64,000 nt of DNA, from the NCBI RefSeq assembly GCF_028609845.1, contig NZ_CP063191.1, forward strand, positions 620,001 to 684,000, given 5' to 3'. The position numbers and the translations under genes are program-made. The notes under the pieces are model-generated. The model searched no databases. It was not told the DNA's origin and worked only from the letters and a program-made list of their open reading frames with translations. The stretch comes from Corynebacterium heidelbergense. GTDB lineage: Bacteria; Actinomycetota; Actinomycetes; Mycobacteriales; Mycobacteriaceae. This document shows positions 1 to 64,000 of the stretch, in pieces. Position 1 is the first letter of the stretch, and every line of letters begins with the position of its first letter.

Positions 1-1902
1 TTCCCCTTCGTCAAGTCCCTGTTCCAGCGCGCGTACGCCAAGAAGTTCCGCTTCCAGTCCTTCCTCGGGGCGTACAAGTACTACACCTCCTACACGCTAA
101 AAACATTTGATGGACGCCGATACCTCGAGCGCTTCGAAGACCGCGTGTGCATGGTCGCACTGGGTCTGGCCGACGGCGACCACAGCCTCGCGGAGAACCT
201 CGTCGACGAAATCATCGACGGCCGCTTCCAACCCGCCACCCCCACTTTCCTCAACGTGGGCAAGGCTCAGCGCGGCGAACCGGTGTCCTGCTTCCTGCTG
301 CGCATCGAGGACAATATGGAGTCCATCGGCCGCTCCATCAACTCCGCCCTGCAACTGTCTAAGCGGGGCGGGGGAGTGGCGCTGCTGCTGTCCAACATCC
401 GTGAGGCCGGGGCCCCCATCAAGCGGATCGAGAATCAGTCCTCCGGCGTGATCCCCGTCATGAAGCTGCTGGAGGATTCCTTCAGCTACGCCAACCAGCT
501 CGGGGCCCGCCAAGGCGCCGGTGCCGTGTACCTGCACGCCCACCACCCGGACATCCTGCGCTTCCTGGACACGAAGCGGGAAAACGCCGACGAGAAGATC
601 CGCATCAAGACCCTCTCCCTGGGGGTCGTGATCCCGGACATCACCTTCGAGCTGGCCAAGCGCGACGATGACATGTACCTGTTCTCCCCCTACGACGTGG
701 AGCGGATCTACGGCAAGCCCTTCGCGGACGTGTCCATCACGGAGCACTACGAGGAGATGGTGGAGGACCCGCGCATCCGCAAGCGCAAGATCAACGCCCG
801 CCAGTTCTTCCAGACCATCGCCGAGATCCAGTTCGAATCCGGCTACCCCTACATCATGTTCGAGGACACGGTGAACCGCTCCAACCCGATCCAGGGGCGG
901 ATCACCCACTCCAACCTCTGCTCGGAAATCCTGCAGGTCTCCACACCCAGCGTGTTCAACGCGGATCTCAGCTACGCCGAGGTGGGGGACGATATCTCCT
1001 GCAACCTGGGGTCCCTCAACATCGCCACGGCCATGGACTCTGAGGACTTCTCCAAAACCATCGAGACCGCCATCCGCGGACTCACCGCAGTCGCAGATCA
1101 GACCAGCATCGACTCGGTTCCCTCCGTGCGCCAGGGAAACAACCACTCCCACGCCATCGGTCTGGGCCAGATGAACCTCCACGGGTTCCTCGGACGCGAG
1201 CGCATCCACTACGGCAGCGAGGAGGCCCTGGACTTCACCAACGCTTACTTCGCCGCGGTGATGTACGAGTGCATCAAGGCCTCCAACGCCATCGCCAAGG
1301 AACGGGGCACCACCTTCGACAACTTCGCCAACTCGGACTACGCCAGCGGTGCATTCTTCGACCGCTACGACCCTGCGGAGTTCGCCCCCAAGACGCAGCG
1401 AGTCATTGAGCTGTTCGCCAACTCCACTATCCATACGCCGACGGCTGAGGATTGGGCGGCGCTCCGGGCGTCCGTAAGAGAACATGGCCTATACAACCGC
1501 AACCTGCAGGCCATCCCGCCGACCGGATCCATCTCCTACATCAATAATTCGACGTCGTCGATCCATCCGATCGCATCGAAGATCGAGATCCGCAAGGAGG
1601 GCAAGATCGGGCGCGTTTACTACCCCGCCCCGTACATGACGAACGAGAACCTGGATTACTACGCGGATGCCTACGAGGTCGGTTACCAGAAGATCATCGA
1701 CACCTACGCCGTGGCCACCAAGTACGTGGACCAGGGGCTGTCGCTGACGCTGTTCTTCAAGGACACCGCCACCACTCGCGACATCAACCGCGCGCAGATC
1801 TACGCGTGGCGCAAGGGCATCAAGACGATCTACTACATCCGGTTGCGCCAGACCGCGCTCACCGGCACTGAGGTGGAAGGTTGCGTGAGCTGCATGCTGT
1901 AG
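1..1902 (+). CDS. nrdE: Ribonucleoside-diphosphate reductase class Ib, alpha subunit (5' end missing)
   Basis: Large catalytic subunit of the class Ib enzyme that reduces ribonucleoside diphosphates to deoxyribonucleotides together with NrdF. The frame is open from base 1, so the start lies left of the window; about 633 residues are present, against roughly 710-730 for complete NrdE proteins. Visible family features are [20 protein letters not shown] near the left edge, the active-site block [28 protein letters not shown], and the C-terminal tail ending GCVSCML, whose two cysteines are the usual redox shuttle re-reduced by NrdH or thioredoxin. nrdF follows 69 bp downstream on the same strand, as is usual in corynebacteria, and the two are probably co-expressed. 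Confidence 0.96.
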
Positions 1903-2967
<1,065 letters not shown>

Positions 2968-3201
2968 ACGCCAGGAGCACGGCGCCGCCGCCCCTTGTCT
3001 CCGACCTACCCCCGAAAACGTGGGGGAAAGAACCCGGGAGGGGCACCGGGCTATCAAAAGTCCCCACAACCGGATAAGATAGGGCTATCTCTGCACCTGT
3101 AGTGTCTGCGATCCGCTTTGCTGAGGGGCAACGCTGCTGGTGAAGAACCTTTTTGGGTGAGGTGGACGACGACCACCAAACCGCGTAGTCAGGAGGAAGA
3201 A

Positions 3202-4902
<1,701 letters not shown>

Positions 4903-5035
4903 ACCACCTGCCGGGGTTGCCGCCCGAGTGGGTGGCGCTCGGGTTGGCAACTCCCCGAGTTGGCCGGAACCCCGAACCGGGGATAACCAAAACCCCTGGG
5001 CTGAAACCAGTCCGGATGGGTCGGCAAGAAATTCA

Positions 5036-5074
5036 ACGATCGCACCTCAACTACGCGAGGTGCGGTCGTTTTTT
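5036..5074 (+). terminator. Rho-independent terminator after ctaD
   Basis: The arms at 5036-5048 and 5057-5069 form a 13-bp stem with one G-T pair and an 8-nt loop, followed by a run of six T. It lies between ctaD and serB and should end the ctaD transcript. Confidence 0.9.
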
Positions 5075-5109
5075 GCTGCTCAAAGGGCGGGGGTGCGAAG
5101 ATTGCGGGC

Positions 5110-6453
5110 GTGAACGAACCAGCCCCACATCGACCCGACCTTGCCCACGGCCGCGCAGACGCGGGCTCCGCCCCCGCCGACGGACAGCCGCCGGTCCCCG
5201 CCGACACCCTGGCTCACTCGTTGACGCCTGGCCTGGAACCTTGCATCGTCACCGTGACCGGCCCAGACCGCCCTGGCGTTTCGGCTGCGTTCTTCCGAGT
5301 CCTCGCTGCTTACGACGTGCAGCTTCTAGATATCGAACAGTCCGTGTTCCGTGGTGGCCTCAGCCTCGCCGCCCTGTTGGGCGCCCAGCGCAGCGACCTC
5401 GATCAGCTCCGCGCGGGGCTGAAGGACACACTCTCCGTCCACGGCGTGAGTGTGGAGGTGACAGTGGATCGCGACCTCGAAACCACCCGCCCCCACTCCA
5501 CGCACGCGATGGTGGTGCTCGGGCACCCTGTCACTGCCGCGCACATCTCCCGAATCGGCCAAACCCTCGCGGACTATAGCGCGAACATCGACACGATCCG
5601 GGGAATAGCCGACTACCCCGTCACCGGCCTGGAGTTCAAGCTGACGGTTCCGGATCCGACGCCTGGTGGTGGCGTCGCCCTGAGAAAGGCCCTTGCCCCC
5701 CTGACCTCCGAGATCGGCGTGGACATCGCCATCGAGCGGGCCGGCCTGGCGCGTCGCAGCAAACGGCTGATCTGCTTCGACGTCGACTCGACGCTCATCC
5801 AGCACGAGGTGATCGAGATGCTCGCGGCGTACGCGGGCCGGGAGCGGGAGGTCGCGGAGGTCACCGAGCGGGCAATGCGCGGCGAGCTGGACTTCAGCCA
5901 GTCGCTGCACGAGCGCGTGAAGGCGCTGGCGGGGTTGGACGCCAACGTCATCGACCGCGTCGCCGCCGATGTGCAGTTGACCGCCGGGGCCCGCACGACG
6001 ATCCGCACCCTCAAGCGGCTGGGATACAAGACCGGCGTGGTCTCGGGCGGGTTCATCCAGGTGATCGAACCGCTGGCTCGCGAGCTGGATCTGGACTTCG
6101 CGCGGGCGAACACCCTGGAAATCATCGACGGCAAGCTGACCGGCCGCGTCATTGGACCGGTGATCGACCGCCGCGCGAAGGCCGAGAGCCTTAAGGAGTT
6201 CGCCTGGTCCAACGGGCTGGCGCTGCACCAGACTGTCGCGGTTGGGGATGGTGCCAACGACATCGACATGCTCTCCACCGCTGGCCTCGGCATCGCCTTC
6301 AACGCGAAGCCGGCGCTGCGGGAGGTGGCGGACGCGGCTGTCAATCGCCCGTTCTTGGATCAGGTGCTGTTCCTGCTGGGTATCTCTCGTCATGAGATTG
6401 AGGACGCCGACCTCCGCGACGGAACCTATCGCCGCGTGCCCCTGAATAGTTGA
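5110..6453 (+). CDS. serB: Phosphoserine phosphatase with N-terminal ACT domain
   Basis: Last step of serine biosynthesis: dephosphorylates O-phospho-L-serine in the cytoplasm. The protein is 447 aa and starts with GTG. A Pro/Ala-rich leader of about 40 residues precedes an ACT domain (CIVTVTGPDRPGVSAAFFR), a second ACT-like segment (HAMVVLGHPVTAAHISRIG), and then the HAD phosphatase domain. HAD motif I is CFDVDSTLI with the nucleophile and acid at D224 and D226, motif II is GVVSGGF, and motif IV is AVGDGANDIDML. The ACT-ACT-HAD layout is that of mycobacterial and corynebacterial SerB2-type enzymes, in which ACT domains bind serine for feedback control. No neighbour looks co-transcribed. Confidence 0.93.
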   Translation: MNEPAPHRPDLAHGRADAGSAPADGQPPVPADTLAHSLTPGLEPCIVTVTGPDRPGVSAAFFRVLAAYDVQLLDIEQSVFRGGLSLAALLGAQRSDLDQLRAGLKDTLSVHGVSVEVTVDRDLETTRPHSTHAMVVLGHPVTAAHISRIGQTLADYSANIDTIRGIADYPVTGLEFKLTVPDPTPGGGVALRKALAPLTSEIGVDIAIERAGLARRSKRLICFDVDSTLIQHEVIEMLAAYAGREREVAEVTERAMRGELDFSQSLHERVKALAGLDANVIDRVAADVQLTAGARTTIRTLKRLGYKTGVVSGGFIQVIEPLARELDLDFARANTLEIIDGKLTGRVIGPVIDRRAKAESLKEFAWSNGLALHQTVAVGDGANDIDMLSTAGLGIAFNAKPALREVADAAVNRPFLDQVLFLLGISRHEIEDADLRDGTYRRVPLNS

Positions 6454-6475
6454 CCGCCCGCGGGGGTAGATCAAA

Positions 6476-6552
6476 CAGGAGGAGCAGCGGTTAGGTAGCG
6501 GCAGGGCGTGGCTGGGCGGGGAGCGGACGGCGCAGGAGGAGCAGCGGCTAGG
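6476..6552. repeat. Direct repeat pair downstream of serB
   Basis: A 20-bp sequence beginning CAGGAGGAGCAGCGG occurs at 6476-6495 and again at 6533-6552 with one mismatch. The second copy overlaps the end of the convergent acyl-CoA synthetase gene. No function is evident. Confidence 0.5.
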
Positions 6553-8143
6553 ACTTCTCCATTGCCTTCAGTTCGCGCCTTAAGATCTTGCCGGTGGCAG
6601 ACTTGGGGATGGTGTCGACGAACTCGACCTCACGGATTTTCTTGTACGCGGAGACTCGCTCGGCCACGAAGTCCATGATGTCCTGCTCGCTGGGCTGCTC
6701 GCCACCCCCGCCCTGCCGCACGACGAAGGCCTTCGGCACCTCCTTGCCGTCGCGCGTAACCCCGATGACGCCCGCGTCCGCCACCCCGGGGTGGGTCAGC
6801 AGAAGCGCCTCCAGTTCGGCCGGGGGCACCTGGTATCCCTTGTACTTAATCACTTCCTTCAGCCGGTCGACGATGTAAACGCGCCCGCTAGCGTCGTGAA
6901 CCGCGAGATCGCCGGTTCGTAGCCAGCCGTCGCCGGGGAGCGCGATGCGGGTTTCCTCCTCGTTGTTGAGGTAGCCCGCCATAATCTGGGGTCCGCGAAC
7001 CCACAGCTCCCCGACCTCCGACCGACCCGACTCGGACCCCTCCCCGCCGCCCTGCGGCACGGGAATCTCCCTGCCAGTGTCCACTTCCACCAGCTTGTGC
7101 TCGGTGTTCGCTACTGGCAGCCCGATGGACCCCCGCGAGACATTCTCGTCCAGATTCACGTGCGTCACGGGGCTCGTCTCCGTCAGGCCGAAACCTTGCT
7201 GAACGGGCACTTTCAGCCGTCGTTCCACGGCATCGGCCAGGCCCTCGTCGAGGGACGCGGCGCCCGACAGCAACCCTCGCAGCTTCGACAAATCGTAGCT
7301 ATCCACCGCCGGGTGCTTGGCCAGCAGAACCGCTATGGGAGGTGCGATGAAAGTGAACGTGACCCCATACTTCTCGTGCGCAGCCAGGAAGGAGTCGATC
7401 GAGAACCGCGGCTGGGTGATCACCGTCGCCCGCTGGTAGATCGACAAGTTCACCAAAGTGGTCAGGCCGTAGATGTGGAAGAACGGCAGCACGCCGAACA
7501 CCACGTCGTCGCGGCGCAGCAGCTGATAGTCCGCGGACTGGGCGATGTTCGCAACGAGGTTACGGTGCGTGAGCTGCACGCCTTTGGGAAGCCCCGTTGT
7601 CCCCGAGGAGTACGGCAGGGCGGCGATGTGCGTGCGGGGGTCGAACTCAACGGGCGGCGGCGCGATCCGCTCCGCGATCATCTGTCGGATGCCGCGAGAG
7701 GTGTCGAGGTGGATCACTTGATCCGCGCCCAGGCCGGCCGCCGCGGCGCCCTCATTCCCGGAGTCGCCAAGAGCAGCGCAGGTCAGGAGTAGTTTCGCCC
7801 CAGAGTCGACGAGTTGGGAAGCGATTGTTTCTGGCGTCGCCAATAAAGGAAGCGGACTGACCACCGCCCCGAGGCGCCATAGGGCATGGGCGTAGATGAT
7901 GAAGGCCTCCGAGTTCGGGCAGTGGAGGGCGACGACGTCTCCCGTGCGCACGCCGCGTTGGGCCAGGCCGCCGGCGACGGAGTTCACGAAAGTGCGCACC
8001 TCGGCGTAGGTGGTTTGGGAGCCGTCGGCGATGTCGATGACGGCGATGCGGTCCTCGTCGTTGTAGTCGAGGGTGCCGTAGACGAAGTCGTAGAGGCCGA
8101 CGTCCGGGATGGTGAGGTCGGGGCGGCTGCTGGAGACGGGCAT
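6548..8143 (-). CDS. AMP-dependent acyl-CoA synthetase/ligase (4-coumarate-CoA ligase-like)
   Basis: Activates a carboxylic acid to acyl-AMP and then acyl-CoA. The 531-aa product has the full ANL-superfamily signature set: the phosphate loop YSSGTTGLPKGVQLTHRN, the adenine-binding QQGFGLTETSPVTH, the hinge block LRTGDLAVHD...VDRLKEVIKYKGYQVPPAELE, and the C-terminal catalytic lysine in SATGKILRREL. The closest subfamily by overall pattern is the plant 4CL-like group, but the acid substrate cannot be deduced. It stands alone, convergent with serB and upstream of a long gene-free stretch, so no pathway is suggested by context. Confidence 0.88.
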   Translation of the reverse strand: MPVSSSRPDLTIPDVGLYDFVYGTLDYNDEDRIAVIDIADGSQTTYAEVRTFVNSVAGGLAQRGVRTGDVVALHCPNSEAFIIYAHALWRLGAVVSPLPLLATPETIASQLVDSGAKLLLTCAALGDSGNEGAAAAGLGADQVIHLDTSRGIRQMIAERIAPPPVEFDPRTHIAALPYSSGTTGLPKGVQLTHRNLVANIAQSADYQLLRRDDVVFGVLPFFHIYGLTTLVNLSIYQRATVITQPRFSIDSFLAAHEKYGVTFTFIAPPIAVLLAKHPAVDSYDLSKLRGLLSGAASLDEGLADAVERRLKVPVQQGFGLTETSPVTHVNLDENVSRGSIGLPVANTEHKLVEVDTGREIPVPQGGGEGSESGRSEVGELWVRGPQIMAGYLNNEEETRIALPGDGWLRTGDLAVHDASGRVYIVDRLKEVIKYKGYQVPPAELEALLLTHPGVADAGVIGVTRDGKEVPKAFVVRQGGGGEQPSEQDIMDFVAERVSAYKKIREVEFVDTIPKSATGKILRRELKAMEKS

Positions 8144-8706
8144 GTGGGGCTCCTCGGGGCGGTTGGTGGGGGTGGTTGTGGCGTCATTCTAGTTTTGTTT
8201 GGGTGCAAAAAAGTTCATTTTTCCGGACGCCAATAACCCCGCGCCCCAATCAGCTCCAGCGTGGGGGTGCTAGGGTTTGGCGGGTTCCGGCTGGTGAGGG
8301 GGTCGGCTGGTGGAGCAGTGCCGGGTGTGGGAGGTGTGTCCCGGTTGGGAGGGCAACGGCGTCGGTTTGGTGACGGTGGGGGCGTTTTTCCGGACGGTTG
8401 GGTCGGGTTGGGGTGGTGTTTGTGCTGGTGGGCGGTTGCGGGGTGTCCGGGGTTTTGCCCCTTTTGGCCCGGTTGGGCGGCTCAGGGCTCGCGATTGTGG
8501 AAAGCGGCGGTGGGTCTGAGAGGTGTCGCCGGTTGGACGGCACGGGGGAGGCGGTTGTTTGAAGCGGTGGGTGCGAGCGGTGGCACCCGGGCTAAGGCGC
8601 AGCGGTAGCGGTTGTTCGAAGCGGCCTTAGCCGAGCCCAGTAAGACCCGCCGCCACTGCCCACCGCGCCGGCCGGGCAAGGTGCGCGGCGGGAGGGGCGT
8701 CCTAAA
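8144..8706. other. Gene-free, strand-asymmetric G/T-rich stretch
   Basis: About 560 bp between the acyl-CoA synthetase and the DinG-like gene. The plus strand is strongly G- and T-rich (many TGGG, GGTT and TTGGG words). Frames open across it give only Pro/Thr/Arg-rich translations without a ribosome-binding site or recognisable motif, so I call no gene. It must contain the promoter of the leftward acyl-CoA synthetase gene and contains the inverted repeat listed separately. Confidence 0.6.
8590..8632. repeat. Inverted repeat with 25-nt loop
   Basis: GGCTAAGGC at 8590-8598 is repeated inverted as GCCTTAGCC at 8624-8632. The loop contains GCGGTTGTTCGAAGCGG, a near-copy of GCGGTTGTTTGAAGCGG just upstream at about 8551-8567. 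A small hairpin GGGTGC/GCACCC sits at 8569-8588. There is no T-run, so a terminator is not clear. Confidence 0.5.
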
Positions 8707-10923
8707 TCAACGGCCCCCAGCCAACCTCCGCAGCGCCTTGCGCACCGTGTCCCGATCCGTCGTCTCCCAGAAATCGGGCATAGACCTGCGGATATAGGAA
8801 CCATACCGAGCGGTAGCGAGCCGACTGTCGAGCACCGCCACAACCCCCCGGTCCTCAGTGGACCGCAACAGCCGCCCCGCCCCCTGCGCCATCAGTAGCG
8901 CTGCGTGATTCGCCGCCACCTCCATGAACCCATTGCGCCCCGACTTCGCCGCAGCCTCCTGCCGCGCCTGCTTGAGCGGATCGTCCGGCCGCGGAAAGGG
9001 GATCCGGTCGATGACCACCAGCGACAGGCTCGGCCCCGGCACATCCACCCCCTGCCAGAGCCCCAGCGTGCCGAACAAGCACGCCGACTCGTCGTCGCGG
9101 AACCGCGTGACCAGCCCGGACAGGCTATCCTCGCCCTGCAGCAGAATCGGGTACGGCACGACGGTGCGCAGCTTCTCCGCCATCGCCTCCGCCGCTCGAC
9201 GCGAGGAGAACAAGCCCAGAGTGCGCCCACCGGCGGCGTTGATGAGCTGCGCGGTGGCGTCCACGGTTTCGTCCGGGGCACCCTCCCGCCCCGGCTTCGG
9301 CAGGTCGCGCGCGACGTACAGAATCCCGTGCGTGCGCGGCTCGAAGGGCGTGCCGACGTCCAGGGTGGTGGTGTGCTTCTCCGACGTCCCCCACTGCGCC
9401 AGCATCGCCGAAAACCGCCCGCCGAGCGCGAGCGTCGCCGACGTCAGAATTACCGTGTTCGCCGCGAAGATCCGCTGACGTAGCAGATCCGCGACCGATA
9501 GCGGCGCGACAGCGATGACGCGACGGTTGTCCTCGCCCGTCAGCCAGACCACGTCCTCACCGAGGAGGGGATCATCTGAGGACGCCAGGGAGGGGGCAAC
9601 GTCACCACCGGCCGCGCTGCGCGCCCCGCCGCGCGATTCGGCAGCGCTTGGCGATTGGGCGCTGCTTGCACTGGCCGCGGCGCCGCCCGGACCGCTCAAG
9701 GCCGGCGAGGCCTCAAGAATCCGCACAATCGTGTCGTGCATCTCCTCCGTGGACACCATCAGCGATTGCCGTTCCGCCGCCCGCTCCGGCTCCGAGACGT
9801 ACTCGCTCGGATCCATCGCGAACATGCTCCGGTTCACCTTCCACACGGTGTCTTTCAGCTCGCGCAGCGGTCCATCCAGTCCCGCCGGGATGCCGGTCCA
9901 ACGGCCGGTGATGTCCCGTTGCAGCAACGCTTGGTTGAGGGCGTCCAACCAACCATCCCCGGCTGTTTGCAGGTCATCGCCGTCGGCCTCGAGGCCCAGC
10001 TTCTGCACCCGCTTCGCCAAGATCGCGATGGCAGTGGCACTGAGCTCCTGCGTGGCGGTGGAGGTGATGCGCGGCTCGAGCTCGTGGGCTTCGTCGACGA
10101 TGACGACGTCGTGCTCGGGGAGGATGTTGACGTCCGAGAGCGCGTCGATGGCCAGCAAAGCGTGGTTGGTGACGACGATGTCCGCCTCCCCCGCGCGGCG
10201 GCGCGCGAGTTCGGCGAAGCAGTCCTCCCCGTGGGGGCAGCGGTTTGCGCCGATGCACTCGCGGGAGGTCACGGAGACTTGCCGCCACGCGGTGTCCGAC
10301 ACCCCGCGCTCCAGGTTGTCGCGATCCCCGTCTTCGGTCTGATCGGCCCACGAGTGCAGCCGGGCGACCTGCGCCCCGGTGGAGGAGATCGCGGCGGCGC
10401 TCATCAGCGAGTTCTCCTCCGGTTCGGGTATGCCGTCCGTCGCGGCGCCACGCACCTTGTTCAGGCACAGGTAGTTGTTCCTGCCCTTGCAGATCGCGCT
10501 GGTCAGCTTCCGGGGGAGTTCGCCGTCGAGAGCTTCGGCGAGTCGCGGCAGGTCCCGCTCGACGAGCTGGCGCTGGAGCGCGATTGTCGCCGTCGACACG
10601 ACGACGGTGGTGTCGGAAGAGACGGCGTGGATTGCGGCGGGGACGAGGTAGGCCAGGGATTTACCCGTGCCCGTCCCGGCCTGCACGGCGAGGTGCTGCT
10701 CGCGCTCGATCGCCCGGGCCACGGCGCGCGTCATCTTGCGTTGTCCTGCGCGCGGCGCACCGCCGAGGTCCTTGACCGCGACGTCCAGCAGGTCTTGCGC
10801 CGCGTCCTCCACGGAACGTGGATCGTCCCCGGCCATGGTGTCTGCGTCCATCGCTCCCGTGTCCTCCACGGAACGTGCATCGTCTCCGGCCAATGCCTCG
10901 CCGCCCATCGCGTTCCCAGCCAT
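8707..10923 (-). CDS. ATP-dependent DNA helicase, DinG/XPD family
   Basis: Superfamily 2 helicase with an iron-sulphur cluster, probably acting in DNA repair or resolution of unusual structures. The protein is 738 aa. Walker A is VQAGTGTGKSLAY, the DEAH box is VIVDEAHELE, and four cysteines lie between them in CKGRNNYLC and ECIGANRCPHGEDC, the spacing expected for the XPD/DinG Fe-S domain. Late helicase motifs include ILTSATL and FGTLGLWQGVDVPG. The first 35 or so residues repeat a MAGDD.RSVED motif and are poorly conserved-looking, so the true start may be internal. It lies 3 bp downstream of pncB on the same strand and may be co-transcribed with it. Confidence 0.9.
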   Translation of the reverse strand: MAGNAMGGEALAGDDARSVEDTGAMDADTMAGDDPRSVEDAAQDLLDVAVKDLGGAPRAGQRKMTRAVARAIEREQHLAVQAGTGTGKSLAYLVPAAIHAVSSDTTVVVSTATIALQRQLVERDLPRLAEALDGELPRKLTSAICKGRNNYLCLNKVRGAATDGIPEPEENSLMSAAAISSTGAQVARLHSWADQTEDGDRDNLERGVSDTAWRQVSVTSRECIGANRCPHGEDCFAELARRRAGEADIVVTNHALLAIDALSDVNILPEHDVVIVDEAHELEPRITSTATQELSATAIAILAKRVQKLGLEADGDDLQTAGDGWLDALNQALLQRDITGRWTGIPAGLDGPLRELKDTVWKVNRSMFAMDPSEYVSEPERAAERQSLMVSTEEMHDTIVRILEASPALSGPGGAAASASSAQSPSAAESRGGARSAAGGDVAPSLASSDDPLLGEDVVWLTGEDNRRVIAVAPLSVADLLRQRIFAANTVILTSATLALGGRFSAMLAQWGTSEKHTTTLDVGTPFEPRTHGILYVARDLPKPGREGAPDETVDATAQLINAAGGRTLGLFSSRRAAEAMAEKLRTVVPYPILLQGEDSLSGLVTRFRDDESACLFGTLGLWQGVDVPGPSLSLVVIDRIPFPRPDDPLKQARQEAAAKSGRNGFMEVAANHAALLMAQGAGRLLRSTEDRGVVAVLDSRLATARYGSYIRRSMPDFWETTDRDTVRKALRRLAGGR

Positions 10924-10926
10924 CGC

Positions 10927-12372
10927 TTAGGTGGCGTTCACGTGGCGAACGTGCAGCGCGGGCTCGTCGCGCGACAGCGCGAGCCCTTCCCACGGCAGGG
11001 TCACGAGCTGGCCCGCGCAATACTCCCGGGATTCCTCCAGCGTGGCCAGCCCTTCCACGATGTCCCCGTCGCGCATGAGCGGCACGACCAGCTCCACGGC
11101 CTTAAGAACTCCGGTATCTGGGGTGTTGGCGCCGAGGGGGTACGTGATTTCCTCCACCGCAGTGCCGGAGCTGCGGCAGGCGCGGACGGCCGCCTTGGCC
11201 CCGCCCACGCTCGCTTTCCCGCGGGATCGTTTCGCGACGTGCACGCCCTCGACCTCCACGAGCTTATAGACGAGCCCGGCGGTGGGCGCCCCGGATCCCG
11301 TCACCACGGAGGTGCCCACCCCGAAACCGTCGACGGGCTCGCTCCGCAGCGCCGCGATGGCGAACTCGTCGAGGTCGCTGGAGACGATGATGCGGGTGTT
11401 GTGCGCCCCCAGCGAGTCGAGCTGTTCTCGCACTTGGCGGCACAGAACGCCGAGGTCCCCGGAGTCGATCCGCACCGCCCCGAGGGAAGTCCCGGCGACT
11501 TCCACGGCGGTTTTCACGCCCTGGGTGATGTCGTACGTGTCCACGAGCAGGGTGGTGTCCGTCCCGTGCGCTTCCACCTGCGCGCGGAAGGCGGCGGCTT
11601 CGTCGGGGGTGCCATCGGCGTGGGTGTGCAGCAGGGTCCAGGCGTGGGCGGCGGTGCCGGAGGCGGGGATGCCATATCGGTATGCGGCTTCCAGGTTGGA
11701 GGTGGCATCAAAGCCGGCGATGTAGGCCGCGCGGGAGGAGGAGACGGCTGCGTATTCGTGGGTGCGCCGACTGCCCATTTCGATGATGGGGCGCCCGGCT
11801 GCGGCGGTCACCATTCTGGCCGCGGCCCCGGCGATGGCGGAGTCCGAGTTGAGGATGGACAGGATGACCGTCTCCAGCACAACGCACTCCGCGAAGGTTC
11901 CGCGCACGGTGAGGATCGGCGATTGGGGAAAGTACAGCTCGCCTTCCCGGTATCCGTCGATGTGCCCGGTAAATCGATAATTGCGAAGGTAGTCGCGGGT
12001 TTCCTCGTTGAGGAACTCAAGCTGATCCAGTTGGTCTTGCGTGAACACGAAATCCCGCACCGCCCGCAGTACTCGCGCGGTGCCGGCCACGACCCCATAC
12101 CGGCGCTCATTTGGCAGGCGCCGGGTAAAAACCTCAAAAGAGCACTGTCTGTGCGCGGTGCCGTCGTGCAGCGCCGCTTCCAGCATCGTCAGCTCGTATT
12201 TGTCGGTCAGCAGCGCGGAGGAGCGGGGGCCGGGGCCGTGGTGCGCGCTGTATTCCGTGGTGGCGGTGGGAGCCGGGGTGCTGTTCTCGGTCCGATTGGG
12301 GACGCCACCAACCGGGGCCTGTTCCGCGCTGGACGCGAAGGAAGCGGGGTTGTCTGTTGTCACAGAAAGCAT
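10927..12372 (-). CDS. pncB: Nicotinate phosphoribosyltransferase
   Basis: Converts nicotinate and PRPP to nicotinate mononucleotide in the NAD salvage pathway (cytoplasm). The chosen start at 12372 gives 481 aa beginning MLSVTTDNPASF; the frame remains open upstream, but that part is antisense to clpS and the DUF2017 gene. Family features are SALLTDKYELTMLEAAL near residue 50, FEVFTRRLPNERRYGVVAG, the segment MGSRRTHEYAAVSSSRAAY, and AVRIDSGDLGVL with the PRPP-site acidic residues. It is divergent from clpS with about 130 bp between them; the pncB/clpS head-to-head order is also found in mycobacteria (Rv1330c/Rv1331). Confidence 0.94.
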   Translation of the reverse strand: MLSVTTDNPASFASSAEQAPVGGVPNRTENSTPAPTATTEYSAHHGPGPRSSALLTDKYELTMLEAALHDGTAHRQCSFEVFTRRLPNERRYGVVAGTARVLRAVRDFVFTQDQLDQLEFLNEETRDYLRNYRFTGHIDGYREGELYFPQSPILTVRGTFAECVVLETVILSILNSDSAIAGAAARMVTAAAGRPIIEMGSRRTHEYAAVSSSRAAYIAGFDATSNLEAAYRYGIPASGTAAHAWTLLHTHADGTPDEAAAFRAQVEAHGTDTTLLVDTYDITQGVKTAVEVAGTSLGAVRIDSGDLGVLCRQVREQLDSLGAHNTRIIVSSDLDEFAIAALRSEPVDGFGVGTSVVTGSGAPTAGLVYKLVEVEGVHVAKRSRGKASVGGAKAAVRACRSSGTAVEEITYPLGANTPDTGVLKAVELVVPLMRDGDIVEGLATLEESREYCAGQLVTLPWEGLALSRDEPALHVRHVNAT

Positions 12373-12504
12373 CCTAACCCCTGGCCGGGGCACCGCTGAT
12401 GGGCCTGAGGACAACGGTGGGTTGGAGCGATGGGTGGGGTGGCGTCCGGAAGAGACAAAGAGATGGGGAACGAGGGACGCGGGGGAGTGGGTATCGTGGT
12501 GACC

Positions 12505-12873
12505 ATGACTGCTTTCGCCGCGAGCCCAGCCGAGCCGTTGCTGGTGGGACCGCCGATGGTGCCCCACGTTACAAGCCCCGCTGCTCCCACTGCGACCCCA
12601 GTTGCGGAAAGAGTGCCGGACACGGCCACCAAGGCCGATTTGCCGTGGTTGTGCATCTGCTGGGATGACCCGGTGAACCTCATGAGCTACGTGACCTACG
12701 TGTTCCAGACGGTACTGGGGTACTCGCGAAAGCGGGCCACGGAGTTGATGATGGAGGTACATACGAGCGGTAAGGCCGTGGTGAGTTCTGGCGAACGGGA
12801 TAAGGTCGAAGCGGATGTGAAGAAGTTGCACACTGCCGGCCTGTGGGCCACGATGCAACGCTCGGACGGTTAG
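12505..12873 (+). CDS. clpS: ATP-dependent Clp protease adaptor ClpS
   Basis: Small adaptor that binds the N-terminal domain of ClpC/ClpA and delivers N-degron substrates to ClpP. The conserved core [20 protein letters not shown] and the [17 protein letters not shown] and [10 protein letters not shown] segments are typical ClpS. I start at the ATG at 12505 (MTAFAASP), giving 122 aa; two in-frame GTG codons immediately upstream and an ATG at 12556 are alternatives because the N-terminal 40 residues are low-complexity. The next gene begins 39 bp downstream, and the gene order clpS-DUF2017-P1 peptidase-murI matches the mycobacterial Rv1331-Rv1338 region. Confidence 0.92.
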
Positions 12874-12912
12874 GGCGGAGTGCCACAAACAATAAGGAGG
12901 GGCCGGAGGTAG

Positions 12913-13530
12913 ATGGAACCCTGGGTGAAGAAAGGTAGCCTGCTGCGCGGCGCGAGGTTCATCACGCGCCTGGAGCCGATGGAGCGGGAGATGCTGGGTG
13001 ATTCTGCCGCGTCGGTGTCCGAAAAGCTTATGGAGCGGGCCCGGACTGCACCGAAGGACGAGCTCGCGGAGATGACGGGGATGCCGTCCGGACATGCGCA
13101 TGCGCCTGATGACCCTGGGTTGCGCCGGGTACTGCCGTCCTTCTTCCGGGAGGGCGGTGAGACCGTGGAGGGGGAAGCTAGTTTGACCCGGCAGCTCAAC
13201 GAGACGGACATTATCAAGGCGAAGCTGGTAAATCTGCGGTTTATCTCTGATGCGTTGGGGCCTGATGGTTCGGTGAATGTGAGCCTGACGCCTGAGGAGA
13301 CCCACCCGTGGTTGGGGGCGATCACGGACATCCGCAACTATCACTCCGCGCAGTTGGAGCAATTCGCAGCTGAACTGGGTGAGGATTCGCAGCAGGTTCA
13401 GGCAGGCCGGAATTACCTGGACTGGTTGGGTTTTCACTTGGATAGTCTGCTGCAGGCCGTGATGGGGGAGTTGGACGTGCCGGGCGATGGCGATGCTTCC
13501 CGCGGCGGTTCGCAAGGCCGCGGAGAGTAA
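12913..13530 (+). CDS. DUF2017 family protein (AosR-like)
   Basis: A 205-aa member of the actinobacterial DUF2017 family. The start is supported by AAGGAGG and a second GGAGG just upstream. Characteristic stretches are ARFITRLEPMEREML, LNETDIIKAKLVNLRFISDA, and the C-terminal NYLDWLGFHLDSLLQAV. The mycobacterial homologue (Rv1332) has been described as AosR, a redox-responsive regulator acting with SigH on the neighbouring cysteine-biosynthesis genes. Here the sulphur-carrier genes mec-cysO-cysM are not in the block, so whether the same role holds is uncertain. It sits between clpS and the P1 peptidase in one rightward cluster. Confidence 0.85.
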   Translation: MEPWVKKGSLLRGARFITRLEPMEREMLGDSAASVSEKLMERARTAPKDELAEMTGMPSGHAHAPDDPGLRRVLPSFFREGGETVEGEASLTRQLNETDIIKAKLVNLRFISDALGPDGSVNVSLTPEETHPWLGAITDIRNYHSAQLEQFAAELGEDSQQVQAGRNYLDWLGFHLDSLLQAVMGELDVPGDGDASRGGSQGRGE

Positions 13531-13548
13531 CGGGAGTGTGACGGGCCC

Positions 13549-14967
13549 ATGACGTCGGATCTGTTTGGGTGCGTGCCAGGGCCACGCAATGGTTTAGCGG
13601 ATGTGCCGGGTTTGGGCGTCGGGCACGCGGAATGCGGCGGTTGGCCTGAGGGAGATGGAAGGGCCGACCAGGGCTCTAGCGGCGTGACCGTTATCGCGAC
13701 TCCTGCGGGGGCCGTGGCAGGTGTGGACGTCCGCGGTGGGGGCCCGGGCACGCGTGAGACGGATCTGTTGTCGCCCTGGAATACCGTGGAAGCCGTGCAT
13801 GCGGTGGTGCTCGCAGGCGGTTCCGCTTTCGGATTGGACGCCACCAGCGGCGCAATGGCCGAACTCGAACGCGAAGGCGTCGGCTTCCCCGTGCTGGGAG
13901 CTAAGGAGCATCCGGACAAGGTCGTGCCTATCGTTCCCGGGGCCGTGATCTTTGACTTGCTAGTGGGGTCCTGGCGGGAGCGCCCCGGAGCTGAGGAGGG
14001 GGCCTTGGCCACTCGCCGGGCGTTGCGGGCCGCGGAGCTGGAACTTCGGGCCGCGGGGGCGGGGGAGGCGCCGGGGGCGGCTGTCGGCGCGGAGGCAGAC
14101 CAACGGAGTGAAGATCCGGGCTCCAATGCCGGCACCAGAAGCAGCTGCATTGGAGCGGGTCGCGGGGCTACGGCCGGGGCGCTGAAAGGAGGCTTTGGAC
14201 AGGCAAGTGCGGTGTTCCCGGAGGGAACGGCGCTGGCTGGGCATGTCGTGGCCGCTGCCGTAGTGACCAATCCGCAGGGCTCGGTGTTCGACCCGACCAC
14301 CGGCCTACCCTGGGGCATCGGGTCGGAGATGGCGGGGGAGTTTGCCGTTTACGAGCTTTCTATCCTTGGCCGTCGGGATGAGTGGGGAAGGGTTGCCCCG
14401 TTGAATGACGCCGCAATCCGTAGGTTGGTAGGGTGCAACATCGCCGGAACGAAGTTCCCGGTACCGGAGAACGGCACCGGGTCGGCTTCCACCTCGGCTG
14501 ACCCCCACGGCGGCCCCCAGACCAGATCCCAGGGTGACTCCACGCCGACCCGGCCCTCACCACAATCCCAGTGCAACACCACAATCGGCATCATTGCTAC
14601 TACTGCACCCATGACGAAAGCTCAGGCCAAGCGCCTCGCGATGGCTGCTCACGACGGGTTGGCCCGCGCCGTTCGCCCCGCTCATATGCCGATGGATGGG
14701 GATACTTTCTTTGCGCTTTCACTACCGGCCTCTGGTGAGTGCGAGACGGACGGCACGCAGGATGATGGGAAGAACCGACCCAAGCTAGATCCGGCATCGA
14801 TCACCCCGATGCAGATGACGATGTTGTCCGCCGTAGCAGCGCAGGCGGTGGAGCGGGCAATCGTTCACTCCGTGCTGGCTGCAGAGCCCATGTTCGATGT
14901 CCTGTCATGGTCGGAGATCGCTGAACACGTTGGCGGCGTGGATGCGGGAGCCGAGGTTCAACGGTGA
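13549..14967 (+). CDS. P1/DmpA family peptidase (S58)
   Basis: Member of the self-processing N-terminal nucleophile aminopeptidase family (DmpA, 6-aminohexanoate oligomer hydrolase). The protein is 472 aa, longer than the usual 340-370 because of two low-complexity insertions, one around residues 165-195 (Gly/Ala/Glu-rich) and one around 305-345 (Ser/Thr/Pro-rich). Recognisable are [14 protein letters not shown], the [20 protein letters not shown] segment, [19 protein letters not shown], and [20 protein letters not shown], where the TT dipeptide corresponds to the autoprocessing/nucleophile region. It overlaps murI by 4 bp, indicating translational coupling. The mycobacterial counterpart is Rv1333. 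Confidence 0.86.
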
Positions 14968-15872
14968 GTTGGGGAGCCGACGGCACCGAGTTCGGAAATG
15001 GCGGGCCATTGAACAAAATCTGTAGCGGCGATGAAGGAACGAGAAAAGCCTATGCCAATGATGCTCCTATTGGAATCTTCGATTCCGGAGTGGGAGGTCT
15101 AACCGTTGCCCGTTCAATCGTCGATCTGTTGCCTAACGAATCTATTGTTTACATTGGCGACACTGCAAATTCACCGTACGGCGATAAGCCGTTATCGCAG
15201 GTTCAGATCTTCGCCCGTGCCGTGGCTGACGAACTCGCTCGACGAGATTCTAAAATCATCGTCATTGCTTGTAACACCGCGTCTGCTGCTTTCCTAGCGG
15301 ATGCCCGGAAACGCTACCCGGTCCCCGTAGTTGAAGTGATACTCCCTGCGGTGCGCCGAGCGGTGGCCACAACTCGCAATAAACGGGTCGGGGTGATCGG
15401 CACGGCGGGGACGGTCGCTTCTGGCCAGTATGCGCGTCGGTTTAGGGAAGTGGATCCCTCAGTCGATGTCTTCTCTCAGGCGTGCCCGCAATTTGTACCG
15501 TTTGTGGAGCGAGGTAGGACTACTGGTCGGCAGATACTTGGCCTGGCGGAGATGTACCTTGAACCCCTCAAGGAGGCGGGGGTGGATACTTTGGTTCTTG
15601 GGTGCACCCATTACCCATTGCTGGCGGGGGTGATCCAGCTGGTCATGGGGGATGATGTTACTCTGGTGAGCTCTGCCGATGAGACGGCCAAGGTGGTGTA
15701 TCGCACTCTTTCTGAACGGGGTGCGCTCGCGGAACATGCTGGCCGACACGCGTCGGCAGCTTGCAAATCATTTGAGTCGACTGGTGATCCTCAGAAATTC
15801 GCAAACCTGGCCACCCGTTTCCTCGGTCCGGACATCACGTCTGTCGCTCAAATACCGCGATTACTTCGATAG
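14964..15872 (+). CDS. murI: Glutamate racemase
   Basis: Makes D-glutamate for peptidoglycan. The product is 302 aa with a GTG start that overlaps the stop of the upstream peptidase gene (GTGA), although a TTG at about 15009 is also possible because the first 30 residues look unconserved. Family motifs are [42 protein letters not shown] with the first catalytic Cys, and [11 protein letters not shown] with the second catalytic Cys. The cluster position after clpS, DUF2017 and P1 peptidase genes is conserved. In mycobacteria the next gene is the MBL hydrolase Rv1339; here two other genes come between. Confidence 0.96.
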
Positions 15873-16072
15873 GCACGGTAGTCTTCCGGAGGGGTTTGGG
15901 GAAAAGGGGTCAAGACTGTTATTTTCGGAAAACATTCAAGGGGAGATCTGTAACCGATGTTTGCAATGTGGATGCAATGCAAGCTGTGGTGTTGCGGGGT
16001 TGCGGGCCGTGTGAAATAGTGATCCTGGGAAAGCATAAACCGGCATCCCACCAGCTCAGAGAAGCGGACACT

Positions 16073-17569
16073 ATGCGCACTTCATCCATCAAGGCGTCGG
16101 CTGCTACGGCGGCTATTTTCGGCCTCATTTTTGCCACCGGGGGACAGACCCTTCAAGCCCAAACGGCCCCCTCCCCGGCCCTGTCCGGGGTGTGGACCAA
16201 CAACTGCTCAACCTTCACGATCACTTCCACAGGGGATTTTCCCCCCGGAACCCGTTTCAGTGCATACCAGCCAACGGGGGTTGGCACCACAACCGTCTAC
16301 GCGGGCGACGCTAACTTCTCACAGCCGCTCGTCTTCACCGGCTTGGACGGGACTAGGGGCGTGACCGTCCAGCTCGACGGAGCCCTCAGCGGACAGGCCT
16401 ACGCTTGCGTGCGCACCACAAAGAGCTATGTCGACGCGACTCCGACGACGTGTAAGAGCGTCCAGGTGAACGGGGGAACCGGTAGCCGCACAGAGGTGTA
16501 CACATACCCTCGCCAAATACGGCTCTACAACGCCGACGGAACGGACACCGGAAGAGTCATTGAAGCTGACCTCATCGGCCCGGGCCCCGACGGATCCCCG
16601 GCATATCGCCTGCCGCTATCGGGCGTGTTCGACGGTTTGACGCCCGGATCCGCATACACCGTAAAGTTTGGGCTGGTCTCCGGTGGCCAGTTTTTCACGC
16701 AAGCCACGGCTGGGTTCTCGACACCCGCAGAGTGTGAGACGCCCACCCCAACCTCGACTGCTCCGACGGAAACGACACCGGCTGAGCCCACCACTGCTGA
16801 GCCCACGACCTCTGTGACGTCGTCTGAGCCGACGGCTTCCGAGACGACGTCGGAGCCCACTACCTCTGAAACGACGTCGGAGCCGACGACCTCCGAAACG
16901 ACGACGTCGGAGCCCTCTACCTCCGAAACGACGACGTCGGAGCCCTCTACCTCCGAAACGACGACGTCGGAGCCCACTACCTCTGGAACGACGTCGGAGG
17001 CCACCACTTCGGACCCGACGACTGCTGAGCCCACGACGTCTGAAACGACGTCGGAGCCGACGACCTCCGAAACGACGACGTCTGACCCCACCACTTCGGA
17101 GCCGACGACTGCGGAGTCGACCACCTCGCAGCCAACCTCTTCCGAGTCTTCGACAAGCTCGGCCGCTCCTTCCACCTCGGCCTCCGATACCGCTGCGTCC
17201 ACGAGCTCGCCGGCCAGCTCGTCGGCTACTAAACCGGCAGCCCCAGCTGAGGGCTCGACTGCCTCAGCCTCCCCATCCACTAATACGGGGACGTCATCAG
17301 CTCATCCCGTCCCGCTGACGGGTGGCGGCACCACCGGAGGAACGGCCGGTGGTGGGGCCGGTGAGGCGCCAACCGATACAACCGGTAAAGCTCCCGCTGT
17401 GCACGGCCCCAGCCGGGCACCTCAGTCCGATCCTGCCGACGATTCCAGTCAGGGCCTGGCCGATACGGGTGTGGACAACATCGGCCTCAGCCTTCTCATC
17501 GCGGCCATGGCTATCGGTGGCGGTGCTCTGCTCCTCCTGGCCCGCCGGAGGAAGGGTAGCGAGAGCTAA
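16073..17569 (+). CDS. Cell-wall anchored surface protein with Ser/Thr/Glu-rich stalk and LADTG sorting signal
   Basis: Predicted 498-aa exported protein. Residues 1-30 form a signal peptide ending near GGQTLQAQ. Residues 31-220 form an unrecognised folded region with several Cys. Residues 225-390 are a stalk of repeated SEPTTSETT units. The C-terminus has the sortase motif LADTG (462-466), a hydrophobic segment and the tail RRRKGSES. LAxTG is a common class of corynebacterial sortase signal. I start at the ATG at 16073 because it gives the signal peptide; the frame is open from 15896. No sortase gene is nearby. The gene lies between murI and lldD, a position not occupied in mycobacteria. Confidence 0.88.
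   Translation: MRTSSIKASAATAAIFGLIFATGGQTLQAQTAPSPALSGVWTNNCSTFTITSTGDFPPGTRFSAYQPTGVGTTTVYAGDANFSQPLVFTGLDGTRGVTVQLDGALSGQAYACVRTTKSYVDATPTTCKSVQVNGGTGSRTEVYTYPRQIRLYNADGTDTGRVIEADLIGPGPDGSPAYRLPLSGVFDGLTPGSAYTVKFGLVSGGQFFTQATAGFSTPAECETPTPTSTAPTETTPAEPTTAEPTTSVTSSEPTASETTSEPTTSETTSEPTTSETTTSEPSTSETTTSEPSTSETTTSEPTTSGTTSEATTSDPTTAEPTTSETTSEPTTSETTTSDPTTSEPTTAESTTSQPTSSESSTSSAAPSTSASDTAASTSSPASSSATKPAAPAEGSTASASPSTNTGTSSAHPVPLTGGGTTGGTAGGGAGEAPTDTTGKAPAVHGPSRAPQSDPADDSSQGLADTGVDNIGLSLLIAAMAIGGGALLLLARRRKGSES
16773..17150 (+). repeat. Tandem repeats coding for the Ser/Thr/Glu stalk
   Basis: Degenerate 24-30-bp units built on ACGACGTCGGAGCCCAC and TCCGAAACGACG recur about a dozen times. The central copies, about 16886-16980, are nearly identical in tandem, which makes length change by slippage likely. 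The antisense frame is also open and Val/Ser/Asp-rich because of the repeats; it is not a gene. Confidence 0.85.
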
Positions 17570-17588
17570 CAGCCTGCGTGGCTGCGAT

Positions 17589-17667
17589 GCACCCCGGTTG
17601 CGTCATTGACGGGGTGCCTCGCGATAGGGGCCCTGGGCGCTGCCCATCGAGGGCAGATGCCCAGGGC
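17589..17667. terminator. Two hairpins between convergent surface-protein gene and lldD
   Basis: GCACCCCG (17589-17596) pairs with CGGGGTGC (17610-17617), and GCCCTGGGC (17630-17638) pairs with GCCCAGGGC (17659-17667), the latter with an inner TGCCC/GGGCA stem. T-runs are weak. The position between convergent stops suggests bidirectional termination. Confidence 0.6.
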
Positions 17668-17672
17668 GCCAT

Positions 17673-18893
17673 TTAACTGAGGCGCTTGACGTGCTCCGGC
17701 GTCAGCTCCTCCAGGCGCTCCACCTGCAGCAACTTCATCGTCCGCTCGATTTGCTTCCGGAGGATCGAGATCGCCCGATCAACCCCGGCCTCCCCACCAG
17801 CCATCAACCCGTACAGGTAGGCCCGTCCGATGAAGGTGAACTTCGCCCCGTGCGCCAGCGCGGCCACGATGTCGGAGCCGTGCATGATCCCCGTATCCAT
17901 AGCGACATCTACATCCGCCCCGACCTCGCGAACAACATCTGGCAACAGCTGGAACGGAACCGGCGCTCGGTCGAGTTGGCGTCCGCCATGATTAGACAGC
18001 ACGATCCCATCCACCCCAAGATCGGCCAGCTTCTTCGAATCGGCGACGTTCTGCACCCCCTTGACCACGAGCTTGCCGGGCCACATATCGCGGATGGTCT
18101 GCAGGTCGGCGAACTGGATGGACGGGTCCATGGCCTTGTCCACCAGCTCCCCTGCGGTGCCGCCCGTCTCGGTGAGGGAGGCGAACTCGAGCGGGGGCGT
18201 GGTGAGGAAATCCCACCACCACCAGGGCCGGGGGATGGCGTTGGCGATCGTGCCCAGGGAGATCTGCGGCGGGATAGAGAAACCGTTGCGCTTGTCGCGC
18301 AGGCGGGCGCCGGCAACTGGGGTGTCCACGGTGAACAGGAGCGTATCGAACCCGGCCGCGGCGGCGCGCTCCACCAGGCCGTAGGAGATGTCTCGGTCCT
18401 TCATGACGTAGAGCTGGAAGAAGTTTCGGCCGGTGGGGTTGGCGGCCTTGACGTCCTCGATGGAGGCGGTGCCCAGGGTCGACAGGCTAAACGGAATGCC
18501 AGCTTTCGCGGCGGCCGAGGCGCCGGCGAGCTCCCCCTCGGTCTGCATGAGGCGGGTGAAGCCAGTCGGTGCGATGCCGAAGGGGAGCGCGGAAGGACCG
18601 CCGAAGACGGTGCAGGAGGTGTCCACGCGGGAAACGTCGTGGAGGATGGAGGGGCAAAACTCCACGTCGCGGAATGCCTGGCGGGCGCGACGCATGGAAA
18701 TCTCCTCGTCGGCGGCGCCATCGGTGTAGTCGAACGCGGCAGCGGGGGTGCGTCGCTTGGCGATGTCGCGCAGATCCCAAATCGTCTGGGCCTCCGCGAG
18801 GCGACGCTGCTTGAAATTCAGGGTTGGCTTCTTCAACTGCACGAGGTCGAACAGCTCCGTGGGGTTCGGGATCTGCCGTTTCATCTGGACCAT
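17673..18893 (-). CDS. lldD: L-lactate dehydrogenase, FMN-dependent, quinone-linked (LldD2 type)
   Basis: Oxidises L-lactate to pyruvate and feeds electrons to the quinone pool. The protein is 406 aa and closely resembles mycobacterial LldD2 across its whole length. Shared blocks include [73 protein letters not shown], the catalytic-base and flavin region [20 protein letters not shown], and [21 protein letters not shown] second ATG three codons in (MKRQIPNP) is an alternative start; AAAGGAG lies upstream. The gene is monocistronic. An imperfect palindrome 70 bp upstream may be an operator. It lies in a non-core position between murI and the MBL hydrolase gene. Confidence 0.93.
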
Positions 18894-18962
18894 GATGGGG
18901 GGATGTGCTCCTTTCAGTATTGCTAAAGGCTACCGCCGGATAGACAGGCCGCGATGGGTGTG

Positions 18963-18976
18963 TGACCTGACGGTCA
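18963..18976. promoter_or_regulatory. Candidate operator palindrome upstream of lldD
   Basis: TGACC-TGAC-GGTCA forms a 5-bp inverted repeat with 4-bp spacer about 70 bp before the lldD start. FadR/GntR-type lactate regulators such as LldR bind short TGGTC/GACCA-like palindromes, so this is a plausible but unproved site. Confidence 0.35.
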
Positions 18977-19115
18977 GCTACCCGAGCTCATTACACCGGC
19001 CGCCGAACCGCGGCGAAGGTGACAAATCTGCTTTTCTAGTAACCATTGTGATCTTTCCCGTCAATCGGGTGGGCTTGTCGATTTTTCTGCCCAGGCCGTG
19101 CAACAATCAGCGGTC

Positions 19116-19937
19116 ATGGAATTGCTTGTCGTGGGTTGCTCGGGGAGCTTGGCCGGGGTTGATTCCCCGGCGTCTGGTTATGTCCTGCGCGAGAACCCAC
19201 GGGAGGCGGGCGGAGGGAATTCCCAGCCGCTGCTGTTGGACATCGGCCCTGGGGTGCTTGGTGCTTTGCAGTCTTACCCCGAGGTGCAGATCTCCGATTG
19301 CCACCTGGTGCTATCACACTTGCACGCGGATCATTGCCTTGATTTCCCTTCGCTATTGGTGTGGCGGCGCTTCCACCCCACCGATTCCGCGCAGGAACGG
19401 CACAAACTACTGGCGCCAAGCATCACGGTCCGCCAACTGGGCACGGCGGGTGCGGATCATCCGGACGCCCCAGATGATTTCAGCGATACGTTCGAAGTCC
19501 TGGTTCATGATGCGGGGCCTTCATCTTTCTTCGACGCCACCACCTACCCCTCCACCAGCATCGGCACTTTCGACGTGTACTCGGCACCGGCTGTCCATGC
19601 GACGGAGGCCTATATCACGAGAATTCACGGCGCGGATGGTTCCTCGCTGGTGTACTCCGGGGATACGGCGTTGACTCCGCGGCTAGCGCAGATCGCTCAG
19701 GGCGCGGACGTGCTGCTGTGCGAGGCAACATGGGGGGAGACATCGGAGGGGAAGCCGGACGGCATGCACATATCGGGGGAGGACGCGGGTCTGGCGGCAG
19801 CACAGGCCGGGGTGAAGCACCTGGTGCTCACGCACATTCCGCCGTGGGGAGACGGCGAGGGCGCGCTGCGTGGGGCGCGGCGCTACTTCGACGGGGAGTT
19901 GACGTTGGCGCGACCGGGGATGCGGATAGAGGTGTAG
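19116..19937 (+). CDS. MBL-fold metallo-hydrolase (Rv1339-like, possible cyclic-nucleotide phosphodiesterase)
   Basis: A 273-aa metallo-beta-lactamase-fold hydrolase. The metal-binding motif is SHLHADHCLD with His68, His70, Asp72 and His73. Later ligands are probably in VYSGDTAL (Asp) and LVLTHIPPW (His). The start at 19116 (MELLVVGCSG) is preferred over an upstream GTG at 19098 because the protein then begins with the fold's first strand. Its mycobacterial counterpart by gene order, Rv1339, has been reported as an atypical cAMP phosphodiesterase; activity here is inferred only. In mycobacteria the next gene is rphA, but here the rph gene is about 20.6 kb away, on the far side of the defence island. 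Confidence 0.85.
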   Translation: MELLVVGCSGSLAGVDSPASGYVLRENPREAGGGNSQPLLLDIGPGVLGALQSYPEVQISDCHLVLSHLHADHCLDFPSLLVWRRFHPTDSAQERHKLLAPSITVRQLGTAGADHPDAPDDFSDTFEVLVHDAGPSSFFDATTYPSTSIGTFDVYSAPAVHATEAYITRIHGADGSSLVYSGDTALTPRLAQIAQGADVLLCEATWGETSEGKPDGMHISGEDAGLAAAQAGVKHLVLTHIPPWGDGEGALRGARRYFDGELTLARPGMRIEV

Positions 19938-19950
19938 GAGGGGGTCGGGG

Positions 19951-20044
19951 GTTTTCACCGGTTTCGTGCCGCCAGGAAGCTAGGGGGTTTTACCGGTTTC
20001 ATGCCGCGGTTCGGCCCTTTTTCTGGCACAGAACCGGTGAAAGC
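19951..20044. repeat. Three copies of a dispersed 20-bp repeat
   Basis: A unit close to GTTTTCACCGGTTTCGTGCC occurs at 19951-19970 (+), 19987-20005 (+) and 20025-20044 (-). The outer copies face each other, so the segment can fold into a long imperfect hairpin. Further copies lie near 44815-44871, also downstream of a transcription unit. The left island boundary falls at or just after this block. Confidence 0.75.
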
Positions 20045-20109
20045 GGCTGGCTGCGCTTGTGCTGGGCGGAAACCTGCGGAGTCTCAAGACCCCAGGTACG
20101 CTATCCCGC

Positions 20110-20544
20110 GTGACACGAGGAAAAGGTTCTGTCGGCGGTTTCGCCCAAGCGCTTCTGGTTGTGTTCTTCGTCGCCTCCCTGGCGGGCGTGGCCTGGGCAG
20201 CCTTCGCAGACTCTGATCAAATCGGCAGCCCAGCCTTTTTGGCTCTGACTGCGGGTTTCATGGCGTTGGTGTGCGCTTCGAGCACCGTGTACTGGTCAGT
20301 TGCGGATGGAAAGCTGACTGTCCGGCAGTACTTCGTGCCGAGGGTCATTCCACTCTCCGCAATCGAGAAAACAACGGTCGCGACCTCCATGCACTGGAAG
20401 CAAGGCATCGGCATTCGGTGGTGTGGACCCGAGGAATGGGCGATGGTGTGTGGGTCGAGAGACGTCGTCACCGTCACCTACGGGGAGAAGGTTTTTCACT
20501 TCAGCGCGGATGATGGGGCCGCGATTGAGGGAGCAATTCGCTAG
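20110..20544 (+). CDS. Small membrane protein with PH-like C-terminal part
   Basis: Predicted 144-aa protein of unknown function. The GTG at 20110 (VTRGKGSVGGFAQ) is chosen as start because the frame upstream is in the repeat-containing spacer. Two hydrophobic segments, about residues 10-32 and 42-63, are followed by a soluble part of about 80 residues (DGKLTVRQYFVPRVIPLSAI, GIGIRWCGPEEWAMVCGS, VTVTYGEKVFHFSADDG) that looks like the bacterial PH-like beta sandwich found in small actinobacterial membrane proteins. No catalytic motif is visible. It precedes the type ISP gene by about 100 bp; whether it belongs to the island or the flank is unclear. Confidence 0.65.
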   Translation: MTRGKGSVGGFAQALLVVFFVASLAGVAWAAFADSDQIGSPAFLALTAGFMALVCASSTVYWSVADGKLTVRQYFVPRVIPLSAIEKTTVATSMHWKQGIGIRWCGPEEWAMVCGSRDVVTVTYGEKVFHFSADDGAAIEGAIR

Positions 20545-20645
20545 CGGCTTAGCTCCAAAAGTGGGCCGGTAGTCTGCCGACACCCGTGTCACCCATCGGG
20601 GATGCCCGCCCAGCCTGCCCCGCGTTCACCAACCCCTGGCCCATA

Positions 20646-23600
20646 ATGGTGGGCATGGCTACATTCGATACGGCACTGGACCAGCTCCGCGAGAATCAAC
20701 CTCCGGGTAGGTACGGCATCGCCTTTGAGAAGTTGATGGTCAACTACTTCCGCAGCGACCCGGTTCTCAGTGCCGAGTACGCGGATGTATGCCGCTGGAT
20801 CGATTGGCCCTACAACGGCGGGAACCCGGACACGGGCATTGATCTCGTCGCCCGCCGCGCCGAGGACCTGCAGTGGGTCGCGATTCAATGCAAGTTCTAC
20901 AAGCGCACGACCAGCATCCAAAAGGCCCACCTGGACTCCTTCTTCGAAGCCTCCGGCCGCACCTTCACCACCGAGCACGGCACCGAATCCTTCGCCCAGC
21001 GCATCATCATCTCCACCACGGATAAGTGGAGCAAGAATGCCGAGGCAATGCTGGAGAATCAGGGCATCCCCACGAATCGGATCGGCACCGCCGCCATCGC
21101 GGATGCGCCCATTGATTGGGATCTGACCTTCCCCGGCTCGGATATCGAGATCAATCTGTCCCCGCGCCACACTTTCGAGCCCCGCCCGCACCAGGCCACC
21201 GCGATCGCCAAGACCATTGAGGGATTCAACACTCATGACCGCGGCAAGCTCATCATGGCCTGTGGCACGGGCAAAACGTTCACGGCTCTCCGCTTGGCCG
21301 AGCAGGTGGCCGAGCTCAACGGTAACCGTGCCCGAGTGCTCTTCCTTGTGCCGTCGATCTCTTTGCTCTCGCAGACGCTTAAGGAGTGGACTGCCCAGGC
21401 CCGCTTGGATCTGAAGTCCTACGCCGTGTGTTCCGATACGAAGGTCTCGAAGAAGGCCGAGGATATCGCCTCGTACGATCTGGAGGTCCCGGTCTCCACG
21501 AACGGTGCGGACGTTGCCGAGCGTTTCTCTCACGGCAAGCGCGCCGCTGGCCTGCAGGTGGTTTTTTCCACTTATCAGTCCCTCCCAGCCGTCCATGAGG
21601 CGCAGGCCGCTGGTCTGGATGATTTCGACCTGGTGATCTGCGATGAGGCCCACCGCACCACGGGCGTGACTCTGGCCGGCGAGGATGCCTCCAACTTCGT
21701 GCGTATCCACGACGCGGATTACATTCGTGCTGCTCGCCGCCTGTATATGACCGCGACCCCTCGTTTGTTCGACGACGCCACGAAGGGCAAAGCCGCAGAG
21801 CATTCTGCGGAACTCGCGTCCATGGATGATGAGGCTGTGTACGGGCCGGAATTCCACCGTCTGGGCTTCGGCGAAGCCGTGGAGAAGGGCCTGCTCACGG
21901 ACTACAAGGTGCTGGTCATGACCGTGGATGAGGAAGTGGCCGCCGAGGCCCTGTCCCGCGGCCCGCAGGAGGTCAACCTCTCGCTGGCTTCGGCGATGAT
22001 CGGTGCGTGGAATGGCCTGGCGAAGCGTTCCGGCAAGGAGCAGGGCACCAAGCACGGCTTCGATATCGATGCCGCCCCGATGAAGCGCACTGTGGTGTTT
22101 GCCAAGGACATCAAGACCTCAAAGCAGATCGTGGAGAGCTACCCCACGTTGGTTGCCACCCACCAGCAACTCCTGCGCGAGAAGGCCGCACTCAACGAGG
22201 TCTCCCTGCACAACGTGGACCTGGAGATCGCCGCCCGGCACGTCGATGGCGCGATGAACGCGATGGAGCGCAACTCGCGCCTGTCGTGGTTGGAGGCCGA
22301 CGTGCCGGAGAACCAGACCCGCGTGCTCTCGAACGCGCGATGCCTCTCGGAGGGCGTGGACGTTCCCGCCCTCGATGCGGTGGTGTTTTTCAACCCCCGC
22401 AATTCCATGGTGGATGTGGTCCAGTCCGTGGGGCGGGTGATGCGCAAGTCCGAGGGCAAGGATTATGGCTACATCATCCTGCCTGTGGCCGTGCCACCCG
22501 GAAAGTCCCCCTCGGAGGTGTTGAGCGATAATCGTCGCTTCAAGGTGGTCTGGCAGATTCTCAACGCGCTGCGCGCGCACGACGACCGCTTCAACGCGAA
22601 GGTGAATTCCATCAGCTTGAACGAGTCCGCGCCCGACGAGCTGCCCATTGACGTGGAGCATGTAGACAATCCGAACAAGTCGGACCGGCAGAAGTTGGAT
22701 GAGGCAGAACAATCTGGTGCGCGAACCGCGGCGCTGGATTCGGCCGACGAGGTGACTGCGCAGACGTTGGCGCTGTTCTCTCTGGAGCAGTGGCAGGAGG
22801 CCTTGTACACGAAGTTGGTGGACAAGGTGGGTACGCGCACCTACTGGGAGGATTGGGCTGATGACGTGGCTGATATCGCCGACGCCCAAACGGCCCGCAT
22901 CCGCAGCCTGCTTGAGGGCGCCGATGCTGCGCTGCGCAAGGAGTTCGAGGCGTTCGTGGAGGGCCTGCGCGGTAACCTCAATGACTCCATCTCGGAGGAC
23001 GAGGCGATTGGAATGCTTTCGCAGCATCTGATTACCGCGCCGGTGTTCAATGCGCTGTTCGCGGAGTACGACTTCGCGGCGCACAATCCGGTTTCAAGGG
23101 TGATGCAGCGAATGGTGGATGCGCTGGCGGACAAGCGCTTGGAGTCGGAGACGGAGGGGTTGGAGAAGTTCTACGAGTCCGTTCGCGTGCGTGCCTCGGA
23201 GGTCACGAGTGCTTCCGGTAAGCAGCAGGTGGTCAAGGAGCTGTACGAGCGCTTTTTCCGTAAGGCCTTTAAGAAGCAGGCGGAGGCGCTGGGCATTGTG
23301 TACACGCCGGTGGAGATTGTGGATTTCATTCTGCGCAGCGCCGATGACTTGTTGAAGAAGCACTTCGGGCGCGGGCTGACGGATGAGGGCGTGCATGTGC
23401 TGGATCCGTTTACGGGTACGGGCACGTTCATGGTGCGTTTGCTGCAGTCTGGGCTGATTGAGCCGGAGGATCTGGCGCGCAAATACGCCAAGGAGCTGCA
23501 TGCGACCGAGATCATGTTGCTTGCCTATTATGTCGGCGCGGTGAACATCGAGACGACGTATAACGCGCTCATGGCGGAGCGCGCACAGCGCAACGCCGAC

Positions 23601-25658
23601 TCTCTCTCGGGAAGTTCCGAACAGGACAGTGGGGCTCAGTATGTGCTGTTCGAGGGCATCGCGCTGGCCGATACGTTCCAGGTGTACGAGGAGGGCGACG
23701 CCCTCGACCTGGACGTGTTCGTCGAGAACAATGCGGCCATCGAGCGCCAGAAGCAGGCGCCCATCCACGTGATTGTGGGCAACCCGCCGTATTCCGTGGG
23801 CCAGACCAGCGCGAATGACAATAACGCCAATCTGAAATATCCGACGTTGGACCAGCGAATTGCTCAGACCTACGTGGCGAAATCGACTGGTGCGCGAAAA
23901 TCTCAGCTGTATGACTCGTATTTGAGAGCTTTCTGTTGGGCCACGGACCGCATTGGCAATCACGGCATTGTCGCCTTTGTGTCGAACGGCGGTTGGCTTG
24001 ACGGAAATACTGCCGACGGTGTCCGTCTGTCCTTTGCCGAGGACTTCAGCGACATTTACGTCTTTGACCTGCGCGGAAACGCGCGAACAGCCGGTGAATT
24101 GCGCCGCAAGGAAGCAGGCAACGTGTTCCGCGATGGAGGTCGGACCACGATCGCGGTAACGCTCTGCGTGAAAGATCCCAAGCGTTCTGGTTGCACGATT
24201 CACTACCGCGATATTGGCGATTATCTCAGTGCCGAGGAAAAGCTCGATATCGTTCAGCACGCTTCAATCGAGTCGCTGCCCTGGGAGGAAATTAAACCCA
24301 ATAAGTTCGGCGACTGGCTGAGTCAACGCTCGGAGTTGTTCGAGACCTGGCCGGTGTTGGGCGATAAGAAGGATACGCAGGTCAAGAAGTTCTCTGAAAA
24401 CTACTCCCTCGGGTTAGCCACAAATCGGGATGCATGGGCTTATAACTTCAGTTTGTCCAAACTCGAGCAAAACATAAGATGCGCAATCAAGTTCTATAAT
24501 TCTGAAACGCGTCGGCTTACGGGATTGGTCGGACAGGGCAAAAGTGAAGATGAAGCACGAAAAGAAATTACGTTCGACAAGACGAAGTTTTCGTGGGATC
24601 GTGTGAACAAGCGGAACGTCGTGCGTGGCCGTTATCTTGACCAACGCACTGATGCATACCGGATCGGCTTGTACAGGCCGTTTACCAAGAATCATGTCTA
24701 CTTCGACCAGGAACAGCAGCTCAACAACTGCACCTATCGAATGCCGCAAATGTTCCCAACGCCGGAACACGACAATATTGGTTTCGCTGTTGTCAATCCG
24801 GGCGAATCCACAGGATTGAGCGTCCTCGCTACTGATAAGATTCCCGACCTCCACTTAATTGCGTCCTCGCAGTTCTTCTCTCGGTGGACGTGGGAGCGTG
24901 TCGAGGTTTCTGACAGTGAGTTGGATTTGGCGTTGGGGCAGTCCTCGTCGGCAAGTATAAAGGGTAGGGAGGGCGAAATCCTCTCCGGGTACCGACGTGT
25001 GGACAATGTGACGGATGAGATTTTGGCGCAGTACCGCTCGGCCCTGGGGGACGTGACGAAGGACGACATTTTTCATTTCGCGTACGGCCAATTGCACGAC
25101 CCGGCTTACCGCGCGAAGTATGCAGCCGATCTGAAGAAGATGCTGCCGCATATCGCGACGCCGCAGTCGCGGGAGCCGTTCGACCAGGTGGCAGCGGCCG
25201 GCCAGGCGCTGATGGCTCTGCACGTCGGCTACGAGGACGTGGAGCCGTACCCACTTGATGTACAAATCAAGGAGGGGTTCTCCGAAGACGACCGCGAGAC
25301 CTGGCGTGTAGCTAAAATGAAGTGGGCCAAGCGAAAGGACTCGGAAACTGCAAAGACGGCCAATGACGTCACCAAAATCATCTACAACACAAAGGTGACG
25401 ATCTCCGGTATCCCAGCGGAGGCTGGAAATTACATACTCGGGTCGCGCTCCGCACTAGCGTGGGTGATCGACCGCTACCAGGTGAAGAAAGACAAGGCCT
25501 CAGGCATCGTCAACGACCCCAACGACTGGGCAGACGAGGTGGGAAACCCGCGCTACATCGTCGATCTCATCCGGAAGGTCACGCGCGTCGCTGTGGAAAC
25601 AGTGCAGATAGTAAAGCAGTTGGAAATCAGTCATTGGAACACACAGGACGTTCGGTAG
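20646..25658 (+). CDS. Type ISP-like single-chain restriction-modification enzyme
   Basis: A 1670-aa protein combining nuclease, translocase, methyltransferase and target recognition, as in LlaGI/LlaBIII. Residues 1-110 form an Mrr-type PD-(D/E)xK nuclease (GIDLVARR with D66, then QCK at 81-83). Residues 180-650 form an SF2 translocase: Walker A MACGTGKTF near 206, DEAH as ICDEAHRTTG near 331, YMTATPRLF, and motif VI QSVGRVMRKS. A helical coupler follows. The adenine-N6 methyltransferase shows VLDPFTGTGTF near 919 and VGNPPY near 1045. Residues 1150-1550 are probably the target-recognition domain. The start may be 20646 or 20655. It needs no partner subunits; the recognition sequence cannot be read from the gene. 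Confidence 0.92.
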   Translation: MVGMATFDTALDQLRENQPPGRYGIAFEKLMVNYFRSDPVLSAEYADVCRWIDWPYNGGNPDTGIDLVARRAEDLQWVAIQCKFYKRTTSIQKAHLDSFFEASGRTFTTEHGTESFAQRIIISTTDKWSKNAEAMLENQGIPTNRIGTAAIADAPIDWDLTFPGSDIEINLSPRHTFEPRPHQATAIAKTIEGFNTHDRGKLIMACGTGKTFTALRLAEQVAELNGNRARVLFLVPSISLLSQTLKEWTAQARLDLKSYAVCSDTKVSKKAEDIASYDLEVPVSTNGADVAERFSHGKRAAGLQVVFSTYQSLPAVHEAQAAGLDDFDLVICDEAHRTTGVTLAGEDASNFVRIHDADYIRAARRLYMTATPRLFDDATKGKAAEHSAELASMDDEAVYGPEFHRLGFGEAVEKGLLTDYKVLVMTVDEEVAAEALSRGPQEVNLSLASAMIGAWNGLAKRSGKEQGTKHGFDIDAAPMKRTVVFAKDIKTSKQIVESYPTLVATHQQLLREKAALNEVSLHNVDLEIAARHVDGAMNAMERNSRLSWLEADVPENQTRVLSNARCLSEGVDVPALDAVVFFNPRNSMVDVVQSVGRVMRKSEGKDYGYIILPVAVPPGKSPSEVLSDNRRFKVVWQILNALRAHDDRFNAKVNSISLNESAPDELPIDVEHVDNPNKSDRQKLDEAEQSGARTAALDSADEVTAQTLALFSLEQWQEALYTKLVDKVGTRTYWEDWADDVADIADAQTARIRSLLEGADAALRKEFEAFVEGLRGNLNDSISEDEAIGMLSQHLITAPVFNALFAEYDFAAHNPVSRVMQRMVDALADKRLESETEGLEKFYESVRVRASEVTSASGKQQVVKELYERFFRKAFKKQAEALGIVYTPVEIVDFILRSADDLLKKHFGRGLTDEGVHVLDPFTGTGTFMVRLLQSGLIEPEDLARKYAKELHATEIMLLAYYVGAVNIETTYNALMAERAQRNADSLSGSSEQDSGAQYVLFEGIALADTFQVYEEGDALDLDVFVENNAAIERQKQAPIHVIVGNPPYSVGQTSANDNNANLKYPTLDQRIAQTYVAKSTGARKSQLYDSYLRAFCWATDRIGNHGIVAFVSNGGWLDGNTADGVRLSFAEDFSDIYVFDLRGNARTAGELRRKEAGNVFRDGGRTTIAVTLCVKDPKRSGCTIHYRDIGDYLSAEEKLDIVQHASIESLPWEEIKPNKFGDWLSQRSELFETWPVLGDKKDTQVKKFSENYSLGLATNRDAWAYNFSLSKLEQNIRCAIKFYNSETRRLTGLVGQGKSEDEARKEITFDKTKFSWDRVNKRNVVRGRYLDQRTDAYRIGLYRPFTKNHVYFDQEQQLNNCTYRMPQMFPTPEHDNIGFAVVNPGESTGLSVLATDKIPDLHLIASSQFFSRWTWERVEVSDSELDLALGQSSSASIKGREGEILSGYRRVDNVTDEILAQYRSALGDVTKDDIFHFAYGQLHDPAYRAKYAADLKKMLPHIATPQSREPFDQVAAAGQALMALHVGYEDVEPYPLDVQIKEGFSEDDRETWRVAKMKWAKRKDSETAKTANDVTKIIYNTKVTISGIPAEAGNYILGSRSALAWVIDRYQVKKDKASGIVNDPNDWADEVGNPRYIVDLIRKVTRVAVETVQIVKQLEISHWNTQDVR

Positions 25659-26761
25659 AAATATTTGCAAACAAGATAGCTATGACAACCAGCCTAGTTG
25701 CGTCATAGGGAAGTCAACCCCAGGTCTCGTTTCGGCAAAAAGGTCGACAGATAGCAGTCAGATCGACAAACTTAATCCACGTTGAAATCTCTAACGAAAA
25801 ATGCCCTAGATTTAACATAAGGCGATGTGTACAAAGCGGCGTTGCTCCTTCATTCCAACCGGAAAGTGTTAATTAAACAAATTGACGCTCTTACCTCTGA
25901 TAAAGTTCTTGTTAGGCTAAGTAAGGCTGATCTATCGTTATTCAAATACAACTACTTCAGGTTAATTAACTTCATGGAGACTAGATATACACCTAAAATC
26001 GAGACATGGCCTCTGTCGTGCTACTTTTGACCCCAAGCGTTCTATTGTCGTCCGAATGATAATGTAAACCCGCTTCAGTCAGGGATATTAATTAATAACA
26101 ATAAGGTCCACCTGTATTCAACTAATTGGTTGAATGTACCGATGTTCACTGAATAATAGCTCTGAATCGACGGTAAGTATAAAGGATTCTCGCTGACGAA
26201 CGAGAGCAATTTGTAGCCGAGCAAGCGCCGGGAATACGAGGAGCGGAAGAAGCTTCCGAGATTGAGGCTCTGGTTGAAATGGAAAGCTCGGCAGTAATCA
26301 ACAAACCAATGGATTAATAGGGTCACGTACGGGGTCCCCACAAGCCAAGTTTCTACGCCTATCTTTCTATGATGAAATCAGCTCGGCCGCCAAAAGAGTC
26401 TTAGTAACATTGTACGGTCGGCTATGATTTGGATTCGAAATCGGTCTTACTCGGTCGATCTTGACGGCAAAATCGGTACTCATAGTGATGGAAAGCAGTC
26501 GGGTCTTCTTTATGCGGCCGCGCGAGGTTGAGGTCGATCTATTGTGGAACTACCCATACGGTAGCCAGCAGCTACAGGTAGTCTGGGGATGCAGGAAGTC
26601 CGAGTCGACCCAAAGGGGGGGCTTCGCGTCGGGGGAAACCAACGCTGCCTGACGAAGAGCAGCAGTGGCTTCCTCTTTGCGGAAAGTCGACACCTCTAGG
26701 GCATCTGTGTGTTATATTAGAGCCAGTCGTTGTCGCGTCAAGATGGAAATGGATACCAGAG
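25659..26761. other. AT-rich stretch without a convincing gene
   Basis: About 1.1 kb with visibly lower GC than either flank. Short frames exist (for example 25827-26030, starting GTG, 67 codons, Lys/Leu-rich) but none has a ribosome-binding site, family motif or good length. One short tail of a decayed reading frame is listed separately. The right end must hold the promoter of the ParA-like gene; TATATT at about 26713 is a possible -10 element. The base composition suggests imported DNA and gene debris at an old recombination junction. Confidence 0.6.
26183..26317 (+). pseudogene. Possible C-terminal remnant of a lost gene
   Basis: A 44-codon open stretch encodes DEREQFVAEQAPGIRGAEEA followed by a Glu-rich tail ending INKPMD and tandem stop codons. 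The composition looks like real protein, yet the frame is closed by TAA just upstream and has no start. I do not recognise the family. It may instead be chance. Confidence 0.3.
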
Positions 26762-27802
26762 ATGAAAATAATAGCATTTTTTAATAACAAGGGTGGCGTT
26801 AGCAAGACCACGACCTGCCTGAGTGTCGGATGGAAATTGGCACAAAGTGGAAAAAGGGTTCTCCTTGTCGACCTTGATCCGCAGTGCAATCTGACTGGAT
26901 CAATCCTCGATCCGGAAGACGAAGCTTTGCTTGCTGAAGACTATCAGGGGTTCGCAGCTTCTAACATTCACGATGCGCTGCGACCCGCAATGAAGGGTAT
27001 AGGTAAAAAGATTACTGCACCTGACTGCGTGGAAGTGACTCAACGAGAAAATCTGAAACTTCTGCCGGGTAATGTAAAGATGGCCGAGGTAGAGACGCAG
27101 CTTGCTACCGCGATGAACATGGGGAACGTGATGCCTGCTATGCAGAATGTGCCCGGGAGTTTCGGTGAACTCTATAACCTACTGGGCGAGCATAATGACT
27201 TGGACTTTATTCTGCTCGACATGAGCCCTAGTCTAGGTTCCATAAATCAGGTGAATTTGCTGCTAGCCGATTACTTTATCGTTCCGATGATGCCCGATAT
27301 TTTTTCCGTCATGGCAACAGAGAGCCTCGCGAGAATTCTTCCGCAGTGGGCGAGCTGGTCTAAAAAGGTGGAAATATTGGAGCTTTTCAAGGATGACGAC
27401 ATAGTGTATGAGTTCTCTCCCTCAATTCCTAAATTCTTGGGGACCATCGTACAGAAATATAATGTCAAAAATGGCAGAGCGACCCGCGGCTTTCAAATTT
27501 ATATGGATAATCTTCAAACAGCTGTTGACGAAACCTTGGTCCCGGCCCTTCAGGATAGTGGTTTTATGTTGAAGGAGGATATCTACAATAGGTATAATTT
27601 GAAGTACACGCTAGCTGAGATTAAGGATTTCAATTCGCTAATAGCGGCGGCCCAAAACGTCGGGCGACCTGTATTTTCCTTAACTGAGGAAGACCTCTAC
27701 ACGCAGGGAAGTGTTGCTGAGGCCCAAATCCAGAATATTAAAGCATTTGATTCAGTATTCACCGAGCTTGCGGTACGTATTGTTGAAATGACTGATGCAT
27801 AA
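26762..27802 (+). CDS. ParA/MinD-like ATPase (first gene of putative two-gene module)
   Basis: A 346-aa P-loop ATPase of the ParA class. Residues 10-17 are the deviant Walker A KGGVSKTT with the signature lysine K10; VDLDPQCNLTG (36-46) is the second ATPase motif and FILLDMSPSLG (about 149-159) is Walker B. The C-terminal 150 residues (from about KKVEILELFKDDD) go beyond a minimal ParA fold and contain no DNA-binding motif I can name. No parB or centromere-like repeat array is adjacent, so chromosome or plasmid partition is unlikely. The stop codon shares one base with the next gene (TAATG), which indicates coupled translation. Base composition is AT-richer than the core genome. Confidence 0.82.
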   Translation: MKIIAFFNNKGGVSKTTTCLSVGWKLAQSGKRVLLVDLDPQCNLTGSILDPEDEALLAEDYQGFAASNIHDALRPAMKGIGKKITAPDCVEVTQRENLKLLPGNVKMAEVETQLATAMNMGNVMPAMQNVPGSFGELYNLLGEHNDLDFILLDMSPSLGSINQVNLLLADYFIVPMMPDIFSVMATESLARILPQWASWSKKVEILELFKDDDIVYEFSPSIPKFLGTIVQKYNVKNGRATRGFQIYMDNLQTAVDETLVPALQDSGFMLKEDIYNRYNLKYTLAEIKDFNSLIAAAQNVGRPVFSLTEEDLYTQGSVAEAQIQNIKAFDSVFTELAVRIVEMTDA

Positions 27803-28521
27803 TGGGTTATAGATTTGAGTTCCGTAGCCAGGTGGAGATGCAGCGAGCTTTGTTTGATGAGAATCTTCAGCGGTTCGACAAACTATTAATTTGGGTTACA
27901 GCCAATCGGCGTGGCACCTCGGGTCACAGCTCTCCGGGTTTGGATTTGAACGGTGAAGGTTCGGATCCTTCTGTGGGAAACGCCGTTGTTGCTCGAGAAG
28001 TCGATTCAATCTTGCCGATTTACTTGGTTGGGGCTCTCGATTCCTTGCTTAAAGGTCTAAAATATGTAGCTACAGTGGGATATCTATCGGAACAGTATGA
28101 ATCTCCCCGACCCTTCAGGGTGACGATTCCAGCTAAGGTTGCAAGGGTCTTGGTTTCGGATGATGATAGTGAGATCACCTTCAATTATATGGAGCCAATT
28201 AATCAAAGTCTGTTGCACTATTTTAGTCGTGCTAATTTTCAGGGCTGGTCCGATTATAGCGGTTTCGCGAAAGATATTGGCCTACGGTCACCATCTGAGT
28301 TTGTCAAGAACAAAGATGAGGTGCGTCAGCAATACGATGTGCTTTGTGAACTGCGACATGATGCCAGTCATAGACTGGGCATGATCGTACGGAGTGCGAT
28401 TACAGATGAATGGTTTATAGATCTAGTCGACTCCGAGTATGCTCGCAATTGTGTTGAGTCTATGGGGGAGGCAGTATGCGCCGAAATGCTAGGCTGCATG
28501 AAAGGCTCACTGGCAGATTAG
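27802..28521 (+). CDS. Putative HEPN-type protein coupled to the ParA-like ATPase
   Basis: A 239-aa protein without membrane segments, not firmly assigned to a family. Near the C-terminus, ELRHDASHRLG carries R185-x4-H190, the R-x4-6-H signature of HEPN ribonucleases, inside a predicted helix. The N-terminal half contains FDENLQRFDKLLIW and AREVDSILPIYLVGALDSLL, which look like paired helices of an all-alpha domain, resembling the MAE_28990/MAE_18760-type HEPN layout. If correct, it would be the toxic RNase effector and the overlapping ParA-like gene its regulator or sensor. An uncharacterised helical protein with a chance R-x4-H remains possible. Confidence 0.55.
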   Translation: MGYRFEFRSQVEMQRALFDENLQRFDKLLIWVTANRRGTSGHSSPGLDLNGEGSDPSVGNAVVAREVDSILPIYLVGALDSLLKGLKYVATVGYLSEQYESPRPFRVTIPAKVARVLVSDDDSEITFNYMEPINQSLLHYFSRANFQGWSDYSGFAKDIGLRSPSEFVKNKDEVRQQYDVLCELRHDASHRLGMIVRSAITDEWFIDLVDSEYARNCVESMGEAVCAEMLGCMKGSLAD

Positions 28522-28792
28522 GTTTGTTTTTTCTAGTGATTCACCCTTTTGAGGAGGGGCCTTAGAGAGCGCTACGGTTGGTTTACACGGTCGGTATAGG
28601 TTCAGTAGTAGATAGCTGGCTTCTGGGTCGGGGCAGAGGTCGTTCTACTTGAGATCTCGAACGAATTTTGTGTAAATAGGCGTAGAAGATCGTGGAACAC
28701 GAGTGTGGTATTTGAGCGATTGTGGTCTGCTAGAGGTGTGGCGGCGAGAAAATGCGCCAGATCTAGGACCCAGTGCTGAGGGCGGCTAAACG

Positions 28793-29474
28793 TCATTGGG
28801 GCGGACGGGAATTAGTGACAGTACAGTAGTCGAGTCTGGTGTCCACTTCGTTTGGGATGATGTTCTTGATGAGAATACCGAGGTCGCGGGAGATCGCCGA
28901 GTGCAGGCTCCGCCAGATTCCTCGCTGGTGTGAGGGTTGTGCGAAGAAGGCTGCTGGCCTGGTGGTAGTCGAGCTGTCGGGTCGGGGGAGTAGAGCTTGC
29001 TTGAGTGCGTGATTCTGAGAGCGGATGACTTGCCGTAAGGTGTTCATGCAGCCTGTTGAGAGTGTAGCTGGGTGCCCCGGTCGCCTTGTGGTGCTGTTTT
29101 TCGATAGAGACGACGGCGTCGAGAGGCGCCGGTTGTCTGTGGCCTAGATTCCCGACCTTGTTCCGCAATGTGTGTCCAGCAATTCGTAACCGTTGGATTT
29201 CGGAGCGTTCCGCCTCGCCGAGGTCGCCCTCGGGGATGGGGCGGAAGCGAAGGGCAATGATGTATGCCCATGGCTCGTGATGAGAAGAGCCGTGAACGTG
29301 GGTTGCGAAGCGCGTGACAACGTCTACGGACTGGCCCACATAAAGTTCGCCGTTTGCGAACTCAAGCACATAGATGCCGCGGCGGTCGCGCCGGATGAGA
29401 GGAGCAATGGATTGCCCAGGGGAGAGAGGCCAATGGTGATAGACGCTGAAGGCATCGGGGTTCTGGCCGCTCAT
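28793..29474 (-). pseudogene. Decayed GIY-YIG nuclease gene, paralogue of the one at 37585-38799
   Basis: The N-terminal part (29474 leftward) is intact and aligns without gaps to the first part of the downstream paralogue: 27 residues before the domain, then RRGIYVLEFANGELYVGQSV, RFATHVHGSSHHEPWA and TLRNKVGNLGHRQPAPLDAV. After the equivalent of residue 140 the homologous frame changes: the continuation FFAQPSHQRGIW...IIPNEVDT, matching FFRKPAHRKGVW...VIPNAVET, is found in another frame at 28793-29047. It ends at a stop where the paralogue continues for about 170 residues. So the gene has a frameshift and a 3' truncation. The frame running to 28812 could still yield a 220-aa truncated nuclease. 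Confidence 0.8.
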
Positions 29475-29587
29475 GTGGATCTTTGGTTTCGGGTATAAAG
29501 CTGGTCTTATTGTACCGGGTGCTGGTGTGCTCCCATGGCCCGGTGCAGCGCCGCAGGTGGAGTAGTCATAGCGGGGAGCAAGACAGG

Positions 29588-30498
29588 CTACTGCTCTTCG
29601 CCAAGGCGGTGAAGGAATTTTTCTTCGGTAAGCACCTCGATGGGAGACCCAGCCTCGCGTAGCTTTGTAGCCTTAGTGAGTTTGCGGAAGGCGTATGATC
29701 CCTCGGACCATGAGCTCGTATTTGGGATCTAAACCACCAAGATCGTCGTCTTTTTGGTGAGGTTCTTTTCCACGGCACCCCCCAAAGCCTCCACGAGCTG
29801 CTGAACTTCGGCGCGCTGACCCCGCTGTAGTGTTCCGGTAATCGTTACTCTCTCGCCCTTGAGAACCGTGGAGTTCCCAACTCGCGCAAGCCGATCCTGA
29901 ACTACGGCCTGGTTGACTTCAGCTACCGATTTCCGTCGGCGGCGGGTACCACTGGGAGGGCATAGCTCAATCAGATGGTCAAACCCGTAATCTTCCTGCA
30001 TACGTGCGAAAAACCGGCCGCACGCTTCAGCATCTTCGGTGGCTTCATGGTGGTTGAAAGCCTCGCCCGGAAAGTAATAGTAGAGGACCGCATCGAGATT
30101 CTTTCGGTCCAACTCTATAGCGAGAATCCGGGGAGCTATTCGCAGCGTGCACAGCTGAGAGATGCTTAATGCTGGGTAACCGTAGGTGACGTCGAGGTCG
30201 GACAGGACATAACCATCGAAGGCCATGTTGTGGGCCACGAGCGGGTGATCCCCGACGTAGTTGGCCACGGACTGCCGAATGCCAGACCAATCTGGTGCAT
30301 CGGCAACATCCTCGGCCGTGAAGCCGTGAACCGATACGCTGACGGGGTTGAAGAAGCTAACGTCGGCATGGTGTGGAGCAAAGTGGGGAAACGATCCTTA
30401 ATGTTTCCCTGGTTGTCGAAGGCCACTAAGCCTAAGGAACAGTCGGTACGGCGTTGCTCGTTGGCGGTTTCAAGGTTGATAGCGACAAAATCTTGCAT
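29588..30498 (-). pseudogene. Decayed DEDD (DnaQ-like) 3'-5' exonuclease with BRCT domain
   Basis: The original gene would start at 30498 (MQDFVAINLETAN) and end at 29588. Motif I should be D-x-E but reads INLE, so the catalytic Asp is Asn8. At about 30365 the homologous frame shifts by one base: TLLHT is followed in the next frame by ADVSFFNPVSVSVHGFTAED. Motif II HNMAFDG and the motif III region HHEATEDAEACGRFF follow, then the BRCT domain ERVTITGTLQRGQRAEV. An in-frame TAG at 29729-29731 interrupts it after TTILVV, and BRCT sequence continues beyond (KATKLREAGSPIEVLTEEKF). Three independent lesions make this a pseudogene. It is divergent from the GmrSD-like gene. Confidence 0.82.
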
Positions 30499-30661
30499 GG
30501 CTACTCTTTCGGTAAGTGAGGGGCCATGCCAACTCTCCTGAAACCACAGCGTCAGGCGGGTAAACAGAAGTTGACGCTGGTACGGATGATCGAATCTGGG
30601 GAGGTGTCCCCAGAAACCGTCTAGCACGCCGGTAGTGTGAAGGGCACAGTCACATGCGTGA

Positions 30662-33132
30662 TCACATGCTAGGCGTTGGAGCACGAACCTCAACTCCAAG
30701 GAGCTAAAAAGTTGGAAAGGTAACGTTCGGGATATCGTTCTTCTCTTCGACGGGAACGATAAGCAACTAATTATTCCCGTCTACCAGCGCAATTACGACT
30801 GGGGTGAAACGCAGTCTGCTCGGCTCTTCGACGACTTGATTGGAACAATTCGACATGACCGGGTCAAACATTTTTTCGGTGCTGTGGTAGGTAAGCCTGA
30901 AACGTCCTTCGATTGGATTGTGATTGACGGTCAGCAACGTCTGACCACGACCAGCCTGTTGATGCTGGATCTCGCGGACTCAAGCGATGCTGGAGTCATT
31001 GAGTCGAAAGATAGAGAACCGAGCAGCAAGATTCGTCGCAACTACCTCAAGGGTGCTGGCTACACGGCAGATTCTGAGACGGAGCTAAAGTTGAGGCCTG
31101 TGAAACACGATTTGGACGCCTACCGGAGACTGCCTCAGCGAGATGAGCCTAAAGCGGAATCGACGATCACGCGCAACTACCGGTACTTACGCGAGCGCAT
31201 AGCTGAGAGGGCACTCACTGGCGATGAATTATGGACCGCGATCCAGCGGTTGGAAGTCATGGCTCTGGACCTAGAACCGCACGATGAGCCTCAGCGCATC
31301 TTCGAATCGTTGAACTCCACAGGTAAGGAGCTCAAGGAATCTGACACGATTCGGAACCTCGTGCTCATGGGTTTGGATAATCCTACGCAGGAACGCCTAT
31401 ACGAGCGGTACTGGAATGAGATCGAAAGGAACGTCGGCTTCGAAACGGACACCTTCATCCGTATCTACCTAATTTGGCAAACTCGAAGGACTCCACGATT
31501 CGATGCCGACAACGAGGCCTTCAAGGTCTACCTTCGGGGGCTCGATGAACTCGTGGAGCAAACCTTGGCGCTCATGCGCAGCTATTCGGAGCACTACCGC
31601 GATATCAACAAATCGCGTACGGGGGTGCCCACCGCGGACCGGAGGCTCCGCCGATTTAACCTCCTCAACCGCGAAGTAGCTTTGCCGGCTCTCATGCCGA
31701 TCGTGGGGGACTTCAAGGAGGCAGTGCTCTCCTCCGAGGAGTTCACGAAGATTATCATTCTGGTGGACAGCTACCTGTTCCGACGGGCAGTGGTGGGCGC
31801 CCAATCAAACGCCCTCAACAAAAGTTTCGCCACGCTTTATAGCGATGCTCGCAGGCTGGTGACCGATAACAGCTCCCTAGAAGACGCAATCACCTACCTG
31901 CTGCGTCGCAAAGATGGTACATCGGGAGAATTTTCGAACGACGAGCAGTTCAGTGAGCGGTTCTTGAGTCGAAACTTCTACAATTTCCGTCTCGAAAATA
32001 GGCGTTACTTGTTTGAGTGCTTGGAAAACCTCGACTCGAAGGACATCGTGGATGTCGCCTCCGGTATTGACGCGGGCGACATCTCTATCGAACACATCAT
32101 GCCGCAGACCCGCACTAAGGAATGGCGTGAAGAGCTTGGCCCGATTTGCGAGGAAATCCACAAGACGTGGATGCATCGGATCGGCAACCTAACCGTTACC
32201 GGCTACAACTCTGAGTACAGCAACTACACCTTCGCTCGCAAGAAAGAGTTGCCAGGAGGATTCGACTCCTCCCCGTACCGTCTTAACTCGGATGTTCGCG
32301 ACGCTTCAAGGTGGGACGAGGCCACAATGAAACGGCGATCTCAGAGGATGCTCCAGGATGCAATTAACTACTGGCCGATGATCGAGACGGACTTCGAGCC
32401 GGTGAGGGAGCCACAGCCCTCTTTGCCAATGGGTGAAGACAACAACTTCAGTAAACGGGCTATTGTCTCCTATGAATTTGACGGAGCCTCTCACACCGTA
32501 GGGAGTTTCCGGGATCTCATTCGCGGCGTGATTCGAACATTGTCCGGAGAATACTACGAAGCTATTCGCACTTATGCCGCACAAGGCGCCCCTGGTCTGT
32601 CTGCAGGCAGTGAGCCGGGATACAGCGGCCGAGAGGAGATTGTTCCGGGATTATGGGCTGTCACCAGTTCGTCAACCGCTTCGAAAATGCCCTTGCTCCG
32701 AGGACTTTTCCGCGCACTCGGGTTCGACCCCAATGAACTTGTGATGTATGTGCGCCCGCAGACTGGAGCCGAACCAGAAGAATATACAGGGGGAAAAAGT
32801 TCGCGGAATTTACGAAGTGTATTTCTCGATTCGATGAGTTGGTCGATGTACCTAGTTCCGATCCCATGCTCCCAGAAATAAAAGCAGAGTTCTGCACCGT
32901 GTTCACAAAGTTCGCTGTTCCGGAGTGGCATGGGATTGTAACCTCCGTGCCGACTAAACCTGAGCTGGATAGGGACGTGTCCAGCTACAACGCGGAAAAG
33001 TCCTTGGCAGTTCTGACAGCAATCCAGCAGATTGACACGATGATGCCTGGGACGTTTAAGTCCAAGGTGTGCGATGGCTCAGTAGGTCAGTTGTTGGAGC
33101 GTCTTGCTCATGTGGACACAGTCGAGACCTAG
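30662..33132 (+). pseudogene. GmrSD-like (DUF262 + DUF1524) type IV restriction gene, damaged
   Basis: Encodes a fused GmrS-GmrD type nuclease, the family that cuts modified (glucosylated hydroxymethyl-cytosine) phage DNA. The DUF262 N-terminus QLIIPVYQRNYDW is in frame from about 30760, yet no ATG, GTG or TTG occurs between the upstream TGA and the TTG at 30836, so the normal start is missing. The NTPase motif VIDGQQRLTTTSLL and the HNH-type DUF1524 segment SIEHIMPQT...HRIGNLTVTGYNSEYS are intact. The frame closes at 32881, but the adjacent -1 frame continues KFAEFTKCISRFDEL... to 33132. Start loss plus frameshift suggest inactivation; a non-canonical start and programmed frameshift are alternatives. 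Confidence 0.75.
32791..32797 (+). other. G-GGA-AAA heptamer at the GmrSD frame change
   Basis: The in-frame heptamer fits the X-XXY-YYZ rule for -1 slippage and lies in a GGGGGAAAAA run. A -1 shift here joins EEYTGGK to KFAEFTKC with no gap. The same run is also a hot spot for indel mutation or sequencing error. Confidence 0.5.
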
Positions 33133-33708
33133 GTTGGCTACCGCCTGAACTCCAGACCCAGGAGCAGACGTGTGGCGCGTATAGCGCAACGGGTAATCCG
33201 CAAGAAACCACTTCTTCCAAGCCAAACGCTCGCCAGGTTCACAGTTCGTCTGGGCGCTTCTGGGTAAACCCGTCAGCTCAGGAGGCGAACCCGAGGAACT
33301 GTCCTGGCAGGACAACCCGCTCTGCCCGGATCGCGGTTTGTCTAGGCAGCAGCATCAGCGACCACCAGCGAGGAATTGAACAAAGCGACTGTCATCGACT
33401 GTGCTCACCTGCTCAGATGATTTCGCAACGTTCCTCGCGAAGGTGACTGTGTGGTTGTATTTAACAGGACAACTGGGCACCTCTTTACGTAGGAGCTGTG
33501 GATGGTTCCACAGGGTAACTATCCCCGGTGAACCAGTTATTGCCCCAGTTGAGGCGGCCGAACATTGCCGTGCCAGCGTACCCGTACAGTGGGGCCCGAA
33601 CATGCTTTGATGCAGTAGTTCGAAAGTGATTTTCAGAGCTCAGCCAAGCGTTCAACCACTGTAACCTTGGTAAGGAGCAACAACGCAACCGCGAGACGCG
33701 AAGCTGTG
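33133..33708. other. Gene-free stretch between GmrSD-like gene and mcrB
   Basis: About 575 bp. Frames here are short, without ribosome-binding sites or motifs. It presumably carries the promoter for the mcrB-mcrC-GNAT operon; TAAGGAG at 33671 is the only good Shine-Dalgarno-like sequence, but no start codon follows at usual spacing. I see no repeat or tRNA-like structure. Confidence 0.5.
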
Positions 33709-35625
33709 ATGTCAAGAGAGGAAGATCTCAGCCCAATGGAAACTACACCAGCCAGCGACGAACAGGGCCTAAGCTGGGTGCCCTTTTTTGCCGAGATGGC
33801 AGACACACTCAAGCATTATCAAGGCCGTCGCGCAGAGCTGCTCATCAAACTCCGTGACGCAGCTGAGGCATCCAGTCGACCCTCGTTGTTCAACTTCCTA
33901 TGGACCTACGGCAAGGGCAGTGCGCGCTACGAGGCAGATGATGTAGACCCATTCACCATCTTCGCCGTGATCAATCGGCAAATCTCCTTGAGCAGTAAAA
34001 TTGCCGTATGCACTGGGTTCAAGCAAGCCCTCGGACTGAGTTCACCTGTACCTACAGGGTTCGATGGGGTGCCCCAGGTCAATAACATGCGCTCCAGGTT
34101 CGAATCGCGGGATGGAGACGCAGGCAACACCACCTTTTACGACAACATCTGGGCGCTCTTCACCGCTGGGCTGGAACTGGCCACGCCAAACACCCCAACT
34201 GTTCCCGCCCAAACCGAGAACCCCGCTGGCAACCGCAATGAGCGGGCATCCGGTGAATACGGCAGTGGCGGCGTCGAGCTGGAACTAGACACCGAAGGCG
34301 AAGCCTACGAAAGGTTTGTTACAGCCTTCGACACTGCAACTGCCGGGCGGGCGCGCGGGTCATACACCATGGCGCTGTTTTGGATCAGAGCCCAGCACTA
34401 CCTGCCACTCGATTCGCGCACCATCGATTACCTCCGAGGGCTAACCAGTACCGAATCACCGGATGAAGAGCCGATTGCTGCGCGCATGCCGTGGTTGAAG
34501 TTGCCTCGATCCATCAAAGGCAGTGAGTACATCGACGTATGCAACAACGTGCGAGCCTGGATTGCCGAAGACGCATCGCTACCAGCAACGTTCCCAGAGC
34601 TATCGGATTCGGCGTATCGAGCCCCCGCGGCCAGCGACGGGGATGTGGAACCAGAGGAAGCCCCATCGTCACCAACGGCGCAGCCGGCAGATGACACCGG
34701 TGGCACAGAGGCGGTAGAGGCCGCCATCAGCTACACCGTCGCGGACATCGTGGCCGCAGGTTGCTTCATTCCCAAAGATGGCCTTGAAGCCATGCTCACG
34801 CGTTGGCGGGAAAAGAAGAACCTTATCCTCCAAGGCCCACCCGGTACAGGCAAGACATGGCTGGCGAGGAAGCTCGCCTACGCTCTCATCGGCACGGACT
34901 CGGACGAGACCATCACTGCAGTGCAGTTCCACCCGTCAACCTCCTACGAGGATTTCGTCCAGGGGCTCCGGCCCGATGCCGAACGCGGCCTCGTGGTACA
35001 AGATGGTCCTTTTATGGACGCCATCTACGCCGCAGCGGGCGAAGAGGACGAAAAGACCAAACACGTGGTCCTAATCGAGGAGATCAACCGCGGCAACCCG
35101 GCGCAGATCTTCGGCGAGATGCTAACTCTCCTCGAGGCTGACAAGCGGGATAGCGGTAGTGCACTGAAGCTGCTGTACGCCTCCGGTGATGATGATGCGA
35201 TCTACGTCCCGCCCAACCTGTACGTCATCGGCACGATGAACCAGGCCGACCGGTCACTGGCCATGGTCGACATGGCACTGCGGCGCCGATTCGGATTCGT
35301 CACGTTAAAGCCGAGCCTGGGCAAGGAATGGTTACAGTACTGCACTAGCAAGTGCGGCCGCGACGAACCGGTTCTGACACAGATCGCGAAGCAGATCACG
35401 GCCGTCAATACGTTGATCGAGGATGACGTGAACTTGGGCTCGGCCTATTGCATCGGGCATAGCTTCGTGACTCCTGGTCGGCGCAACAACCCACTATCCG
35501 CAGACGAAACCAAAGCATGGTTTGGTCGGGTGGTGGACACAGACCTGAGGCCGCTATTGGAAGAGTACTGGCACGACGACCCCGACCGTTTAGGGGAGGC
35601 CCTAGCCTTGCTGCGCGAGGCCTAG
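33709..35625 (+). CDS. mcrB: McrB-like AAA+ GTPase of a type IV (McrBC) restriction system
   Basis: Motor subunit of a modification-dependent restriction system: it binds modified DNA through its N-terminal domain and translocates using GTP. The protein is 638 aa from the ATG at 33709; a TTG at 33667 and an ATG at 33736 are alternatives. Residues 1-340 are a variable recognition region with an acidic Pro/Ser-rich linker near 300-335. The AAA+ domain has LQGPPGTGKTWLARKLA near 375, QFHPSTSYEDFVQGLRP, VVLIEEINRGNPAQIFGE near 454, and GTMNQADRSLAMVDMALRRRF near 508, which contains the McrB-type MNxxD GTP signature. mcrC follows 34 bp downstream. Confidence 0.92.
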   Translation: MSREEDLSPMETTPASDEQGLSWVPFFAEMADTLKHYQGRRAELLIKLRDAAEASSRPSLFNFLWTYGKGSARYEADDVDPFTIFAVINRQISLSSKIAVCTGFKQALGLSSPVPTGFDGVPQVNNMRSRFESRDGDAGNTTFYDNIWALFTAGLELATPNTPTVPAQTENPAGNRNERASGEYGSGGVELELDTEGEAYERFVTAFDTATAGRARGSYTMALFWIRAQHYLPLDSRTIDYLRGLTSTESPDEEPIAARMPWLKLPRSIKGSEYIDVCNNVRAWIAEDASLPATFPELSDSAYRAPAASDGDVEPEEAPSSPTAQPADDTGGTEAVEAAISYTVADIVAAGCFIPKDGLEAMLTRWREKKNLILQGPPGTGKTWLARKLAYALIGTDSDETITAVQFHPSTSYEDFVQGLRPDAERGLVVQDGPFMDAIYAAAGEEDEKTKHVVLIEEINRGNPAQIFGEMLTLLEADKRDSGSALKLLYASGDDDAIYVPPNLYVIGTMNQADRSLAMVDMALRRRFGFVTLKPSLGKEWLQYCTSKCGRDEPVLTQIAKQITAVNTLIEDDVNLGSAYCIGHSFVTPGRRNNPLSADETKAWFGRVVDTDLRPLLEEYWHDDPDRLGEALALLREA

Positions 35626-35659
35626 AAGCGGGGAAGGTTCGAGGTGGAGGTTCTGCGCT

Positions 35660-36976
35660 GTGAATGAGGATGAAACGTTCGGCGTCAGCAGGTACGTCCC
35701 GGTGCGGAGTCTATGGCTGCTGCAACTCTACGCCTCCGAGTTGTATCGCTGCGGGTTAGCAACTGATGCGGACGTCGAAGATCCAGATGTAGACATACCG
35801 TTGCTTGTGGCAGGCCTGCTGTGTGACGCTGTGGAGCAACGGTTGCAGCGCGAACTGACCATCGGGTTTACACGTACCCAGCGGGATATGAGTCGTATCC
35901 GCGGGAAAATCAATGTCATTCCAACTGTCCGCGGGCAGCTGATGGAGAAAGGCCTGGTCAACTGCACGTTCAACGACCTGACCGTCAACAGCCCAGTTAA
36001 CAGGTATCTTTTGCGAGCACTCGACCGCGCAGTGTCTATGTTGCAGACAACGAAAAGAGCCGGACTTCGGAGCCGAACGTTGACACCGCAACAAGGGGCT
36101 GCAGCCGAAGCGCTATCAGCGCGCGTTCGGCGGCTGTATCGAACACTGGCTAATGCTGGTGTTCCTTTTCACGCTAATGCCCCGGAACCCAAGGGGCGCC
36201 TGGCTCGCCAAGACCGCAAACCGGTGGTGATAGCCACGCTGTTGCTTCAACTACTCATTCCTAGCCCAGGGACAGGGCGGGCGGCGATTAGGCGGTCAGA
36301 CGTAAGCGAGGAAGCTCTACGCCGGTTGTTCGAAAGGGCCCTTCTCGGGATCTATCGGCACCACCTAGCGCCAGAAGGCTGGGTGGTCAGGGGATCGAAG
36401 ACCATTAAGTGGGCAGTGGATGAGGTTGCCGAAGGGGACAAGCTGGGCAAGGACGCCAAAACCGGTGGTGGTGGAGTCACTGGGGCCGAAACTCTGAGCT
36501 CACGAAGCCCCGTGTTGCCACTGATGAGGACTGATATCACTCTCCGCAGTCCGGGAGGGCGGTTGATAATCGTGGACGCCAAGTTTGCGAACATGGCAGC
36601 ACGTGGCCCTTTCAGCAGTAAGCCAACGTTGCCCTCCGCTTACCTGTATCAGCTTCACGCTTACGTGACAATGGCGCAGCTGGAGGACAGAGCAGTGATG
36701 AGGGCCGAGCCGTGCGCTAAAAGCAAACGGAGGAGTAGCGAGACGACGAGTGAGCTCTCGGCACCGCAGCTCATTGCGGCACAGATGCCGGGCCCTAAGG
36801 TGGCAGGAGCGATGGTATTCGCCGCACTGGGTACGCAAAGCAGCACCGACTTTCCCGAGCATCAGGAATGGGTGATGAATGGGCATCCAATTACTTTCGC
36901 GGCGTTAGATCTGACTCGTTCCGCCAAGTCTATACGTGAGGCTGTTCTCGGAGCCGTTGGCCCTGTGAGTGGTTGA
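35660..36976 (+). CDS. mcrC: McrC-like nuclease subunit of the type IV restriction system
   Basis: Nuclease partner of McrB, 438 aa, starting with GTG after a good GTGGAGG site. The N-terminal segment PVRSLWLLQLYASELYR is the conserved McrC opening. The PD-(D/E)xK active site is visible as MRTDITLRS (Asp near 290) and IIVDAKF (Asp-Ala-Lys near 304). Its stop overlaps the following TTG start (TTGA), so a GNAT protein appears to be translated with it. Both mcr genes look intact, which contrasts with the damaged genes just upstream. The modified base recognised cannot be deduced. Confidence 0.91.
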   Translation: MNEDETFGVSRYVPVRSLWLLQLYASELYRCGLATDADVEDPDVDIPLLVAGLLCDAVEQRLQRELTIGFTRTQRDMSRIRGKINVIPTVRGQLMEKGLVNCTFNDLTVNSPVNRYLLRALDRAVSMLQTTKRAGLRSRTLTPQQGAAAEALSARVRRLYRTLANAGVPFHANAPEPKGRLARQDRKPVVIATLLLQLLIPSPGTGRAAIRRSDVSEEALRRLFERALLGIYRHHLAPEGWVVRGSKTIKWAVDEVAEGDKLGKDAKTGGGGVTGAETLSSRSPVLPLMRTDITLRSPGGRLIIVDAKFANMAARGPFSSKPTLPSAYLYQLHAYVTMAQLEDRAVMRAEPCAKSKRRSSETTSELSAPQLIAAQMPGPKVAGAMVFAALGTQSSTDFPEHQEWVMNGHPITFAALDLTRSAKSIREAVLGAVGPVSG

Positions 36977-37557
36977 GTCTGCCACCGTTATCCGAAGAAT
37001 CCAGACATCGATTTGCGGTCAATCTAGAGGTGGGAGCATTGATAGATTCTGTGGGGTCTTGTCGTAATGATGGGTCATCGGCCCTGGTTTTCCGTCCCCT
37101 CCACTCTGACGAGCAAGGCCTGCTTGAGGAAGCCACGCTGGAGAATATGAACTGGTGCGGTCAACGGTTCACGATGTGTGACATCCTGCGGGAGCGGAAG
37201 TTTGCCCACTACACGCGTGTTGACGCCGACCGTGGCGATTTTGCACTTGCGGCGGTACGGCAGGGTGATGTTGTCGGCGTGGTCTGGGCGCAGTTCCTTG
37301 GCAGTGCTGACCCTGGCTATGGGTACGTAGATGACTTCACCCCCGAGGTGAGTCTGTGGGTTCACAGTGAAGCGCGGAAAAGAGGCATCGGCAGGCAGCT
37401 CCTCCGGGCCGTTGTGCAGGCCGGACGGCAGAGGGGCTTCCAACAACTCAGCTTGTCGGTCGAGGAAGGGAACCATGCTCGCGAGCTGTACGAGTCCGAA
37501 GGGTTCGTCGCCGTGGCTGGACGCGAGGAGGACGGTGTCATGATTCGGGAGCTGTAG
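36973..37557 (+). CDS. GNAT family N-acetyltransferase coupled to mcrC
   Basis: A 194-aa protein with a GNAT domain from about residue 37 to the end. The acetyl-CoA loop is KRGIGRQLLRAVVQAG (RxxGIG type), followed by the motif B region LYESEGFVAVAGREEDGVMI. The start is a TTG overlapping the mcrC stop; an internal start is possible because the first 35 residues look unconserved. Acetyltransferases are not a known part of McrBC, so this may be an accessory protein, an antitoxin-like or toxin-like modifier, or an unrelated passenger. The acceptor substrate is unknown. Confidence 0.78.
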   Translation: MSLPPLSEESRHRFAVNLEVGALIDSVGSCRNDGSSALVFRPLHSDEQGLLEEATLENMNWCGQRFTMCDILRERKFAHYTRVDADRGDFALAAVRQGDVVGVVWAQFLGSADPGYGYVDDFTPEVSLWVHSEARKRGIGRQLLRAVVQAGRQRGFQQLSLSVEEGNHARELYESEGFVAVAGREEDGVMIREL

Positions 37558-37584
37558 CTGCTCTACTGCGGAGGTGAGAAAGAC

Positions 37585-38799
37585 CTAGGCGTGGTTGGGC
37601 AAGATAGGGCCTTCCGGCTCGTGACGCATGACCTCCGTCACGAGCGCGTCCGAGTGCCAGCGGCGGAACATCCCGGATGGATTCTGACGCATCAGGGAAA
37701 TGGCAAACTTTCGCAGAGTCGTTAGTAGGTAAGGCTGTGAACCGATGAAGTCGCGTACGTAGCCAATGGGGAGGGCCAGACTGTCTGTGCTCGTCAGGGC
37801 GTAATCGAAGCGCGTGATGGCAAACGGTATGGAGCCGTCTTCTGTGCCAAGAAACACGATGCCTTCGCGGGATTCGAGGTCCACGTGCTCGTTTGGATCA
37901 TCCGAAAACCAAGGTGATTGCTGAAGCGATTTTGGTGGGAAGTTTAGATGGACCGTCAGGTCGCCATCCCAGTTGTCGTCGCTGGTCTCTTCGTCGCGAA
38001 AGAAAGGAAGCAGGGTCCGGGGGAAGAAAGCCAACTCCAAAACACCTGTGCTGAGACAAGCGAAGCGACCGCCAGCCGTTGACGGCATCTCAGTGAGCAC
38101 CCAGAACGTCTTCTCCGTTTCCACTGCATTGGGGATAACCTCCGTGAGGAGAAATGAAAGGTCATCCAAGATCGCCTCTCTGGCACCCTCCCAAACACCC
38201 TTCCTGTGGGCTGGCTTTCGGAAGAAGGCGTCAAATCTCGCCCCGGAGGTGGAGGCGCGTGTTCTCGTCCGGCGTGAACCTTGGCGAGAGCTGCGCTTTG
38301 TTCGCCTCGGCGGCGCCTGGTCTGCGGTGCGGGCAGCGCTGGAGTTGATGGCTGCGCCAGCCGCAATGCGTTCTGGGAAGCCCTTGCGTTCGTAGTTTGG
38401 AGCACCGGTCGCCCAGTGTTTCTGCTCCTCGACCGTAACAACTTCATCAAGAGGCGCAGGCTGCCCATGGCCCAGGTTGCCCGCCTTGTTGCGGAGAGTA
38501 AACCCTTGGGCGGCAACGCGCTTGATTTCAGATCTCTCGGCGGCGTCTAGATCGCCGGATGGGATAGCCCAGAAGCAGACCGCAATGATGTCCGCCCAGG
38601 GGGCGTGGTGCGCCGAGCCGTGCACGTGCGTGGTGAAACGAGAGGCGAAGTCGACGGTTTGTCCGACGTAGCGGTCCCCGTTAGCGAACTCCAGAATGTA
38701 TATCCCACGTCGACTGAGCCCCAGGAGAGCGCCGATTGTCTGCCTGGGTTCCAGCACCCAACGCTTGTAGTGCGGGTTGGGGCGTCTAGCAGAAGCCAT
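37585..38799 (-). CDS. GIY-YIG endonuclease-domain protein with long novel C-terminal region
   Basis: A 404-aa protein. The GIY-YIG domain occupies about residues 28-115: GIY at 32-34, YVG at 44-46, Arg54, a Glu in AERSEIKR (88-91) and Asn residues in TLRNKAGNLG, consistent with an active metal-dependent nuclease. A basic Arg/Ser linker (about 165-190) leads to a 210-residue C-terminal region (FFRKPAHRKGVWEGA onward) that I cannot assign. The start at 38799 is chosen because it aligns exactly with the start of the decayed paralogue at 28793-29474; the frame is open to a GTG at 38871. It is convergent with the GNAT gene. Confidence 0.82.
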   Translation of the reverse strand: MASARRPNPHYKRWVLEPRQTIGALLGLSRRGIYILEFANGDRYVGQTVDFASRFTTHVHGSAHHAPWADIIAVCFWAIPSGDLDAAERSEIKRVAAQGFTLRNKAGNLGHGQPAPLDEVVTVEEQKHWATGAPNYERKGFPERIAAGAAINSSAARTADQAPPRRTKRSSRQGSRRTRTRASTSGARFDAFFRKPAHRKGVWEGAREAILDDLSFLLTEVIPNAVETEKTFWVLTEMPSTAGGRFACLSTGVLELAFFPRTLLPFFRDEETSDDNWDGDLTVHLNFPPKSLQQSPWFSDDPNEHVDLESREGIVFLGTEDGSIPFAITRFDYALTSTDSLALPIGYVRDFIGSQPYLLTTLRKFAISLMRQNPSGMFRRWHSDALVTEVMRHEPEGPILPNHA

Positions 38800-39053
38800 T
38801 CCTTCATTGTATTGGTCGGTCGTTTGCTCACAACCAATCTCTCGGCCTCGATGGAGCAAGGAACTCTCCACGGAAAGTCCGATTCACTTTTGCTCGGGAA
38901 CTGCCGCAAAATTCATTGGGAAAGCTCTTTCTTCAAGCTAGGGCCTCCACGGCGGCACCTCGTGCGAACGATCGTTTCTCCTGGCATAGTGGAAGCCCAG
39001 ATCTAGGTGGACTACCGAGCTCAAGAGGTCGTGGAGAAGGAGCGACGAAAGCA

Positions 39054-40448
39054 ATGACACCAGAGGATTTGGATGAGACAGGAGACGGTCAGCCTTCCCT
39101 GCCTAGGGCCTCGAAGAAAGCTGGAGGACGAACGGAGCCAGAATTGGGTGCTCAGGTCCCAGCTCATAGTGTCAATCCCAGTTCGGCGGGCGATGCGGGG
39201 GATGCGCGACCTGTAGTTCTCAGCGCTGAAGGCGTAACTGTTATCGAGGGAGATGAGGGCGCTCTGCTGGTTGGGGAAAGTACGGCAGTTGCCCGGTTCG
39301 TAAAGCGGACTGGTCTGGAGACGCTCACCTCCGACGTTGGTATCACACGGGTGTTGTCCCAGCTCGCTAGCGTTGGCGCTGCAGCCTCCAGTGTGGGGCG
39401 CACAACTGGTACCTACGTCCGTCTCACAGGAGAATCGGCGAGACGGGTCGACATGCACGGTTTGGTTAAAACGAGCCAGGAGGGCGTGAATTACCTCATG
39501 GCGGGCAAACCCGGAACGCACACCATGGGATGGCTTCGTGCAGACAAAGTTGTGCGACGGTCTTTCGGTTTGAATCCTGCTGTACTGCTTGCCCAGCTAG
39601 CCCAGCAGGCAGCGGCCGAAGAGATGCGGAAAACGCTCGACAGCATAGACGAAAAGCTGGATGATGTCAGGCGTCACCAACGGGACGAGGTCCTAGCCCG
39701 ATTGCGGGGAAGTGAGCACGCGATCAAAGACGGGCTAGATCTGCTCGAATCGGAAGGCGATGCTCGAACGATGTGGGGCAAAGTGGCTGGGGCTAACAGG
39801 TCGATCCTATCTGTGCAGGAACAGACTTTGCTGGCTCTAGACGCGATCGCCCAACGCCTAGAACAGTCGAAGAATGCTAAGGAACGGGCAAAAAACGCCG
39901 AGAAAGCGGCGGCAGACATAGGGGTCCACTTGGCAGTGTTAGCCAAGTGTTTCGAGCTGCTGGAGGAGTTCGGCGCGATAGAGCTTGAATACGTTCACCG
40001 GACCGCACCAGAGTCCTCCGCGGGGCATAGACGTGGTCTAGACCAGGCGCGCATCAGGCGTAGAGAAGTCGCTTCCGCGCGAACCGGTGCGATTATGGAG
40101 CGCATGGCCCTCACCGGTGAAGATCTGAATCGGAAAGTGCTGGTCCATTTCTTATCGGCCCCGAGAGTGGTGAACGCTCTGAATGAAAGCGGGGAACTCA
40201 TCGAACAATTTCACCGCTCGCTTGGAGTTGATACATCAAAACGGAGCCTGGAAAAAATCTCTTGGATGACCGCTGTGCAAAGCGCCGAGCAATGGAGAGC
40301 GTCGGTGCCGGGAGCAGGTGCGGCGATGGATTTGTCCAACCAAGTTATGGATTCAGTTGCACGAGAAACCAATTCCCGTGAGGTTAGACAGCGCGTGGTG
40401 CAAGCCCTACCTTGGAAATCCGATCCGGAGAGAGAACGTCGACCTTAG
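39054..40448 (+). CDS. Unrecognised coiled-coil protein at the right end of the island
   Basis: A 464-aa soluble-looking protein with no signal peptide or membrane helix. The ATG at 39054 follows AAGGAG by 11 bp. Residues 1-55 are low-complexity. Residues 55-185 form a mixed alpha/beta-looking part (VVLSAEGVTVIEGDEGALLV, GTYVRLTGESARRVDMHGLV, AGKPGTHTMGWLRADKVV). From about 190 it is helical and coiled-coil prone (QAAAEEMRKTLDSIDEKLDD; LEQSKNAKERAKNAEKAAAD). I recognise no catalytic motif and cannot name a family. Its place in a defence island next to rph suggests an anti-phage or competition role, but that is only context. Confidence 0.7.
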   Translation: MTPEDLDETGDGQPSLPRASKKAGGRTEPELGAQVPAHSVNPSSAGDAGDARPVVLSAEGVTVIEGDEGALLVGESTAVARFVKRTGLETLTSDVGITRVLSQLASVGAAASSVGRTTGTYVRLTGESARRVDMHGLVKTSQEGVNYLMAGKPGTHTMGWLRADKVVRRSFGLNPAVLLAQLAQQAAAEEMRKTLDSIDEKLDDVRRHQRDEVLARLRGSEHAIKDGLDLLESEGDARTMWGKVAGANRSILSVQEQTLLALDAIAQRLEQSKNAKERAKNAEKAAADIGVHLAVLAKCFELLEEFGAIELEYVHRTAPESSAGHRRGLDQARIRRREVASARTGAIMERMALTGEDLNRKVLVHFLSAPRVVNALNESGELIEQFHRSLGVDTSKRSLEKISWMTAVQSAEQWRASVPGAGAAMDLSNQVMDSVARETNSREVRQRVVQALPWKSDPERERRP

Positions 40449-40530
40449 TAGACCGCTTATCCTGATGCGCTCATCTTGATGGTCGTTCGGGAGTTCACGG
40501 TGTTCTTCCATCTGGCTAGACTCGAGCTCC

Positions 40531-41313
40531 ATGACCGCCGCCCAGATTCACGACACAGATCCCTCAAACAACCCACCCCAACCCCTCACCCGCGCCGACG
40601 GCCGCGCCGCCAACGAGCTGCGGCCCATCTACATCACCCGCCGCTTCACCACGAACCCCGCAGGAAGCGTGCTCGTCGAGTTCGGCAACACCCGGGTGAT
40701 GTGCACCGCCAGCGTGGAGGAGGGCGTTCCCCGCTTCAAGCGTGATTCCGGCGAAGGCTGGCTCACCGCGGAGTACGCCATGCTCCCCTCCGCCACGCAC
40801 GAGCGCATGCCCCGCGAATCCATGCGCGGCAAGGTCAAGGGCCGCACCCACGAAATCTCCCGCCTCGTCGGCCGCGCGCTTCGAGCCGCGGTGGACCTCA
40901 AGCAGCTCGGCGAGAACACCATCGCCATCGATTGCGACGTCCTCCAGGCCGACGGCGGAACCCGCACCGCCGCCATCACCGGCGCCTACGTTGCGCTCGC
41001 AGACGCCCTATCCGTGCTTCAACAGCGCGGCGTGGTCCCCGGCCAGCCGCTGCTTCCGCCCGTCGCAGCGGTTAGCGTTGGCGTCCTCAATGGAACACCG
41101 GTCCTGGACCTGCCCTATGAGGAAGATTCCCGAGCCGACGTGGACATGAACGTCGTCATGACCGAACAGGGCCGATTCGTGGAGATCCAGGGCACCGGTG
41201 AACACGCCGAATTCAGCCGGGAGGAGCTCAACACCCTGCTCGACCTCGCGGAGGGCGGCCTGCGCCAGATCATCGACATCCAAAAAGCCGCGCTCGCCGA
41301 GAACCTGGAGTAA
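40531..41313 (+). CDS. rph: Ribonuclease PH
   Basis: Phosphorolytic 3'-5' exoribonuclease that trims tRNA precursors. The protein is 260 aa with a short low-complexity leader before [20 protein letters not shown]. Family blocks are [74 protein letters not shown] and [20 protein letters not shown]. It is followed 7 bp later by rdgB, the same pair as mycobacterial Rv1340-Rv1341. It marks the right edge of the inserted island. Confidence 0.97.
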
Positions 41314-41320
41314 ACCACCG

Positions 41321-41965
41321 ATGGTCCAGATCCTCGTCGCCTCCCGCAACGCCAAAAAGCTCCGCGAGCTGCACCGCGTCCTCCACGCCGCCGGAATCAC
41401 CGACGTGGAGCTCCTCAGCCTCCGGGACGTGCCCGAATACCCCGAAACCCCCGAAACCGGCGCGACCTTTGCCGACAACGCGCTGATCAAGGCCCGCGAC
41501 GGCGTCCACCACACTGGCCTGCCCACCGTCGCCGATGATTCCGGCATCTGCGTGGACGCGCTCAATGGCATGCCCGGCGTTCTTTCCGCCCGATGGTGTG
41601 GAAAACATGGTGAGGACGCCACCAACAACGCGCTACTCCTAGGGCAACTCGCAGACGTGCCCGAAGAACGCCGCGGCGCCCACTACGTCAGCGTCTGCGC
41701 CCTGGCACTCCCCGCAGACCTGGCCCCGGCGGCCGGCCTGCCGGAAGAAACAACGGTGGAGGGCGTGTGGCACGGCACGCTGCGCACCGAACCTCGCGGC
41801 GGGGGAGGGTTCGGCTACGACCCCCTGTTCATCCCCGAGGAGGAACCGGGCACCACGGTCGCGGAGCTCAGCGCCGAGCGCAAGGATGAGCTCTCCCACC
41901 GCGGCAAGGCGCTGGCGCAGCTCGTCGAGCCGCTGAAGCAACTGGCCGCCGCACGTAAGCTGTAA
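41321..41965 (+). CDS. rdgB: Non-canonical purine NTP pyrophosphatase (RdgB/HAM1)
   Basis: Removes inosine and xanthosine triphosphates from the nucleotide pool. The 214-aa product starts at 41321 (MVQILVASRNAKKLRELHRV). It has the HAM1 signature regions TGATFADNALIKAR, LPTVADDSGICVDALNGMPG, SARWCGKHGEDATNN, FGYDPLFIP and ELSAERKDELSHRGKA. It is probably co-transcribed with rph, from which it is separated by 7 bp, and with the M20 hydrolase gene 42 bp downstream. Confidence 0.96.
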   Translation: MVQILVASRNAKKLRELHRVLHAAGITDVELLSLRDVPEYPETPETGATFADNALIKARDGVHHTGLPTVADDSGICVDALNGMPGVLSARWCGKHGEDATNNALLLGQLADVPEERRGAHYVSVCALALPADLAPAAGLPEETTVEGVWHGTLRTEPRGGGGFGYDPLFIPEEEPGTTVAELSAERKDELSHRGKALAQLVEPLKQLAAARKL

Positions 41966-42007
41966 CACGCTACCCGGCCCGAACCCCGCATCGAGGAAGA
42001 AGACCAC

Positions 42008-43372
42008 GTGACCGCGCCCCGGACGCCCGCCGCCATCGTCGCCGACACCACCGCCGACCTCAGCTGGCAGGAGGACCTGTACAAGTACCTCCACGCCCAC
42101 CCCGAGCTTTCCGGGGCGGAGGAACAGACGGCCAAGCGCATCGAGCAGGAACTCCAGCGCTTCCCCGAGTGGGAGGTCACCCCCAAAATTGGCGGCCACG
42201 GCATCGCCGCCGTGCTGCGCAACGGGGAAGGGCCCACCGTGTTGTTCCGCGCCGACTTCGACGGCCTGCCCGTCGCGGAGAGCACTGACGTGGAGTATGC
42301 CTCCAAGCATTCCCAGCTCAACGCGCAGGGGGAGCGCGTGCCCACCATGCACGCCTGCGGTCACGACCATCACACGACCAGCCTGCTGGGCGCGATGGCC
42401 ATCCTTACGGACACGCGGAAGCACTGGTCCGGGACGGTTGTCGCCATCTTCCAGCCTGCGGAGGAAGCCAGCATCGGTGCCCACCGGATGGTCACCGACG
42501 GCCTGGGCAAGGTCATTCCGCGACCCGACGTGTGCCTCGCCCAGCACGTCGTCGCAGGTCCGGCCGGGCGCGTCTTCACCGCCCCCGGGCCGGTCATGAC
42601 GAGCTCCACGACCATCGAGATCACCCTCTACGGGCGCGGCGCGCACGCCTCCATGCCGGATCGCTCCGTGGACCCGGTTGTGCTCGCGGCGAGCACGGTC
42701 ATGCGGTTGCAGACGATCGTCAGCCGCGAGGTGCCGCCGGGGAAATTTGCGGTGGTCACCGTGGCGTCCGTGGAGGCGGGTAAGGCGAACAACGTGATCC
42801 CGGATAGTGCCAAAATCGCGTTGAGTTGCAGGTTCTACGATGAAGAGCTGCGGAAGAAGTGTGTGGACGCCATCAAACGGATCGTTCGCGCAGAGGCCGT
42901 GGCAGCCGGGGCGGAGCGCGAACCGGACTTCAAATTCGTGGGTCTGCTGGGTGCGACCGATAATTCTCCGCAGGTTTTCGGGGCGCTGCGCCCGGCGTTC
43001 GATGAGGCCTTCGGGGAGGATTCCACCGACATGGAACCCTGGAGCGCATCGGAGGACTTTCCGGTGCTGCCGAAGGCCTTCGGCGCGCCCTACCTGCTGT
43101 GGACCGTGGGGATCACGCCGCGCAAGCAGTGGGAGCGGGCTGTGCGGGCGGGGAGGCTGGACATCGACATCCCCACAAACCACAATCCCGGCTTCCTGCC
43201 GGACCTCAGTACCCTCCCGGTGGCGACGAAGGCGGCGGCGGTGGGTGTGCTCGCATGCCTGCAAAGCCAGTGGCCCAGCGAGGAGGAACGGGCTGGGGGA
43301 GCGGCGGCCCCCTCCACCCCGACCGACCGGGAGATCGACGAGGTTGCGGTGGAGACCTCCGGGGCGGAGTAG
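42008..43372 (+). CDS. M20 family amidohydrolase/peptidase
   Basis: Zinc- or manganese-dependent hydrolase of the M20D (hippuricase, N-acyl amino acid amidohydrolase) group. The 454-aa product starts with GTG. Motifs include LHAHPELSGAEEQTAKRI, FRADFDGLPVAES, the metal-binding MHACGHDHHTTSLLGAM, FQPAEEASIGAHRMV with the catalytic Glu pair, and GRGAHASMPDRSVDPVV. The C-terminal 40 residues are Pro/Thr-rich and outside the domain. The substrate is unknown. It follows rdgB by 42 bp and may be in the same operon. Confidence 0.88.
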   Translation: MTAPRTPAAIVADTTADLSWQEDLYKYLHAHPELSGAEEQTAKRIEQELQRFPEWEVTPKIGGHGIAAVLRNGEGPTVLFRADFDGLPVAESTDVEYASKHSQLNAQGERVPTMHACGHDHHTTSLLGAMAILTDTRKHWSGTVVAIFQPAEEASIGAHRMVTDGLGKVIPRPDVCLAQHVVAGPAGRVFTAPGPVMTSSTTIEITLYGRGAHASMPDRSVDPVVLAASTVMRLQTIVSREVPPGKFAVVTVASVEAGKANNVIPDSAKIALSCRFYDEELRKKCVDAIKRIVRAEAVAAGAEREPDFKFVGLLGATDNSPQVFGALRPAFDEAFGEDSTDMEPWSASEDFPVLPKAFGAPYLLWTVGITPRKQWERAVRAGRLDIDIPTNHNPGFLPDLSTLPVATKAAAVGVLACLQSQWPSEEERAGGAAAPSTPTDREIDEVAVETSGAE

Positions 43373-43424
43373 GGGAGTGGTTCTGGGGGATGAGGGGTCC
43401 GAAGAGTGGGTGGGGTGCTCTGCA

Positions 43425-43862
43425 CTACTGGAGGGCGAAGGTCTCTTTCACCTCGTTACGGCGGACCTTCTCCACGTAGAAGCTGAGGAGGGGGACGACG
43501 CCCGCGAGCATCGTTGTCAGCCACTTGACGGGCTCCCAGCGGGCCTTAGTGCCTAGGTCCAGGGAGGCAAGGATGAATGCCATGTAAGCCAGGCCGTGGA
43601 CAATCCCGAAGTAGTCCAGCCATCCTGGGGCGTTTTCTTTCCCAACGATGAGGTAGACGTACACCATCTTCGCAACGAGAAGGAGCAGGAATACACCCGT
43701 GACGTAGGCGGTGACGCTGAAGACCTTCAGCGCCCTGGCCACCCGGGCCTGCCGCTGGGGGTGAATGAGAGTCGCGCCGTTGTTAGTGGTGCCAGTGCTG
43801 GCGGTGTTCGCGGTCTCGGGTTGAGGGGCATTCTGGGGTTCCTCGGGTGGAGTGGTGCTCAC
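43425..43862 (-). CDS. DUF3817 family membrane protein
   Basis: A 145-aa integral membrane protein, function unknown. After a 40-residue Thr/Pro-rich N-terminus come three hydrophobic segments (SVTAYVTGVFLLLLVAKMVY, FGIVHGLAYMAFILASLDL, WLTTMLAGVVPLLSFYVEK). GIVHGLAYM is typical of DUF3817. The start is GTG, overlapping the stop of the upstream gene (GTGA). The mycobacterial counterpart in the same order after rphA-rdgB is Rv1342c. Confidence 0.86.
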   Translation of the reverse strand: MSTTPPEEPQNAPQPETANTASTGTTNNGATLIHPQRQARVARALKVFSVTAYVTGVFLLLLVAKMVYVYLIVGKENAPGWLDYFGIVHGLAYMAFILASLDLGTKARWEPVKWLTTMLAGVVPLLSFYVEKVRRNEVKETFALQ

Positions 43863-44428
43863 TTGGGAACGTCCTTCCGGTGGTCGCTATCGGGTGTGCG
43901 GCGGTCTGCGCTGGGGTTTGGGATCGGGTTTGGGGTGGAGGCGTTATTCGGTTCCGCAAGTCCCGTTTGGAATTTGGCAGGCCGTGACTGCGGCCTCTCA
44001 GGCTGCGGTTGAGGCCCCTCAGGCTGTGACTGGGACCCTCGTCGGTCCCGGCGTCGGGTGTCCTCGAAACCACGTTCGTCGATGACGGCACGGCTGGTTC
44101 CTGGGAGCAAGAGGAAGTCCTCCGGAACCTCGGTCATGGCGCCCTTCCTATCGATCGGCACCGCTGCCTCGTCGTTGCCGAGGGCGCGCTCCTTTTCGTA
44201 CTTGAGGTATTTGCGGTAGACGACGACGAGGAAACCGCCGAAGATCGGCCATTGGACTGCGTAGCCCAGGTTCTGAAAAGTCCCGTCCACCTCATGCCAC
44301 CGCTGCCATTGCCAGTAGGCCAAAGCCAGGGTGAGTAGCACGCCCAGCACCACGAAAAACACCTGTACGATCCGCACGCGCAGCGGGATCGGCTGGGGCT
44401 GGGGCTCGGTGGGACGGGGAGTGCTCAC
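43859..44428 (-). CDS. LprD-like membrane protein
   Basis: A 189-aa protein corresponding by position to mycobacterial Rv1343c (LprD). Two membrane segments are predicted: IVQVFFVVLGVLLTLALAYW and VQWPIFGGFLVVVYRKYLK. They are followed by a cytoplasmic-looking charged segment (YEKERALGNDEAAVPIDRK) and a Pro/Gln/Arg-rich disordered tail from about residue 125. No lipobox cysteine is visible, so it is not a lipoprotein here. It overlaps the DUF3817 gene by 4 bp and the two are surely co-translated. Function is unknown. Confidence 0.78.
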   Translation of the reverse strand: MSTPRPTEPQPQPIPLRVRIVQVFFVVLGVLLTLALAYWQWQRWHEVDGTFQNLGYAVQWPIFGGFLVVVYRKYLKYEKERALGNDEAAVPIDRKGAMTEVPEDFLLLPGTSRAVIDERGFEDTRRRDRRGSQSQPEGPQPQPERPQSRPAKFQTGLAEPNNASTPNPIPNPSADRRTPDSDHRKDVPK

Positions 44429-44540
44429 GGTTGGCTAGTCTACTTGGGGTGGCAAGAACTAAAAGTTGATGCAGTGGGGTGCGGCAAGGTGAGGCGGGTG
44501 GCGCGGTTCCCGCCCTGAGTGGCAACAGCCAGCCCGGGAG

Positions 44541-44569
44541 TTCGATTTGCGCCGGTGCGTTGCTAGGAT
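44541..44569 (+). promoter_or_regulatory. Candidate promoter of tRNA-Leu
   Basis: TTCGAT and TAGGAT are separated by 17 bp and lie about 56 bp before the tRNA. The -10 matches the actinobacterial TAnnAT consensus partly; the -35 is weak. Confidence 0.4.
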
Positions 44570-44624
44570 GTTCCCAGCGCAGAGACGAAGCACGCCCGGC
44601 CGTTCGCTTCCGACTGACGCTGAG

Positions 44625-44706
<82 letters not shown>

Positions 44707-44707
44707 C

Positions 44708-44739
44708 AAAAACCCATCTAACTGCGTAGATGGGTTTTT
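44708..44739 (+). terminator. Rho-independent terminator of tRNA-Leu
   Basis: AAAAACCCATCTA pairs perfectly with TAGATGGGTTTTT (13 bp, 6-nt loop), with the T-run as the 3' arm, starting two bases after the tRNA. Confidence 0.92.
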
Positions 44740-44814
44740 GCATGCGCGGGTGAAACCGACGTGTGCGGGGGGACCCTGGGCGGGGTGGTGCCAGTTCTTG
44801 CAGCAGGGGGGCTA

Positions 44815-44871
44815 GTTTTTACTGGTTTGGCGCCAGAGGTTGGGGGTTTCGTGGCATGAAAGTGGTAAAAC
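44815..44871. repeat. Two further copies of the dispersed 20-bp repeat
   Basis: GTTTTTACTGGTTTGGCGCC at 44815-44834 (+) and GGCATGAAAGTGGTAAAAC at 44853-44871 (-) are divergent copies of the unit at 19951-20044. They face each other and form an imperfect inverted repeat in the 225-bp spacer between tRNA-Leu and the convergent bcp gene. Confidence 0.7.
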
Positions 44872-44964
44872 GCAGGGCGGCCGGGGATCGACCCGGGGCC
44901 GCAGCCTGAGGCGCGGGCTGACGGGCCACCGACCGCATCCCACGGAAAGTCTTATGCGCCCGAG

Positions 44965-45480
44965 CTAGAGCTCCTTGATAATCCGGGCCACGTGCCCGGT
45001 TGCCTTCACGTTGTACTTCGCGGCCGCGATCTTGCCGGACTCGTCAACGATGAACGTGGAGCGGATTACACCCTGCACCACCCTGCCGTAATTCTTCTTC
45101 TCGCCGAACGCACCGTAGGCGATAAGCACCTCCTTCTCTGGATCGGACAGAAGGGGGAATGTCAGCTCGCGGTCCGCCCGGAACTTCTGCAGCGCGGTCG
45201 GCTTGTCCGGGGAGATACCGATGACTTGCACCTGCTGCCCGTTCAACTGCTCGAGCGAATCCTGGAAGTCGCAGGCCTCCGTGGTGCAGCCAGGGGTGTT
45301 GGCGCGAGGGTAGAAGTACACCACAACCTTCTGGCCCGCGAAGTCCGAGAGGCTGACGATGGAGCCGTCGTCGGCAGGGAGAGAGAAGGCCGGGGCGGTA
45401 TCGCCAGGCTGCAGCTTGACTTGTTCCGAGGGCGCGCCGTTGGTGGCGTCCAGAAGAGAATTACCGTTGTTCTGCGTCAT
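44965..45480 (-). CDS. bcp: Thiol peroxidase of the Bcp/PrxQ type
   Basis: Peroxiredoxin that reduces hydrogen and organic peroxides with thioredoxin. From the ATG at 45480 (MTQNNGNSLL) it is 171 aa; an open extension upstream is ignored because it crosses the likely promoter. After an unconserved 20-residue leader comes LQPGDTAPAFSLPADDG. The peroxidatic cysteine is in YFYPRANTPGCTTEACDFQD, which also holds the Bcp-type resolving cysteine five residues later. It is divergent from the DUF3618 gene. Confidence 0.93.
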   Translation of the reverse strand: MTQNNGNSLLDATNGAPSEQVKLQPGDTAPAFSLPADDGSIVSLSDFAGQKVVVYFYPRANTPGCTTEACDFQDSLEQLNGQQVQVIGISPDKPTALQKFRADRELTFPLLSDPEKEVLIAYGAFGEKKNYGRVVQGVIRSTFIVDESGKIAAAKYNVKATGHVARIIKEL

Positions 45481-45563
45481 GCTGGCTACTGTACGTGTGA
45501 GCGACCTGCCCATCCCGTACAATGCCGAGAGGTAACGCTTTCACCGCAACAGCGAACCTGCAA

Positions 45564-45597
45564 GTGGGATCAACAATGATCCTGACAGTGGGATCAA
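45564..45597. repeat. Direct repeats upstream of the DUF3618 gene
   Basis: GTGGGATCAA occurs at 45564-45573 and 45588-45597, 24 bp apart (about two helical turns), 20-50 bp before the DUF3618 start. It could be a binding site for a regulator. Confidence 0.4.
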
Positions 45598-45616
45598 GGA
45601 CCTAGGGAGTTTTCAC

Positions 45617-45895
45617 GTGGCCCGTAGCATCGACGCCATCCAGCGCGACATTGAGCGCACTCGCAACCAGCTGGCTCGTACCCTTGACGAGCTCTCCGTG
45701 CGCGCAGACCCGAAGAACCTCGCCGACGACGCTCGCGGCCAGGTCATGGGCACGATCAAGGACCCCAAGGTGCAGATGGTTCTTGGCGGCATCGGCGCCG
45801 GCGTGCTTCTGCTGGTCGCCATTGGCATGTCCAACAAGCGCAAGCAAAAGAAGCAGATTAAGGAGATCCAGCGTCTCCTCGCCGCCACGCGCTAA
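45617..45895 (+). CDS. DUF3618 domain-containing small membrane protein
   Basis: A 92-aa protein with a GTG start. The N-terminal DUF3618 motif is IDAIQRDIERTRNQLARTLD, an amphipathic helix, followed by LSVRADPKNLADDARGQV. One membrane helix (MVLGGIGAGVLLLVAIGMS) and a Lys/Arg-rich tail (NKRKQKKQIKEIQRLL) follow. Proteins of this type are common in actinobacteria, with no settled function; a role at the cell envelope is assumed. The AbrB-type transporter gene starts 2 bp after its stop, suggesting an operon. Confidence 0.87.
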   Translation: MARSIDAIQRDIERTRNQLARTLDELSVRADPKNLADDARGQVMGTIKDPKVQMVLGGIGAGVLLLVAIGMSNKRKQKKQIKEIQRLLAATR

Positions 45896-45897
45896 GG

Positions 45898-46998
45898 GTG
45901 CAGGCCCCAGCAGCACGCGGCCAGCACTTCCGCAGCCTCCTCCCGCTCGCCCTGCTCAGCCTCATCGGAGCGGGACTGGCGATCTTCGGCTCACGCGCGG
46001 GAATCCCCGCAGCGTGGGTTTTCGCGTTTCTCGTCGTTTTCGGGGTGTACTCCATCGGAGCCGATCGGCGCGTGGTGCCCCATCGCCACCTCATCACCCC
46101 CGCGCAGGTGGTTATCGCCATGCGCTCAGCCTCCCCACTGACCACAGTGCACGGCCGCGACCTGCTGCGATACCTCGGGCCCACCGTGCTCAGCCTCGCA
46201 GTCACCCTGCTCGTCTGCGCCGCCGCGGCCTACGTGCTCAAACGGCTCCACGGCGTAGACCCCGCCACCGGCATCCTGGCGACCCTGGCCGGCGGTGCCA
46301 GCGCAATGGTGTTGGCCGCGCGTGATCTCAAGGCGGACGTCCAGTTCGTCACCCTCACCCAGTACCTGCGCCTCGCAATCGTCGTGCTCACCCTGCCCGC
46401 CTTCGTCGCGGTAATGGGCGGGGTGCAGGTCCACGGCGCCGAGGCAGACGAATCCTGGTGGAAGACCTCCTGGCAGGGGCTGGTGGGCACCGCCGTGGTT
46501 TTCGGCATCGTCTGGGCGATCACCCACGGGGTCAGCCGCTGGGTCGCACTGCCCTCCCCCTACCTGCTGATGTCCATCGCCCTCGTGGTTGTGGCGGTGC
46601 TTCTGGGCGTGCCCGAGCGATTTTTGCTGCCCAGCGGTCTGGCGGTCACCATCACTTACGCGGTCATCGGGATTCAGGCCGGGGGCACGCTAACGAAGTC
46701 CGCCCTGCGGCAATTTGGGCAATCCCTGCCCGTTATATTGCTGGCGATTGCGCTGATGATCGGCTCCTCGATCGCGGTGGCCTTCGCCATTGCACCCATG
46801 GCCCATATCGACGTTCTCGGGGCCTACCTGGCCACTGTGCCCGGCGGAATCTACGTTGTGCTCGCCTTTGCCAACGAAGCGCACACCGACCCTTTGGTCA
46901 CCGTCGTGCAGGTCTTGCGGGTCATTGCGATGCTCGTCGTCGCGGCTTATGTGCCGCGAATCGTCGGGGCGCTGCGGGGTAGGTCAGCGGGGCGCTAA
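45898..46998 (+). CDS. AbrB family membrane transporter
   Basis: A 366-aa polytopic membrane protein with about ten hydrophobic segments arranged as two repeats, as in the AbrB (ammonia monooxygenase-like) family. Repeat signatures are LATLAGGASAMVLAARDLKA in the first half and YLATVPGGIYVVLAFANEAH in the second. The start is GTG 2 bp after the DUF3618 gene. The transported substrate is unknown. Its last 15 bp overlap the convergent LLM oxidoreductase gene. Confidence 0.82.
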   Translation: MQAPAARGQHFRSLLPLALLSLIGAGLAIFGSRAGIPAAWVFAFLVVFGVYSIGADRRVVPHRHLITPAQVVIAMRSASPLTTVHGRDLLRYLGPTVLSLAVTLLVCAAAAYVLKRLHGVDPATGILATLAGGASAMVLAARDLKADVQFVTLTQYLRLAIVVLTLPAFVAVMGGVQVHGAEADESWWKTSWQGLVGTAVVFGIVWAITHGVSRWVALPSPYLLMSIALVVVAVLLGVPERFLLPSGLAVTITYAVIGIQAGGTLTKSALRQFGQSLPVILLAIALMIGSSIAVAFAIAPMAHIDVLGAYLATVPGGIYVVLAFANEAHTDPLVTVVQVLRVIAMLVVAAYVPRIVGALRGRSAGR

Positions 46999-47997
46999 GT
47001 TGGTGGCGTCCGCGAGAATTTCCATGGACCGCAATGATTGGGCGCCGGAAGGGGCATTGAGCGCGACCATGAGCTCGTCGGCTTGTGCCCGGGCGCGGAA
47101 ATCGGCGAGGTAATCGCGCACCTCGCTGCCGGTTCCCACGGCGGTATAGCGCAACATATCCAACACCTGCTGGGCCTGCGGGGTGCTGAGGAGAATGTCG
47201 AGCTCCTCATCGGTAATGGACCGCCCCCGCGCCAGCATTGCGCGTGCCCTTTTGCGCTTGACTTGGCGGTCCTGCTCCACGGCATCATCTGTGCTATCCG
47301 CCGCCGTGACATTGACCGCTGCAATGACGTAGGGCTCCGGATGCTGCTCACTAGGCTGGTAGTTCTGCCGATATGTCGCCACGGCCTGCTCCAACGCGGC
47401 GGGGGCGAAATGGGATGCGAAAGCGTAGGGCAGACCCAATTGTGCCGCTAATTGAGCACCGAACAGGGAGGAACCGAGAATGTACAGGGGAACATTCGTC
47501 CCCGTCCCCGGAACCGCCGTGACGCCCGGAATTGTCGATTTTCCGCTGAGGTAACCGGCCAGCTCCACAACGTCTTGGGGGAATGTCTCGGCAGCGCGTG
47601 CATCCCGGCGTAGCGCCTGGAGAGTTCGGGGATCCGTCCCGGGGGCCCGCCCTAGCCCCAGATCTATCCGCCCCGGATGCAACTCGGCGAGCGTGCCAAA
47701 TTGCTCTGCAATAGTCAGCGGGGCGTGATTGGGCAGCATCACTCCTCCCGCACCCAGATTGATCCGGTGCGTATTGGCCGCCACGTGGGCAATCAACACC
47801 GCCGGGGAGGAGGACGCAATCCGCTTCATATTGTGATGCTCGGCGTACCAAATCCGCTTAAATCCCAGGCGTTCGGCCTGCTGAGCAAAGGCGACGCTGC
47901 GGTGAAAGGCGTCCCCCGGCCGCTCCCCGCTGTGCACGGTAGCGAAATCGATAAGCGAAATAGGGGGCGTGGTTGCCGGGTCCATGTGTGTCGTCAT
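46984..47997 (-). CDS. LLM class flavin-dependent oxidoreductase
   Basis: A 337-aa luciferase-like monooxygenase of the group-1 (MsnO8/YhbW-like) type. Typical blocks are FKRIWYAEHHNMKRIASSSP, GAGGVMLPNHAPLTIAEQFG, HPGRIDLGLGRAPGTDPRTL, and VPLYILGSSLFGAQLAAQLG. It should bind reduced FMN; the substrate is not deducible. It converges with, and overlaps by 15 bp, the AbrB-type transporter gene. A second in-frame ATG at codon 5 is an alternative start. Confidence 0.9.
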   Translation of the reverse strand: MTTHMDPATTPPISLIDFATVHSGERPGDAFHRSVAFAQQAERLGFKRIWYAEHHNMKRIASSSPAVLIAHVAANTHRINLGAGGVMLPNHAPLTIAEQFGTLAELHPGRIDLGLGRAPGTDPRTLQALRRDARAAETFPQDVVELAGYLSGKSTIPGVTAVPGTGTNVPLYILGSSLFGAQLAAQLGLPYAFASHFAPAALEQAVATYRQNYQPSEQHPEPYVIAAVNVTAADSTDDAVEQDRQVKRKRARAMLARGRSITDEELDILLSTPQAQQVLDMLRYTAVGTGSEVRDYLADFRARAQADELMVALNAPSGAQSLRSMEILADATNLAPR

Positions 47998-48024
47998 CCT
48001 CTCTTAAGGCGTGTTGTTCTGCGC

Positions 48025-48852
48025 GTGTTTCTTAACGACGCCACCAACCCCGCGCATTCCCGAAGCACTCGTGCCGTGTTTATCCACGGCTTCGCACCCC
48101 CCCCACCCGGGGCGTGGGTGGCTACTCTCGCGCAAATGTTGCAACTTTACTTCCCCCACGACGATGCTGCCGACCACTGCGTTCTGGCCGAGCGCACCGA
48201 TGGCGGGTGGACCCTCCACTTCGACGGTAGCGGGGAAAATGTCCGCGAGGGGTGCCCGACCGTGTTGTTTCACCAGGTCTACACGGCAGAGCCACCGCGG
48301 CCGCTGGCGTGGATTGGGGATGACGCAGGGCAGAGCCGTGGGGCCGGGCCGAGCGGCCGTGGGGCTGGGCCGGGTGGCAGTGGGGATGGGCTCCGCGGCG
48401 AGGTGGGTCAGGGTGATGCGGCGGTTACCGATGGCGATACGGGTGGCGCCGTTGAAGCGGGATCAGGGGTTGATGCGGGTAAGGATGGCGATTCGGCAAC
48501 GCCCCCAGTGGACCTCAACCAACTGGTGACCGATGGGACCCACGAGCTGCGTTTCTGCGACAACATCCAACAGCTTCAGGACCTGGCCGACGCGGCGACC
48601 GCGGCTGATGCGGCAGCCGCACCTGGTTCGCCGGGCCGGTCTGGATCTGTGGGACGGGCGGAATCGCCGGGCGGGAGCGAGCGCGGGCACGGCGAGGAGG
48701 ATGGGAACAGTACAGAGGCCCTGGGCCTAGTAGTTCTCGACCCGGCGAACTGCCGGATCGGAACCGCGGGGGATTTGTCACCCTTTACCAAGACGTCCAG
48801 CTTTCCGGTGGTGGTTGCAGTGCCAAAGCGGGACGAGGCAAGGCCGGGTTGA
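48025..48852 (+). CDS. Hypothetical protein with Gly-rich insertion
   Basis: Uncharacterised protein, about 275 aa from a GTG at 48025; the ATG at 48135 (MLQLYFPHDD) is an alternative start. Two conserved-looking parts, residues 35-95 (DGGWTLHFDGSGENV, TVLFHQVYTAEPPRP) and 165-275 (ELRFCDNIQQLQDLADAATA, LGLVVLDPANCRIGTAGDLS, SFPVVVAVPKRD), flank a Gly/Asp/Ala-rich low-complexity stretch. I recognise no domain. It is divergent from the LLM oxidoreductase gene. Confidence 0.6.
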   Translation: MFLNDATNPAHSRSTRAVFIHGFAPPPPGAWVATLAQMLQLYFPHDDAADHCVLAERTDGGWTLHFDGSGENVREGCPTVLFHQVYTAEPPRPLAWIGDDAGQSRGAGPSGRGAGPGGSGDGLRGEVGQGDAAVTDGDTGGAVEAGSGVDAGKDGDSATPPVDLNQLVTDGTHELRFCDNIQQLQDLADAATAADAAAAPGSPGRSGSVGRAESPGGSERGHGEEDGNSTEALGLVVLDPANCRIGTAGDLSPFTKTSSFPVVVAVPKRDEARPG

Positions 48853-48882
48853 TGGGGTGAGGGTAGGTAAAAGCTTCGCGAT

Positions 48883-49422
48883 CTACCAGCCGTTTTCGTT
48901 CGCCTTGTCCTGAACCTGGGCGCATCGCTCGGGGTCTTGGATATAACCCTCCTGGCAGCCATGTAAGAGCTGCAGCTCCCCGCTGCTTGGATTGGGTTTG
49001 CCGTTAGGGCCGATCCCATAACCACATACCGCTGCCGGGCCGACGCACTGCTCGAAATTGCTGTTCTCAGCCGGAGCCTGCTGGTTCTGCGGCTGGTTAC
49101 CTGCTGCGTCCATCATGGGTTGGAAGCAACTGGCCTCGTAACCAGTGCGACCGTCGTCGTAAATGGCAGTACCTGCCTGGTAGAGGTGCCAATCACCACA
49201 GGTGAAATTGGCTTGTCCTGCTCCGGGGGATGCTTGTGGGACGGGCTGAGACATATCCGACTCCGTGCTAGGGGACGGTTCAGAAGTAGCGGGTCCTGAT
49301 GTCTTCTCGGTGTTCGTCGGTGCCGAGAGCTGGGAAGTCTTGACCGTCGATTCGTCGTTTGCGCTGCTGCACGCGGCAAGACCGAGCAACAAGAGGCCAG
49401 GCATCACAGGGCGAAGTTTCAA
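48883..49422 (-). CDS. Secreted lipoprotein of unknown function
   Basis: A 179-aa predicted lipoprotein. The signal peptide MKLRPVMPGLLLLGLAAC ends in the lipobox LAAC with Cys18 as the lipidated residue. A Ser/Thr/Pro-rich spacer (residues 20-70) is followed by a compact Cys-rich part (NFTCGDWHLYQAGTAIYDDG, SFQPMM, FEQCVGPAAVCGYGIGPNG, LHGCQEGYIQDPERC) likely held by disulphides. No enzyme motif is seen. It is the last host-like gene before the phage-like DNA. Confidence 0.8.
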   Translation of the reverse strand: MKLRPVMPGLLLLGLAACSSANDESTVKTSQLSAPTNTEKTSGPATSEPSPSTESDMSQPVPQASPGAGQANFTCGDWHLYQAGTAIYDDGRTGYEASCFQPMMDAAGNQPQNQQAPAENSNFEQCVGPAAVCGYGIGPNGKPNPSSGELQLLHGCQEGYIQDPERCAQVQDKANENGW

Positions 49423-49484
49423 CTCGATAGTCTCTTTCTGGGTTTGGCGGAGGTGTGGCGACGCGGCAGCCCCCGGGCTAGCCT

Positions 49485-49688
49485 CTACTGCGCTCGAGTG
49501 CGGTCCCAGTCCACCACTTCATCCTCATTCCACAGTGGCCTGTTCCTCAAGTAGGTGGCTGGCTGCGGAGCATACCCCCGTGCCTCGCATGCGGAGTAGG
49601 TGGTGGTCTTTGCCCCGAAAGCTTCAGCCGCTTGGTGCGCGGTGAGGTACCGCTTACCGGTGTCCTGGTCTATGACAATGAGGTTCAT
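49485..49688 (-). CDS. Small excisionase/MerR-like DNA-binding protein
   Basis: A 67-aa protein. YLTAHQAAEAFGAKTTTYSA and the following LWNEDEVVDWDRTRAQ resemble the winged-helix 17-type fold of phage excisionases and small phage regulators. Its start overlaps the stop of the small membrane-protein gene upstream (ATGA). It lies left of the predicted att fragment, so it may be a relic of an earlier prophage rather than part of the present one. A role as Xis for the adjacent integrase is possible. Confidence 0.65.
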   Translation of the reverse strand: MNLIVIDQDTGKRYLTAHQAAEAFGAKTTTYSACEARGYAPQPATYLRNRPLWNEDEVVDWDRTRAQ

Positions 49689-49837
49689 GCCTTCCTCACC
49701 CGCCGTCGTTCAAGGTCAACGCCGAGACGTAGACCGATGACTAGGGCGGCAGGTATCGCCAACCACAGGGGAGCCAACCCGGTGACAGCTATCAGGAGCA
49801 CAATAACCGGGCCTAGATACTTGAGAGGATGGGGCAT
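49685..49837 (-). CDS. 50-aa membrane protein coupled to the excisionase-like gene
   Basis: A short frame from ATG 49837 to TGA 49685 encodes MPHPLKYLGPVIVLLIAV followed by TGLAPLWLAIPAALVIG and the basic tail LERRRVRKA, i.e. two hydrophobic segments and a positively charged end. The ATGA overlap with the next gene supports translation. Such tiny proteins are common in actinophages; function is unknown. Confidence 0.6.
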   Translation of the reverse strand: MPHPLKYLGPVIVLLIAVTGLAPLWLAIPAALVIGLRLGVDLERRRVRKA

Positions 49838-50049
49838 AATGCTTGTTTCCGTTAGTGGGGATAGGGGCCCGGAGGCGGTACCTGGCTAGTTTGAGTAGTC
49901 AGGTACCGTCGCGGTTTCTTTACTTCTTCCGTATGGCCTGAAGGGGTTGCTACGGGTGGGGGCTGCAGGGCATCGCATCGCCTACGTTTTGGCTCCAGTC
50001 TTAGTCGCCACGAGTGCTCACGTCGCCTCAGATTGCCCTGACGCAGGCT

Positions 50050-50100
50050 GCCACTAGGTCTCGAACCCAGCGGATGGAACTCAGGGGCTCGAACCCTCCG
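50050..50100 (-). other. Two T-arm-like tRNA 3'-end fragments
   Basis: On the minus strand CTGGG-TTCGAGA-CCTAG (within about 50055-50071) folds as a complete T-arm, and AGGG-TTCGAGC-CCCT (about 50082-50097) as a 4-bp version. Neither has the rest of a tRNA. They may be scars of earlier integrations beside the tRNA-Lys-like fragment. Confidence 0.4.
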
Positions 50101-50109
50101 GATACGGAG

Positions 50110-50135
50110 ATCCCCCGGCCATAGGGCCGGGGGAT
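50110..50135. terminator. Strong hairpin beside the att fragment
   Basis: ATCCCCCGGCC and GGCCGGGGGAT form a perfect 11-bp stem with a 4-nt loop, 7 bp beyond the 3' end of the tRNA-Lys-like fragment on its strand. It is probably the original tRNA terminator, although no T-run is present. Confidence 0.55.
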
Positions 50136-50141
50136 GCGCCT

Positions 50142-50181
50142 TAGTGGGTCATCAGGGACTCGAACCCCGAACCCGCTGGTT
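50142..50181 (-). other. Predicted attachment site: 3' fragment of a tRNA-Lys gene
   Basis: Read on the minus strand, it contains the 3' half of the anticodon stem (ACCAGC), a variable loop, the T-arm CGGGG-TTCGAGT-CCCTG, the acceptor strand ATGACCC, discriminator A and CTA. An acceptor 5' strand GGGTCAT is typical of tRNA-Lys. No D-arm or anticodon loop is present. It ends 54 bp from the integrase start, the usual place for an att core. The orientation implies the host tRNA 5' half lies beyond the right end of the prophage. Confidence 0.72.
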
Positions 50182-50234
50182 TGACGTCTCCCCTCTACGT
50201 CCCGTGGCGTGACCTGCGTAAGTAGCTTTACTGC

Positions 50235-51017
50235 ATGGATGACGTTTCAGAGTGGACAGAGTACCTTACGGCGGCGGGATTGAGCCCGGGCACGATCGCG
50301 TTACGGGTTTCACACGTGCGGCGGTGTATCCGAGCGGTAGGTAAACCCGTCGAACAGATGAACGAAAGCGACCTCGTAGCCTGGCTAGCTAGCCAGCCGT
50401 GGGCCCCGGCCACGCGCCGTAGCGTGCGGGCTAGCCTGCGCACCTACTGGGCATGGCGCGCGCGGACAGGCCGCGGTGTGAACGCTGCGGCTGAACTCCC
50501 CCGGGCAGCGGTACCCCGGGCGGTGCCGCGCCCGGCGGCGGATACTGTCATCCTGTCGGCTCTTCGGCGCGCCGAGCCCCGGGTGCAAACGATGATTGAA
50601 CTCATGGCCTACGGGGGATTGCGGCGGTGCGAGGTGGCCACGGTGCGCGGTGAGGATATCGCCGGGCACTGGCTCCGGGTGACTGGTAAGGGCGGGCACG
50701 TCCGCGCGGTGCCCCTACCACCACACCTCGCAGCCCGGATAGCGGCCAACCCGGGGTGGTTGTTCCCTGGCCAGATCGACGGGCACCTATCCGCGCGGCG
50801 GGTGGGGGAGTTGGTCGGCGAGGTACTTCCCCCGGGGGTCACGGCCCACCAACTGCGGCACCGCTATGCCACCACCGTGTACGCGGCGAGTCACGATATC
50901 CGCGCGGTGCAGCGCCTCCTTGGCCACGCCAAGTTGGACACCACGATGATCTACACGGCGGTGGATGATCAGGTGGCCAGCTCGGCGGCGGCGGGCGCGT
51001 GGCGGCTGTCTAGCTAG
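50235..51017 (+). CDS. Tyrosine recombinase (prophage integrase)
   Basis: A 260-aa phage-type integrase, compact like those of small actinophages. The N-terminal SAM-like DNA-binding domain (WTEYLTAAGLSPGTIALRVS) is followed by the catalytic domain with R130 (YGGLRRCEV), K152 (TGKGGHVR), H205 and R208 (HQLRHRYAT), H231 (LLGHAKLDTT) and the nucleophile Y240 (MIYTAV). All six catalytic residues are present, so it should be active. No clear ribosome-binding site precedes the ATG. It overlaps the 3' end of the convergent collagen-like tail gene by 8 bp. Confidence 0.95.
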   Translation: MDDVSEWTEYLTAAGLSPGTIALRVSHVRRCIRAVGKPVEQMNESDLVAWLASQPWAPATRRSVRASLRTYWAWRARTGRGVNAAAELPRAAVPRAVPRPAADTVILSALRRAEPRVQTMIELMAYGGLRRCEVATVRGEDIAGHWLRVTGKGGHVRAVPLPPHLAARIAANPGWLFPGQIDGHLSARRVGELVGEVLPPGVTAHQLRHRYATTVYAASHDIRAVQRLLGHAKLDTTMIYTAVDDQVASSAAAGAWRLSS

Positions 51018-52143
51018 ATCCCATGTACCGGATGGAGATCTTCGATCGGGCGTTGCCGAACCCGGCGGGGATAATCGTGGTGTCCTCGGCATACCAGTAG
51101 GCCCACCGGATGAGATCACCGGCGGCCAGCTTCACGTCCGTGGACAGCTGCATAGTGGGTCCCTCGAGCGACGGGGTAGCGGTCCGGCTGGCAATGCTGT
51201 TGCGGGTAACATCCGTGCCGTTGAGCAGCACCTTCATAGCGCCACCGGCGCGGGCGTTATCGCCCTGGTGCATGAGCTGGTACAGGATCAGGTACCGGCC
51301 AGCGACGGGGGCTCGGTAGTACGTTTGGCCGGGCGTGCCCGATCGGGTGAACGCGCCGTCGGTATCGACCAACGCCGTCCACTGGTTGTTGCACACCTGG
51401 TCAGACCAGCGCGGTACCCATAGGTTCGAGCCGAGGGCTATCTCGGCATACGGGGCGCGGGTACGGGTAGCGCCGCCGAACAGTTCCGCTCGGAGTGGTC
51501 CGAGGTCCACCGCCGGGCCGGTTGGGCCTACCGGCCCGGTGTTGCCGGCGTCGCCTTTGGGCCCCTGTGGACCAGTAGCACCGGTATCGCCCTTCGGCCC
51601 CTGCACGCCCGGGTCACCCTTCGGCCCCCGCGGTCCGGTCGCGCCGGTATCGCCCTTCGGTCCCTGGGGTCCGGTCGCGCCGGTATCCCCCTTGGGTCCC
51701 TGGGGGCCTTGAATGTTTCCCACGTCGTTCCACGTGGTGCCATTCGATACGTGCATGTGGCCGGTGTCGGTGGCTATGTAAGCAGTGCCGGGTGTTTGTG
51801 GCCCGGTGGGCAGGTTTGCGGCGCTGGGCACGCTACCTTTGATTGTCACGCCGGTACCATCCTTGCCTGCTGGCCCGGTCGCGCCGGTGTCGCCCTTCGG
51901 TCCCTGCGGTCCGGTTGCGCCGGTATCGCCCTTCGGTCCCTGCGGTCCGGTTGCGCCGGTATCGCCCTTTGGTCCCTGCGGGCCTGATGGTCCGGCGGGG
52001 CCCTGCGGGCCCGTTGCGCCGTCGGCGGCCCACGTCTGCCTGTCTATGGCTTCGGCTAGCGCCTGTATTTGGCGTGCGCCCTGCCAAATGGGTTCCCCGT
52101 CGGTGGGGTAGGGCAGGCGGAAGCGGGGGGTGTATCCGGTCAT
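51010..52143 (-). CDS. Collagen-like minor tail protein
   Basis: A 377-aa phage tail protein. Residues 1-45 probably attach it to the tail tip. Two blocks of collagen-like G-x-y triplets (about 45-95 and 145-205, mainly GPQGPKGDTGAT units) flank a short globular piece (VTIKGSVPSAANLPTGPQTP, AYIATDTGHMHVSNGTTWND). A C-terminal domain of about 160 residues (LWVPRWSDQVCNNQWTALVD, GRYLILYQLMHQGDNARAGG) resembles a jelly-roll head. It is probably a receptor-binding or decoration protein. The ATG overlaps the stop of the upstream gene. Confidence 0.85.
   Translation of the reverse strand: MTGYTPRFRLPYPTDGEPIWQGARQIQALAEAIDRQTWAADGATGPQGPAGPSGPQGPKGDTGATGPQGPKGDTGATGPQGPKGDTGATGPAGKDGTGVTIKGSVPSAANLPTGPQTPGTAYIATDTGHMHVSNGTTWNDVGNIQGPQGPKGDTGATGPQGPKGDTGATGPRGPKGDPGVQGPKGDTGATGPQGPKGDAGNTGPVGPTGPAVDLGPLRAELFGGATRTRAPYAEIALGSNLWVPRWSDQVCNNQWTALVDTDGAFTRSGTPGQTYYRAPVAGRYLILYQLMHQGDNARAGGAMKVLLNGTDVTRNSIASRTATPSLEGPTMQLSTDVKLAAGDLIRWAYWYAEDTTIIPAGFGNARSKISIRYMGSS
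51530..52040 (-). repeat. DNA repeats encoding collagen-like triplets
   Basis: A 36-bp unit containing GCGCCGGTATCGCCCTT (plus strand) recurs three to four times in each of two clusters (about 51560-51710 and 51880-51990), some copies nearly identical. Length variation by recombination is expected. Confidence 0.8.
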
Positions 52144-53651
52144 GTCAAAACGTCCTTGATTTCGCGAGTAGTGTTGTCGAGGTACTTCAGATCGGCCCAG
52201 GTCATCGACTCGTCGAACCGGTATTCACGGGTAGCCGAGCCCGGCGAACCCCACCGAACATCCCGGTCCGGCGTCGGCTGGCCGGTGGTGATGGGCGCGG
52301 GCGGGGACATGCCGATCAGCCGGGCCCACCATGGCTGGGTGGCCGTGGTGGTGGTCCACTTCATCTGTCGCAGATTGATCCACACCATGGGCGTGACTTG
52401 CGACCGGTCGTGCATCCACTGCACGTGGAGGTGGATCGTCCACCCGTCGGTGGCGCGGTAGGTCACGGTGCCGCCGAGGGGGGAGACCAGCGGAGGCCAG
52501 TCGGCGGCTTCCTGCATGAGCCAGGCGTGGGCTAGATCGCCGTTGACGAATGCGGGGCGGGTATCTTCCCAGCACCGTAGCCACCACCGGGCTAGGCGCT
52601 CGGTGGCGAAGGTCTTGCCCGGGCTGTGGTGGAGCTCTGGGTGTTTTGGGCGGCGGCCCTCGGCGCGGGCGCGGTCCCATGCGCTTTGTAGCTGGAGCTC
52701 AATTGCCCAGTCGGTGGTCATCCACGTGTCGTTGGCCAGCATGCGGCGCGGTTGATTGAGCGCTACGGCGTCCTTGTACGCCACGCGCGCGGACCAGTTG
52801 TCGCCGCCGTCGTACCACGTGGATTCCACGCGGTTGATATCGGTGTCCGCGCTGGCCTCGATCTCGATGCCATCGGGCACGCCGAGGCGGCATGCGGATA
52901 GTGCTACGCCGGGGCGGCTTACCCCGTCGATGACGGTATCGCTCGCGGCGATCATCACCGCGCCGCGCGCGTCGTCGAAGCTGGCTAGATACGTGGTGAA
53001 GTCGCCATCGTGCCGCTCGCACTGGCGCACGGCGTTCGCTTCCGGGTCATAGGTCCAGGCGTCCCCACTCATGGATTCGTAGAAAGCGCCGAGCACCTCT
53101 AGTGCCGAGTCCTTGCCGACCTCTACCGGTTTCGTCTGGGCGGGGGCGTAGCCGCTCTGGTAGTCGATGTCGGCGATTTTCAGCCCGCCGTACTCGGCTA
53201 GTCCGAGTAGCCACTGCTTGCGCTGGTCCATGGTCTCCCCGGGCTGGAGCACGCCGGGTAGCGGGTAGACGCTGCCAAGCGCGGTGGTGGGGTCCGCGGC
53301 GGTGAGTGTCACTTCCCATACGTCGGTGTTCTTCCAGTCTCGGTGCCGAGTACGGCGGGCATGCGCGTGCGCGATAACGCCCCGGAACATGGTTACCGTG
53401 CCGCTGGGCGCGGCCCACTTCACGTAGACGTGAACGCCGAGGGCCTGGCTGTCGCGGATACGCCGCGCCCATGCACCGGTGGAGTCCCACAAGCGGACTG
53501 TGGCGCGGGCGGGTTCGGCCTTCTCGTAGTACCCGTCGCGGCCCCACTTAATCTCTAGTCCGTCCATGACTACGGGGGTCATGCCGATATCGAGGAAACC
53601 GCAGGGCACGCGCGTGCCGTCGATCTCTACCCATGGCTTAACGGTAATCAT
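52140..53651 (-). CDS. Phage minor tail protein (Gp37-like)
   Basis: A 503-aa protein located between the tape measure and the collagen-like protein, where siphophage distal or baseplate proteins are coded. Recognisable stretches include KPWVEIDGTRVPCGFLDIGM, LRIRDSQ-like strand repeats and WEVTLTAADPTTALGSVYPL, in keeping with the ReqiPepy6 Gp37-like family of actinophage tail proteins. No lytic motif is seen. Both ends overlap neighbouring genes by 4 bp (ATGA), indicating a tightly coupled tail operon. Confidence 0.75.
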   Translation of the reverse strand: MITVKPWVEIDGTRVPCGFLDIGMTPVVMDGLEIKWGRDGYYEKAEPARATVRLWDSTGAWARRIRDSQALGVHVYVKWAAPSGTVTMFRGVIAHAHARRTRHRDWKNTDVWEVTLTAADPTTALGSVYPLPGVLQPGETMDQRKQWLLGLAEYGGLKIADIDYQSGYAPAQTKPVEVGKDSALEVLGAFYESMSGDAWTYDPEANAVRQCERHDGDFTTYLASFDDARGAVMIAASDTVIDGVSRPGVALSACRLGVPDGIEIEASADTDINRVESTWYDGGDNWSARVAYKDAVALNQPRRMLANDTWMTTDWAIELQLQSAWDRARAEGRRPKHPELHHSPGKTFATERLARWWLRCWEDTRPAFVNGDLAHAWLMQEAADWPPLVSPLGGTVTYRATDGWTIHLHVQWMHDRSQVTPMVWINLRQMKWTTTTATQPWWARLIGMSPPAPITTGQPTPDRDVRWGSPGSATREYRFDESMTWADLKYLDNTTREIKDVLT

Positions 53652-55582
53652 CGGACCACCGCTAGCGACTGGCCAGTGATACGGGCCTTATCCCGTAGGG
53701 CCCGCTCAATGAGCTCGGCGAGCTCTGCGGTGGTGCCCACCATCGCCCCGGATACGTTCACGGTCACGTTGACTGTTGGTGTGCCGGGCGGGGTAGCGGG
53801 CGCGGTGGCCACGCGAAGGAACCCGGCGGGGTCTCCGCTGGCGAACTGGCCGTAGGCCGATGGGTACATGCTGGCTACCGGGTCCGCGCCGAACATGGAC
53901 GATAGCCAGCTCGGTGGGGAAGGCCAGCGGATTGAGGCTAGCTTGCCGATCAGGTTCGCCACCCACCCAACCACGTCAGCGATGGCACCGGCTACACGCG
54001 AGAACACGCCTGTCACGCTGGATAGCTTCCCGTGAAGTCCCACAAGGTGCCCGGCCAGATTGAGGAACTTTCCACCTAGGCTTCCCACCCATTCCATGAG
54101 TTTGACGAGCCCCCCGCCGAGCCTGCCCACCGCGCCGAAGAGGGTCCCGAATCCGAGCCCTAGGGACACGGCTAGCTCAATGACAGGTGCCAGCATGCGC
54201 GCTAAGAATCCCAGGATACTGGCGAGCACGTTGATGACCGGGACAAGAATTGCGCCGATCAGATTAATCAGTGGTGTGAGTCCTTGGATAAAGCTTGCTG
54301 CGCCTTGCGCTACGGCCACGAATGCGGGCATGAGCGCGATGATGACATTCACTAAGGCTGGCAATAGACCGGCTGCCAATTGCACGATAGGCGGAATTAT
54401 TCCCACGAATGCCTGTACCAATTGGCCGATTGCGGGAATGAGTGGCTGCATTCCAACAGACAGTTGGGTGAATGCGTTGGCGATGACGGGGAGCACTGGT
54501 TGTAGTGCCTGGAAAGCGGAGGTGATACCGCTGGCCAGAACGCCTGCTAGTTGTGTGAGTAGAGGCGCTATGGCGGATAGCGCGGCTGCCAGCACTTGCC
54601 CAAACAGCGCGGCGATCTGGGCGATGGGGCCTACCAGTGGTGCGACCGCGCTAATCAGGGAAGCGAACGCCTCGGCAATGGGGCCGACAGCGGGCGCTAG
54701 CGCGGTGAATGCGGCGCCGAGGGCGGAACCAACTACGCCTGCCACCTGCGTAAGTGGGCCCACTAGGGCGGCGGCGGCCTGGCCTAGTGCCTGTAGAGCG
54801 ACCTGTAGGCCGGGGCCGATAGCCGCGCCCATCTGAATGAACGCAGTCATCAACGTGCCAGCGATGGGGGCTAGTGCTCCGAGTATCCCCGCAAAAGATT
54901 GGAACAGGCTGCCGAGGGTGCCGAGTTGGGCGGCGCTGCTTAGCGCCTGGCCGATCTGGCCGACGATTCCGCCGAGCGCTGCTCCGATCGCCCCGGCGGC
55001 GGGCGCGATCGCCGGGCCTATCGCTGCGAATCCCGTGATGAGCTGCGCTATCCCGGGGACCATGGCGGTGACCATCGTCCCGGCCGCGTCCATTATTGCG
55101 GTCAGTCCGCCCATGATTGCGGGGTTATTGATCTGCGTGGCCAGGGCACTAAACGCGTTGCCCACGGTCGTGGATAGCTGCGTGAACGCGGGCGTTAAGC
55201 CCACCATCATCTGGTTGAGCGCCTCGAATCCCGGGCGCATGCTGCTTTCCAGTGCTCCGCTGGCCGCTGTCTTCAGGCCGTTGAAGCCCTCGGCGGCGGC
55301 ACCGGCGGCGGCCTTGACCCCATCCATGCCGAGAATGAGGGGGGTTAGCGCGGCCCCGGCTAGGGCACCCACCCCGATCATGCCCACTCCCAAGTTGCCG
55401 ATCGCACCGCCGATCGCGGCCACGGCGGCGGTCGCTGCGCTTCCCATGGTCGTGAACTTGCCGAGCGCCGGGCCCAGTTTGCTTAAGCCCCCGGTGAACT
55501 TTTCGACGTTCCGGGCAGCTTTACGAAACCCTTTATCGTCGGCGTCGCTGACAATCGAGATTGCAAGAAACTTCTTAGCCAT
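53648..55582 (-). CDS. Tail tape measure protein
   Basis: A 644-aa, Ala/Gly/Ile/Pro-rich, largely helical and hydrophobic protein with long quasi-repetitive stretches (TQLSTTVGNAFSALATQI, LTQVAGVVGSALGAAFTALA). It lies directly after the frameshifted tail chaperone genes, which is the defining location of tape measure genes. It starts KKFLAISIVSDADDKGFRKA, common in these proteins. Its length suggests a short tail of about 90-100 nm if the usual scaling of 0.15 nm per residue holds. The start overlaps the end of the chaperone frameshift extension by 8 bp. Confidence 0.88.
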   Translation of the reverse strand: MAKKFLAISIVSDADDKGFRKAARNVEKFTGGLSKLGPALGKFTTMGSAATAAVAAIGGAIGNLGVGMIGVGALAGAALTPLILGMDGVKAAAGAAAEGFNGLKTAASGALESSMRPGFEALNQMMVGLTPAFTQLSTTVGNAFSALATQINNPAIMGGLTAIMDAAGTMVTAMVPGIAQLITGFAAIGPAIAPAAGAIGAALGGIVGQIGQALSSAAQLGTLGSLFQSFAGILGALAPIAGTLMTAFIQMGAAIGPGLQVALQALGQAAAALVGPLTQVAGVVGSALGAAFTALAPAVGPIAEAFASLISAVAPLVGPIAQIAALFGQVLAAALSAIAPLLTQLAGVLASGITSAFQALQPVLPVIANAFTQLSVGMQPLIPAIGQLVQAFVGIIPPIVQLAAGLLPALVNVIIALMPAFVAVAQGAASFIQGLTPLINLIGAILVPVINVLASILGFLARMLAPVIELAVSLGLGFGTLFGAVGRLGGGLVKLMEWVGSLGGKFLNLAGHLVGLHGKLSSVTGVFSRVAGAIADVVGWVANLIGKLASIRWPSPPSWLSSMFGADPVASMYPSAYGQFASGDPAGFLRVATAPATPPGTPTVNVTVNVSGAMVGTTAELAELIERALRDKARITGQSLAVVR

Positions 55583-55978
55583 TGTTCTGTTCCTCCAGAA
55601 TTGTCAGCATTGTCACAATCATTTCATCTGGCTCTTGCATGAGTTGCGCTGGGGCGATTCCAGTAGCGACAGCCAGCGCCGCATACAGGCGGCGCGGATC
55701 GTCTACATCGTAGGGGGGAGCTCATCACCGAAGTCGGCCATTACCCCGGCGCACTCTGTCACGAACTCGTCGAATCCTTTGTTTGGGTCGTAGACACCTG
55801 TCCGAGTCATCGCGGCGTAAGCCATAAACGACTGTGCCGTGATCGGATTATCTTGGAGACCTCCCCACTTATGTCTCTTTGCTACCTCTTCGTAGCGAAT
55901 CATGTCGGCCAAGATGATGCGCACGTCTTTGTGCTCGGTGCCGTCCATCATTTCGATATCGGCGGTGATCTTTTGCAT
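55575..55978 (-). CDS. Tail assembly chaperone, -1 frameshift product (gpGT-like)
   Basis: Long form made when ribosomes slip -1 on the C6 run at 55713-55718. The upstream frame reads GDELPPTM-stop; the shifted frame reads LPPYDVDDPRRLYAALAVA and continues through APAQLMQEPDEMIVTMLTIL to a TAA at 55575, inside the tape measure start region. The total is about 134 residues. A pair of frameshift-linked chaperones just before the tape measure is conserved in long-tailed phages. Confidence 0.82.
55703..55978 (-). CDS. Tail assembly chaperone, unshifted product (gpG-like)
   Basis: Short 91-aa form, MQKITADIEMMDGTEHKDVR..., with KRHKWGGLQDNPITAQSFMA and YDPNKGFDEFVTECAGV. It ends at a TAG just after the slippery site. 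It should bind the tape measure during tail assembly and is absent from the mature virion in related phages. It is followed by the tape measure and preceded by the gp10-like and major tail genes. Confidence 0.82.
   Translation of the reverse strand: MQKITADIEMMDGTEHKDVRIILADMIRYEEVAKRHKWGGLQDNPITAQSFMAYAAMTRTGVYDPNKGFDEFVTECAGVMADFGDELPPTM
55713..55718 (-). other. Programmed -1 frameshift site
   Basis: Six consecutive C on the minus strand (CTC-CCC-CCT-ACG) just before the short-frame stop. A -1 slip opens the 46-codon extension described for the long chaperone. Confidence 0.78.
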
Positions 55979-55980
55979 TG

Positions 55981-56418
55981 CTATGCTCCTTTAACTGAAT
56001 CGATAATCGCGTCCACGTGGCGTTCGTACTCCTTGAGCCACGCGGGTTCGGTTGCTTTCGCGGCGGTGGACATCCACGGGTTCGGGCGAATGCCGCTGCC
56101 CTGTACGCCCTTCGTGCGCGGCCAGCCCCAGTGGACCGGGGCGGCGTAGGGCACGCGGGAAGCATTGCCCGCGCGGATTTGGCCCGATCGCTGGCTAGCG
56201 AACGATCGCACGGTTGCCTTGAGGCGGCCCCCGGTGCGGGGGCGGCCCCGGCCCGCTTTCTTGTACGGTCCACCCACGGGCGTAGCGGCCACGGCGGCGG
56301 ATTTCGCGATCTCGGCGGCGGCCTTGTTTGCTGCCTTGAGCCGCTTCAGGTCCACCCCGGCCTTGCGTAGCGTGCGGCGTAGCCGCTTGCCGCCGCGTAC
56401 CCGTAGCGTGGCGCTCAT
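55981..56418 (-). CDS. HK97 gp10-like head-tail or tail completion protein
   Basis: A 145-aa basic protein. LRRTLRKAGVDLKRLKAANK, AAEIAKSAAVAATPVGGPY and the C-terminal WLKEYERHVDAIIDSVKGA fit the HK97 gp10 family, which closes the head-tail connection or acts at the tail terminus. It sits between the major tail protein and the chaperones. The assignment rests on composition and position. Confidence 0.7.
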   Translation of the reverse strand: MSATLRVRGGKRLRRTLRKAGVDLKRLKAANKAAAEIAKSAAVAATPVGGPYKKAGRGRPRTGGRLKATVRSFASQRSGQIRAGNASRVPYAAPVHWGWPRTKGVQGSGIRPNPWMSTAAKATEPAWLKEYERHVDAIIDSVKGA

Positions 56419-56904
56419 TTACCCGGTGGCCCCCGGGCTAGCGGCCACGGTCGCGGCGGTAGCGTTCGGGTTGAAGTTCGGGGCCCCGGCGAGCTGCCAT
56501 TCGGCTTCGGAGGTGTTCTTCTGGCGTACCTTGCCGCCGATCTGTACGGGGTCGATGATCACGCGGCCGGTCACGGCGGCGGTGCCAGCGGAATCGGGCA
56601 CGAACTTGAACGGCATTTCCTTACCGGCGTGCTTCCAGGTGAAGTCGATGACACCATCGGCTTCGAGGTCCTGGAACGCGGTGACGTTCATCGTCCAGGT
56701 GTAGGTGCGTTCACCGGCCACGGTATCGCCACACAAGGTGTATTCGGGATCTTCCGAGTCACCTTCGGCGCCGATCGTGATTTCGGTGACCTGGCACGAT
56801 AGATCGAGCTGCGTGCCTACGCTGCCGAGCACAAGGGTGCCGGGGCCGAGCACGGTCTTCTTCCGCTTCGGGGATTCGCTGGGCAGTGGGTTTGGTGCGG
56901 TCAT
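56419..56904 (-). CDS. Major tail (tube) protein
   Basis: A 161-aa beta-rich protein: GPGTLVLGSVGTQLDLSCQV, TEITIGAEGDSEDPEYTLCG, TYTWTMNVTAFQDLEADGVI and FKFVPDSAGTAAVTGRVIID. This is the pattern of siphophage tail-tube subunits, and the location between connector genes and chaperones fits. It directly precedes the gp10-like gene without a gap. Confidence 0.8.
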   Translation of the reverse strand: MTAPNPLPSESPKRKKTVLGPGTLVLGSVGTQLDLSCQVTEITIGAEGDSEDPEYTLCGDTVAGERTYTWTMNVTAFQDLEADGVIDFTWKHAGKEMPFKFVPDSAGTAAVTGRVIIDPVQIGGKVRQKNTSEAEWQLAGAPNFNPNATAATVAASPGATG

Positions 56905-56907
56905 GGT

Positions 56908-57246
56908 CTAGTCCTCCAGTGGTATGGGTGTGAGTCGTAGGGCGGGGAGTGTGGGCAGCTCGGACCACGTGAACGTGGCCGGGGTAGCCCCGGCGGTCAA
57001 GTCTGAAACCTTGTCGAACAGGTCGAACAGCGATTCCATGGCGGCGGGCATGCCGTTATCGGCGGCTACCAGCATGACTTCTGCGGTGGCTACGTGGTCA
57101 CCGCACATGGTGGCGTCCGGGCCGATTTCGGCCAGGCTCACCACCGCTCCGGGCACGGTCAGATCGCGGGGGTCTAGCGTGGCTGGCACGCCCCGGTTGG
57201 TCAGGGTCTCGGCCAGATCGTGGAGTGCGTTCATGTAGTCAGCCAT
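56908..57246 (-). CDS. Phage head-tail joining/minor tail protein, unknown
   Basis: A 112-aa protein from the ATG at 57246 (MADYMNALHDLAETLTNRGV). The frame is open further upstream over the preceding gene, but that part is Arg/Pro-rich antisense-like and is excluded. LDPRDLTVPGAVVSLAEIGP and AAMESLFDLFDKVSDLTAGA are visible. By position it should be a head-tail stopper or tail terminator. The next gene starts 4 bp after its end. Confidence 0.65.
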   Translation of the reverse strand: MADYMNALHDLAETLTNRGVPATLDPRDLTVPGAVVSLAEIGPDATMCGDHVATAEVMLVAADNGMPAAMESLFDLFDKVSDLTAGATPATFTWSELPTLPALRLTPIPLED

Positions 57247-57248
57247 GG

Positions 57249-57551
57249 CTATCCCACCTGTGGTGTGGCCCATGCGTTGATTCGCAGTAGCCGGTCTAGG
57301 TCGGCGTCGTAGCGCGGTATGTAGGCCGCGCCGGAATCGCCGAATGTCTCTACGCCGCCGGGGGAGTTGCGGCGGCGGTGGTAGCGGGCGGCCAGCATGA
57401 CGGCCCCCTGGTGCGCCCCGGGCGGCCACTGCTCACCGTGCCAGTCGGTGACTAGCGCGTTCACGGTATCGACGCACGCGGCCAGATCGGGGTCGGCGGC
57501 GTCGATTCGTGCCCACCGTGCGACCTCGGCGGTGGTGATCATGCTGGCCAT
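57249..57551 (-). CDS. Head-tail connector (gp6-like)
   Basis: A 100-aa helical protein: MITTAEVARWARIDAADPDL, CVDTVNALVTDWHGEQWPPG, HQGAVMLAARYHRRRNSPGG and ETFGDSGAAYIPRYDADLDR. This matches the helical connector family found just after the capsid gene in HK97-like phages. An ATG three codons in is an alternative start. It is the only clear adaptor in this compact module. Confidence 0.75.
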   Translation of the reverse strand: MASMITTAEVARWARIDAADPDLAACVDTVNALVTDWHGEQWPPGAHQGAVMLAARYHRRRNSPGGVETFGDSGAAYIPRYDADLDRLLRINAWATPQVG

Positions 57552-57555
57552 GGTG

Positions 57556-59124
57556 CTACGCCCCCGTAGCGGGCTTCGGGGCCGGGCCGAATGTCACTTT
57601 TCGGAGTCCTTCGGGGCGGTTGATCATCAGGGCGGTGTAGCCGAACAGCGCGGCGTCACGGCCACCGCGTGCGATGTGCTCGGCCTCCACGCGCAGCGGG
57701 GAGCCGGGAAGCTCGAAGTGGGTCACGGCGGACTTGTTGCCGAGCACCACCGTGCCAGCGGGCACGAATTGGCTGGTCACCCACTTGGACGGGTCGGTGG
57801 CCGGGATGAGGTCCAGGTACTTCGGGGCCTCCAGCGCGGTGAGCTGCAGAATCGACTCGTAGTCCGCCGGGTTCAGTAGGACAAACGAGGCGGGGGAGTG
57901 GAGGTCCTGGTCGATCGCGATGGACCCGCGCGCCACGGCGTGGACGATATGGTCGGCGGTGCCGTCGATCGCAGTGGCGTTGTCTACCAGGAACTTCCCG
58001 GTTTCCTGGTCGGTCTCGAAGGCGTAGGACTCGGCCATGGCACGCCAGTAGGCGTTGAGGAACTCGGTCTCCTTGAAGTCCCAGAAAATCCGGTCCAAGT
58101 CGTTACCCCCGGCCCAACGCACGGCGTCGCGTTCCACGGCTTCCACGGCGGCGGGCTTCGTGGGGATTTCGGCCTTGTTACCGGCGTACTTGTCCACGCC
58201 GGGCTTCTTGGTCCACCGGTAGCCGATCGCCTTGCGGCCCTTGAGCGGGGCCTGGGTGATCAGGGGGATGACCCGGCGGGTGTAGGTCACGCCGTTCCAC
58301 AGCTCTCCGAGCCACTGCGGTGCAGACCGGTTGATCATGCCGGCGTCGGTGATGTCGGTCAGTTCGGCGTGGAGCTCGGCGGTGCGGTCACCGTTGGCGG
58401 CGGCGGTGAGGTAGTCCAGCACGTCGGACAAGCTGGCGTGCACGGGCTCGGCGCTGGCCGGGGTGCCCGGGGTGGGCATCACGCCCGGGGATAGGGTGTT
58501 CTTCTTCACGGTCTCGGTCTCCTTGTTGGTGGTGGTGTCGTCGTCGTCCTCGTCGGACTCGTCATCCGGCTCGGCGGGGTCATCCGGCGGCGCTGCGTCG
58601 GTGTCGTCCTCGTCGTCGGACTCGTCATCCGGCTCGGCGGGGGTCTCATCCTTTGGGGTGGGTGCCTGGGCTAGCACGCTGGCTACCCGGGCGTTCGCGA
58701 ACGCGGGCATGGGCACAAGTGCCACGGCGGACAGGATCGAGCTAGTGACGGTGGTTCCGTCCTTTTCGATGCCGTAGGCCTCGATGCTGAGCGCGTCGAT
58801 GACGTGCTCGGCGGCAGCGGTGAGGGCTCGGTCACCATCGGGGCCGCTGCCAACCTTGAATGTCATTTCCACGCCCTCGGCGGTCGCTTCCCAGTCGGTG
58901 GCGTGGCCGATAGGCGTGCCCTCTGGGGAGTGCCCAGCGAGCAGCTTCACGCGGGTGATATCGGCGGGCACCCGGATCGAGCCGGGGGCGAACTTCAGCG
59001 CGCCCCCGCTGGTGCGCCCGAACTCATCCCACGGCAGGATCATGCCGCGTATGGTGCGGGCGGATTCGGCCACTATCGGCGGGGACTGTACCGCCGGGGT
59101 GAATGTGTCGGTCGTTGTGGTCAT
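57556..59124 (-). CDS. Fused prohead protease-major capsid protein
   Basis: A 522-aa fusion. Residues 20-150 resemble the HK97-type prohead protease (ARTIRGMILPWDEFGRTSGG, VKLLAGHSPEGTPIGHATDW, ALSIEAYGIEKDGTTVTSSI). Residues 155-205 are an extremely acidic linker with a duplicated DDPAEPDDESD-like unit. Residues 215-522 resemble the HK97-fold capsid protein (QWLGELWNGVTYTRRVIPLI, FVLLNPADYESILQLTALEA, VEAEHIARGGRDAALFGYTA). Most HK97-like phages encode the two separately; the fused form is known from some actinophages. The acidic linker probably acts as the scaffold (delta-domain-like) part. No separate scaffold gene is seen. Confidence 0.85.
   Translation of the reverse strand: MTTTTDTFTPAVQSPPIVAESARTIRGMILPWDEFGRTSGGALKFAPGSIRVPADITRVKLLAGHSPEGTPIGHATDWEATAEGVEMTFKVGSGPDGDRALTAAAEHVIDALSIEAYGIEKDGTTVTSSILSAVALVPMPAFANARVASVLAQAPTPKDETPAEPDDESDDEDDTDAAPPDDPAEPDDESDEDDDDTTTNKETETVKKNTLSPGVMPTPGTPASAEPVHASLSDVLDYLTAAANGDRTAELHAELTDITDAGMINRSAPQWLGELWNGVTYTRRVIPLITQAPLKGRKAIGYRWTKKPGVDKYAGNKAEIPTKPAAVEAVERDAVRWAGGNDLDRIFWDFKETEFLNAYWRAMAESYAFETDQETGKFLVDNATAIDGTADHIVHAVARGSIAIDQDLHSPASFVLLNPADYESILQLTALEAPKYLDLIPATDPSKWVTSQFVPAGTVVLGNKSAVTHFELPGSPLRVEAEHIARGGRDAALFGYTALMINRPEGLRKVTFGPAPKPATGA
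58553..58644 (-). repeat. Direct repeat in the acidic linker of the capsid fusion
   Basis: A near-identical 29-bp sequence beginning TCGGACTCGTCATCCGGCTC lies at 58553-58581 and 58616-58644 (plus strand), encoding the repeated Pro-Asp-Asp-Glu-Ser-Asp stretch of the linker. Confidence 0.8.
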
Positions 59125-59127
59125 GGG

Positions 59128-59436
59128 TTAGTCCTTCCGGTGCTTGCCGACGTAGTCCAGTTCGTCGGCTTGCTGGTCGGCGGGGTGGGTGGAGCTGAGA
59201 AACGTGGTGTGGTTGCGGAGCCACTTCTCGACGCCGGGGACTGCGAGCACCCGCTGGATGGCGGCGGTCACGGTGAGGAAGCTGACCACGGCGGGCACGG
59301 TGTCGATGTTCGCGGCCTCGGCTATTTCAGGCAGTAGGGGTAGCAGCGCGATGGCGGCCACGATCGTGGTGCGCAGGGTGGCGCGCCACGGGTAGCGGAT
59401 AACCGCCGGGGCGTTGCTCAATCTTTCGGGCTGCAT
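59128..59436 (-). CDS. Small membrane protein, probable holin
   Basis: A 102-aa protein with two hydrophobic segments (TTIVAAIALLPLLPEIAEAA and VPAVVSFLTVTAAIQRVLAV) and a charged C-terminus (DELDYVGKHRKD). TAGGGAG lies about 12 bp before the ATG. Its location next to the endolysin and a second small membrane protein points to a holin of the two-helix actinophage type. It overlaps the upstream 64-codon gene by about 110 bp in another frame. Confidence 0.68.
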   Translation of the reverse strand: MQPERLSNAPAVIRYPWRATLRTTIVAAIALLPLLPEIAEAANIDTVPAVVSFLTVTAAIQRVLAVPGVEKWLRNHTTFLSSTHPADQQADELDYVGKHRKD

Positions 59437-59521
59437 GCGCCACGTAACTCCCTACTGCAAACACCATGAGGATCACGCCAGCGGCTACACCGGCGGCGAA
59501 GATCAGGGCCATGATCATCAT
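59327..59521 (-). CDS. Second small membrane protein of the lysis cassette
   Basis: A 64-aa frame that starts at 59521 with an ATGA overlap to the endolysin stop. The N-terminus MMIMALIFAAGVAAGVILMV is one strong membrane helix; the rest is basic. Its 3' half lies over the start of the holin gene in a different frame, so the C-terminal sequence may be constrained by the other gene. It may be a holin, antiholin or pin-holin partner. Confidence 0.55.
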   Translation of the reverse strand: MMIMALIFAAGVAAGVILMVFAVGSYVAHAARKIEQRPGGYPLPVARHPAHHDRGRHRAATPTA

Positions 59522-60258
59522 TTCTTCAGATCGGTCGTGCCAGGCACGCCCGCGCGGGCGGCGGTGGCGGCCAGTAGGTCGTACATCGTCCGGTTGCCGC
59601 CCTGCGGCCAGCCGCCGAACTGGCCGGGGGCTTTCTCACCGCCGAGCTGGGCAAGGATGAACCGGCATAGGTCGCGGGTCTCGGTCAGTAGGGCGCGGTC
59701 TTCGGGGGTCATGTCATCGTCTCCTTTGGGTGGGGTGGGGTGCTGTGCTTCGGCGACCATGGCGAGGAACCGATCCCACGGGAACCCCGGGCCGGGGTCT
59801 ACGTGGTCGGTCTCTCCCCATGCCTGGGCGGTATCCACGTGTCCGCAGAAACCACCACGGCCAGCGCGGAGTTCACCTGCCGAGCGCTTGACCACGGGGA
59901 TTCGATAGCGGCGGGCCCACTCGGCGCATACCTGGGCACCGGCCCGTAGCATGCGGTCCTGGGCTAGCCACTGTTCGCGGGTCTCGGTGCCGCGCATGAC
60001 GAACGACAGGTGCAGCCCGGACCGGTTCGAGGTGGGCCCGGCGGACCACGTTTGCCAGTCATCGGTGTTCTCTTTCAGCACCACGAGGCGGGTGTCGACC
60101 AGCATGTGGTAGCTACCGGATTCGCTGTCGATCTGGTACTGCGCTACGTTCTCCGCCGGGGTGCCGGGGCTGTTCACGGTCACGTGAATGCAGATGTGGT
60201 TGATCGCGCTGAGCGGGCGCGGATTGCCGAAGTTGAAGCGGGGGGACCAATCAAGCAT
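59518..60258 (-). CDS. Endolysin, N-acetylmuramoyl-L-alanine amidase
   Basis: A 246-aa amidase_2/PGRP-type enzyme from the ATG at 60258 (MLDWSPRFNFGNPRPLSAIN). The zinc-binding fold is visible in HICIHVTVNSPGTPAENVAQ, SYHMLVDT, GPTSNRSGLHLSFVMRG and GHVDTAQAWGETDHVDPGPG. The C-terminal 60 residues have no clear binding domain. It overlaps the portal gene stop by 8 bp. Lysis genes between portal and capsid are unusual in order. Confidence 0.88.
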   Translation of the reverse strand: MLDWSPRFNFGNPRPLSAINHICIHVTVNSPGTPAENVAQYQIDSESGSYHMLVDTRLVVLKENTDDWQTWSAGPTSNRSGLHLSFVMRGTETREQWLAQDRMLRAGAQVCAEWARRYRIPVVKRSAGELRAGRGGFCGHVDTAQAWGETDHVDPGPGFPWDRFLAMVAEAQHPTPPKGDDDMTPEDRALLTETRDLCRFILAQLGGEKAPGQFGGWPQGGNRTMYDLLAATAARAGVPGTTDLKK

Positions 60259-61327
60259 TGCCGTTCTCCTGTGGTGTGTCGTGGTCGGGTTTGTCGTCGT
60301 CGGGCACGTCAAGGTCACCCACGGTCGGGCTCGTGAGGTCGGTCAGATCGAAGGCGACGGCGGTTCCACGTGGAACCACATCGTCGAGTCCGAGGCGGGC
60401 GGCGATCGCGGCCATGTACGGGGCGAGCGCGTAGTCGATCAGCTCGACGTTCCGGGCGGCGGCGTTGCTGTAGGTGATCGTGCCGGTACCTGCCGTGCCA
60501 GCGTCGATCATCATGGCGGGCACCCCGGCGGCGCGAGCGATATCCACGGCGGCCGCGTTACGCCCCCCGATGAGTAGATCGGTGTTCGCTTTGCCGAGTT
60601 CTTGGACGTCGATGGACTGGTTCGCGAATGCCACGCCGCCGTTCTTGCCTCGGCGGGCATCGGCCCACGATTCGACCAGGGCGCGGCGCTGGGCGTCGGT
60701 GAGTGGCTGGCCGCCGGTTTGCTTCAAGAGCACCTGGGCGGCGGGGGTCTCGGCGTACCGGGTGGCGAGCTCTTGGAGCTGCACGGCGTGGCGTATCGCG
60801 GCTGCCGAGGTCTGCAACAGGCCTTCATCGGGGCCGGGGATGAGGCACACGTCCGACGGGTCCACGATCTGGCCTTGCACGATCACGCGGTTGTCCTGGT
60901 CCACGTCCCACAGGTGGTAGGGGATACGGTCGGCGCGGATGACTGCGCCGCTGGCGTCACGTTCGAGCGCCCAACAACTCCACCCGTAGAAAAACAAATC
61001 GTCCACGGTCCATGTCATGCGGAACACCGGGGAAGCTACCCCGTCGGTGCGGACCATCCACAGGGGCTGGCGCACGGCGCGCTTGCCGTCCTGGCGTGCC
61101 TCCAGCGGGCACCGGGCGATAGCACCGACGATCAGGCGGCGGGCCCGGGCGATCGCGGGCACACCCATGGCCATGGCGCGGGATACGGGCCGGGGCGCAT
61201 CCGGCGGCGTGATGGTGAGCAGGTGGTTCGGGCTAGCCCACGGGGACTCGTAGGGCACCGCGTCGTAGGGCTGGGCGGCCAGGTATGGCAGCGCCAGCCA
61301 TTGACGTAGTGAGTCGGTGATTCCCAT
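60251..61327 (-). CDS. Portal protein
   Basis: A 358-aa HK97-family portal, at the short end of the family. Typical stretches are SRAMAMGVPAIARARRLIVG, FYGWSCWALERDASGAVIRA, CLIPGPDEGLLQTSAAAIRH, KNGGVAFANQSIDVQELGKA and VPAMMIDAGTAGTGTITYSN. It forms the DNA gate and terminase-docking ring. It follows terL and a small zinc-finger gene on the minus strand and overlaps the endolysin start. Confidence 0.9.
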   Translation of the reverse strand: MGITDSLRQWLALPYLAAQPYDAVPYESPWASPNHLLTITPPDAPRPVSRAMAMGVPAIARARRLIVGAIARCPLEARQDGKRAVRQPLWMVRTDGVASPVFRMTWTVDDLFFYGWSCWALERDASGAVIRADRIPYHLWDVDQDNRVIVQGQIVDPSDVCLIPGPDEGLLQTSAAAIRHAVQLQELATRYAETPAAQVLLKQTGGQPLTDAQRRALVESWADARRGKNGGVAFANQSIDVQELGKANTDLLIGGRNAAAVDIARAAGVPAMMIDAGTAGTGTITYSNAAARNVELIDYALAPYMAAIAARLGLDDVVPRGTAVAFDLTDLTSPTVGDLDVPDDDKPDHDTPQENGNA

Positions 61328-61395
61328 GGCTCTAATGGTGCCGAGGGGGGCGGACGTTCCGACGAATTACGCGGTGAAGTCGCAGGTGAAGCGGC

Positions 61396-61608
61396 CTAAT
61401 CGGTGGCGGCTAGGCGGCGGGCGTGGCGGGCGGCGCTGCTGGCCGCGTGTAGGTCTCCGTGGTAGCGGCGGAGGTGGAGCGCTAGCCAGCGCCACGCGGC
61501 GTAGTCGCTGGTCTCGAGAGTGCGCTGTTCGCACCGTGGACAGGAAATCACGGTGCCGGTGGTCTCGGAGGTATCGGCGCGGCGGCGGGTCATCTTCTTG
61601 GTGGTCAT
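61396..61608 (-). CDS. Small zinc-finger protein
   Basis: A 70-aa basic protein whose ATG overlaps the terL stop (TAATG). It contains ISCPRCEQRTLE followed by LALHLRRYHGD, a Cys-x2-Cys...His-x4-His arrangement of a C2H2 type zinc finger. Small zinc-finger proteins between terminase and portal occur in actinophages; the role is unknown, possibly in DNA packaging. Confidence 0.65.
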   Translation of the reverse strand: MTTKKMTRRRADTSETTGTVISCPRCEQRTLETSDYAAWRWLALHLRRYHGDLHAASSAARHARRLAATD

Positions 61609-63011
61609 TAGCAGGTCCATATCTCTGGTGTGGGGGCGGGCGCGGGGCGCTGGGCGATAGCGGTGAACGCGAGTAGGCAGGCCTCAATGTGAGCTATCGA
61701 CCCGCTGGAGTGCTTGCGGTCCAACATCTGGCCAAGGTCACCTACGAACTTCAGGGTTAGGCCGTCGAACGATCGGGCGAGGTCTCGGTCGTAGCGCAGT
61801 CGGAGCTCGGCGCGGTTGATGGAGTCCAGGAACAAACCGGTGCCCCCGGCCAGCTCGGCGCTTGCTGGGGTGCTGATGATCTCGGTTAGCGCGGGGTCGG
61901 TGGCGATGGTGCTGGCCGGGGAGCGGGCGTCGACCAACGTGGCGCGCGGGTGGTGGCGCTGGAGCTCGGTCAACCGGTCGGCCACCCACCCGGTGCCGGG
62001 GCGGGCGTCGACGATTTCGCAGACCGGCGTGCCGTCGGCGGCTTCACCGGCGGCGGCGATGACGGATATCGAGCGGTCGAACGCGGTGGCCACCCCGAAA
62101 GCGACCTCGGCGGCGGGGGCCATGGTGGCGGTCTCGGTGAGTACGCGGGCGAGCACGTCCGAGCTGAACACCGCTACACGGGTCTGTGTGCGCACGTTGG
62201 CGTAGGCGCGGGCGAACTCGGCGGGCTTCATCCGACCGGCGGCGGTGCGCACCGTCTCCGGTTCGATCGTGTGGCCCACCGCCGGGTGGGCGCGGATGAC
62301 TGCCTCAATGTCGCTAGGGTCATGGCCCTCGGGTAAGCCCCAGTCGATGATCGCGGTATGCGGGTCCTCGGCGGCGCGGGCGGCGTCCACGATGGCGTGC
62401 CACCACGTGGACCGGGCGTCACCCATCGTGGAGAGGTAGATCGTCTGCGCATTCGGGCGCGTGTTCTGCGTGGGCTGGATGGCCTGGATGAGCCCGTCGC
62501 CCTGGACTTCCGAGAATGCCCACGGCTCGTCGATGAGGTTGAGGTCGGACTGCTCGGAGTGCAGTGACGTGTCCGTCGGCGGGTGCGGGCGGAACTGCGA
62601 ATGAATCGCGGGGAAGATCAGGCGGGTATCGCCCGCGCCGCGCTTCACAGCCACGGTGGGGGATAGCAGCCGCTCGGCGTCGACGGCCATGTCTTCGAGG
62701 AACCGTTCCCGGGCGATCTGGCCGGTCTGGGCTGTGTACCAGACCTTGCCGTTCGGTGTGATCAGAGTTCGGTGAAGCCCGGCGGCCAGCACGAGCGCGG
62801 TCTTTCCAGACTGGCGCGGCACGGTGATGACCACCGTCTTGTAGTGGAACCGGCCCCGGTCATCGACTTCCAGCGCCACGTCGAGGGCCTGGCGCTGCCA
62901 CGGCATGCACGCCCGGCCCATCATCGCCGAGAGTTTCGCGGCCTTAGCTCCGAGGGTGCGGCGGCGGTAGTCGCGGGGCGTGTGGAACCGGGGGACTGCC
63001 TCACTCATCAT
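61608..63011 (-). CDS. terL: Terminase large subunit
   Basis: About 467 aa, starting at tandem ATG codons at 63011/63008 (MMSEAVPRF). The packaging ATPase has Walker A VITVPRQSGKTALVLAAGLH and, as Walker B with catalytic Glu, the LNLIDEPWAFSEVQGDGLIQ region. The nuclease domain shows acidic residues in VAFGVATAFDRSISVIAAAG and ATLVDARSPAST. It overlaps the small-subunit gene at the start and the zinc-finger gene at the end. Confidence 0.92.
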   Translation of the reverse strand: MMSEAVPRFHTPRDYRRRTLGAKAAKLSAMMGRACMPWQRQALDVALEVDDRGRFHYKTVVITVPRQSGKTALVLAAGLHRTLITPNGKVWYTAQTGQIARERFLEDMAVDAERLLSPTVAVKRGAGDTRLIFPAIHSQFRPHPPTDTSLHSEQSDLNLIDEPWAFSEVQGDGLIQAIQPTQNTRPNAQTIYLSTMGDARSTWWHAIVDAARAAEDPHTAIIDWGLPEGHDPSDIEAVIRAHPAVGHTIEPETVRTAAGRMKPAEFARAYANVRTQTRVAVFSSDVLARVLTETATMAPAAEVAFGVATAFDRSISVIAAAGEAADGTPVCEIVDARPGTGWVADRLTELQRHHPRATLVDARSPASTIATDPALTEIISTPASAELAGGTGLFLDSINRAELRLRYDRDLARSFDGLTLKFVGDLGQMLDRKHSSGSIAHIEACLLAFTAIAQRPAPAPTPEIWTC

Positions 63012-63426
63012 CGCCGCCGAAGCACCGAAGCTCGGCGCGGTCCTCGGCGGGCGCGGGGTCGGCGGCATCCGCAGCGGCCAGATCGTCGATCAGGGCGGCG
63101 ATCTTGTCCTCGGTCTGGGTCTGGCGACTGTCAGGGGTCATCCGCGCCTCTCGAAGCCCCTCCACCATCGCGGGGATCACCTTCGACGGCCCGTAGGGCT
63201 GGTTCTGTGCTTCGTGGCTGTCGAGCTCCCACGCCCCGGCCAGCAGCACGGTCGCTAGCCCGTCGTCGATCCGGTCGATCAGGCCGGCGTCACGGGCGGC
63301 GGACAGCGCCCCGGCCATGGCACGGGAGTGGCGGCCCCCATCGAGGCGCTGCGAATCCTTCGTGGTGGGCGGGTCGAATAGATGGGCCTGGCCATGGCCG
63401 GGCGTTCGCGGGTCCTGTCTGGGCAA
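63001..63426 (-). CDS. Terminase small subunit
   Basis: A 141-aa protein starting with TTG at 63426, supported by AGGAAGGAG about 7 bp upstream. Recognisable parts are DGGRHSRAMAGALSAARDAG, LAGAWELDSHEAQNQPYGPS and VIPAMVEGLREARM, in keeping with P27-type/actinophage small terminases that recognise the packaging site. It directly precedes terL with an 11-bp overlap. Confidence 0.78.
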   Translation of the reverse strand: MPRQDPRTPGHGQAHLFDPPTTKDSQRLDGGRHSRAMAGALSAARDAGLIDRIDDGLATVLLAGAWELDSHEAQNQPYGPSKVIPAMVEGLREARMTPDSRQTQTEDKIAALIDDLAAADAADPAPAEDRAELRCFGGDDE

Positions 63427-63591
63427 AACCGGCTCCTTCCTGGGCTTTCCCGGGGATGTACCTCCCCCGGGGGCTGAATTTTGCTTGAAAAAAGGGCAGG
63501 GGCGCGCGGGACTTCCTGGCCCCGTCTGACCTAAAAAAACCGCAGGTCAGACGGGGTTTTCGCTTTTCGCGCGTTTTCGCAGGTCAGAGAC
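63427..63591. other. Hairpin-rich spacer between HNH and terS genes, possible cos region
   Basis: The arms at 63520-63532 and 63544-63556 form a perfect 13-bp inverted repeat with an A-rich loop; CGCAGGTCAG at 63541-63550 recurs at 63578-63587. A TTTT follows the hairpin on the plus strand only, although the genes run the other way. Spacers between an HNH endonuclease and terS commonly hold the cos site in HK97-like phages. Confidence 0.5.
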
Positions 63592-63861
63592 CTACCAACG
63601 TCGCGATGGTGGAGCTCGCGAAGGCAGTGGATGCGCCGCGCGCCACTGCTCTAGCGGCATATCGCGGCGCGCGCTGTTGCAGCGGCGGTGCGCTGGTCGC
63701 AGGTTCGCCAGATCGTCGGTGCCACCGTGCGCACGCGGTATCACGTGGTCCGGTGAGTCAGCTCCGGGCATGCCGCATAGGTGGCAGGTGGTGCCGTAGT
63801 GAGCCAGCACGGCCGCGCGTAGCGCTGCCACCCGGCGGCCACCCCACCCCCCGGTAGTCAT
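63592..63861 (-). CDS. HNH endonuclease
   Basis: An 89-aa HNH nuclease. The zinc-knuckle CHLCGMPG and the catalytic block SPDHVIPRAHGGTDDLANLR followed by HRRCNSARR give the H-N-H and Cys pairs. HNH proteins next to terminase genes assist cos cleavage in HK97-like phages. Its start overlaps the stop of the upstream partial gene (ATGA). Confidence 0.88.
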   Translation of the reverse strand: MTTGGWGGRRVAALRAAVLAHYGTTCHLCGMPGADSPDHVIPRAHGGTDDLANLRPAHRRCNSARRDMPLEQWRAAHPLPSRAPPSRRW

Positions 63862-64000
63862 GGCCCCACCCCCGCTATCGCCCGTAGGCGGGTGAACGCC
63901 ATACGGCGGCGCACCTTGTTACCGGCCCGCTCTGGTACTGGCACCCCGGCCCGTATCACGCCCTCGGCGCGGGTGGCCAGCGCGTCGGCGGCGCACTCGC
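63858..64000 (-). CDS. Partial small phage gene at the right edge
   Basis: An open frame entering from beyond 64000 and ending at TGA 63858, overlapping the HNH start. The visible 46 residues include ALATRAEGVIRAGVPVPERA and RRRMAFTRLRAIAGVGP. It is basic and short and unrecognised. The ATGA overlap supports it as real. Confidence 0.55.
   Translation of the reverse strand, partial: ECAADALATRAEGVIRAGVPVPERAGNKVRRRMAFTRLRAIAGVGP

Follow-up and report, generated by a model that had tools for sequence, protein, structure and literature searches.

The two overlapping genes at positions 26,762 to 28,521 of the window (i.e. the whole 64,000-nucleotide stretch of DNA analysed here, taken from a 2.33 Mb genome) very probably encode a ParA-type ATPase and a HEPN-type effector. 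The best overall explanation is a probably acquired ParA-HEPN module in which the ParA protein restrains a HEPN RNase; we consider this explanation probable, and it is likewise probable that the pair is a toxin with its regulator, even though these assessments overlap with those of the rival explanations, which share parts of the same reading. The ParA-HEPN kind of pair is already known as a prediction. Judging from the sequences, what is new in the branch represented by the window is that the HEPN protein appears to belong to another group, that R-H replaces R-N in its motif, and that it has no match in the profile libraries used. The genes and their surroundings are as follows.

20586-25658, type IIG/I enzyme (PADLOC)
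25659..28811, no strand, A+T-rich stretch holding the ParA-HEPN pair (GC 0.46-0.51 vs 0.62 in the window)
26762..27802, + strand, ParA-type (deviant Walker A) ATPase gene, 346 aa; no ParB partner found; predicted sensor/antitoxin
27800..27804, + strand, TAATG, where the ParA stop codon overlaps the HEPN start codon (sequence)
27802..28521, + strand, divergent HEPN-homologous gene, 239 aa; predicted RNase toxin; no direct family match
28354..28371, + strand, R-x4-H motif of HEPN RNases, R185-H186-D-A-S-H190 (sequence and alignments)
30836-32881, + strand, GmrSD-type restriction gene (profile match)
33667-36976, McrB- and McrC-like genes (NCBIfam, below cut-offs)

Both open reading frames of the pair are found in the sequence and in the list of reading frames where the original prediction had placed them. 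The end of the ATPase gene and the start of the HEPN gene have one base in common (TAATG, 27800-27804), an overlap through which the two genes are likely to be translationally coupled. A similar spacing is seen in other pairs, as the HEPN start lies at -17 to +15 nt relative to ParA in 15 of 16 distinct partners, and at -38 in the remaining one, for which the first possible start was taken. The pair had also been described as richer in A+T than its surroundings, and this holds for the overall composition (45.8% GC in the ParA gene and 46.9% in the HEPN gene, vs 62.2% in the window) as well as for the third codon position (0.50 and 0.45, respectively, vs 0.62-0.76 in four nearby restriction-type genes). 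The A+T-rich stretch with the pair was probably acquired.

The first protein is of the ParA class. It matches Pfam AAA_31 (2.9e-34) and CbiA (3e-13), the three segments KGGVSKTT, VDLDPQ and LLDMSP are all present, and the residues K10, K15, D37, D39, D153, S155 and P156 do not vary across a 10-row ATPase alignment. The best NCBIfam scores belong to plasmid partition models, far below their cut-offs. In PADLOC-DB 2.0.0 the ATPase aligns with PDC-M28B models over only 41 and 52 residues, and no system model of this database matches the greater part of either protein of the pair.

The known role of ParA ATPases is to transport DNA and cellular components; they bind DNA and dimerise with ATP. The window protein shares the deviant Walker A motif with the ParA of Type I ParABS systems, but no adjoining ParB, parS or centromere repeats were found. 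The sole ParB found in the genome is located at C1:2307354, about 1.66 Mb from the pair, and when used as a query it returned no relative in the fetched loci or in the window at E<=1e-3, a search in which very different ParBs would be missed. With the parS consensus that we took to apply, no parS-like site was detected in the window, and the region 25659-29500 contains just two-copy short repeats and no centromere array. The earlier remark that the pair lacks parB and a centromere array is thus borne out, no regular partnering with parB was seen, and a partition system was rejected on these grounds.

Direct family annotation of the second protein gave no result: it matches no Pfam family at E<=10, no PADLOC model at E<=1 and no NCBIfam model at E<=0.1, and in a search of 5.8 billion proteins in which shared 5-residue words were required it returned itself alone. 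Its relatives were therefore gathered as neighbours of related ParAs. The R-x4-H motif noted originally is present, as ELRHDASHR supplies R185 and H190, and the conservation of these two residues, which had been named as a check, was found in the window protein and in 11 ParA-linked relatives. In these 12 partners chosen by neighbourhood D80, Q147, R185 and H190 are the sole invariant columns, and R185 and H190 are also invariant in a 46-row alignment. The motif appears to be more than chance because the relatives were gathered via ParA and not via the motif itself. Among 16 distinct partner sequences R[NH]xxxH occurs in every one (5 with RH and 11 with RN), and RN was found in all 120 that were listed of 471 database relatives.

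Eight of the 12 other partners match the Pfam family HEPN_RiboL-PSP (PF18735), with values from 6.8e-14 to 2.4e-4 and five of the 12 above the cut-off; the matching partners belong to phages of Pseudomonas, to Burkholderia and to actinobacteria at a greater distance. The window protein, with no match at E<=10, stays below the curated 28.4-bit cut-off, and PF18735 was not detected in the window's own genome at E<=1. The five Corynebacterium/Gordonia partners (window included) have no family match, yet R-H-x3-H-R is present in all five. When these five near partners were compared with 15 PF18735-type partners as profiles (hhalign), the probability was 97.5% (E 6.9e-12, 198 columns) with R and H in register, while the control with the second profile reversed gave a probability of 0.3%. 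In a leave-one-out comparison the window protein scored 48.2 bits against the profile of the rest plus the 15, vs 3.2 bits for the best of 300 shuffles, and all five near partners scored between 31 and 95 bits (best shuffle 5.1). With a profile made from the PF18735-type proteins only, the scores decreased from 29.5 bits in the Gordonia partner to 14.4 in G114, 4.7 in G076, 0.7 in G013 and 0.6 in the window protein. The homology of the window protein to HEPN rests on the intermediates, because the score it reaches alone is inside the shuffle range of this control (best 4.2 bits; 1000 shuffles made, 613 scored). The HEPN-like nature of the second protein thus stands as homology through its relatives, whereas a direct family match was not obtained.

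The HEPN partner diverges faster than the ATPase, since the window and G013 share 63% identity in the ATPase and 22-25% in the HEPN partner. A sequence search of the PDB gave no solved HEPN structure below E 0.1; two ApeA chains that cover the motif region were found above this limit (E 0.18 and 0.86) and are not counted. We regard the second gene as one that very probably codes for a strongly diverged HEPN protein, related through its relatives to the RiboL-PSP-HEPN group, and the protein is predicted to act as an RNase toxin. The HEPN protein has outrun the profile libraries used here and the ATPase is still recognisable, so tracking the constant partner can find effectors that domain searches miss.

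The ATPase searches were carried out at E<=1e-40 for 201 relatives and at E<=1e-50 for 394 of the class, 242 of the genus, 13 of one genus and 401 of the family, these sets being overlapping; combined, they gave 11 distinct genomes. A HEPN-type gene directly follows the ATPase gene in 10 of the 11. This includes G947, whose ATPase gene contains one stop yet is still followed by the HEPN gene, and the exception is G837, in which the ATPase gene is broken and no partner was found. Of the 242 genomes of the genus, 4 contain the ATPase, and the HEPN partner profile has all its hits in the same 4 of them, at adjacent positions. The ATPase also adjoins the HEPN gene in all 13 plasmid records that match the Burkholderia glumae HEPN at E<=1e-5 and in both phage records that match the HEPN of phage WX-TY. 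In short, wherever HEPN was found, ParA is beside it. The ATPase side is looser: among the records with the ATPase, 13 of 25 from plasmids and 2 of 10 from phages gave a HEPN, counts in which more diverged HEPNs could be missed. We opened 6 of these 25 plasmid and 4 of these 10 phage records and found HEPN in four, a SIR2-like protein instead in one (L021) and, in the remaining five, no reading frame of 100 aa or more in the downstream stretch searched. In a Pseudomonas phage Pf1 prophage (L013, 3519-4043) the HEPN ORF, itself unannotated in the record, follows an annotated Soj-like regulatory protein.

It is useful to compare the pair with systems already described. The original prediction treated it as a candidate undescribed module, which holds only in part. 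A ParA/Soj + HEPN dyad with a HEPN of the MAE_18760 family was described in 2013 as a predicted antitoxin and RNase toxin (Anantharaman et al. 2013, PMC3710099), and the plasmid records of Burkholderia glumae contain ParA next to an annotated 'HEPN domain-containing protein'. The window pair fits this dyad in that a ParA-type gene adjoins a HEPN gene with R-x4-6-H, but the HEPN of the dyad is of the MAE_18760 family while that of the window is related to RiboL-PSP (PF18735) (PMC3710099). No other HEPN Pfam model was over its cut-off in the window protein or in 10 partners (E<=10). The same 11 proteins gave no match to a MAE family at E<=10 in Pfam, which presumably holds a model for the MAE HEPN families. 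The pairs in the B. glumae plasmids, Pf1 and WX-TY have the same gene order, an overlap of 1-8 nt, R-x4-H and a homologous ParA (38-41% identity). Their HEPNs are PF18735 proteins with R-N-x3-H, whereas the window protein has no PF18735 score and carries R-H-x3-H-R.

The neutralisation of a HEPN RNase toxin by a partner gene is reported as established for HEPN/MNT (HepT/MntA), which, like the window pair, consists of two genes, a HEPN RNase and a nucleotide-using partner (PMC7641770). The partner is a nucleotidyltransferase there, in contrast to the AAA_31/CbiA ParA-type ATPase of the window. Adenylylation is not expected from ParA. A review table lists PF18735 for the defence systems PD-T4-2, PD-T4-5, PD-T7-3 and ApeA (PMC10952713), and in these, as tabulated, a HEPN effector of a related family takes part in anti-phage defence; unlike them, the window protein matches no PADLOC model (E<=1). 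The nearest published idea that we found is an antitoxin network with a hub AAA ATPase, placed with GajA, PtuA and AriA, which includes a HEPN node; the words ParA and Soj are absent from the main text of this paper (PMC10440598).

A possible parallel is the Salmonella prophage Gifsy-1, where STM14_3218-3220 in the immunity region are given as a ParA-like ATPase and two unknown genes (PMC9879122). These genes are reported there to be needed for the activation of RtcR, which according to earlier work is activated by tRNA fragments with cyclic-phosphate ends; the authors note that their ATPase insertions could have polar effects and that complementation in trans failed (PMC9879122). In the literature searched, a sample mostly outside the subscription journals and therefore weak in this respect, we found no description of one ParA subfamily with at least five kinds of effector and none in which ParA, SIR2 and HEPN appear together.

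A broader picture emerges from the relatives of the ATPase in viruses. A scan of viral contigs with the ATPase alignment gave 127 relatives, the best 80 of which were kept. In 42 of the best 80 of 127, an ORF of at least 150 aa has its start within -60 to +30 nt of the end of the ATPase gene; the remaining 38 are without such an ORF, or the contig ends. Classified by similarity, with near-identical loci counted, the 42 ORFs comprise 20 SIR2-like, 13 RelA/SpoT, 4 HEPN (one of them identical to that of Pf1), 4 cyclase-like and 1 PglZ protein. The family names are those of representatives (PF13289 in L021 and L089, PF04607 in L061 and L077, and PADLOC PglZ with 1.9e-281 in L073).

Some of these arrangements may be noted separately. 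ParA is followed by a SIR2-like gene in L021 (3998-4861) and in 20 viral loci within L022-L101, with an overlap of 4 or 8 nt in 14 of the 21; ParA-SIR2 is a probable module and its SIR2-like partners are probably NAD-consuming. A RelA/SpoT-type protein of about 220-315 aa follows ParA in L061, L063, L065, L066, L068, L076, L077, L080, L087, L094, L097, L099 and L100. The cyclase-like proteins (L047, L048, L049 and L053) show FIDILGF, FSDSI and RGGI or close variants in three of the four, a motif group that we take to be that of class III nucleotide cyclases; the three members scanned gave no convincing Pfam match.

An ATPase tree was built by a quick search with SH-aLRT support only; it contains 92 sequences from 105 loci, as the short reads L083 and L103 and three repeat loci were omitted and each set of identical sequences is represented once. 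The ATPases paired with RelA/SpoT and those paired with cyclase-like proteins each fall on one side of a branch with support 100. If the uncalled rows are treated as 'other', SIR2 needs 3 changes and HEPN 4; if they are omitted, 4 changes are enough for the five effector types, which is the minimum. The effectors thus appear to differ between ParA lineages and to be exchanged rarely, because so few changes suffice for five types. The window ATPase belongs to a 5-row, HEPN-paired Corynebacterium/Gordonia clade (support 99) inside a 36-row clade (support 99) with 16 HEPN-paired rows and 20 without a called HEPN. Because of these 20 of 36 rows, ParA cannot be said to be always a HEPN partner. Seventeen of the 20 form one subclade (support 98) that includes the P22-like phage ST160. 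In this Salmonella phage (L012, 2495-3568) the homologous ATPase sits within the immunity region at one gene's distance from the repressor, and no HEPN was found. After residue 200 the ATPases of 13 representatives have their length and a few columns in common; identity to the window in this part is 29-50% for other HEPN-paired ATPases and 14-22% for those with SIR2, RelA/SpoT, cyclase-like or PglZ partners, the latter figures being weak.

The ATPase may be a shared switch, because related ATPases have different, likewise toxic-looking partners at this position, and a modular ParA switch is suggested by the homologous viral ParAs that have SIR2-like, RelA/SpoT, cyclase-like or PglZ proteins directly downstream. 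That this subfamily of about 340 aa is a general switch for infection or damage, with a different toxic effector in the next gene of each lineage, is a tentative proposal that falls somewhat short of an even chance; under this reading, and just as tentatively, the window pair would be one strongly diverged HEPN branch. If true, control of varied toxic enzymes would make this ParA subfamily an ATPase switch, linked to DNA, for bacterial immunity. A testable role would then be available for many genes that have an unnamed neighbour and are annotated as 'ParA family protein' or 'AAA family ATPase'.

How could the pair work? The ATPase may control the HEPN protein rather than move DNA, as suggested by the missing ParB, by the pairing, and by the different toxic-looking enzymes that homologous ParAs have in this slot. 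We infer all further steps. The two overlapping genes of the probably acquired module would be translated together, and an ATP-bound ParA dimer, perhaps on the nucleoid, would bind and restrain the HEPN protein. Infection or damage would disturb the DNA-bound or ATP-bound state of ParA and free the HEPN RNase, which would cut RNA and halt growth so that the phage could not complete its cycle. That phage defence is the main role of the pair is possible, though we would put it slightly below the balance of probability.

Other explanations need to be weighed against restraint of the HEPN protein by ParA. Activation instead of restraint is nearly as likely on present evidence. In this reading, which taken by itself we consider less likely than not, the RNase would be harmless alone and would be switched on by an ATPase that recognises invading DNA or a phage protein and assembles on it. 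An ATPase family with varied effectors suits sensor-effector defence as well as toxin-antitoxin function, and DNA binding and ATP-dependent dimerisation, generally known from ParA ATPases, agree with it too. Against it stand the gene layout, since two overlapping genes with the regulator in front are the commoner arrangement in toxin-antitoxin pairs (PMC10440598), and the prediction of ParA as the antitoxin in the 2013 analysis (PMC3710099), neither point amounting to a test. A selfish addiction module with no defence role, in which post-segregational killing would maintain the acquired DNA or what was once a mobile element in the population, is unlikely but agrees with the A+T-rich, probably acquired DNA, with the scattered occurrence in the genus (4 of 242 genomes), with the copies on plasmids and filamentous phages and with the transposase or integrase genes near two relatives. 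Defence remains compatible with all this, however, and the pair adjoins three restriction-type systems here.

Very improbable, as we see it, is a DNA-partition or positioning module in which ParA would transport or position DNA or some cargo, with the second protein serving as an unusual adaptor instead of ParB. The full set of ParA motifs, the homologues on plasmids and temperate phages and the plasmid partition models among the best NCBIfam scores (though far below cut-offs) would agree with such a function. The chromosomal site among restriction genes, the failure to find ParB, centromere repeats or parS, the invariant R and H of the HEPN protein, and the SIR2, RelA/SpoT and other enzymes that related ParAs carry in the same slot argue against it. 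Restraint of the HEPN protein by ParA stays the preferred reading.

The location among restriction systems, on which the original prediction relied in part, was confirmed for the window with its IIG/I, GmrSD and McrB/C-like genes, but not around the sampled relatives. In five of the eight regions of relatives none of 10 sampled ORFs near the pair matched PADLOC at E<=1e-10, a result that argues against defence islands as the general location; an enrichment of defence genes around the relatives was accordingly not seen in this sample. The pairs of relatives are accompanied by IS110 and Mutator transposases at G013 and by an integrase at G238, and RNase E and a helicase are found near the pairs of two other relatives.

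A few observations concern the neighbouring genes of the window. The GmrSD gene (30836-32881) is listed with a TTG start and the GmrSD_N profile is matched from position 40; its front may be missing or start elsewhere, because the match begins only at this profile position. Between the pair and this gene there are two ORFs on the minus strand. The ORF at 28812-29474 codes for 220 aa with a GIY-YIG-like start, as judged by eye, and has no Pfam match at E<=1e-4. The ORF at 29729-30699 bears a BRCT domain and, again by eye, an exonuclease-like front part; two overlapping frames suggest that this gene is broken.
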